28,628 bases of DNA, taken from assembly GCA_024689525.1 (NCBI GenBank), contig JAILDI010000042.1, positions 1 through 28,628 on the forward strand. The letters run 5' to 3'. The position numbers were made by a program, and so were the translations under genes. The notes under the pieces were generated by a model. The model saw nothing but the letters and a program-made list of their open reading frames with translations, searched no databases and had not been told where the DNA came from. The DNA comes from Bacteroidales bacterium. Lineage in GTDB: Bacteria; Bacteroidota; Bacteroidia; Bacteroidales; UBA932. The first letter of the stretch is position 1. The number at the start of each line of letters is the position of its first letter. Positions 1 through 28,628 of this stretch are shown piece after piece.

Positions 1-408
<408 letters not shown>

Positions 409-495
409 ACTTTCGCTGAAAGAAGCATACGCCGATGAATGATCAAAACTCTATCGAAAGCAAGAGCCAAAGATCTTTTCTCTCAAGCACTATAT

Positions 496-606
<111 letters not shown>

Positions 607-613
607 TTTTTGA

Positions 614-655
614 GAAGCCCGGATCTGATTGCTCAGATTCGGGCTTCTTTCTTTT
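614..655 (+). terminator. rRNA operon terminator
   Basis: A 15-bp stem (614-628 with 633-647, one G-U pair, loop TTGC) is followed by TTTCTTTT. It is a strong intrinsic terminator for the rRNA operon. The opposing minus-strand gene ends inside the T-tract; on that strand no U-run follows the hairpin, so termination of that operon here is possible but weaker. Confidence 0.93.
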
Positions 656-1220
656 ACCTGGAGAACGACACCATTACGTTGTTCTTGTTTAGAAGCACGT
701 TGCAGGTGACTCCCGTCGCGGATTTGGCAGTATATGCCATTATGCCGCCGAAAGTAGTGTTCTCGGGCTCGATGACAAAGCCGTGGGCTTTCACCAGGGC
801 CACCATAGCTGTGTATCCGACCTGCTTGCGGTCCACAAGGAATACGGATACCTCGCCTTTTTCCACAGTGACCATATCATCCGGCTGACGGCCTCCATCG
901 AACACCCAACTGTACTCGGCGGGGACATCGGCATTCTTGATGGCCTCCAGTTCAGCCATTTCCCTGTCCCATTCGGCTCTTTCCGCGGGAGGCATAGAAT
1001 CCCAGAAGTTACGGATCTCGAGTCCTTCGCCAAAGTCACCATCCTGGAAGGTGCCGGAGACCTCCAGGTTGGCGAACTTCTTTTCCTTTTCCCGAGCGTT
1101 CTGTATGGCCGCCTTCTCTTCTTCGGTATATGTTTTATTTTTGGGCTCTATGTCGAACCTCTGGGCAAATGCCGCCGTGGAAAACAATAATGCCACGGCA
1201 ATTACAACTGTCTTTTTCAT
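654..1220 (-). CDS. Exported protein of unknown function
   Basis: The product has 188 residues and a clear signal peptide (KK then a hydrophobic core, cleavage after AFAQ near residue 20), so it should be periplasmic or secreted. No family is recognised. The segment at about 25-50 is highly charged and probably helical (rich in E, K, A); a second half of mixed beta character follows. It has no further membrane segment and no lipobox. Its ATG overlaps the stop codon of the upstream gene (TAATG), which suggests translational coupling as the last gene of a four-gene operon behind a TPR-LuxR regulator. The stop codon sits in the T-tract of the opposing rRNA terminator. Confidence 0.85.
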   Translation of the reverse strand: MKKTVVIAVALLFSTAAFAQRFDIEPKNKTYTEEEKAAIQNAREKEKKFANLEVSGTFQDGDFGEGLEIRNFWDSMPPAERAEWDREMAELEAIKNADVPAEYSWVFDGGRQPDDMVTVEKGEVSVFLVDRKQVGYTAMVALVKAHGFVIEPENTTFGGIMAYTAKSATGVTCNVLLNKNNVMVSFSR

Positions 1221-2782
1221 TACTTGAAGGGGGTATTTTTAGCGACCATTGCGCCTATCTTTATCTTATATCCGTTCCTCAGTTCCTTGAAGAGGTCGCG
1301 GTCGGTCATAATGATGGTGTTGTCTTCCTGAACGATATTGCTCTTGAACTGCTGGCCCAGCCAGGTTACGCCGGAATTGGTAAACGTAATAAAATCGGTC
1401 TTGTTGGGGTCATATATTATCACCTGGAGATTGCGGAGATTGGACTCTGTGCCCTGCTTGAATTTGAGGCAGAAGTTGGCTTCGCTGTGAACCAGGCCGG
1501 GCATATCCACAATGCCTTCGTGAACTGGGCCCACTTCGGGCTTCAGGTCCACTACGTGGTCTATCTTTACATAGGTTTTGTCGGGCAGGCCGCCAAGGCT
1601 GTAATTGTGCTCGTAGCCGCCCAGGCGGGAATTGTTCTTTCCGGTAAGGAGCAGCTCATAGCGTTTTGTGGAAAGCTCCTTGTATACTTCGGCCTCCTCG
1701 CCAATTGAGTCTTCGACCAGGAAAAATCCGGAGCTGGCCAGCCTTTTGAAGGGGAGCACGTCTCCGTTCAGGACAACCTTTTCCTTGAACTCCTTGTCGA
1801 AATAGTACATCCCGTGGGAGAGCATTAGCTTGAACTCGCCCCTGTACAGTCCCTGCCAGTCGCGTACGTCCTTGGTGGGGCCGGTGCGCTGGATGCATTC
1901 CATATTAATCACCAGATGTGCAGTCTGGGGAGCCATACAGCCGAAGAGGGTCTTGGAGAGGTCGTTGTCGAAGGCGTCGAACACCAGCTTCCATGTCTTG
2001 CCCTTGCCTTTTTCCTGAATCATCTGGTACAGGCGCTTGTTTATGCGCCAGTAGAAGTCCTCGATCTTCATCTGGTTCTTGAGGCACTGGGTGACGGGAT
2101 CGTCGTCGCGAAGGTAGCCCTTGCGGTCGAAATAATCCATAAGCGCCTTACCGGAGTTGTAGGCGTTCAGGACGTTGTTTGCGTAGTTGATTTTGCCAAG
2201 GATGGAGCCTGCCATCTTGCCCATACCCACGCTTGTGGGGCCGAACAGGCCGAAGGCTTCGGTGCCCAGTGCAGAGTTGGCTGCATTTACACCTTGGGCC
2301 GAGAAGAAGTCGCCCATGGTGGTTGTGCCGGATGAAACATTGATAATATCGGCCGCAATACCGGCAGCGGTTCCCACGCCACCAGGGACGACGGTTGCCA
2401 TCTGGCAGATGTTCGATATAACGAAGGGCCAGTTTATGTCCGGGCTCAGGTCGAACTGGGAGGCGTAGTGCTTGGCATATCCCAGGAAGCCGGGGCCGAA
2501 TCCGCCGTCATCGGCATAGTCGCGGTCCATCTGGGCCCATACGTCCTTGATTACTTTCACGATCTCCTTGTCGGAGAGAGTGACGCCTTCCAGCTGCAAC
2601 ATACCGTCGAACTGGTAGCGGCCGATGGTGATGAGCACCGGAACTTCGTTGTCGGTATTTGTGAGCACGCGGTTGAAATCGACATCCTGGTAGGCCAGGC
2701 GCTCCATATCGGTCCTGGGCATCTGTGCGAGGGCTGTGGCTCCCACAAGAAGGAGCGACAGCAGAATAAAGATCCTTTTCAT
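1220..2782 (-). CDS. Large exported protein with Gly/Ala-rich central region, function unknown
   Basis: The product has 520 residues, with a signal peptide ending near ALAQ (residue 20) and no lipobox. Residues about 127-195 form a long stretch rich in Gly, Ala, Ser and Val (VVPGGVGTAAGIAADII, then SVGMGKMAGSILGK) without charged clusters. This resembles the glycine-rich helical hairpins of pretoxin-type or membrane-inserting regions, but I cannot assign a family. The C-terminal 200 residues look beta-rich. It starts one base after the 330-residue gene ends and its stop overlaps the next start, so it is third in the regulator operon. The function is unknown; a secreted effector or envelope component is only a guess. 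Confidence 0.85.
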   Translation of the reverse strand: MKRIFILLSLLLVGATALAQMPRTDMERLAYQDVDFNRVLTNTDNEVPVLITIGRYQFDGMLQLEGVTLSDKEIVKVIKDVWAQMDRDYADDGGFGPGFLGYAKHYASQFDLSPDINWPFVISNICQMATVVPGGVGTAAGIAADIINVSSGTTTMGDFFSAQGVNAANSALGTEAFGLFGPTSVGMGKMAGSILGKINYANNVLNAYNSGKALMDYFDRKGYLRDDDPVTQCLKNQMKIEDFYWRINKRLYQMIQEKGKGKTWKLVFDAFDNDLSKTLFGCMAPQTAHLVINMECIQRTGPTKDVRDWQGLYRGEFKLMLSHGMYYFDKEFKEKVVLNGDVLPFKRLASSGFFLVEDSIGEEAEVYKELSTKRYELLLTGKNNSRLGGYEHNYSLGGLPDKTYVKIDHVVDLKPEVGPVHEGIVDMPGLVHSEANFCLKFKQGTESNLRNLQVIIYDPNKTDFITFTNSGVTWLGQQFKSNIVQEDNTIIMTDRDLFKELRNGYKIKIGAMVAKNTPFK

Positions 2783-2783
2783 T

Positions 2784-3776
2784 CTACTTTAATTCAGGCT
2801 GAGGGTGAGATTTCAGACCCAGGGCAATGCCGAAGGCATAGAGCAGGGGAGCGAAAGGAGTTTCCTCACGCAGAGCATATTCCGTGTGCTGGTTAATGGC
2901 ATATCCCAGGTCGAAGAGGGCTGCCAAATCCAGATAAAGCGGCACCAGCTGGCTCTGGCATACGGCTATGGCGTTTGCGCTGGCCTCGCGGAAGAGACCA
3001 ATGGATTCTTCCTTCTCGGCTTCCCTGAATTTGGGCATAATCTTGTTCTCGATTACTGTATTTATTTCCATCCTCTTCTGCGCAATACTCAGGTCGATGT
3101 ATTTGAGTGAGTTGGTGCGAATGGTCTTTTCGTTCATCTCGTCGAGGGCCTCCATTGTTATGTCCTCTCTGCCTTCCATATTGGAGTTCATATACTTCTG
3201 GAGTTCCTCCATATTGATTCCGCCGTACTGGGCCTCCATTATCTTTCCGGCAAGGGCCATTGCCTCTTCCTCGGTCATACCCTCGTGCAGGTCGCTCAAG
3301 CTGAGGCCTAATTCGCCAAGGCGGGCCTCTGCGGCCTTATTGCCCCAGGCGTTCAGCTCGGCGTCGCTCATACCTGCGACCTCACCGATGGTGAAGGAGA
3401 AATCGGGGCCGATGTTCATCTGGTCGGACTTGAATGTGGAGCGGGGCTCGATGAGCGTTTTCTTTGCATTCTCTTGAGCCGCTTCCACACGGTCGAGGTA
3501 CTTGCCCCATACGTCGTTGGGATCTCCGTTCCTGTAGAGGGAAATCATGGTCTGGGCCGACAGGAGAGCCGGAATCATGGGGAAGCCTCTAAGGACGGCC
3601 TGTTCCCTCTGTGCCCTCACCACTGGGGCTTGTGCATAGACCGGGATTGTGGCGGGATCCATCACTTCGGGTTTCTCGATCAGGGAGCCGAGTTCCAGCA
3701 TATAGCCAGTGATGTCCTGAGATTGGGCGGCGTTGCACACTAGGAGCAGCAGCGCCAGAATCAGTGTTTTTTTCAT
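2784..3776 (-). CDS. Exported helical protein of unknown function
   Basis: The product has 330 residues, with a signal peptide (core LILALLLLVC, cleavage after AQSQ near residue 20). The Cys at 14 lies within the hydrophobic core and is unlikely to be a lipidation site. Residues about 130-260 are predicted helical and acidic, with repeated Met-Glu-rich segments (MTEEEAMALAGKIMEAQYGG), reminiscent of coiled-coil or chaperone-like periplasmic proteins. No known domain is recognised. The gene lies 10 nt downstream of the TPR-LuxR regulator gene and 1 nt upstream of the 520-residue gene, so the three are almost surely co-transcribed. Confidence 0.85.
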   Translation of the reverse strand: MKKTLILALLLLVCNAAQSQDITGYMLELGSLIEKPEVMDPATIPVYAQAPVVRAQREQAVLRGFPMIPALLSAQTMISLYRNGDPNDVWGKYLDRVEAAQENAKKTLIEPRSTFKSDQMNIGPDFSFTIGEVAGMSDAELNAWGNKAAEARLGELGLSLSDLHEGMTEEEAMALAGKIMEAQYGGINMEELQKYMNSNMEGREDITMEALDEMNEKTIRTNSLKYIDLSIAQKRMEINTVIENKIMPKFREAEKEESIGLFREASANAIAVCQSQLVPLYLDLAALFDLGYAINQHTEYALREETPFAPLLYAFGIALGLKSHPQPELK

Positions 3777-3786
3777 ATAGTGGTTA

Positions 3787-4965
3787 TTAAATTATTCCTT
3801 CTTCGGTAACCCTTCGGATGAGTTCGGCGGCGTTTGACGCCTCGAACTTGGCGAAAAGTTTCCTGCGGTACCATTTCACGGTTTCGGCGCTCAGGCAGAT
3901 CTCATCGGCAATCTGGGCGGTGGTTTTGCCTTGGGCAATAAGGCGGATGATCTCCAGTTCGCGGTCGTTGAGTTTCACTCCATCGGCCTTTGAGGGCTCT
4001 TCGCCCGAGTCGTCCCTTCTTTTGCGTCTGAGGCCGATGACGACACCTGCGACAACCAGGGCGGCAGCAAAGATGGCGCCCAATAGCCAGAAACTGCGTT
4101 TCTTCTGGGCCTCCATCACGCGCGAGATGGATTCCAGGTTCTCCTGGTGGAAGACTTCTTCTTCTCCCACGTGGGTGGAGTAGTACGCCTCGGCCTTCTT
4201 GAGGGAGCGCATTGCGCGACCATATCGACCCGTTTCCAGATAGACCCGGCCCATTCCTTTCCAGACGTTGGCCATCAGGAGCGAGTCGCTGGCTGCCTGG
4301 GCATATTCCAGGGACTTGCGGTAGCCATCCATCGCCTTGCCGTAGTCCGCCGCTTCCACCCAGGTCTCACCTATATTATAATATAGTATCGAATTGCTCT
4401 CGTTCCAGCCCCATTTCTCGAAGATCTCCGCGGCCTTGGCATAGTAGTCCATCGCCAGGTCCAGGGAATCCTGCATATTGTAAATATTGCCGATGGTGCC
4501 ATACAGGGCCGATTTCTGATCGTCAATCTGTCTCTCCGGATAGCCCTCAGGCGCGGTGGGGGAAGTTGCCCCCGCCTCCATTTTGTACAGGGCCTCCAGG
4601 GCCAGATTGTAGTAGAAATGTGCGCTGTCCCACTGCTCCTTCCCATAAAAACGCATGCCGATGTAGCGGTATGCATCGCACTTTGCAAATTCCCACCCAC
4701 GCGGGACACTGATAGTGAGGGACTTACGCGCGTAGAATTCGCATTTGTCGCTGTTGAGATTGCTGAAAGCGATCATCAGTTCGCGGTATGCATTATCAAG
4801 GTCGATGAGCTCTTGAGTCGATGCCTTAGCCACCCTGTCCGGCGTCCATGTGGACACCGCCAGCTCCAGCGAGTCGATATTATGGTTGCGGTGGTCGTTG
4901 TATGCGAAGGCCGATTGAAGGCCCGCCGCCACCAGGCAGATGCATATTCCTGCGAAACGTTTCAT
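3787..4965 (-). CDS. Membrane-spanning TPR-LuxR transcription regulator
   Basis: A 392-residue one-component regulator. Residues 1-22 form a signal peptide. Residues about 50-270 are a helical, tyrosine-rich region with TPR-like repeats (clear examples near 150-185, 190-220 and 230-262), expected in the periplasm. A transmembrane segment lies at 291-312, followed by RRKRR as the inside anchor. The C-terminal 330-390 is a LuxR/GerE-type helix-turn-helix (LNDRELEIIRLIAQGKTTAQ, then an AETVKWYRRKLFAK recognition region). It probably senses something outside the cytoplasm and acts on DNA from the membrane, a layout common in Bacteroidetes. It is first in an operon with three exported proteins, which are the likely partners or targets. 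The predicted promoter lies 4 nt from the ATG, implying a leaderless mRNA. Confidence 0.9.
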   Translation of the reverse strand: MKRFAGICICLVAAGLQSAFAYNDHRNHNIDSLELAVSTWTPDRVAKASTQELIDLDNAYRELMIAFSNLNSDKCEFYARKSLTISVPRGWEFAKCDAYRYIGMRFYGKEQWDSAHFYYNLALEALYKMEAGATSPTAPEGYPERQIDDQKSALYGTIGNIYNMQDSLDLAMDYYAKAAEIFEKWGWNESNSILYYNIGETWVEAADYGKAMDGYRKSLEYAQAASDSLLMANVWKGMGRVYLETGRYGRAMRSLKKAEAYYSTHVGEEEVFHQENLESISRVMEAQKKRSFWLLGAIFAAALVVAGVVIGLRRKRRDDSGEEPSKADGVKLNDRELEIIRLIAQGKTTAQIADEICLSAETVKWYRRKLFAKFEASNAAELIRRVTEEGII

Positions 4966-4969
4966 AAAA

Positions 4970-4977
4970 CAAATATA
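4970..4977 (-). promoter_or_regulatory. -7 box of the TPR-LuxR operon promoter
   Basis: On the minus strand this reads TATATTTG, a perfect match to the Bacteroidetes -7 consensus TAnnTTTG. No good TTTG-like -33 element is seen at the usual distance. Only four bases (TTTT) separate the box from the ATG at 4965, so transcription probably starts at or next to the start codon. Confidence 0.6.
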
Positions 4978-5038
4978 GTCATTTTTGATTCTTAGATTAT
5001 GGTTTTAACCCTTTTGATTGTCTGGCCCCGTGGTAATT

Positions 5039-5054
5039 CCCCCCTTTTGGGGGG
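5039..5054. other. Perfect C6-T4-G6 hairpin in the divergent intergenic region
   Basis: CCCCCC-TTTT-GGGGGG forms a perfect 6-bp GC hairpin, followed by TGCTTTTAG on the plus strand. It lies between the start of the TPR-LuxR operon and the surface-lipoprotein operon. It could be a short attenuator-like hairpin or a protein site. There is no upstream plus-strand gene that needs a terminator here. Confidence 0.5.
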
Positions 5055-5076
5055 TGCTTTTAGCTTTGCTAATAGG

Positions 5077-5084
5077 TAATTTTG
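5077..5084 (+). promoter_or_regulatory. Possible -7 box for the leader peptide/surface lipoprotein operon
   Basis: TAATTTTG matches TAnnTTTG. The -33 element is not convincing at the expected spacing. Transcription from here would give a leader of about 45 nt before the ATG at 5134. Confidence 0.4.
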
Positions 5085-5133
5085 TATTTCGTATAAGACC
5101 ACGGAATTAAGAAACAATAAATACTAATTGCTT

Positions 5134-5274
5134 ATGGAAAAAGTTAAAAGCTACCTCGCCCCCGAGTGCGAGGAAATCCGGGTGAGACTTGAAAACAGTT
5201 TCGCAACGTATACCGGAGGTGGATCCTCTAATGGTACACAGCAATCAACTGAAGCAGAAGAAATGGAGTGGTAG
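5134..5274 (+). CDS. 46-residue leader-like peptide upstream of surface lipoprotein
   Basis: An ATG frame of 46 residues (starts MEKVKSYLAPECEEIRV, ends STEAEEMEW) stops one base before the ATG of the lipoprotein gene. The layout is a Lys/Tyr-Pro-Glu start, a run of acidic and hydrophobic residues, then Gly-Gly-Gly, Ser/Thr and an acidic tail ending in Trp. It resembles small peptides often seen ahead of Bacteroidales fimbrillin-like or other surface genes, whose function is not known to me. The 1-nt spacing suggests translational coupling to the downstream gene. It has no signal peptide. It could be a regulatory leader, a secreted peptide precursor, or an assembly partner of the lipoprotein. 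Confidence 0.65.
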   Translation: MEKVKSYLAPECEEIRVRLENSFATYTGGGSSNGTQQSTEAEEMEW

Positions 5275-5275
5275 T

Positions 5276-7780
5276 ATGAAAAAGATTCTTTATTTTGCGG
5301 CATTCGCTGCCGTACTGTTCTCCTGCCAGAGGGAGGTAGAACCGATTGAGAAAAACAACCCCGAAGAGACTGTTTCTTCTGATGTCAGGTCCTTTACCGC
5401 CACTTTTGAAGAGGCTGAGACAAAGGCCGGTTTCACATATAATTCCAGCGCAAAGACATATTCACATTTCTGGGAGACAACAGATCAAATAGCTGTTTTC
5501 CCGATGGATAATGTTTACGACAGGTATAGATGTGCGAATATTGAAAACGGAACTTTCGTTCTTGACATCGAGGCTGCGGGGACTGCCTCCATTACTTATC
5601 CTTATAATTATGCGGTTTATCCGTATGAAGCTCTTTGGAATATTGCTACAGACGATTATCCTACTATCATTGATGCCGATGGAAAGATCGTGGTGGATAC
5701 ATATTCCTCCGCCCGCTTGACCGAGCCATACGGCTATGGAAACGTGATGGTGGCAAGGGCCGATGGTAACCAACTCAGTTTCAAGAATCTTGTGGGATGG
5801 ATTAAAATTAGTATTCAGGGAGATTTGGCAATAAGGAGTCTGTCTCTTTGGGATGAAGAAGATTATCATAATTTCATCGGACCCGTGTATGTTGAATTCG
5901 ATAGCTCTGGTGAACCTGTTATTACTCCCGGGAGTGTTGGAATGTCTCCTTGCTATGAAATAGATTTTATCAATGCAGGATTAGATCCAGTCCGTCTTTC
6001 AATGGACAGGCCAACGGATTTCTATTTTCCTTCACTTCCAGGAACCTTCGAACATGGTTTTACGGTTCATGTCAGAACGACCACTCAAGGAACGATTGAT
6101 TTCACAACAACCAAATCGATTACTGTCGAACGTAACAAGGTTATTCCTATGGCCGTGAAGACCATCACCGGTCCCTCGGCAACCCTCAAAGACGGAGGCA
6201 GCTTCAATGCTGCCATCAAGAATCTGGCTGCCAGTACGACAGGACTGTACGCGACGGCATACAATAGTAATGTTAAGCGTATCGTACTGGATACGGAAAG
6301 TAACGTAAATACAGGTACGGTGGTCAGTACTACCGGGTCAGAGAAGCCTGTATATGCAAACTTCGATTCCGTCACCGGAGTAGTGACCCTGTCCTCAGAG
6401 GCCTCCACTATTTATGCAAATGCCAGTTGTTATGATATGTTCTATCGTTTCCAGGGATTGGAGAGCACCCCTGCGATAGGGCTGAACACATCGAATGTGA
6501 CGGATATGTCATCTATGTTTGCAGATTGCACAGCATTGACGAGTATCGACCTGAGCGCATACAATACGTCCAATGTTACAAATATGGGGAATATGTTTTC
6601 CAATAGCGGCTTGACAAGCATCGATCTCACCGGCTTCAATACGAGTAAGGTTACGAATATGTCCGGAATGTTCGATCGTTGCGGTGGCCTTACCAGCCTG
6701 GATGTCAGCGGACTTGACACGCGTGAAGTTACCAATATGAGTTATATGTTCTATAATTGCGGCAACTTGACAAGTCTCACGTTGACCGGCCTGAATACTG
6801 CCAAAGTCACCAATATGAATTCAATGTTCCTTAGCTGCTCTAAGTTGTCAAGTCTCGATTTCAGCAGTTTCAACACCTCCGAGGTTACGGATATGGCTTC
6901 AATGTTCTATTTGTGCAGTGGCCTCACGGGTCTTGATCTCAGTGGCTTCAATACGGCAAAGGTGACCAATATGTCCAATATGTTCTATTATTGCTACAAC
7001 CTTGCCTCTTTGACTCTCGGCAGCAGTTTCGTTACCCCTGAAGTGACAACTATGTCCCATATGTTTTACAATTGCAACAAGTTGACAAGTTTGGCTATCA
7101 GCGGTTTCGATTTCACGAAAGTCACAACTACGGAACAGATGTTTTACGATTGCTTGAGACTATCCGGCACTATCGATCTTTCAAGCAAGAGTGCACCGGT
7201 CCTGGCCAATATGAGTAGTATGTTCCAGAATTGTTCAGCACTGACCCTGATCAAACTGCCTCAAACTACGACGGTCCTCACCAATGTGACCGGCCTGTTC
7301 CTGAATTGCTCCAGCCTTACCGGTATCGGCACTACGAACTTTAACGGAAGGCCCACATCTGTTGAGAAAATGTTCAAGGGTTGTTCAAGTCTTGTCGCCC
7401 TGACTCTGTATCCCGGCTTCAACACTACCGACAGCAATAGCTATGTATCCATCTTCTCCGGATGTACAAAGCTTAAAACCGTTGATTTCCAGGGATTGGT
7501 GATTAAGGGAAGCGGAAGCCCCGGACTTGGCGGCGGCACGGAGTTCTATGCGAAATTCAACAATGCCTTTGCCGGCGTGAGCGGCTGTAAGGTCCATAGC
7601 CTGGGTTATGTGTCAACACTTCTAAACACGGCCCCTTACAGCGCTTTTGGTACAAGCCATTCCACATATAACGAAGGTACTAAACCTACTTTTGCGGAGA
7701 CTACTTCCCACAGCGGATCGGCTCCTTCAGGATATGTGTATTTCTGCACCCAGCATAGCGATTATCTTAATGCACTTTAG
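5276..7780 (+). CDS. Surface lipoprotein with fimbrillin-like head and DUF285 (BspA-type) repeats
   Basis: An 834-residue lipoprotein. The ATG at 5276 gives a textbook type II signal with lipobox LFSC at residues 14-17; an in-frame start at 5189 would bury this signal and overlap the leader peptide, so it was not used. Residues about 40-300 resemble the Mfa/fimbrillin-like fold (FTATFEEAETKAGF, then W-x5-D-x-IAVFP). Residues about 400-735 carry tandem 24-residue DUF285/BspA-like leucine-rich repeats (pattern NTSxVTxMxxMFxxC-x-LTSLDLSGF), regular at first and degenerate later. The last 100 residues are a separate cap region. Such proteins act as cell-surface adhesins or binding proteins in Bacteroidales. 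The DNA is AT-richer than the housekeeping genes. A terminator follows at once. Confidence 0.92.
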   Translation: MKKILYFAAFAAVLFSCQREVEPIEKNNPEETVSSDVRSFTATFEEAETKAGFTYNSSAKTYSHFWETTDQIAVFPMDNVYDRYRCANIENGTFVLDIEAAGTASITYPYNYAVYPYEALWNIATDDYPTIIDADGKIVVDTYSSARLTEPYGYGNVMVARADGNQLSFKNLVGWIKISIQGDLAIRSLSLWDEEDYHNFIGPVYVEFDSSGEPVITPGSVGMSPCYEIDFINAGLDPVRLSMDRPTDFYFPSLPGTFEHGFTVHVRTTTQGTIDFTTTKSITVERNKVIPMAVKTITGPSATLKDGGSFNAAIKNLAASTTGLYATAYNSNVKRIVLDTESNVNTGTVVSTTGSEKPVYANFDSVTGVVTLSSEASTIYANASCYDMFYRFQGLESTPAIGLNTSNVTDMSSMFADCTALTSIDLSAYNTSNVTNMGNMFSNSGLTSIDLTGFNTSKVTNMSGMFDRCGGLTSLDVSGLDTREVTNMSYMFYNCGNLTSLTLTGLNTAKVTNMNSMFLSCSKLSSLDFSSFNTSEVTDMASMFYLCSGLTGLDLSGFNTAKVTNMSNMFYYCYNLASLTLGSSFVTPEVTTMSHMFYNCNKLTSLAISGFDFTKVTTTEQMFYDCLRLSGTIDLSSKSAPVLANMSSMFQNCSALTLIKLPQTTTVLTNVTGLFLNCSSLTGIGTTNFNGRPTSVEKMFKGCSSLVALTLYPGFNTTDSNSYVSIFSGCTKLKTVDFQGLVIKGSGSPGLGGGTEFYAKFNNAFAGVSGCKVHSLGYVSTLLNTAPYSAFGTSHSTYNEGTKPTFAETTSHSGSAPSGYVYFCTQHSDYLNAL
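6481..7140 (+). repeat. Tandem ~72-bp coding repeats (DUF285 units)
   Basis: About nine in-frame units of roughly 72 bp encode the 24-residue pattern with invariant VTxM-x2-MF and a following Cys. DNA identity between units is moderate, so the repeats are old at the DNA level but conserved in protein. Units continue in degenerate form to about 7480. Confidence 0.85.
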
Positions 7781-7807
7781 TATGCAGGTTTAGCATTAGC
7801 CCTTTCG

Positions 7808-7845
7808 CCCCCGGACCGCACACCATCGGCCCGGGGGTGTTTTTT
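7808..7845 (+). terminator. Terminator of the surface lipoprotein operon
   Basis: An 11-bp GC-rich stem (7808-7818 with 7827-7837, one A-C mismatch, 8-nt loop) is followed by TGTTTTTT. It separates the lipoprotein gene from the toxin-antitoxin promoter. Confidence 0.9.
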
Positions 7846-7877
7846 GTGCGCATCGGCCCAAAAATGTTTGGCAATAT

Positions 7878-7908
7878 TTTGTATTTATTGCCAAAATGCG
7901 TATATTTG
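7878..7908 (+). promoter_or_regulatory. Promoter of the toxin-antitoxin operon
   Basis: A perfect Bacteroidetes promoter: TTTG (7878-7881), 19-nt spacer, TATATTTG (7901-7908). The first ATG (7916) is only 7 nt beyond the -7 box. It lies inside the loose inverted repeat TTGGCAAT/ATTGCCAA (7868-7875 and 7887-7894), a possible operator for autoregulation. Confidence 0.8.
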
Positions 7909-7915
7909 CAGAAGT

Positions 7916-8686
7916 ATGGTTCATAAGGTGGAAATATCGCCAAAGATGCTGGCTGTCGCAGAGTTGCTGATATCGGAATGCGAGGGTGTGAATAACTGTA
8001 TATATACGTTGGCCAGGAACATCATAGTGGAAGTGGGGAAGACGGAGATAGACAGGGTTGTTTGGGCACTAAAGACAAAATACGAAGACGTTGCACCGTA
8101 TTCCAAGGCAGTAGAGATGCTTCCGTACCTTCACGACTTTATTCTCGTGGGTTCCCTTATTAGCGAGTCCCCGCTGGAAAGGAGGGACATCATTACCACT
8201 CCATCAATTGAAAAACTGCTTGTAGACCGGGCCTCTGAGAAGAGTCTGGATATGACTACCGAACAATTGAGGCGCCTATTTCAGCAATCATTCGAAAAGT
8301 ATTCAATTAACAGTTCGCGACTTGTGCGGTATGCGGCAAGAAGGGGTAAAAAGACAGAGGTAAAGGCAATAGTGGACGGGTTGGACTATGACAGAATCAA
8401 TATGGTTCACGCGTTGCAGAATAGTTTGGAAGCCTTTCCTGTGGAAAAAGCGTGGTTGTTTGGTTCTTTTTCAAGAATGGAGGAGAGGCAGGACAGCGAT
8501 ATCGATATTCTGATACGCTTGCGTAAGCCCGTAACAATGGGTTTGGTAGAGTTCTCAAATATAATTCTTTCGCTGGAGGCTGCTACTGGAAGACAAATAG
8601 ATCTTGTGGTAGACAGTACCGTGAAGGATTTTGCCAAAGAATCTATCAATAAAGATAAAGTGCTGATTTATGAGAGAGCCGTCTAG
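7916..8686 (+). CDS. Composite antitoxin: AbiEi-like segment fused to MNT nucleotidyltransferase
   Basis: A 256-residue protein. The C-terminal 100 residues are a minimal nucleotidyltransferase (MNT): GS at 183-184, ten residues, then D195-x-D197, and a third acidic residue at D229 (RQIDLVVD). MntA-type enzymes AMPylate and so neutralise HepT RNase toxins; the toxin gene overlaps downstream. Usual MntA proteins are about 95-150 residues. Here residues 1-155 are extra; 96-150 (TTPSIEKLLVD, then FEKYSINSSRLVRYAARRGK) recall, from memory, the C-terminal part of AbiEi/DUF6577-type antitoxins of the AbiE class. The start at 7916 lies 7 nt after the promoter; an alternative ATG at 7946 has AAGGTGG 14 nt upstream. 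The region is visibly AT-richer than the downstream genes, which suggests transfer. Confidence 0.85.
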   Translation: MVHKVEISPKMLAVAELLISECEGVNNCIYTLARNIIVEVGKTEIDRVVWALKTKYEDVAPYSKAVEMLPYLHDFILVGSLISESPLERRDIITTPSIEKLLVDRASEKSLDMTTEQLRRLFQQSFEKYSINSSRLVRYAARRGKKTEVKAIVDGLDYDRINMVHALQNSLEAFPVEKAWLFGSFSRMEERQDSDIDILIRLRKPVTMGLVEFSNIILSLEAATGRQIDLVVDSTVKDFAKESINKDKVLIYERAV

Positions 8687-9014
8687 AGACAAGGGCCGAT
8701 TACAAGATATAGTCACAGCCGCAGAATACCTGAACGAATTCACTAAAAGTGTTTCTTACGAAAACTTTTTGACGGATAAGTTACGTTTTTTTGCAATACT
8801 TAAAAATGTTGAGATAATCGGAGAAGCGGCGTATATGCTTTCTCTTGATTTCAAAAAGACTTATGATACTATCCCTTGGGACTCGATAATCAAAATGAGA
8901 CACGTCCTTGTTCATGGTTATGCGAACGTTCTACCGGAAATCCTTTGGAATGCGGCCACGATTGAGGTCCCATTGCTGAAATTAAAGGTTGATGAGATAA
9001 TGAAGACTATATAA
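8670..9014 (+). CDS. hepT: HepT-family (DUF86, HEPN) RNase toxin
   Basis: A 114-residue all-helical protein with the HEPN catalytic motif RX4HXY at R77-H82-Y84 (RHVLVHGY). In characterised MntA-HepT (type VII) systems, HepT cleaves RNA, and the adjacent nucleotidyltransferase inactivates it by adding AMP to the tyrosine of this motif; both the tyrosine and the partner are present here. The gene overlaps the antitoxin gene by 17 nt, which fixes antitoxin-first order and coupled translation. All key residues are intact, so the toxin is predicted to be active. A terminator follows the stop by 10 nt. Confidence 0.92.
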   Translation: MREPSRDKGRLQDIVTAAEYLNEFTKSVSYENFLTDKLRFFAILKNVEIIGEAAYMLSLDFKKTYDTIPWDSIIKMRHVLVHGYANVLPEILWNAATIEVPLLKLKVDEIMKTI

Positions 9015-9024
9015 GTACACTATG

Positions 9025-9060
9025 AAAGGCATTTCAATCCACAATGAGATGCCTTTTCTT
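9025..9060 (+). terminator. Terminator of the toxin-antitoxin operon
   Basis: A 12-bp stem (9025-9036 with 9045-9056, one G-U pair, loop of 8) is followed by TCTTATT. A second weak hairpin (CCCC-ACTTTC-GGGG, 9117-9130) followed by CTTTTTT lies further down. Confidence 0.85.
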
Positions 9061-9131
9061 ATTGGTATGATAATTGCCCTTAATGGGCGGCCCTGGGGGA
9101 GGGAGTTTTGTGGTTTCCCCACTTTCGGGGT

Positions 9132-9163
9132 ATTGCTTTTTTATTGACGAAACACTATTTTTG
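9132..9163 (+). promoter_or_regulatory. Promoter of the OmpA-family gene
   Basis: ATTG (9132-9135), 20-nt spacer, TATTTTTG (9156-9163). The ATG at 9184 lies 20 nt after the -7 box, so the leader is about 15 nt. Confidence 0.65.
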
Positions 9164-9183
9164 TCCCAAATAACACTTTTACT

Positions 9184-10269
9184 ATGAAGAGAATCTTTGT
9201 ATTTGCCATTGCCGTGACGGTTTCCGCTGCGGCGGCGTTCGCACAGGATCTGGCTGTCACTTATGCCAAAACCGACTTTGTCCCCGGTGATGAAATCTTT
9301 TTCGACGACCCCGTAGAGAATGAACGGATGGGCGAGTTCCCGCACTACTGGGATTTCCTTTCCGGCGAAGGATGCGAGATAGTATCCCTTAACGGTGAGC
9401 AGGTGATTAAGCTTCCTGGCTGGTTCACCGATATTGCTCCTCTTATGAATGAGGCGGACTATCTGCCGGAGGAGTTTACAATTGAGTTCGATGTATGGTC
9501 TCCCGCTACCGGCGGCTCCAGCCTCAACGACCACTTGGACCTGGTTCTTTATTCGGAAGAATTCGGTGACTTCTGCTTATATGTTGCTCTCAACCCCGCC
9601 TGGAATGAAGAGAAGGAGAATTATGATAACGCTGACATTAATTTTGCCTTCTACACCCCTGCCGGTGATTACAGGGATGGTTCAACAAAAGGATCCCTTC
9701 TTGAACCTTTGATCAAGGCCAATACTTGGCTTCACGTGGCGGCTTCTTTCAACAAGCGCGCGTTCAAGTACTATGTAAACGGCGTTCGTATGGTGAACCT
9801 GCCCAACGTGGCTCGTCCGACCCGCTTCCTTCTGCGCTCGGTGTCCAATTGCGACGAGCAGGATCGCTTCTATATCAAGAACATCCGCATTGCCAAGGGT
9901 GCAGTGCCTCTGTATGACAGGCTGCTGAACGACGGCAAGATCACTTCCTACGGTATCACGTTCGCCAGCGGCAAGGCTGATCTTAAGCCCGAGTCGATGG
10001 TGGAAATCGTGCGTATCGCCAACCTGATGAAGGAACACGCCGATCTGAACTTCGAGGTTCAGGGCCACTGCGATTCCACCGGCAGCACCGCCGTGAACGA
10101 CAAGCTTAGCCAGCAGAGGGCAGAGGCCGTTGTGGCCGCGCTCGTGGCCCAGGGCATCGACGGCTCACGCCTCAGCGCAGTGGGCAAGGGCTCCCACGAG
10201 CCCATCGCCGACAACAGCACCGACGAGGGCCGTGCCCGCAACCGCCGCGTGGAATTCGTGAAGAAGTAG
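9184..10269 (+). CDS. OmpA-family protein with lectin-like domain
   Basis: A 361-residue exported protein. The signal peptide ends near AFAQ (residue 21). Residues about 40-240 look like a concanavalin/LamG-type jelly roll (FTIEFDVWSP, then WLHVAASFNKRAFKYYVNGV, the usual LamG core). Residues about 255-361 form the OmpA C-terminal peptidoglycan-binding domain (ITFASGKADLKPES, NFEVQGHCDSTGS, QQRAEAV, and the closing NRRVEFVKK). There is no OmpA beta-barrel. It probably attaches to peptidoglycan in the periplasm and binds sugar or protein through the jelly roll. It has its own promoter, and the next gene begins directly after its stop, so the downstream housekeeping genes may be read from this promoter. 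Confidence 0.93.
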   Translation: MKRIFVFAIAVTVSAAAAFAQDLAVTYAKTDFVPGDEIFFDDPVENERMGEFPHYWDFLSGEGCEIVSLNGEQVIKLPGWFTDIAPLMNEADYLPEEFTIEFDVWSPATGGSSLNDHLDLVLYSEEFGDFCLYVALNPAWNEEKENYDNADINFAFYTPAGDYRDGSTKGSLLEPLIKANTWLHVAASFNKRAFKYYVNGVRMVNLPNVARPTRFLLRSVSNCDEQDRFYIKNIRIAKGAVPLYDRLLNDGKITSYGITFASGKADLKPESMVEIVRIANLMKEHADLNFEVQGHCDSTGSTAVNDKLSQQRAEAVVAALVAQGIDGSRLSAVGKGSHEPIADNSTDEGRARNRRVEFVKK

Positions 10270-10683
10270 GTGGCCAAAGACACTGAAATATGGGACCCGC
10301 TGAGGAAGAAGTCGCTTGCACGGACTCCGGAGGAGGAGGTGCGGCAGTGGTTCATCAGCGCGGTGCTGCACGAGGGGATGGGAGTGCCGGAGCATATGAT
10401 GATGAGCGAGGTGTCGCTTACCTATAATAATATGCAAAGGAGGGCCGATATCGTGGTGTACGGGCGCAGCGGTAATCCCGTGATGATCGTAGAGTGCAAG
10501 CGCCCGGATGTGGAGTTGGGGCAGGAAACGGTGGACCAGGCGCTAAGGTACAATAAGGTGCTGGACGTGAAGTACATCACCATAACAAACGGGCGGAAGA
10601 CCTTTATGTTCCGCCGCGGGGACGAGGGGTACGTTATTATGGAAAAAGTTCCCACCTGGGACGAACTGAATGACAATAATTGA
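10270..10683 (+). CDS. HsdR_N-like (PD-(D/E)XK) protein
   Basis: A 137-residue protein resembling the N-terminal nuclease domain of type I restriction enzyme R subunits (HSDR_N_2 family). The PD-(D/E)XK core is visible as RRADIVVY at about 56-63 and then MIVECKRP at about 71-78 (D, E and K in place). It lacks any helicase part and occurs alone, as is widespread in Bacteroidetes genomes, so it is not evidence of a restriction system here. The start is GTG, immediately after the stop of the OmpA-family gene; the end overlaps the CCA-enzyme gene by 14 nt. A nucleic-acid repair or processing role is plausible but unproven. Confidence 0.88.
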   Translation: MAKDTEIWDPLRKKSLARTPEEEVRQWFISAVLHEGMGVPEHMMMSEVSLTYNNMQRRADIVVYGRSGNPVMIVECKRPDVELGQETVDQALRYNKVLDVKYITITNGRKTFMFRRGDEGYVIMEKVPTWDELNDNN

Positions 10684-12106
10684 AAATGCTTTAAGCAACC
10701 CCGTATTCGCCCTGATCGGCGATACGGCGGACCAGTTGGGCCTGAAGGCCTATGTAATCGGAGGATACGTGAGGGACTGCTTTCTTGGCAGGCCCAACAA
10801 GGACATCGACGTGGTGGTGGAGGGGAGCGGAATCGCCCTGGCCGAAGCCATAGCCGCGAAAACCGGTGCCAAGGTAAGCGTATACAGCAATTTCGGAACG
10901 GCTATGCTGCACCACAAGGGCATCGAACTGGAGTTCGTGGGCGCTCGCAGGGAGTCGTACCACCGGGAATCCCGTAAGCCGATAGTGGAAGACGGCACCC
11001 TGGAGGAAGACCAGCTCCGCCGTGATTTCACCATCAACGCAATGGCCTTCAGCCTGAACAAGGCCGATTTCGGCGCGCTTGTCGACCCCTTCGGGGGCAT
11101 AAAGGATCTGGCCGATGGCGTCATCCGCACGCCCCTTGAGCCGCAGCAAACCTATAGTGACGACCCCCTGCGTATGCTCCGCGCCATCCGCTTCTGCGTG
11201 CAGCTGAGCACGCCGGAGCATCCCTTCCACATTGTCCCGGAGTCGCTCCAGGCTATGTATGAGATGCGCGAAAGGCTGAAGATCCTCTCATCGGAGCGCA
11301 TCGTGGAGGAGGTGAACAAGATGCTCTTAACGGACAAGCCCTCCGTGGCCTTCCGCCTTATGGATGAGACAGGCCTACTGGAGCAGTTCCTGCCGGAACT
11401 CACGAACCTGAAAGGAGTGGAAACTGTCGATGGAAAAGGGCACAAGGATAACTTTTCGCACTCGCTCCAAGTGCTCGACAATGTGGCGGATGCCGATGGC
11501 GAGGAACCGAACCTGTGGCTCTGCTGGGCAGCGCTGCTGCACGACATCGGCAAGGCTCCAACCAAACGTTTTATCCCCGGGATGGGCTGGACATTCCACG
11601 GCCACGAGGTGGTGGGCGCCCGCATGGTCCCGAAGATTTTCCAGCGTCTGCACATGCCCCTTAACGAGAAGATGAAGTACGTGCAGAAGCTGGTAAGCCT
11701 GCACCTGAGGCCCATCGCCCTGGTGGACGACGAGGTGACGGACAGCGCGGTGCGCCGCCTCCTGTTCGATGCCGGCGACGACATCGACGACCTCATGCTC
11801 CTCTCCAATGCGGATATCACCTCGAAGAACCCCGCAAAGGTGGCGCGCCTCCGCCGCAACTTCGAACTTGTGAAGAAGAAAATGGCGGAGGTGGAGGAAA
11901 AGGACGCCATCCGCAACTTCAAGAACCCCGTCACCGGCGATATGGTGATGGAGATCTACGGCATCGGCCCTTGCAATCTCATCGGCGAGATTAAGGAATA
12001 CGTGAAGGAAGCCATCCTGGACGGGGTAATCCCCAACGAGCAGGAAGCCGCTGAGCGCCTTATGCGCGAAAAAGCCGCAGAACTTGGCCTTAAACCAGTG
12101 AAATGA
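10670..12106 (+). CDS. cca: CCA-adding tRNA nucleotidyltransferase with HD domain
   Basis: A 478-residue cytoplasmic enzyme that adds or repairs the 3' CCA end of tRNA. The class II nucleotidyltransferase head shows GGYVRD (31-36), the metal-binding D45-x-D47, RRDFTINAMA (117-126) and DPLRMLRAIRF (165-175). An HD domain follows, with HDIGK at 291-295. The enzyme is needed in this organism, because the tRNA-Ser gene in this window does not encode CCA. It overlaps both neighbours (14 nt upstream, 4 nt downstream, ATGA), so it is part of a tightly coupled operon. Confidence 0.94.
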   Translation: MTIIENALSNPVFALIGDTADQLGLKAYVIGGYVRDCFLGRPNKDIDVVVEGSGIALAEAIAAKTGAKVSVYSNFGTAMLHHKGIELEFVGARRESYHRESRKPIVEDGTLEEDQLRRDFTINAMAFSLNKADFGALVDPFGGIKDLADGVIRTPLEPQQTYSDDPLRMLRAIRFCVQLSTPEHPFHIVPESLQAMYEMRERLKILSSERIVEEVNKMLLTDKPSVAFRLMDETGLLEQFLPELTNLKGVETVDGKGHKDNFSHSLQVLDNVADADGEEPNLWLCWAALLHDIGKAPTKRFIPGMGWTFHGHEVVGARMVPKIFQRLHMPLNEKMKYVQKLVSLHLRPIALVDDEVTDSAVRRLLFDAGDDIDDLMLLSNADITSKNPAKVARLRRNFELVKKKMAEVEEKDAIRNFKNPVTGDMVMEIYGIGPCNLIGEIKEYVKEAILDGVIPNEQEAAERLMREKAAELGLKPVK

Positions 12107-13059
12107 CCATCCAGTACCTTAAATATATAGCCGACATCAAGCGCTATTCGCCCCGGACGCAGGAGATCTACAAGGATGTCCTGGGTCGATATGGGGAGTT
12201 CGTGGGCGCCGCTCCGGAAGATGCGCTTACGCCCCAGCTGGTGCGCTCGTACGAGGCCGACCTGATGGGGAAGGGGATGAAGCCATCCACCGTGCATCAG
12301 CACCTTAGCGTGCTCAGCGGCTTCGCGAAGTTCCTTGTGAAGAAGGGCCGGCTGGAGTCCAATCCCGTCCGCATCGTGCACAAGCCCAAGGCCGCAAAGC
12401 GGCTGCCGGTGCATTATCGGCAGGAGGAGATGAACGCATATCTGGAGGAATCGGCCTGGCAGGCATCGGCAGAGAATCTGGACCTGCTTCTCAGCTACGG
12501 GTCGATAAAGGACCCCGCAGCCAAGGACCTGTATGAGCAGCGCCTGCATCGGCTCATAGTGGCTGTTCTCTACGGCACGGGGGTCAGGCGGGCGGAACTC
12601 ATCGGCCTTCAGATACAGGCATTCGATGCATCACGGGGAATTCTGCACGTCCTGGGCAAGGGCGATAAAATGAGAGATATTCCGATTATTTCTTCGCTAT
12701 GTGAGGAAATTTCATTATATTTGAAAGCCGCAAAGATGGTTTGCGCGGACAGGACACCCTCGTCGCCGCTCCTGGTTACGCAAAGTGGTGCAAAGTTGTA
12801 CCCGGAGTATGTGGACAGGGCGGTAAAGGCGGAGCTCGGCAAGGCCGGCATCCAGGGCCGAAAGTCTCCACACGCGCTGAGGCACAGCCTGGCAACCTCC
12901 CTCCTGGAGGACGGGGCGGGCCTCACATCAATTAAGGAGGTGCTTGGCCACTCGTCGCTCGCCGCAACGCAGGTGTACACCCACGCAACCGTCGAAAGGC
13001 TGAAGACTGTGTATGTTAACGCCCACCCACGGGCAAAAAACTCAAACAAAAATGATTAA
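12103..13059 (+). CDS. xerC: XerC-like tyrosine recombinase
   Basis: A 318-residue tyrosine recombinase. An N-terminal SAM-like core-binding domain (about 1-90) precedes the catalytic domain, where all six key residues are present: R162 (TGVRRAEL), K186 (GKGDK), H257 and R260 (HALRH), H283 (LGHSSL) and Y292 (VYTH). An insertion at about 115-150 lengthens the linker compared with E. coli XerC (298 residues). The setting between cca and hpf is that of the chromosomal, dimer-resolving recombinase of Bacteroidetes, not that of a phage integrase. It overlaps cca by 4 nt and hpf by 8 nt. The partner and the dif site are not in this window. Confidence 0.9.
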   Translation: MTIQYLKYIADIKRYSPRTQEIYKDVLGRYGEFVGAAPEDALTPQLVRSYEADLMGKGMKPSTVHQHLSVLSGFAKFLVKKGRLESNPVRIVHKPKAAKRLPVHYRQEEMNAYLEESAWQASAENLDLLLSYGSIKDPAAKDLYEQRLHRLIVAVLYGTGVRRAELIGLQIQAFDASRGILHVLGKGDKMRDIPIISSLCEEISLYLKAAKMVCADRTPSSPLLVTQSGAKLYPEYVDRAVKAELGKAGIQGRKSPHALRHSLATSLLEDGAGLTSIKEVLGHSSLAATQVYTHATVERLKTVYVNAHPRAKNSNKND

Positions 13060-13339
13060 CGTTCAATCACTTAAGTTCGACGCGGACCAGAAGCTTCTCG
13101 AGTTTGTGGAGAAGAAGGTTGGCAAGGTGGAAAAGTTCTTCGACAATCTGGGCGACATCGACGTAACCCTGTCGCTGACGCCGGATGCCGACAACAAGCA
13201 TGTGAAAATCCAAACCCGTTTTCCCGGAGAGGACCTGGTGATAGAGCGCAGTTCCCGCACCTTCGAGGAAGCCGTAACTGAGGCGGCCGACGCAATGAAG
13301 GAGCGCATCGTAAGGGCCAAAGAGAAGAAATTCAGATAG
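13052..13339 (+). CDS. hpf: Ribosome hibernation-promoting factor, short form
   Basis: A 95-residue protein of the HPF/YfiA (RaiA) family, which binds the 30S decoding region in stationary phase and blocks translation. The beta-alpha-beta-beta-beta-alpha fold is readable: INVQSLKFDADQKLLEFVEK, then DIDVTLSL, HVKIQTRFPG and a long final helix with FEEAVTEAADAMKERI. It lacks the C-terminal dimerisation domain of long HPF. The ATG at 13052, inside the end of the recombinase gene, was chosen because it begins the conserved first strand. The gene overlap suggests coupled translation. Confidence 0.92.
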   Translation: MINVQSLKFDADQKLLEFVEKKVGKVEKFFDNLGDIDVTLSLTPDADNKHVKIQTRFPGEDLVIERSSRTFEEAVTEAADAMKERIVRAKEKKFR

Positions 13340-13342
13340 TCC

Positions 13343-14383
13343 TTGGCCTCAAAATCCTACATAGAGACTCAACGTCAGGTCGATTCCATACTTGAAGATG
13401 TCAGAAATGGCATCTTCAAGTATGTGTATTTGCTGATGGGCGAGGAACCGTACTATCCGGACCTGGTCTGTGACGCAATAATCAAGAACTGTCTCCAGGA
13501 CTGGGAAAAGGATTTCAACGAGACAATCTGTTACGGGGCCGATGTTGACTCGGACACCGTAATAACCGCCGCCAGGCGCTATCCGATGATGGCGGACCGC
13601 CAGCTGGTAGTGCTCAAGGAGGCGCAGAATATGAAGTCTCTGGAGGAACTGGCGCTGTACTGCCAGAACCCCCTGGACTCCACCGTGTTCGTGATTCTGA
13701 TGCACGGGGCCAGTGCCGACAAACGCAGGGCCCTGTACAAGAGCGTGCTCAAATACGGTGTTGTGGTGGAGTCGATACCCCTGCGGGACTATGAGGTGGC
13801 CCCGTGGATAAGTTCGCATTTCCAGGAGAGGGGAATGACGATAGATCCGGACGCGGCGCAGCTGTTTGCAGAGGCCGCGGGAACGGATCTGGGCAAGATT
13901 GTGGTGGAAAGCGACAAAATGCTGAAGAACCTCCCGGAAGGCTGCAAACGCGTTACGGCGGAGGATGTGGAGAAGAACGTGGGCATAAGCCGTCAGTTCA
14001 GCGTGTTCGAGCTCACCAAGGCGCTGTCGTACAGGGATGCACGCAAGGCCCTGCACATAGCGGCAAGGGTGGGGGAGGCTCCCCGTTTCGCCCTTCCTAT
14101 GGCGGTGGCGCCGCTGTTCACCCACTTCAACCGCATCCTCAAACTGGACGCGCTCATCGCCGCAGGCAAGGCCGATCAGGCCACGAAAATCAAGGTCCTT
14201 GGCGTGAACCCCTATTTTATGGGCGAGTACGATGCCGCGGCCCGCAACTACCCCGTGGACCGATGCTCCCGCGTGATTTCCCTCCTGAGCGAATATGACT
14301 ATAAGGGCAAAGGTGGCGACAACGGCGAAGCTACCCCCGCGGAGTTGTTAATCGAGCTAGTTTCGAAAATTATCAATATTTAA
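13343..14383 (+). CDS. holA: DNA polymerase III subunit delta
   Basis: A 346-residue protein of the HolA family, the clamp-loader subunit that opens the beta clamp. The N-terminal region shows the typical YVYLLMGEEPYYPDLVCDAI, followed by a degenerate ATPase domain without Walker motifs, as expected for delta, and the conserved central ISRQFSVFELTKALSYRD at about 213-231. The start is TTG at 13343, 3 nt after the hpf stop; no better ATG lies near. A perfect 14-bp inverted repeat lies 44 nt into the gene. The likely operon runs from the HsdR_N-like gene through holA. Confidence 0.9.
   Translation: MASKSYIETQRQVDSILEDVRNGIFKYVYLLMGEEPYYPDLVCDAIIKNCLQDWEKDFNETICYGADVDSDTVITAARRYPMMADRQLVVLKEAQNMKSLEELALYCQNPLDSTVFVILMHGASADKRRALYKSVLKYGVVVESIPLRDYEVAPWISSHFQERGMTIDPDAAQLFAEAAGTDLGKIVVESDKMLKNLPEGCKRVTAEDVEKNVGISRQFSVFELTKALSYRDARKALHIAARVGEAPRFALPMAVAPLFTHFNRILKLDALIAAGKADQATKIKVLGVNPYFMGEYDAAARNYPVDRCSRVISLLSEYDYKGKGGDNGEATPAELLIELVSKIINI
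13387..13424. repeat. Perfect 14-bp inverted repeat inside the start of holA
   Basis: CATACTTGAAGATG (13387-13400) and its exact complement CATCTTCAAGTATG (13411-13424) are separated by 10 nt. In RNA this would form a strong hairpin about 45 nt downstream of the TTG start. No U-tract follows, so it is not an intrinsic terminator. It encodes ordinary holA residues (ILEDVRNGIFKY). Confidence 0.9.
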
Positions 14384-14415
14384 TTGTTGTATTTCAATAA
14401 TTATTTCTATATTTG
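14384..14415 (+). promoter_or_regulatory. Promoter of the ABC exporter operon
   Basis: The -7 box TATATTTG (14408-14415) is perfect. Two candidate -33 TTG elements lie at 14384-14386 (21-nt spacer) and 14387-14389 (18-nt spacer). The ATG at 14431 follows the box by 15 nt. Confidence 0.7.
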
Positions 14416-14430
14416 CAGAAAATTTGCGAT

Positions 14431-15276
14431 ATGAGCATTATAGAAATCAAAAATGTAAGCAAGACGTTCGGGCCTAAAGTGGCCCTGGACGACGTGTCGC
14501 TGGAGATTCCGGAAGGGAAGATCTTCGGTTTGCTGGGGCCTAACGGCGCGGGCAAATCGACCCTTATCAGGATCATCAACAGGATCACCATTGCATCGGC
14601 CGGTACGGTCTATTTCCAGGGCCATCCCATCAACGACGAGGATGTCTCCAAGATCGGCTACCTGCCGGAAGAGCGCGGCCTTTACCGCAAGATGAAAGTG
14701 GGCGACCAGGCGATGTACCTGGCCCAGCTCAAGGGAATGAGCGCACGGGATGCCGCCAGCGAACTCAAGAAATGGTTCTACAAATTCGAGATCCAGGACT
14801 GGTGGAACAAGAAGGTGGAGGAGCTTTCCAAGGGTATGGCCCAGAAGCTCCAGTTCATTACCACCGTGGTTCATAAACCCAAGCTGATGATACTGGACGA
14901 GCCTTTCTCCGGCTTCGATCCGGTGAACGCGGAGCTCATCCGCGGTGAAATTCTCAGGCTCAAGGAGGAGGGCGCTACCGTCATCCTGTCGACCCATAAT
15001 ATGGAGTCGGTGGAGGCGCTGTGCGACGAAATCGCCCTCATCAACAAGGCCAAACTGGTTGTTACGGGCGGGACTGACGAAATCCGTCACCGCTACGGCG
15101 AAGACAATGTGGAAATCGAATACTCGGAAGGGGTCGAGCGCCGCAAGATCGTCGTCGGGAGGGACCAGGTCAACGCGAAGCTCTCCGAACTTATCGCTTC
15201 CGGAGTCACTATCAATTCGTTCAAGGAGATTATCCCCAGGATGAACGACATCTTCATTAAACTTGTACAGGAGTAG
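14431..15276 (+). CDS. ABC transporter ATP-binding protein (NatA-like)
   Basis: A 281-residue cytoplasmic ATPase of an ABC-2 type exporter. Walker A is GPNGAGKST (36-44); the Q-loop region is followed by the signature LSKGMAQK, Walker B KLMILDEPFSGFDP, and the switch histidine in LSTHNMES. The C-terminal 70 residues are the accessory region common in NatA-type proteins. The ATG at 14431 fits the promoter; a TTG 18 nt upstream in frame lies inside the -7 box and is not plausible. It pairs with the permease 6 nt downstream. The substrate is not evident; NatAB-like systems have been linked to sodium or drug efflux. Confidence 0.93.
   Translation: MSIIEIKNVSKTFGPKVALDDVSLEIPEGKIFGLLGPNGAGKSTLIRIINRITIASAGTVYFQGHPINDEDVSKIGYLPEERGLYRKMKVGDQAMYLAQLKGMSARDAASELKKWFYKFEIQDWWNKKVEELSKGMAQKLQFITTVVHKPKLMILDEPFSGFDPVNAELIRGEILRLKEEGATVILSTHNMESVEALCDEIALINKAKLVVTGGTDEIRHRYGEDNVEIEYSEGVERRKIVVGRDQVNAKLSELIASGVTINSFKEIIPRMNDIFIKLVQE
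15269..15273 (+). promoter_or_regulatory. Shine-Dalgarno site for the ABC permease
   Basis: AGGAG lies 9 nt before the ATG at 15283 and overlaps the end of the ATPase gene. It is one of the few clear Shine-Dalgarno sites in the window, and it supports this start, although a second ATG follows at once at 15286. Confidence 0.6.
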
Positions 15277-15282
15277 AGCGCT

Positions 15283-16707
15283 ATGATGAACTTCAAGAAA
15301 TTAGGGATTATCATCCAAAGGGAGTACCTGAACAAGGTAAAGAAGAAGAGCTTCCTGCTGATTACTTTCCTCGCCCCCATACTGTTTGCGGCCGTCGCTA
15401 TCCTGCCGACCGTGATTATGCTGGGAACCAAGGAAGAGGCCAAGAAAGTGGGCGTGGTTGACCGTTCCGGCATCGTCCTTCCTTTCCTGGAGAGCAATGA
15501 GACGGTGGAATACATCGACCTTGGAGCTGGAGCGCCGGTCGACTCGATCAAGACCAATCTCGAGGCATGGGGGGTCGATGTGCTCCTGAGCATCTCGGAG
15601 CTGGATGAATCGACCAAAAATGTGATGGCCGATACATACTCGGTGAAGCCCCTTGGCATGGACACCGGGGAAAATATCGAAAACCGCATAAACGACGCTG
15701 TGGAGGCCTACAGGATCGATTCCTATGGCATCGAGAACCTGGAATCCATAATGAAGGAGGTGAGGTCCAACGTGCATCTGCACAGCTATACTGTGGATGA
15801 ATCCGGCAATGAGAAGATCTCCGAATCGGGCGTGTATATGGCAGTTTCCATGATACTTGGAATGATGCTGTACATGTTCATCGCACTGTTCTCCGGAATG
15901 GTGATGAGCTCGGTCATTGAGGAGAAGAGTTCGCGTGTAGTTGAGGTCCTGGTATCCTCGGTGAAAGCCACCGAACTGCTCTTCGGCAAGATCATCGGCG
16001 TTGCGCTGGTTGCGCTTACCCAGTTCCTGCTCTGGATTGTGCTCACGGGCGCCATCGTTGGCGTTGCCGGAGGCATCATCGGCATGGACAAGATTATGTC
16101 GATGGGCTCCCAGGCCACCGAGGTGCCGGGTGTCGATATGAGCGAGATGGGAATCCATCCGGACTTCGGCTTAGGCGAACTCGCTGCTGAGGAAGTGCCG
16201 GTCGACAGTCTGGTAGCTACTGCCGATACGCTGGCAGTTGCAGAGCCCACGGGCATGAATGCGATTATGAGCACCATCGGCAATCTGAATCTGGGGCTCA
16301 TCCTGTTCGCATTCCTTATCTTCTTCGTGTTCGGATATCTGCTGTATGCGTCGCTGTTTGCGGCCATCGGCTCGGGCGTGGAGAATGAGGGCGACAGCAC
16401 TCAGCTTCAGCTTCCGGTGACCATTCCGCTGATGATCGGCTTCTTCGTGGCGCTGTATGCGTTCAAGGCTCCGGACAGCCAGCTGGTGTTCTGGTTCTCG
16501 ATGATTCCGTTCACGTCGCCCATCGTGATGCTGGCCAGGATTCCGTTCGGCGTGGCAACGTGGGAGCTGGTGCTGTCCATCGTCCTGCTTATCGGCACGT
16601 TCGTGGCTTGCGCGTGGGCATCGGCCAAGATTTACAAGGTTGGAATTCTGATGTATGGCAAGAAATCCACCTTCAAGGACCTCTGGAAATGGTTAAAACA
16701 GAAGTAA
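15283..16707 (+). CDS. ABC-2 type exporter permease (NatB-like)
   Basis: A 474-residue membrane protein, the partner of the preceding ATPase. An N-terminal transmembrane helix (LITFLAPILFAAVAILPTVI, about 25-45) is followed by a 150-residue extracytoplasmic domain and then about five helices: MILGMMLYMFIALFSGMV, the segment before GGIIGMDK, GLILFAFLIFFVFGYLLY, IPLMIGFFVALYAF and LSIVLLIGTFVACAW. This is the ABC2_membrane_3 topology. The motif EEKSSRVVEVLVSSV between helices two and three is a hallmark of the family. Between helices three and four is an acidic insertion of about 65 residues that is longer than in simple homologues. It ends 1 nt before the split nucleotidase gene. Confidence 0.92.
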   Translation: MMNFKKLGIIIQREYLNKVKKKSFLLITFLAPILFAAVAILPTVIMLGTKEEAKKVGVVDRSGIVLPFLESNETVEYIDLGAGAPVDSIKTNLEAWGVDVLLSISELDESTKNVMADTYSVKPLGMDTGENIENRINDAVEAYRIDSYGIENLESIMKEVRSNVHLHSYTVDESGNEKISESGVYMAVSMILGMMLYMFIALFSGMVMSSVIEEKSSRVVEVLVSSVKATELLFGKIIGVALVALTQFLLWIVLTGAIVGVAGGIIGMDKIMSMGSQATEVPGVDMSEMGIHPDFGLGELAAEEVPVDSLVATADTLAVAEPTGMNAIMSTIGNLNLGLILFAFLIFFVFGYLLYASLFAAIGSGVENEGDSTQLQLPVTIPLMIGFFVALYAFKAPDSQLVFWFSMIPFTSPIVMLARIPFGVATWELVLSIVLLIGTFVACAWASAKIYKVGILMYGKKSTFKDLWKWLKQK

Positions 16708-16708
16708 T

Positions 16709-17521
16709 ATGAGAAAGTATTTCTTTTACTTCCTTGCGGCGGCTTTCATCACGGCGTTATTCCTGATGATCTACTTCTCGGTGCCTCCCAGGCCCCAGTC
16801 GGCGGAAAGGAATATCGTGTGGCACAGGGTGCAGATGGACGGCAGCCGCGCCGGAAGGGAGTATTCCGACAGCGGCGCCACCGCGGCGGCAGTGCAGATT
16901 TTGAAAGACTGCGAGCCGGGCCTGGCCAAGTACAAGGAGGTAATCGGCCATAGTGCAGGGGAGTATACGAACCTTCGCGATCAGGCCGACCTTCCTCTGG
17001 GCAACCTGGTGGCCGATGCGATGCGCGAGCGCGGCACCAGGGAGTTCGGCGTACGTATGGATGTGGCGGTAACCAATTACGGCGGTATCCGCATCCCTAT
17101 GCCGGCAGGTCCTATCACCGTGGGCGACATCCAGTCGATGTTCCCCTTCGACAACAAACTGGTGTACGTAAAGATCAGCGGAGCGGAACTGCAGCGCCTT
17201 ATGGAACAGCTTGCCAAGACTCAGGCCTTCCAGCCCGTGAGCGGTGTGAAAGTTAGAGTTAAGGATCACGTGCTCAAGGAGTTTACGGTAGGCGGCAAGG
17301 CGGTGAATCCCAAGAAGACGTACAATCTGTCAACCGTGGACTTCCTGCTTCAGGGAGGCGACCAGCTTTACATCGGCGCAATGGCCAGTGACATCGTTAT
17401 GTCCGACCTTACCATCCGCGACGTGATGATGGATTACGTCAAGGGCTGCGAAGCCAGGCACAAGAAGGTTACTGCATATTCCGACGGACGAATCATATTG
17501 GACAACAAAGATGAAGACTAG
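16709..17521 (+). CDS. 5'-nucleotidase C-terminal (substrate-binding) domain protein
   Basis: A 270-residue protein with an N-terminal hydrophobic signal or anchor (residues 4-25) and then only the C-terminal domain of UshA-type 5'-nucleotidases (5_nucleotid_C). Visible marks are LRDQADLPLGNLVADAMRE, the NYGGIR core, FPFDNKLVYVKISGAEL and LLQGGDQL. It has no metallophosphatase motifs. The missing catalytic half is encoded by the next gene, which overlaps it by 11 nt; thus a normally single polypeptide is split and the order of domains is reversed. The two proteins probably act together in the periplasm on nucleotides or related phosphoesters. It starts 1 nt after the ABC permease, so it is likely in that operon. 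Confidence 0.9.
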   Translation: MRKYFFYFLAAAFITALFLMIYFSVPPRPQSAERNIVWHRVQMDGSRAGREYSDSGATAAAVQILKDCEPGLAKYKEVIGHSAGEYTNLRDQADLPLGNLVADAMRERGTREFGVRMDVAVTNYGGIRIPMPAGPITVGDIQSMFPFDNKLVYVKISGAELQRLMEQLAKTQAFQPVSGVKVRVKDHVLKEFTVGGKAVNPKKTYNLSTVDFLLQGGDQLYIGAMASDIVMSDLTIRDVMMDYVKGCEARHKKVTAYSDGRIILDNKDED

Positions 17522-18386
17522 TGACAAGATAATTTTGGCGGTGCTGTCCCTGGCGGGGGTGGCGACGCTGGCCTACGGGGTTGTGAAGTACTCCCGCAAG
17601 CCGGAGGTGATCGAGCCTGTTCATCTTACCATATTGCACCTGAACGATACCCATAGCCACCTGGAGGCTATCCGTGGCGGTTCCAATGACGGCCGTGGCG
17701 GTTTGATCGAGCGTGCGCAGTATATCGATTCCGTCCGTGCGGCCGATGGCGCCGACAGCGTGCTCCTTCTGCACGCCGGCGACTTTGTGCAGGGCACAGT
17801 GTATTTCTCCGAGTTCGACGGCGCGGCTGAAATCGCCGCCCTGAACGGCCTGGGCTACGATGCCATCACCCTGGGCAATCACGAGTTCGACCGCGGCATC
17901 GAATGGCTGGACACTATGCTGGTCAAGCTGAATATGCCCGTTGTGGTTTGCAACTACGATTTCTCTCCGTTCCCCTGCGGGAAAGTTATCCAGCCGTACA
18001 CGATCGTGGAGAAGTCCGGCAAGAAAATCGGCATAATCGGCGTGCTGTGCAACCTGAAGAGTATGGTCGCAGGAAATATCGCCGACCGTATCCCGGAATA
18101 CGACGTGTTCCCCACGGTGCAGCGCTATGCGGATGAACTCCGCCGCCAGAAATGCGACCTCATCATCGCCCTTACCCACATCGGCTACGAGGAACACAGC
18201 CCCGGCGAACTCACCGACGTTGTTCTGTGCCGCAACACCCGCAACATCGACATCTTCGTGGGCGGTCACTCGCACACCTTCCTCAAGGAGATGATGATGC
18301 ATCCCAACAAGGATGGCAAACTTATCCCCGTCGTCCAGGACGGCTGCTGGGGCGCCTACGTCGGCCAGCTCGACGTGACCTTCTAG
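17511..18386 (+). CDS. 5'-nucleotidase catalytic domain protein (metallophosphatase)
   Basis: A 291-residue protein with an N-terminal membrane segment (residues 7-24, probably an uncleaved anchor or signal) followed by a calcineurin-like metallophosphatase. The metal-binding motifs are complete and in order: HLNDTHSH, GDFVQG, GNHEFDRG, ALTHIG and VGGHSHT. It ends where the C-terminal domain of UshA would begin; that domain is the separate upstream gene. The 11-nt overlap (ATGAAGACTAG) argues for coupled synthesis. It is expected to hydrolyse nucleotide phosphates outside the cytoplasm. Tandem hairpins and T-rich tracts follow the stop. Confidence 0.92.
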   Translation: MKTSDKIILAVLSLAGVATLAYGVVKYSRKPEVIEPVHLTILHLNDTHSHLEAIRGGSNDGRGGLIERAQYIDSVRAADGADSVLLLHAGDFVQGTVYFSEFDGAAEIAALNGLGYDAITLGNHEFDRGIEWLDTMLVKLNMPVVVCNYDFSPFPCGKVIQPYTIVEKSGKKIGIIGVLCNLKSMVAGNIADRIPEYDVFPTVQRYADELRRQKCDLIIALTHIGYEEHSPGELTDVVLCRNTRNIDIFVGGHSHTFLKEMMMHPNKDGKLIPVVQDGCWGAYVGQLDVTF

Positions 18387-18409
18387 GGCTTTCGCCCGTA
18401 AAATGCAAC

Positions 18410-18468
18410 TCGCTGTGTATCAGCGATTTATTGTTTTTAAATGCGGCATTTTGCCGCATTTACTTTTC
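18410..18468 (+). terminator. Tandem terminator hairpins after the split nucleotidase
   Basis: The first hairpin is TCGCTG-TGTAT-CAGCGA (18410-18426), followed by TTTATTGTTTTT. The second is a perfect 10-bp stem AAATGCGGCA/TGCCGCATTT (18439-18448 with 18452-18461), followed by ACTTTT. The T-run before the second hairpin means it could also stop transcription on the minus strand only weakly. Confidence 0.75.
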
Positions 18469-18775
18469 GTATCTCGTTGATTATCAATCACATCCATTTT
18501 ACGCTATGGTTCAAACAGTTACGCCAGGGCTTATGATCCTGAGGCCTGACGTCGAAAAATGGCCCCAACCCGTTCGCTTGACGTCGAACTCATCCTTTTA
18601 GCCACGCCTCCGGCGCGTCTAACGTCTTCAAACAAGCTCCGTCATGCTGCTGCGCAGCACCGCTCACTGCACAAACCTCCCCGCATGCCATTTTTCGCCT
18701 ATGGCACTCAGGACCATAAGCCCTGCCTGTGTAACTGTTCGAACACGTGCGGGAGGGGAGCCCCGGAGGGGCTGA

Positions 18776-18807
18776 TTTCCGAATATGGTGAAAAATGCGT
18801 ATATTTG
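18776..18807 (+). promoter_or_regulatory. Promoter of the envelope cluster
   Basis: TTTC (18776-18779), 20-nt spacer, TATATTTG (18800-18807). The sequence around the -7 box, AAATGCGTATATTTGCAG, is identical over 18 nt to that of the toxin-antitoxin promoter near 7893-7911. The ATG at 18826 follows by 18 nt. Confidence 0.72.
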
Positions 18808-18825
18808 CAGGCTAAAGTGAAAACG

Positions 18826-20124
18826 ATGAGGCTTTTTATTTCGGCAGTGATTGTGATGGCGCTGTGTTTAGTAGGCACGGCGCAGGAGGTGTTCGCTCAG
18901 AGCGTGGTGCACCCTACAGTGGGGGCAGGATTCCGCACAGACAGCATCGAGGTGCGGTTTATCGGACGTAAGCAGCACTTCAACAGCAGGGAGACGCGCA
19001 CGCTGGACAGACTCATCAAGAGCCCCAAGTCGGTGAACATACATCCTTCCGGAAGCAAGTTTTACGTGAATTCGCTGGAGGGCGGTACTACGCTGGTGTA
19101 CGACTTCAACACGCGTGAGAGGATTGCTTACATCGAACACAGTTTTGCTGCTAAGGACAGTGCCCTGTGGGCTCCGGACAGCGGTTTGTTCCCGTGGAGC
19201 TGGAATCCCAAGGAGAAGAATACGTTCTGGGGCAAGCCGGTGGAGAGCACTTTCTCCCACGGGGGCCGTTACCTTTGGATTCCGTACTACAGGCGCAGCT
19301 ATGATTTGAATGCGCAGGATCCGTCGGCCGTGGCCGTCATCGATACAAGGGCGGATACCATCGTAAGGATGTTCGAGACGGGCGTGCTGCCCAAGATGGT
19401 TGCTACGTCGCCGGACGGAAAGCTCATTGCGATTTCGCACTGGGGCGAGAATACGGTGGGCATTATGGACATTTCGTCGGACAATATGGAGGACTGGCAC
19501 TATGTGGCCTGCCATATTGTGGACTACAGGCTTAAGCTCAAGCTCAGCCGCACTACGGCGGTGGACCGCGATGCAAACAGCGGGTATTGCCTCAGAGGTA
19601 CGGTGTTTACGCCGGACAATCATTACCTGCTGGTTGGCTGCATGGGCGGAGGCGGCGGAATCGCCGTCATCGACCTGGAGAATGAGAAATACCTGGGCCG
19701 GGTTATGGGTGCCAAGCCCAATTTGAGGCATCTGGTCATTCAGGACGGATGGCTGTATCTGAGCATCAACGCTGCCGGGTACATCCAGAGGACGAGGCTG
19801 GACGATTTCCTTGCCGTGGCTACTACGCTCACGGGGGAGGGAACGGTGAAGTACGACAAGTGGGAAAGCACTAAAGTGCCCGCAGGGGCCCGTACGCTGG
19901 TGCTTTCGCCGGATGGCCGATATGCTTTTGCGGCGTGCAACTATGCCAGCTGCCTGTCTGTGGTGGACACCAGGACGATGAAGCTCGTGGGCACGGTGCC
20001 CGCGGATTCTTATCCCGTGGGCCTGGACATATCGGCCGACGGAAAATACCTCATCATGACCTCTCAGGGCCGCAGCGGCCACGGAGGAAATGCTGTGGAT
20101 TTGTTTGAAGTAACATACAAGTAG
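18826..20124 (+). CDS. Exported YncE-like beta-propeller protein
   Basis: A 432-residue protein with a signal peptide (core VIVMALCLVG, cleavage near VFAQ, residue 25). The rest shows repeated propeller blades of the YncE/YVTN type: SVNIHPSGSKFYVNSLEGG, VAVIDTRADTIVRMFETG, VATSPDGKLIAISHWGENT, LSPDGRYAFAACNYAS and LVGTVPADSYPVGLDISADG. Such proteins are periplasmic scaffolds or binding proteins; no active site is visible. The ATG at 18826 was chosen because the signal peptide starts there and it follows the promoter. It begins a co-directional run with 2-nt gaps leading to NlpC/P60-LysM, a PQQ-like propeller and esterase-LysM. Confidence 0.88.
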   Translation: MRLFISAVIVMALCLVGTAQEVFAQSVVHPTVGAGFRTDSIEVRFIGRKQHFNSRETRTLDRLIKSPKSVNIHPSGSKFYVNSLEGGTTLVYDFNTRERIAYIEHSFAAKDSALWAPDSGLFPWSWNPKEKNTFWGKPVESTFSHGGRYLWIPYYRRSYDLNAQDPSAVAVIDTRADTIVRMFETGVLPKMVATSPDGKLIAISHWGENTVGIMDISSDNMEDWHYVACHIVDYRLKLKLSRTTAVDRDANSGYCLRGTVFTPDNHYLLVGCMGGGGGIAVIDLENEKYLGRVMGAKPNLRHLVIQDGWLYLSINAAGYIQRTRLDDFLAVATTLTGEGTVKYDKWESTKVPAGARTLVLSPDGRYAFAACNYASCLSVVDTRTMKLVGTVPADSYPVGLDISADGKYLIMTSQGRSGHGGNAVDLFEVTYK

Positions 20125-20126
20125 AT

Positions 20127-21086
20127 ATGAGAAGAAAATTATTGGTTCTGCTTACTCTCTGCCTTTTTGCGGTGCCCGTGATGGCGCAGCAGGCGGACAG
20201 CATTACCGTAACTCCCAATGAACTGGCGGAGAGAATCATCCAGGAGGCCAAGAAGCACATCGGCACACCCTACAGGTGGGCGGCAAACGGCCCTTCAGCA
20301 TTCGACTGCTCCGGTTTTACAAGATACGTTTACAAGCAGTTCGGATACAATATTCCCCGCACATCCCGCGGTCAGGCCGAGACTCTCCGTCCCGTGCTGG
20401 GCGATATGAGCTCCCTGCAGAAGGGCGACCTGATCCTGTTCGGCAATCACTGGCACAACAGGACCATCGGCCACGTGGGCATCTTCATCGAGCTCACTGA
20501 GGACGGCCGCGATTTCACATTCATCCACAGCGCACACGGCGGCGTGCAGATATCCCGCCTGAGCGAGCAGTACTATCTGGAGCGCTTTAAGGGTGCGGTG
20601 AGGGTTATTCCCGACTTCATCGACACTGAGGAAGAGGAGAATCCCCAGCCCGTGAGGGTCGATGCCCTCGACGGCGTCACCGCGCCTCAGCTGGATACTC
20701 TCCAACTTGGCGAGAATGACCACCGCATCATTATGTTCGGCGACGGCAAATGGGTGTACGTGGAGGCCGACGGCAGAATCACCACTCCCGAGCAGAGCGA
20801 CCGCATCGTCCTTGGAAGCGACGGCAGCTGGTTCATCCTGCGCGGCACAGGCGTCCGCATTCCGTCGATCGTTGAGTCCAATGATGCGGCGCACGCTTAC
20901 GAATCCGGCGCCAGTTCAAGCTCCGGCTCCGGCGACAGCGGCCCCGTGTACTACACCGTGAAGAGCGGCGACTCCCTTGGGAAGATTGCAAATAAGTACC
21001 ACACAACGGTGAACGCCCTGTGCAGGCTTAACAATATGAGATCCACCGACATCCTGAGAGTGGGACGCCGGCTTAGAGTGAAATAG
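20127..21086 (+). CDS. NlpC/P60 peptidoglycan endopeptidase with LysM
   Basis: A 319-residue exported cell-wall hydrolase. Signal peptide 1-20 (cleavage after VMAQ). The NlpC/P60 domain at about 33-165 has the Cys-His-His triad C61 (FDCSGF), H116 (GHVGIF) and H134 (FIHSAH); it cleaves peptide cross-bridges or stems. Residues 190-240 form an unnamed module (DTLQL, RIIMFGDGKWVYV, SDGSWFIL) that also occurs in the esterase-LysM protein three genes on. A Ser/Gly-rich linker follows and then a C-terminal LysM (274-318, YYTVKSGDSLGKIANKYHTT) for glycan binding. It lies 2 nt after the YncE-like gene and 2 nt before the PQQ-like propeller. Confidence 0.94.
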   Translation: MRRKLLVLLTLCLFAVPVMAQQADSITVTPNELAERIIQEAKKHIGTPYRWAANGPSAFDCSGFTRYVYKQFGYNIPRTSRGQAETLRPVLGDMSSLQKGDLILFGNHWHNRTIGHVGIFIELTEDGRDFTFIHSAHGGVQISRLSEQYYLERFKGAVRVIPDFIDTEEEENPQPVRVDALDGVTAPQLDTLQLGENDHRIIMFGDGKWVYVEADGRITTPEQSDRIVLGSDGSWFILRGTGVRIPSIVESNDAAHAYESGASSSSGSGDSGPVYYTVKSGDSLGKIANKYHTTVNALCRLNNMRSTDILRVGRRLRVK

Positions 21087-21088
21087 TT

Positions 21089-22648
21089 ATGAAAGCATTC
21101 TATGCAGCCCTTGCGGCTCTGACAGTCCTGGCTTGCGGCAACCGCCGCGGCGGAGCGCAGGAACCCGTCATCGAGGAACCCGCAGAAAAGCCCGTTGAGC
21201 GATTGGCCGATACAACCTTCGCTTCCGTGAACAACCTCAAGTGGGAACTCGTGGTTGTGGACAGCCTTGGAAACGGCTCCCTCCAGTATCTGGACGACCC
21301 TTATGACAAGGTGGACGGCACATACACTTTCCGCGGCAACCAGAAGCGCGAAATGCCCGTGAGGGGCAAGGTGAGCGGCAATCCCACCGAAATCGTGAAG
21401 GTGTGGGAGTTCGAGACCGACAGCGACCTTACCCAAACGTCGATGGGCGTATGGCACGGCGGCACCGGCTGGACCGGTCAGCCGATGTACGTGCACTGGC
21501 CGGACTCGATGGTGGCCGCCTTCCGCGAGAAATCGCCGGGCCTCACCTCCGAGTTCAACGGCAGGGAAGTGATCTTCGGTTCGCTGTGCCGCAGGGTGTA
21601 CTTCATCAATTTCGACACCGGAAAGCCCGGCCGCAAGAGCGTGGATTCCGGAAATACCATCAAGGGGTCGGTATCGGTCGATCCCGAACTGGCCCAGGTC
21701 TATGTCGGCCACGGCGTCCCGGCGCGCGAGCCTTTCGGCGCCGTCCTCATCGACCTTTTCCAGCATAAGATTACTCATAGCTTCGGGCGCGATTCCAAGG
21801 CCTGGAGGAACTGGCAGGCTTATGACGGCTGCCCCATCGTTGCCGGCGGCTACCTGATCCGTCCCGGCGAGAATGGCACGATATACAAGTTCGCCCGCGA
21901 GCAGGGGAACCTGAAACTCGTGGCCCTGCTGCGCTTCCGCGAAAACAACCAGGCAAAGGCCGCAGGAATGGAATCGTCGATGGCGGTTTACCGCAACTAC
22001 GGCTATGTGGGCGACAACCGCGGAAATATCCTCTGCGTGAACCTGGACACGATGAAGCCGGTGTGGCACTATGACAACCACGATGACACCGACGGGTCGA
22101 TAATCGTAGAGGAAATCGACGGAGTGCCCTACCTGTACACCTGCTCCGAAATGGAGAAGCAGGGCGAGAAGGGGAGTGCATTCTTCGTGAAACTGAACGG
22201 CCTCACTGGTGAGAAACTCTGGGAGACCACCTTCCCCTGCAAGATGGCGCACGTGGGCACCAAGCACTTCGACGGCGGAATGTATTCCACTCCGCTTATG
22301 GGGCACGGCGACTGCGAGGGAATGATCATCACCAACATCTGCGACAATATCCCCGCTTTCCACGGAAAGACGGTGGCGCTGAGCAGGGAGACGGGCGAAG
22401 TCCTGTGGGAGCACGAGCTCATCCGCTACGCCTGGTCGTCGCCTGCAGGATTCTACAACGAAGAGGGCAGACTCTTCGTGTTCGTGGCCGACTGCTACGG
22501 CAACGTTTATCTGCTTGACGGCAAGACCGGCAAGCGCATCTTCACCACCAAGGTGGGCAATAACTTTGAATCTTCCCCGGTCGTAGTGGACGACTGCCTT
22601 GTGATGGGCTCAAGGGGAAGCATGATTTACAAACTTAGAATACAATAG
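21089..22648 (+). CDS. PQQ-like beta-propeller lipoprotein
   Basis: A 519-residue protein. The N-terminus is a probable lipoprotein signal (lipobox-like VLAC, Cys 16). The body shows PQQ/quinoprotein-type propeller repeats: YTFRGNQKRE, then GSVSVDPELAQVYVG, NRGNILCVNLDTMKPVW, FVKLNGLTGEKLWETTF, VALSRETGEVLWEHEL, and GNVYLLDGKTGKRIFTTKVG near the end. No PQQ-binding catalytic residues were identified, so a scaffold or binding role resembling BamB is more likely than a dehydrogenase. It ends in TAGTG, sharing one base with the GTG start of the esterase gene. Its place between two LysM proteins suggests an envelope function. Confidence 0.88.
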   Translation: MKAFYAALAALTVLACGNRRGGAQEPVIEEPAEKPVERLADTTFASVNNLKWELVVVDSLGNGSLQYLDDPYDKVDGTYTFRGNQKREMPVRGKVSGNPTEIVKVWEFETDSDLTQTSMGVWHGGTGWTGQPMYVHWPDSMVAAFREKSPGLTSEFNGREVIFGSLCRRVYFINFDTGKPGRKSVDSGNTIKGSVSVDPELAQVYVGHGVPAREPFGAVLIDLFQHKITHSFGRDSKAWRNWQAYDGCPIVAGGYLIRPGENGTIYKFAREQGNLKLVALLRFRENNQAKAAGMESSMAVYRNYGYVGDNRGNILCVNLDTMKPVWHYDNHDDTDGSIIVEEIDGVPYLYTCSEMEKQGEKGSAFFVKLNGLTGEKLWETTFPCKMAHVGTKHFDGGMYSTPLMGHGDCEGMIITNICDNIPAFHGKTVALSRETGEVLWEHELIRYAWSSPAGFYNEEGRLFVFVADCYGNVYLLDGKTGKRIFTTKVGNNFESSPVVVDDCLVMGSRGSMIYKLRIQ

Positions 22649-23913
22649 TGAGAAAAATAGTTTTAATATTATCCCTGTTCCTCGCCTCTGCAGTTATGTA
22701 CGGGCAGGAGTTCATCGCATACAGGGACTCGGTTGCCAACGGCTACAATTTCTGGCTGTCGGTGCCCGAGAATTATGATTCGCTTGAGGTCGATGTGCCA
22801 GTGGTGATTTTCCTCCACGGCAAGAGCCTCTGCGGAAACAACCTTTACCAGCTGAACCGTTACGGTACCCTGGACGCAATCAAGCGCGGACGTCAGATTC
22901 CCGCCCTTGTGATTGCGCCGCAGAATCCCGGCAACTGGTGGAATCCCCAGAGGGTGGACAACGTCCTGGAATGGGTTATGGCCCGATATAACGGGGACCG
23001 CAACCGCGTCTACGTCCTGGGAATGAGCCTGGGCGGATACGGCACCATCGACTATGTGGGAACTTATCCCGACAAGGTGGCCGCAGCCATCGGCCTTTGT
23101 GGAGGAACTACGCTCAAGGATTACGACAAACTGCGTGAGCTGCCCCTGTGGATTGTGCACGGCACTGCCGACAGGAAGGTTGGAATCGGCTGTTCCAAGA
23201 AAATTGTGGAAGGAATGCAGCAGTTGGGCGATACGCCGCTGCTCCGCTATGACTGGATGCAGGGCTACAACCACTCCGACCTGGCCCGTTTCTTCTATAT
23301 GCCCGAAACCTACGAATGGCTGTTCGCCCACAGGGCCGATGTCCGTCAGATCCAGGAGCCTTTTGCGCTTACCAATGAACTGATGAACGACGCCTATCGC
23401 GGCTGGAACAATCATAACGACGTACACGTGAGCGATCCGCCCCGCAAGGACCACCATCCCGTGAGGACGCGCCGTCACGTGCATCCGCTGGACAGCCTTA
23501 TGCTGCCCGCAGTGGACACGCTCAAGCTTCTTCCGGAGGATCTGCGTATCGTTATGTTCGGCGACGGCTGCTGGGCCTGCGTGGACAGCAACGGACTGCT
23601 TTCCGTTACGGATTCTTCTTCTGTGACTAAGGTTTTGAACGGCGACGGCACATGGGTGGCCCTCGTCCCCCGTGAGGAGCAGAGCGAGCCCGTTCCGGAG
23701 GAGACTCCCACGGAAAACGCCCAGCCCGCGGCAATAGAGACCGAGAAGGAAAAGGAGGAGGAGCCGGAAGTGCAGTACCACACGGTGCAGTCCGGCGACA
23801 CGCTGTATAAGCTGTCCCGCAAGTACGGCACCACCGTGGCGGAGCTTTGCAGGCTCAACGGCATCAAGGAGGATTCGGTGATCAAAATCGGCCAGAAACT
23901 CAGAGTAAAGTAA
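22648..23913 (+). CDS. Exported alpha/beta-hydrolase (esterase) with LysM
   Basis: A 421-residue protein starting with GTG. Signal peptide 1-20 (VMYGQ). Residues about 22-230 form an alpha/beta-hydrolase of the esterase/phospholipase type, with an oxyanion region FLHGKS, nucleophile S127 (GMSLGG), probable acid D175 (HGTADRKV) and H209 (GYNHSDLA). A His/Arg-rich linker (DHHPVRTRRHVHP) leads to the module at 290-342 (DTLKL, RIVMFGDGCWACV, NGDGTWVAL) shared with the NlpC/P60 protein. A Glu/Pro-rich linker and a C-terminal LysM (376-421) end the protein. It is a predicted periplasmic or surface esterase held to peptidoglycan; the substrate (wall acetyl ester, polysaccharide ester or lipid) is unknown. 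Confidence 0.92.
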   Translation: MRKIVLILSLFLASAVMYGQEFIAYRDSVANGYNFWLSVPENYDSLEVDVPVVIFLHGKSLCGNNLYQLNRYGTLDAIKRGRQIPALVIAPQNPGNWWNPQRVDNVLEWVMARYNGDRNRVYVLGMSLGGYGTIDYVGTYPDKVAAAIGLCGGTTLKDYDKLRELPLWIVHGTADRKVGIGCSKKIVEGMQQLGDTPLLRYDWMQGYNHSDLARFFYMPETYEWLFAHRADVRQIQEPFALTNELMNDAYRGWNNHNDVHVSDPPRKDHHPVRTRRHVHPLDSLMLPAVDTLKLLPEDLRIVMFGDGCWACVDSNGLLSVTDSSSVTKVLNGDGTWVALVPREEQSEPVPEETPTENAQPAAIETEKEKEEEPEVQYHTVQSGDTLYKLSRKYGTTVAELCRLNGIKEDSVIKIGQKLRVK

Positions 23914-23915
23914 TT

Positions 23916-24815
23916 ATGATAAAGTCAATGACAGGTTATGGGAAGGCCACTGCGGAAGTCTCCGGCGGGAGGCTCACCGTGGAAATCCGTTCCCTGAATT
24001 CCAAGACGGCCGACATCAACCTCAAGTCGCAGCTTCTTCCCCGTGACCGCGAAATCGAGATCCGGAGGATGCTGGCCGATGAACTCGTCCGCGGCACCAT
24101 CGACGTATTCCTCACTTTCGAGGCATCGGCCGACAGCAGCCCGCACGCCATCAATGCCGATGTGTTCCACGCCTACTGGCGCAGCGCCGTCAAGGCCCTG
24201 GACGCGGAAACCATCCTCACGAAGACGATGCTCAAGGACCCAGGCGTGGGAACCCTCCTCGCCAACGCGATTTTGAGAATGCCGGATGTGGTGGAGGTGA
24301 AGAAGACCGACATCATCGCCCCGGAGGACTGGCCCCGTGTGGCTTCAGCATTTGCCGATGCCGTAGCGGAATTGAACGCCTATCGCGTCCGCGAAGGCGC
24401 CGCCCTCTACCGCGACGTCACATCACGCGTGCAGAACATCCTTGATCTATATAAGGAAGTTGAGGCGCTGGAAGGGGAGAGGATCACCGCTGTGCGCGAA
24501 AAGCTTCAGAAGAACCTGGAAGACCTGTCGCAGAAACCGGACCCCGCCCGCTTCGAACAGGAGCTTATCTTCTACCTGGAGAAGTACGACATCAACGAGG
24601 AAAAAGTCCGCCTCCGCCAGCACTGCAAGTACTTCATGGAAACCATCGACACGGAACCCTGCCCCGGCAAGAAGCTTGGCTTCATCATCCAGGAAATGGG
24701 CCGCGAGATCAACACCACGGGCTCCAAAGCCAACCACGCCGGCATCCAGCAACTGGTGGTCCGCATGAAGGATGAACTGGAAAAGATCCGCGAACAATCG
24801 ATGAATATTCTTTGA
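23916..24815 (+). CDS. yicC: YicC-family endoribonuclease
   Basis: A 299-residue protein of the YicC/YloC family. Diagnostic features are the start IKSMTGYGKA, the early VEIRSLNSK, and the C-terminal DUF1732 block with FEQELIFYLEKYDINEEKVR, then KLGFIIQEMGREINTTGSKA at about 260-280. In E. coli and B. subtilis such proteins act as endoribonucleases in RNA turnover; a cytoplasmic location fits the absence of a signal. The ATG at 23916 lies 2 nt after the esterase stop, so it may be transcribed with the envelope cluster although the functions differ. The stop codon overlaps the promoter of the tRNA gene. Confidence 0.94.
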   Translation: MIKSMTGYGKATAEVSGGRLTVEIRSLNSKTADINLKSQLLPRDREIEIRRMLADELVRGTIDVFLTFEASADSSPHAINADVFHAYWRSAVKALDAETILTKTMLKDPGVGTLLANAILRMPDVVEVKKTDIIAPEDWPRVASAFADAVAELNAYRVREGAALYRDVTSRVQNILDLYKEVEALEGERITAVREKLQKNLEDLSQKPDPARFEQELIFYLEKYDINEEKVRLRQHCKYFMETIDTEPCPGKKLGFIIQEMGREINTTGSKANHAGIQQLVVRMKDELEKIREQSMNIL

Positions 24816-24845
24816 TTGTAATTTCAAAATAATTAACTACCTTTG
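24815..24845 (+). promoter_or_regulatory. Promoter of tRNA-Ser
   Basis: ATTG (24815-24818), 19-nt spacer, TACCTTTG (24838-24845). The tRNA begins 18 nt after the -7 box. Confidence 0.75.
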
Positions 24846-24862
24846 CAATCCCAATCAACCAA

Positions 24863-24950
24863 GGAAGGATGGCCGAGTGGTTGAAGGCGCCGGTCTCGAA
24901 AACCGGTATACTCCTAAAGAGTATCGGGGGTTCGAATCCCCCTTCTTCCG
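24863..24950 (+). tRNA. tRNA-Ser (anticodon CGA)
   Basis: An 88-nt class II tRNA. The acceptor GGAAGGA pairs with TTCTTCC (one G-U), discriminator G. The D arm GGCCGAG...GGTTGAAGGC is followed by the anticodon stem CCGGT/ACCGG with loop CTCGAAA; the anticodon CGA is at 24897-24899. A long variable arm (TACTCC...GAGTA) and the T arm GGGGGTTCGAATCCCCC confirm serine identity. CCA is not encoded. It has its own promoter and terminator. Confidence 0.97.
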
Positions 24951-24963
24951 CAATAAGGTAGCG

Positions 24964-24999
24964 AAAAACTGCGCCAAGCTTGCTTGAGCGCAGTTTTTT
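24964..24999 (+). terminator. Terminator of tRNA-Ser
   Basis: AAAAACTGCGC pairs with GCGCAGTTTTT, and the stem continues past a one-base bulge with CAAGC/GCTTG to a TTG loop; six T residues end the element. Confidence 0.92.
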
Positions 25000-25015
25000 G
25001 ATAGCTTAGTGCATA

Positions 25016-25090
25016 GCCCGCCGCAGGCGGGCGGGGATGCCGTAGGGCCCTCCGGGCCCGAACGAAATCCCCAATGGAAGAAGGGGGATT
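25016..25090. other. Cluster of three short palindromes including an inverted copy of the tRNA-Ser 3' end
   Basis: GCCCGCC-GCA-GGCGGGC (25016-25032) and GGGCCC-TCC-GGGCCC (25045-25059) are perfect GC hairpins without T-tracts. AATCCCC (25066-25072) pairs with GGGGATT (25084-25090). Bases 25076-25090 are the exact reverse complement of 24935-24949, the T-arm and acceptor strand of tRNA-Ser. No gene is seen in 24951-25219. Confidence 0.75.
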
Positions 25091-25102
25091 GTGCGCCGAT
25101 TT

Positions 25103-25215
25103 CCCGTGGCGACTAACCCGTTATCTATCAAGCATTTCCCACACCTTCCCCTGGTTAAAACTCACCAGGGGAGCGCTACGGAAAACGCTAGTAATCAGGC
25201 AATTAGCCGCCACAA
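25103..25215 (-). repeat. 113-nt dispersed element, copy A (downstream of recG)
   Basis: By direct comparison, 98 of 113 positions match the reverse complement of 27911-28023 without gaps. Near-terminal inverted repeats (GTGGCGACTAA and TTAGCCGCCAC, one mismatch) bound the element, and it has an internal perfect 9-bp hairpin TCCCCTGGT-N8-ACCAGGGGA. In transcript sense it begins 4 nt after the recG stop codon, with a T-run just before it. It may be a 3'-UTR structure, a small mobile element (MITE/REP-like), or both. Confidence 0.9.
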
Positions 25216-25219
25216 AAAA

Positions 25220-27349
25220 TTACGAAATCCCCGAGTAATCCTTGACGGTGTATTTGTCGCGGCGGAGTTCGGCGGCGAGGGGGGCGTTCACGGGGAACGA
25301 GAGGGTGGGATCGGCCTCCAGAACCTTGGTGGCGAAGGCACGGGCCTCGTTGAGGATGAGACCGTCCTTGGCCAGGGAGGCGATGTTCAGTTCGATGGGG
25401 AGGCCGCTCTGCTGGGTGCCTTCAAGGTCGCCGGGGCCGCGGAGCTTCATATCTTCCTCGGCAATCTCGAAGCCGTTTTCCGTGGCGCACATCAAGTCCA
25501 GCCGCTTTTGGGAATCTTTGGAAACTTTGGTTCCGCGCATCAGGATGCAGAACGAGCGTTCCGCGCCACGGCCAACGCGGCCGCGGAGCTGGTGCAACTG
25601 GCTCAGGCCGAAGCGTTCCGCGCTTTCTATCACCATTACCGACGCATTGGGCACATCGACCCCCACCTCGATTACGGTGGTGGAAACCAGGATGTTGGCC
25701 CGGCCGGCAGCGAAGGCGCTCATATTGAACTCCTTCTCCTGAGGCGTCTGTTTGCCGTGAACTATCGCTACCTTGTACTGCGGCAGCGGGAAGGCCTTCA
25801 CAATCTCCTCGTATCCCAGCTCCAGGTTCTTGTAGTCCATCTTTTCGTTCTCGAAAATCATCGGATACACGATGAATGCCTGGCGACCTTTGTCCACTTC
25901 TTCCCGAATGAAATTGTGCATCGCGTGGCGCTTGTTTTCGCCCACGCATATAGTCTGCACCGGTTTGCGGCCCGGGGGCATTTCGTCGATGACCGACACT
26001 TCCAAATCCCCGTACAGAGTCATTGCCAGGGTGCGCGGGATGGGCGTTGCCGTCATCACCAGCACGTGCGGCGGCCGGCCATCGGCCCCCTTGGACCATA
26101 GCCGGGCGCGCTGTTCAACGCCAAAGCGGTGCTGCTCGTCAATCACCGCCAGACCCAGCGCCTTGAAATTAACCGTGTCTTCAATCAGCGCGTGTGTGCC
26201 GATAATTATGCCGATGCTGCCGTCCTGAAGGCCGGCGTGTATCTTCCTGCGCGCCGCCACACCCGTAGTGCCGGTGAGAAGCGCAACCTGCACGCCCGTT
26301 GGCGCCAGATACTTTTGCACATTTGCATAGTGCTGCTGGGCAAGCACTTCCGTGGGGGCCATGATGCAGGTCTGATACCCGTTGCCGTAAGCAATTAGCG
26401 CCGACAGCACCGCCACCATAGTCTTGCCGCTACCCACATCGCCCTGGAGCAGACGGTTCATCTGGCTGCCGCTCTTAAGGTCTTTGTGTATTTCCTTAAT
26501 CACGCGCTTCTGCGCGTTCGTGAGATCATAGGGCAGGGAGTGGTAGCACTTGTTGAACGCTTCTCCCACCCCCGGCATAGGGATACCATTGGCGGCGCGG
26601 CTGCGCACGTATTTCTGCTTCAGAAGAGATAGCTGCAGCAGGAACAGTTCCTCGAACTTGAGCCTGTACGTTGCCTTGGCAAGGTTCTCCTGCGAAGTGG
26701 GATAGTGCATCTGCCTTAGCGCAAAGCTCAGCGGCACAAGCCCCTTTTCCTTGAGCACATAATCCGGCAGAGTATCCTGTAGCACGGGCAGCACTTCATT
26801 CAGCGCTGTGGACACCATCTTCAGCATCACCTTGCCTGTGATTCCGCCATTCTTGAGTTTTTCCGTAGACGGATAAATCCCCGTGAGACTGCCGCCCGCT
26901 TCCCCTTCAGGAGGGTCAACTTCCGGATGAACCATATTCATCCTGCCGTTGAACACGGAGGGCTTGCCGAAGAAAATCCAGGTGCTGTCCGGCTTGAGTT
27001 TGGCGTGCATCCACTTGATGCCCTTGAAGAACACCACTTCCATCTCCCCGGTTGCATCGGCTACTATCACGGACAGCCTGCTGGCCATATTGTACTTCAG
27101 ATGATCGGCAGGGAGCTCTACTCCATTCTTGGCATAAATGTGCACACGAAGCACTGTGGCGCGTATTTGCACATAGGCCTGGTCCGGCAGCAGATCGGCG
27201 ATGTACTGGAGGGAACTGCGGTCGATGTAGCGGAAAGGATACACGTGCAGAAGGTCTCCCACCGTGGCAATGCCAAGCTCGCTGCCAAGGAGCGCGGCCC
27301 TCTTCGGCCCCACTCCCGGGAGGTACTGTATGGCGGTGTCCATCGTCAT
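25220..27349 (-). CDS. recG: ATP-dependent DNA helicase RecG
   Basis: A protein of 709 residues (707 if the second ATG at 27343 is used), close to the 693 of E. coli RecG. It remodels stalled replication forks and Holliday junctions. The N-terminal wedge domain starts AIQYLPGVGPKRAALLGSEL. Helicase motifs are complete: LLQGDVGSGKTMVAV (Walker A), MAPTEVLAQQHY, VIDEQHRFGVEQR (DEQH box), MTATPIPRTLAMTLYGD, and the C-terminal QLHQLRGRVGRG. The frame extends upstream to 27490, but that part runs through the divergent promoter and the start of the opposite gene and is not RecG-like. The predicted -7 region lies 5 nt before the ATG at 27349. A 113-nt element follows the stop directly. Confidence 0.96.
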   Translation of the reverse strand: MTMDTAIQYLPGVGPKRAALLGSELGIATVGDLLHVYPFRYIDRSSLQYIADLLPDQAYVQIRATVLRVHIYAKNGVELPADHLKYNMASRLSVIVADATGEMEVVFFKGIKWMHAKLKPDSTWIFFGKPSVFNGRMNMVHPEVDPPEGEAGGSLTGIYPSTEKLKNGGITGKVMLKMVSTALNEVLPVLQDTLPDYVLKEKGLVPLSFALRQMHYPTSQENLAKATYRLKFEELFLLQLSLLKQKYVRSRAANGIPMPGVGEAFNKCYHSLPYDLTNAQKRVIKEIHKDLKSGSQMNRLLQGDVGSGKTMVAVLSALIAYGNGYQTCIMAPTEVLAQQHYANVQKYLAPTGVQVALLTGTTGVAARRKIHAGLQDGSIGIIIGTHALIEDTVNFKALGLAVIDEQHRFGVEQRARLWSKGADGRPPHVLVMTATPIPRTLAMTLYGDLEVSVIDEMPPGRKPVQTICVGENKRHAMHNFIREEVDKGRQAFIVYPMIFENEKMDYKNLELGYEEIVKAFPLPQYKVAIVHGKQTPQEKEFNMSAFAAGRANILVSTTVIEVGVDVPNASVMVIESAERFGLSQLHQLRGRVGRGAERSFCILMRGTKVSKDSQKRLDLMCATENGFEIAEEDMKLRGPGDLEGTQQSGLPIELNIASLAKDGLILNEARAFATKVLEADPTLSFPVNAPLAAELRRDKYTVKDYSGIS

Positions 27350-27350
27350 C

Positions 27351-27415
27351 GGCACAAATAATCCAATAGAACACAATAATACGAAAAATTCGGGAATAAT
27401 CATTAAATTTGTGCC
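27351..27415. promoter_or_regulatory. Symmetrical divergent promoter region of recG and the S24/S26 peptidase gene
   Basis: GGCACAAAT (27351-27359) and ATTTGTGCC (27407-27415) are perfect 9-bp inverted repeats. On the plus strand the right arm includes the -7 box TAAATTTG (27404-27411), 8 nt before the ATG at 27420. On the minus strand the left arm gives ATTATTTG, a weaker -7 box, 5 nt before the recG ATG at 27349. Both mRNAs should have leaders of only a few nucleotides. Confidence 0.6.
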
Positions 27416-27419
27416 CGAT

Positions 27420-27905
27420 ATGGAAAAATGGGTAGTCAGCAACGACCTTTTCTTTGCCGATGTCGTAGCGTCCCTCCAGGAAGGCCGCACCGTGACGATA
27501 CCGGTGAAGGGCTATAGTATGCTCCCCTTCATCCGCGGCGGCAAGGACCTGGTGGAGCTGGAAATCCCGTCGATGCCCCTGAAACCCTACGACATCGTCC
27601 TATTCCACGTGGGCACGGAAGCCGATGGCAAGTGGATAATGCACCGCATCCTGAAGGTCGATGGCGACAATCTCACCATCCAGGGCGACGGTGTCACCCG
27701 CGGCCGCGAACACGTGAAAGTGACGCAGGTGAAGGCCCGCGCCAAGACCATCCTCCGCGCCGGCAAAACCCCCGTCGACCCGTATACGAAGAAGCAACTC
27801 ACACTGGTGAAGATCTGGAACTTCTTCCGCCCCCTCCGCCCGTTCATCCTCAAGGCCTACAGGATGCTTCCCTGGAATCAGGGCTGGCTGAAAGAAAACC
27901 GGTAG
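27420..27905 (+). CDS. S24/S26-family signal-peptidase-like protein
   Basis: A 161-residue protein with the S26 box GYSMLP (catalytic S33), box PYDIVLFHV and WIMHRILKVDGDNLTIQGDGV. A histidine (H75, in MHRI) stands where bacterial leader peptidases have the lysine, as in the ER/archaeal-type Ser-His signal peptidases. It lacks the usual N-terminal membrane helix; the C-terminal 30 residues (VKIWNFFRPLRPFILKAYRM) are basic and amphipathic and may bind the membrane. The ATG at 27420 was chosen because an upstream in-frame extension would run through the divergent promoter. Downstream PqqD-like and ABC exporter genes suggest a role in peptide maturation and export. A 113-nt element follows its stop at 5 nt. 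Confidence 0.87.
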   Translation: MEKWVVSNDLFFADVVASLQEGRTVTIPVKGYSMLPFIRGGKDLVELEIPSMPLKPYDIVLFHVGTEADGKWIMHRILKVDGDNLTIQGDGVTRGREHVKVTQVKARAKTILRAGKTPVDPYTKKQLTLVKIWNFFRPLRPFILKAYRMLPWNQGWLKENR

Positions 27906-27910
27906 TTTTC

Positions 27911-28023
27911 TTGTGGCGGCCAAGTGTCTGATTACTAGTATTTTACGTAGAGCTCCCCTGGTGAGTTTTAACCAGGGGAAGGTATGGGAACTACTTGATA
28001 GCCAACGAGTTACCCGCCACGGG
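27911..28023 (+). repeat. 113-nt dispersed element, copy B (downstream of the S24/S26 peptidase gene)
   Basis: The inverted partner of 25103-25215, with 98 of 113 positions identical and no gaps. The central block of 30 nt containing the 9-bp hairpin is invariant. It starts 5 nt after the stop codon, preceded by TTTTC, in the same position relative to its gene as copy A is to recG. Ends carry the near-inverted repeats GTGGCGGCCAA and TTACCCGCCAC. Confidence 0.9.
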
Positions 28024-28055
28024 GACAAGCATTTTTTTCTTCCATAAAAAATTCG

Positions 28056-28062
28056 TATCTTG
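28056..28062 (+). promoter_or_regulatory. Possible -7 box for the pqqD-like gene
   Basis: TATCTTG (then C) approximates TAnnTTTG; a T-rich run at 28032-28038 is the only candidate for the -33 region. The ATG at 28085 follows by 22 nt. Confidence 0.35.
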
Positions 28063-28084
28063 CGGGGTTAAAACGAAACACACA

Positions 28085-28351
28085 ATGAAACTCAAGGAAG
28101 GATTTGTGCTCAGGACTATCTGCGGGGAGAACGTAATCTCCGGAGAAGGAACGGCTAATATCAATTTCTCCAAGCTCATCAGCTTGAACGACACTGCTGC
28201 ATACCTTTACAAGAAGGCGAAGGACATCGAGTTCACCCCGGAGACCCTTGCGGGTTTCCTCACCGAGGAATACGAGGTGGACGATGAAACCGCGCTCAAG
28301 GATGCAAAGGTGCTCTGCCAGCAGTGGATCGACGCCGGAATAGCTGAGTAA
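28085..28351 (+). CDS. PqqD-family protein (RiPP recognition element-like)
   Basis: An 88-residue protein with the PqqD fold pattern: KEGFVLRTICGENVISGEG, then INFSKLISLNDTAAYLYKKA, and a C-terminal winged-helix part FLTEEYEVDDETALKDAKVL. PqqD domains bind leader peptides of ribosomally made, modified peptides and hand them to modifying enzymes. No precursor peptide or modifying enzyme is visible in this window. Its stop overlaps the start of an ABC exporter gene (TAATG), and an S24/S26 peptidase gene lies upstream, so the three may form a peptide maturation and export set. Stand-alone PqqD proteins in Bacteroidales are common and mostly uncharacterised. Confidence 0.85.
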   Translation: MKLKEGFVLRTICGENVISGEGTANINFSKLISLNDTAAYLYKKAKDIEFTPETLAGFLTEEYEVDDETALKDAKVLCQQWIDAGIAE

Positions 28352-28628
28352 TGCTCAAGGCAGCCTGGAAATATCTGCGGTGGCTGCACCAGCACTCGGA
28401 AGGGGTGCGGGGACGCCTGGTGGCCAATGTGCTGCTGGGCATCTTGAACGTGGCGCTGAACCTGGCGTTCATCTTCGTTTGCAAGCGCATCGTGGATATT
28501 GCAACGGGCGTCGTGCCGGGCGACATCATTACCTATACGATAGTCGTTCTGGTACTCATCGCGTGCAGGCTGGGGGTATCGGCCCTCAATGTGCGCATCG
28601 AGGCTCTGGCATCGTCCAAACTCAATTT
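28351..28628 (+). CDS. ABC transporter membrane domain, N-terminal part (cut by window end)
   Basis: An open frame of 92 codons continues beyond the window. The visible part is the first transmembrane region of a type 1 exporter (ABC_membrane): KYLRWLHQHSEG, helix VANVLLGILNVALNLAFIFV, the family-typical CKRIVDIATG, a second helix ITYTIVVLVLIACRLGVSAL, and RIEALASSKLN, which probably begins the first long cytoplasmic helix. The ATP-binding domain would lie further downstream. The ATG overlaps the stop of the PqqD-like gene, indicating coupled translation and a joint function, probably export of a peptide. Confidence 0.85.
   Translation, partial: MLKAAWKYLRWLHQHSEGVRGRLVANVLLGILNVALNLAFIFVCKRIVDIATGVVPGDIITYTIVVLVLIACRLGVSALNVRIEALASSKLN

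Follow-up and report, generated by a model that had tools for sequence, protein, structure and literature searches.

The window, the whole stretch of 28,628 nt of Bacteroidales DNA that was analysed, carries copies of a short hairpin element whose number, according to covariance models, reaches dozens per genome in related rumen and gut Bacteroidales. These elements are very probably REPIN-like, non-autonomous and putatively mobile, copied by a divergent RAYT and repeatedly landing at the 3' ends of genes. Because the GT[AG]G foot is missing in most copies, the element is a variant and not a plain member of the REPINs.

Copies in the Window

The first-pass annotation had described two copies, at 25103–25215 and 27911–28023, just behind the stop codons of recG and of an S24/S26 peptidase gene. 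Their inverted relation was borne out, with arms of 117 nt, 86% complementary and 2687 nt apart. The ungapped identity of 98/113, the invariant 9-bp apical hairpin (TCCCCTGGT/ACCAGGGGA) and the distances of 4 and 5 nt from the TAA and TAG stops to the boundaries first noted were all reproduced. With the boundaries of the covariance models (copies A and B in Table 1), the gaps between stop and element become approximately 6 and 7 nt. Each copy folded on its gene-sense strand into one long hairpin, with z values of −7.65 and −3.39; 0 and 1, respectively, of 200 shuffles each were equally stable. The recG label agreed with Pfam matches to the RecG wedge and to RecG domain 3. The S24/S26 peptidase label is unconfirmed, since Pfam gave no match for this gene at E 1e-3.

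An additional diverged copy, overlooked previously, was located 11 nt past another stop codon. It belongs to another subfamily and was recovered at E 5.3e-5 by the covariance model R1, which was trained without it. The model R2 gave it an E of 5e-15, this copy being a member of the R2 training set. Copies A and B were in the training sets of both models.

Table 1. Element copies, their parts and the adjoining genes in the window.
Feature	Position	Strand	Basis or remark
Third copy, 105 nt	18398–18502	−	Covariance models R1, R2; other subfamily, outer stem GTAAAATG/CATTTTAC
Calcineurin-like phosphoesterase gene	17511–18386	+	Pfam PF00149; stop adjoins third copy
Copy A, 108 nt	25106–25213	−	Covariance matches, inverted pair; 3' of recG
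Copy A outer stem, 5' strand (GTGGCGGC)	25206–25213	−	Alignment A5 columns 1–8, covarying
Copy A left box, palindromic TAAnnnnYTGAnnnTCARnnnnTTA	25181–25205	−	Element positions 9–33
Copy A apical hairpin (TCCCCTGGT/ACCAGGGGA)	25147–25172	−	Fold and covariation
Copy A right box	25114–25138	−	Box analysis of alignment
Copy A outer stem, 3' strand	25106–25113	−	Covariation
recG	25220–27349	−	Pfam RecG_wedge, RecG_dom3_C; stop adjoins copy A
161-aa gene (first labelled S24/S26 peptidase)	27420–27905	+	Open frame; stop adjoins copy B
Copy B, 108 nt	27913–28020	+	Inverted pair, covariance matches; 3' of peptidase-labelled gene
Copy B outer stem, 5' strand	27913–27920	+	Covariation
Copy B left box	27921–27945	+	Box analysis of alignment
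Copy B apical hairpin	27954–27979	+	Fold and covariation
Copy B right box	27988–28012	+	Box analysis of alignment
Copy B outer stem, 3' strand	28013–28020	+	Covariation

Size and Distribution of the Family

Whether the pair stood alone or belonged to a wider, structurally conserved family had been left to a genome search, and further copies were found. R1 was run on eight genomes, seven of which gave matches at E ≤ 1 with both strands counted and up to 150 candidates scored: at least 61 in G001, 78 in G002, 24 in G005, 11 in G011, 32 in G007, 4 in G069 and 53 in G070. The distinct copies collected at E ≤ 0.01 numbered 108, with lengths of 105–108 nt, and the strand matches summed to 577, spread over 33 of 119 family genomes. 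Order-wide, one of 198 Bacteroidales genomes (G001) was matched, both by the element (E ≤ 1e-4) and by the transposase (E ≤ 1e-30); weak element matches were lost in this search because the best 19 candidates per genome were scored. BLASTN of the element against plasmids and phages gave no matches. A hand-made scan for end motifs was dropped in favour of the covariance models, its output being mostly coding-sequence noise.

Anatomy of the Element

The unit is dyad-symmetric. An outer stem of 8 bp encloses two mirrored palindromic boxes of 25 nt each, and between these stands an apical hairpin. Covariation of the fold, suggested earlier as a check, was found in both the outer stem and the apical hairpin, with a score of 0.912 against 0.231 ± 0.013 for shuffled alignments, on an alignment partly dependent on a model that already contained 18 of the 23 tested pairs. 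This score was reached by none of 500 shuffles, and slid registers gave 0.169–0.214. Paired cells amounted to 89.8% of the alignment as compared to 52.4% after shuffling. Among nine copies taken prior to covariance searching, 10 of 19 predicted pairs showed changes on both sides.

No covariation was found in the boxes, which are conserved by sequence and not by pairing. Local hairpins within the boxes were rejected, the observed pairing of 0.626 being exactly that expected from column composition (0.626), and a four-stem cloverleaf is for this reason not claimed. Pairing across the boxes in the long hairpin was also rejected, with an excess of about zero at positions 9–33. Stop codons are often carried inside the element, TAA at position 9 and TGA at position 17. 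The 5' end was GTGG in 32 of 108 copies and GTAG in none; GTGG was present at both ends in 29 copies and at one end or more in 38. Most copies thus lack the canonical REP foot and start with CTGG, GTGA, GTAA, GTCG or similar.

In G002 the stems were almost invariant (mean identity 0.92 for the outer and 0.96 for the apical stem), some box positions were near-random, and no graded series of decaying apical stems was found across 238 kb. Taken together, the invariant stems and the missing decay series suggest that each copy is either selected for or quickly turned over.

Association with a RAYT-Like Transposase

Among the HUH/Y1 transposases, a single divergent clade with RAYT-like features, called type A, was defined from loci in the genomes of relatives. 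R1 elements were present beside type A genes at 13 of 13 loci and beside other Y1 genes at 0 of 10 (E < 0.05; Fisher 8.7e-7), and none of these type A flanking copies had been used to build R1. Elements lay on both sides of the gene at six of the 13 loci. Where a 3' element was present, its distance to the stop codon of the transposase gene ranged between −44 and +16 nt (8/8 cases). Across the 119 family genomes, and with cut-offs picked after seeing the data, all 14 genomes with a strong transposase match (E < 1e-50) had at least 11 element matches, and 5 of the 105 others reached at least 10 (Fisher 2e-14). The element-rich genomes G111, G122, G161 and G181, plus G159, gave no transposase match at E < 1e-50; we would guess that their assemblies are incomplete.

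The HUH histidines and the tyrosine (H60, H62, Y120) were invariant in all 13 type A proteins, which are 273–335 aa long and show the motifs [DN]HxH and YxxNN (NNP in 9/13). The Y1_Tnp (PF01797) cut-off of 23 bits was exceeded by five of six proteins scanned, the sixth (L153) scoring 20.9. With NCBIfam REP_Tyr_transpos (NF047646) the six scanned obtained 19–44 bits, below the curated cut-off of 80, and two of three scanned Y1 proteins of other clades scored no worse. A structure model of type A (pLDDT 90.2) had as its top PDB match 4er8, a REP transposase complexed with a REP hairpin (E 4.1e-5; TM 0.68 on target, 0.38 on query). Several type A matches may exist in one genome (nine in G052, four in G137), some of them fragments or interrupted by stops. 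They may belong to separate types, each paired with an element of its own. The type of outer stem followed the transposase tree imperfectly, as L145, with GTRAAA stems, grouped with the GTCGAAT group (support 0.88). The opposition of covarying stems to a sequence-conserved box, together with several type A transposases per genome, makes the recognition rules testable.

We propose that the type A transposase would recognise the folded single strand, with the outer stem as the foot and the hairpins as structure, the box being perhaps bound by the extra C-terminal helical domain of the protein. The element would be cut and rejoined as single-stranded DNA and inserted without duplication of the target. 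Insertions would mostly survive at gene 3' ends because neither gene nor promoter is broken there, and the stop codons carried by the element would soften hits on last codons. Once inserted, the hairpin may serve as a putative two-way 3'-end barrier.

Position Relative to Genes and Site Occupancy

The median distance between element and stop was 5 nt, and 60 of 90 elements lay no more than 10 nt away when overlaps were included, in statistics drawn from stretches picked for containing elements. Convergent gene pairs were the favoured setting. Eleven of the 108 elements, not lying between two called genes, were left out. Seven placements were "divergent", at least one of which (window 27913) was a gene-call error. 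The less selected set was small and still included some stretches picked in this way; there the caller missed the L132 transposase gene, and of the 20 elements one (L119 170) was flanked by a called gene on a single side.

Twenty-two gene ends occupied in G002, omitting two second matches of already placed segments (L271, L273), were compared with their orthologues in G001, a comparison between species and not strains (RecG 662/709 identical). Five were occupied, 14 vacant and three untestable. As 14 of the 19 testable ends were vacant in the related species, the elements contribute heavily to variation in the ends of operons. At the five shared sites the apical stems differed, and two pairs also differed in outer-stem subfamily. 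The idea that stems evolve in concert at old sites common to both species found no support, box identities of 0.44–0.66 being close to those of unrelated copies (0.529 ± 0.067), with one of the five above their 95th percentile. Related sequence was seemingly present at one older site in L075, L055, L038 and L062, and absent in L047 and L034.

The earlier suggestion of a small mobile element targeting gene ends is well supported for the mobile element and for its location, given the number of copies, the link to the transposase, the orthologous sites that are filled in one species and empty in another, and the closeness to stop codons; the element may target gene ends or may only survive there. 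The first-pass annotation had also considered that the inverted pair could mediate inversion. In the relative L001 the recG–peptidase segment was reversed as compared to the window, its ends falling at the two element sites, which is circumstantial evidence that the pair may mediate such events; a single new junction was visible, other hairpin repeats lay at that place, and mis-assembly is possible. The elements would then possibly also be a source of small inversions. It seems rather unlikely that this RAYT-driven family specifically targets stops or gene 3' ends, brings its own stops and acts as an interchangeable two-way gene-end module, with inverted pairs flipping the genes between them.

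Alternative Explanations

The "functional RNA structure" first put forward as one possibility corresponds to an RNA element encoded by the host in 3'-UTRs, where it would terminate transcription in both directions, stabilise mRNA or give rise to an sRNA, and which was duplicated and kept by selection on its RNA structure. We consider this improbable as the main identity. The strong covariation of the stems would be expected of it but is not decisive, because it also fits a hairpin recognised by a transposase. Adjacency to stops, the preference for convergent pairs and the near-invariant G002 stems lacking a decay series, which suggest selection or fast turnover, also favour it, against which a T-tract terminator signature was present in 36 of 216 element strands, with none within 24950–28080 and three inside the third copy. 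An intrinsic terminator, defined as a T tract behind a GC-rich hairpin, fits the third copy but not the family as a whole. No Rfam family matched the copies, the vacant sites and the differing stems at shared sites argue against an RNA element kept in place, and the transposase association would be left unexplained.

A classical MITE moved by a DDE transposase through terminal inverted repeats, comparable to the Porphyromonas gingivalis MITEs that are related to IS5 (PMC4596501), would also be short, intergenic, in high copy and bounded by such repeats. This is very improbable: no direct repeat of 4 nt or more, as target-site duplication, was found in 107 flank pairs, compensatory changes occur deep within the element, the transposase association, examined among Y1 proteins, is with an HUH/Y1 clade, and the ends are dissimilar to those P. 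gingivalis ends that are printed in PMC4596501. We give almost no credence to integron-like attC sites, which are also imperfect folding palindromes directly past stops with conserved structure and variable sequence, as the copies are dispersed beside genes of either orientation, for instance behind recG, without one-gene cassette arrays, and the partner enzyme is Y1 and not a tyrosine integrase. A single old local duplication without a wider family, with which the lack of any exact match to a 20-nt core in the collections of genome and viral contigs would agree, is refuted by the 108 copies and the 577 strand matches.

Comparison with Known Elements

REPINs are, in the cited sections, REP doublets forming hairpins and accompanied by RAYTs in Pseudomonas and E. 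coli, with treated doublets of 71 and 110 bp (PMC3116915, PMC8049555). The REPIN-like reading preferred here rests on shared features: non-autonomous, dyad-symmetric hairpins made of two inverted half-elements, many copies per genome, conserved ends, compensatory stem changes and a dedicated RAYT-like HUH/Y1 gene adjoining the element. The present element differs in its ends, which form a covarying stem of 8 bp and lack GTAG, in the variable 25-nt palindromic box within each arm, in an apical hairpin that ranks with the most conserved parts, and in a length near-fixed at 105–108 nt. Several type A transposases are possible per genome, and copies lie a few nucleotides from stops, whereas REPINs are described as randomly distributed in extragenic space (PMC3116915, PMC8049555). 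RAYTs are described as single-copy in their genomes (PMC8049555), from which the type A matches of G052 and G137, with their fragments and possibly different types, may or may not depart.

The sections of the literature consulted contain no account of such elements in the gut and rumen Bacteroidales lineage beyond a brief passage on "atypical" Bacteroidetes structures (PMC6006769). Those structures flank TnpA_Y1 subclass 2.6 (RAYT group 5) and share with ours the phylum, a RAYT-like gene, non-canonical flanks without GT[AG]G and copies elsewhere in the genome. The subclass 2.6 proteins (NH[LIV]H, YIH[QN]NP, median 179 aa) are unlike type A in motifs and length. The structures themselves, compared from a description that gives no anatomy in the cited sections, may be identical to ours. 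An anatomy is now given to RAYT-associated structures in this lineage. The "double foot" long REPs of subclass 2.4, with GT[AG]G at the 5' end and its complement C[TC]AC opposite, resemble the copies having GTGG at both ends, and their YIxNNP tyrosine motif is near that of type A (PMC6006769); the differing starts of the other copies, the boxes and the near-fixed length set our element apart. GTAG/CGTC REPs are single palindromes of 20–40 bp with GTAG or CGTC tags, but they also prefer unidirectional and convergent spacers near ORF ends and may supply a stop codon (PMC3733652, in the part cited).

Copies in the Window and in Related Genomes

Both of the inverted 113-nt copies that the first-pass annotation had placed behind recG and a second gene were present, as inverted 117-nt arms with 86% complementarity and a separation of 2687 nt; the identity of 98/113 and the offsets of 4 and 5 nt past the stop codons (here TAA and TAG) were also confirmed. 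Read in gene sense, each copy (A and B) folded into one long hairpin that outperformed shuffled sequences (z −7.65 and −3.39). A third copy was detected (E 5.3e-5) by R1, a covariance model of the element made from eight sequences and built without this copy.

Relatives were found via RecG, with the best 80 of 207 matches kept, among which records labelled Candidatus Cryptobacteroides occur. The contigs L001 and L002, from two rumen Bacteroidales MAGs, encode RecG proteins with 95% amino-acid identity to that of the window (662/709 identical between the two), and many other relatives were more distant. A plain DNA search returned diverged copies matching end to end. The search of related genomes with R1 gave matches at E ≤ 1 in seven of eight (G001 61, G002 78, G005 24, G007 32, G011 11, G069 4 and G070 53, counted on both strands with at most 150 candidates scored) and no match at this threshold in G020; every match among those listed was full length. 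From the window and stretches of six genomes, 108 distinct copies were collected at E ≤ 0.01, with lengths of 106 (62 copies), 108 (26), 105 (19) and 107 nt (one). Seventy of them aligned over 108 columns with gaps near the loop only.

Structure and Covariation

The two stems and the box between them are located in the table. Covariation was borne out: jointly, the stems scored 0.912, against 0.231 ± 0.013 for shuffles and 0.169–0.214 for slid registers, with a bias toward pairing because the model that retrieved the copies already included 18 of these 23 pairs. In the first nine copies, found by DNA similarity, 10 of 19 predicted pairs already showed both-sided changes. A simple scan gave 8–21 apical pairs per copy. 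Covariation was absent from the box, both across the element and inside the arm; among 216 arms, A10 was conserved in 99%, T17 in 98% and A25 in 91%.

Features of the element, of the recG region and of neighbouring repeats (window positions unless otherwise stated)
Feature	Location	Observation
Copy A	25106–25213 (−)	
Copy B	27913–28020 (+)	
Third copy	18398–18502 (−)	11 nt past stop of phosphoesterase gene
Outer stem	Element positions 1–8 with last 8	92.1% of cells paired; both-sided changes at every pair
Apical stem	Element columns 36–50 with 59–73	88.5% paired; both-sided changes at 15/15 pairs
Box	Element positions 9–33	Palindromic pattern TAAnnnnYTGAnnnTCARnnnnTTA
Collinear segment	20957–25090	L001 1–4113
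Reversed segment (recG and neighbour)	25221–27905	L001 7129–4446
Ends of reversed segment	25091–25220; 27906–28051	L001 4113–4446; 7129–7472
GAAATCCCCAATGGAAGAAGGGGGATT repeat	25064–25090	Adjoins copy A; three tandem copies in L001 (4158, 4224, 4290; 66-nt spacing)
TTCATCCAGGAT / ATCCTGGATGAA repeat	L001 4363, 4414; L165 3772, 3823; L170 5862, 5913; L184 7203, 7225; L251 1697, 1719, 1770	Second hairpin repeat in G001; often 51-nt spacing
GTAAAATGG-type element (apparent, by eye)	L002 7128–7234	Behind recG; contig break inside
78-nt tandem repeats	6530–6994	Six, 62–73% identity to reference copy, within 863-aa ORF

The 23 copies of G002 were all 106 nt long, with a mean identity of 0.92 in the outer stem, 0.96 in the apical stem and 0.55 in the box, where single positions fell to 0.23. 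In 238 kb of this genome, 17 apical stems were perfect and six had one to three mismatches, followed by a gap and then background, the level at which three called elements stood; a graded series of decayed apical stems was not found there. The high stem identities and the missing decayed series suggest that the stems of each copy are under selection, or that copies turn over fast.

Placement at Gene Ends and Turnover

Between two genes, as called by a simple gene caller, lay 97 of the 108 copies: 55 convergent, 35 co-directional and 7 divergent, at least one of the last being a gene-calling error. The other gene pairs with spacers of less than 600 nt in these stretches, which had been chosen for holding elements, numbered 41, 280 and 71, respectively. 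In a mostly contiguous 389 kb with 20 elements, these were held by 8/51 convergent, 8/185 co-directional and 0/51 divergent pairs (convergent versus rest, Fisher 0.0024); part of this set had earlier been picked for elements, three of its elements, in L277, were weak and one transposase gene was missed by the caller. The median distance to a stop codon was 5 nt (at most 10 nt in 60/90, overlaps included, and at most 30 nt in 77/90), and the stop side was the closer one in 29 of the 35 co-directional pairs. Reading into an arm, one frame first met a stop as TAA at position 9 in 104/216 arms, and another frame as TGA at position 17 in 93/216. No target-site duplication of 4 nt or more was seen in 107 copies, and 3 nt were duplicated in two (1.6 expected).

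Of 25 gene-end segments of G002, 21 were located in G001, and the 22 places examined there comprised 5 occupied, 14 vacant (no match at E ≤ 0.05 to R2, a model trained with the third copy) and 3 at contig ends. At the five shared sites the copies were only as alike as unrelated ones, one exceeding the 95th percentile. Read from alignments, two convergent stops directly abut at a vacant G001 site (L122:10144 versus L258), and at another (L123:3268 versus L265) the element's TAA apparently serves as the stop of the neighbouring gene. Taken together with the stop placement, the shared and vacant sites indicate that identical gene ends were hit repeatedly, either through targeting or through survival.

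The Type A Transposase

The Y1_Tnp domain (PF01797) was present in six of the eight genomes and absent from G020, which has no elements, and G069, which has four matches. A tree of 23 Y1 proteins, built after the flanks had been seen, separated 13 proteins (type A) from 10 others with a branch support of 1.0. R1 elements (E < 0.05) stood at 13/13 type A loci and 0/10 other loci (Fisher 8.7e-7), some loci being truncated by contig ends and one of the ten, L160, having a match at E 0.086. Six of the 13 were flanked on both sides; the 3′ element lay −44 to +16 nt from the transposase stop (8/8) and the 5′ element 58–184 nt before the first ATG (n = 11). Outer stems were of the type GT[CT]GAAT in the sub-clade L142, L152 and L158, GTRAAA in L141, L144 and L150, and GTGTC/CTGGC with L140 and L153. 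L145 has GTRAAA stems, yet joins the GT[CT]GAAT set in the tree (support 0.88), so that stem type would only partly track the transposase sub-clade.

Among 119 genomes of the family, a set taken as identical for both searches, the type A profile matched 42 at E ≤ 1e-10, 14 of these at E < 1e-50, and the element matched 33 at E ≤ 1e-3 (both strands, at most 33 candidates scored). All 14 carried 11–33 element matches each; among the remaining 105, five (G111, G122, G159, G161 and G181) had at least 10, 14 had 1–9 and 86 had none (Fisher 2e-14, with cut-offs picked after the data were seen and G001, which supplied both queries, within the 14). In an order-wide sample of 198, neither query matched anything beyond G001.

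Type A proteins are 273–335 aa long, with H60, H62 and Y120 invariant in 13/13. They matched Pfam Y1_Tnp at E 2.5e-6 to 4e-4 (above cut-off in 5/6 scanned) and NCBIfam REP_Tyr_transpos at 19–44 bits, under the cut-off of 80; for the latter, the other-clade proteins L148 and L149 gave 41 and 27 bits, respectively, and there was no match for L157. Homologues at E ≤ 1e-20 numbered 709, and among the 120 listed a few bear source names transposase or RayT. Searched against the PDB, the sequence weakly matched ISDra2 transposases (E 0.005). The AlphaFold model (pLDDT 90.2, 311 residues) had as its top structural match 4er8, a REP transposase in complex with a REP hairpin (E 4.1e-5; TM 0.68 on target, 0.38 on query), followed by ISDra2 TnpA and IS608 TnpA. 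Since the 4er8 alignment covers 154 columns, a C-terminal helical half of the model is extra.

Relation to Known Systems

In the portions consulted of PMC3116915 and PMC8049555, a REPIN is an inverted REP doublet that has a linked RAYT, conserves 16 nt at its ends and shows compensatory changes in its spacer; REPs favour co-directional and convergent spacers and may supply stop codons (PMC3733652, in part). Excerpts of PMC6006769 assign "double foot" REPs to RAYT subclass 2.4 and, to the Bacteroidetes subclass 2.6, "atypical secondary structures" that lack GT[AG]G, there given without further description. Porphyromonas gingivalis MITEs have IS5-type ends according to a portion of PMC4596501, unlike the ends of the present element. 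By analogy, the element can be regarded as REPIN-like in working, but as a new variant, because 76 of the 108 copies start without GT[AG]G. A literature search over main texts, mostly of open-access papers, found no description of such elements in Bacteroidales.

The Reversed recG Segment and Other Repeats

The first-pass annotation had proposed that copies A and B could mediate inversion. With the tRNA-Ser side as reference, L001 carries the segment between them in reverse, and the ends of the reversed block fall in the two element sites (see table). The right-hand order in L002 is as in the window. Mis-assembly behind the L001 reversal is possible; in L001 the left junction alone is visible, its contig ends 345 nt beyond the match to recG, and another contig begins with the homologue of the gene at window 28085. 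An inversion between the window and L001 is the simplest reading of the compared sequences. For the role proposed for the copies the support is circumstantial, with a single visible junction and other repeats at the two corresponding L001 sites.

The TTCATCCAGGAT / ATCCTGGATGAA repeat lies in L001 behind the gene labelled peptidase in the annotation, and in L251 at a gene end where G002 carries the 106-nt element. In L002, CTCCCGAAGGTGC / GTACCTTCAGGAG hairpins behind the peptidase-labelled gene fill the site of copy B. Other Y1/RAYT-like groups without the ~106-nt element occur in the same genomes (L143, L146, L148, L155 and L159; L149, L154 and L160; L147 and L157; also L008 3784–4728) and may own the other hairpin families. 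In window 27420–28628, a PqqD-like gene (PF05402) and the beginning of a long ORF, which by eye looks membrane-bound, come after the peptidase-labelled gene; as a guess, this stretch is possibly part of a RiPP-type cluster.
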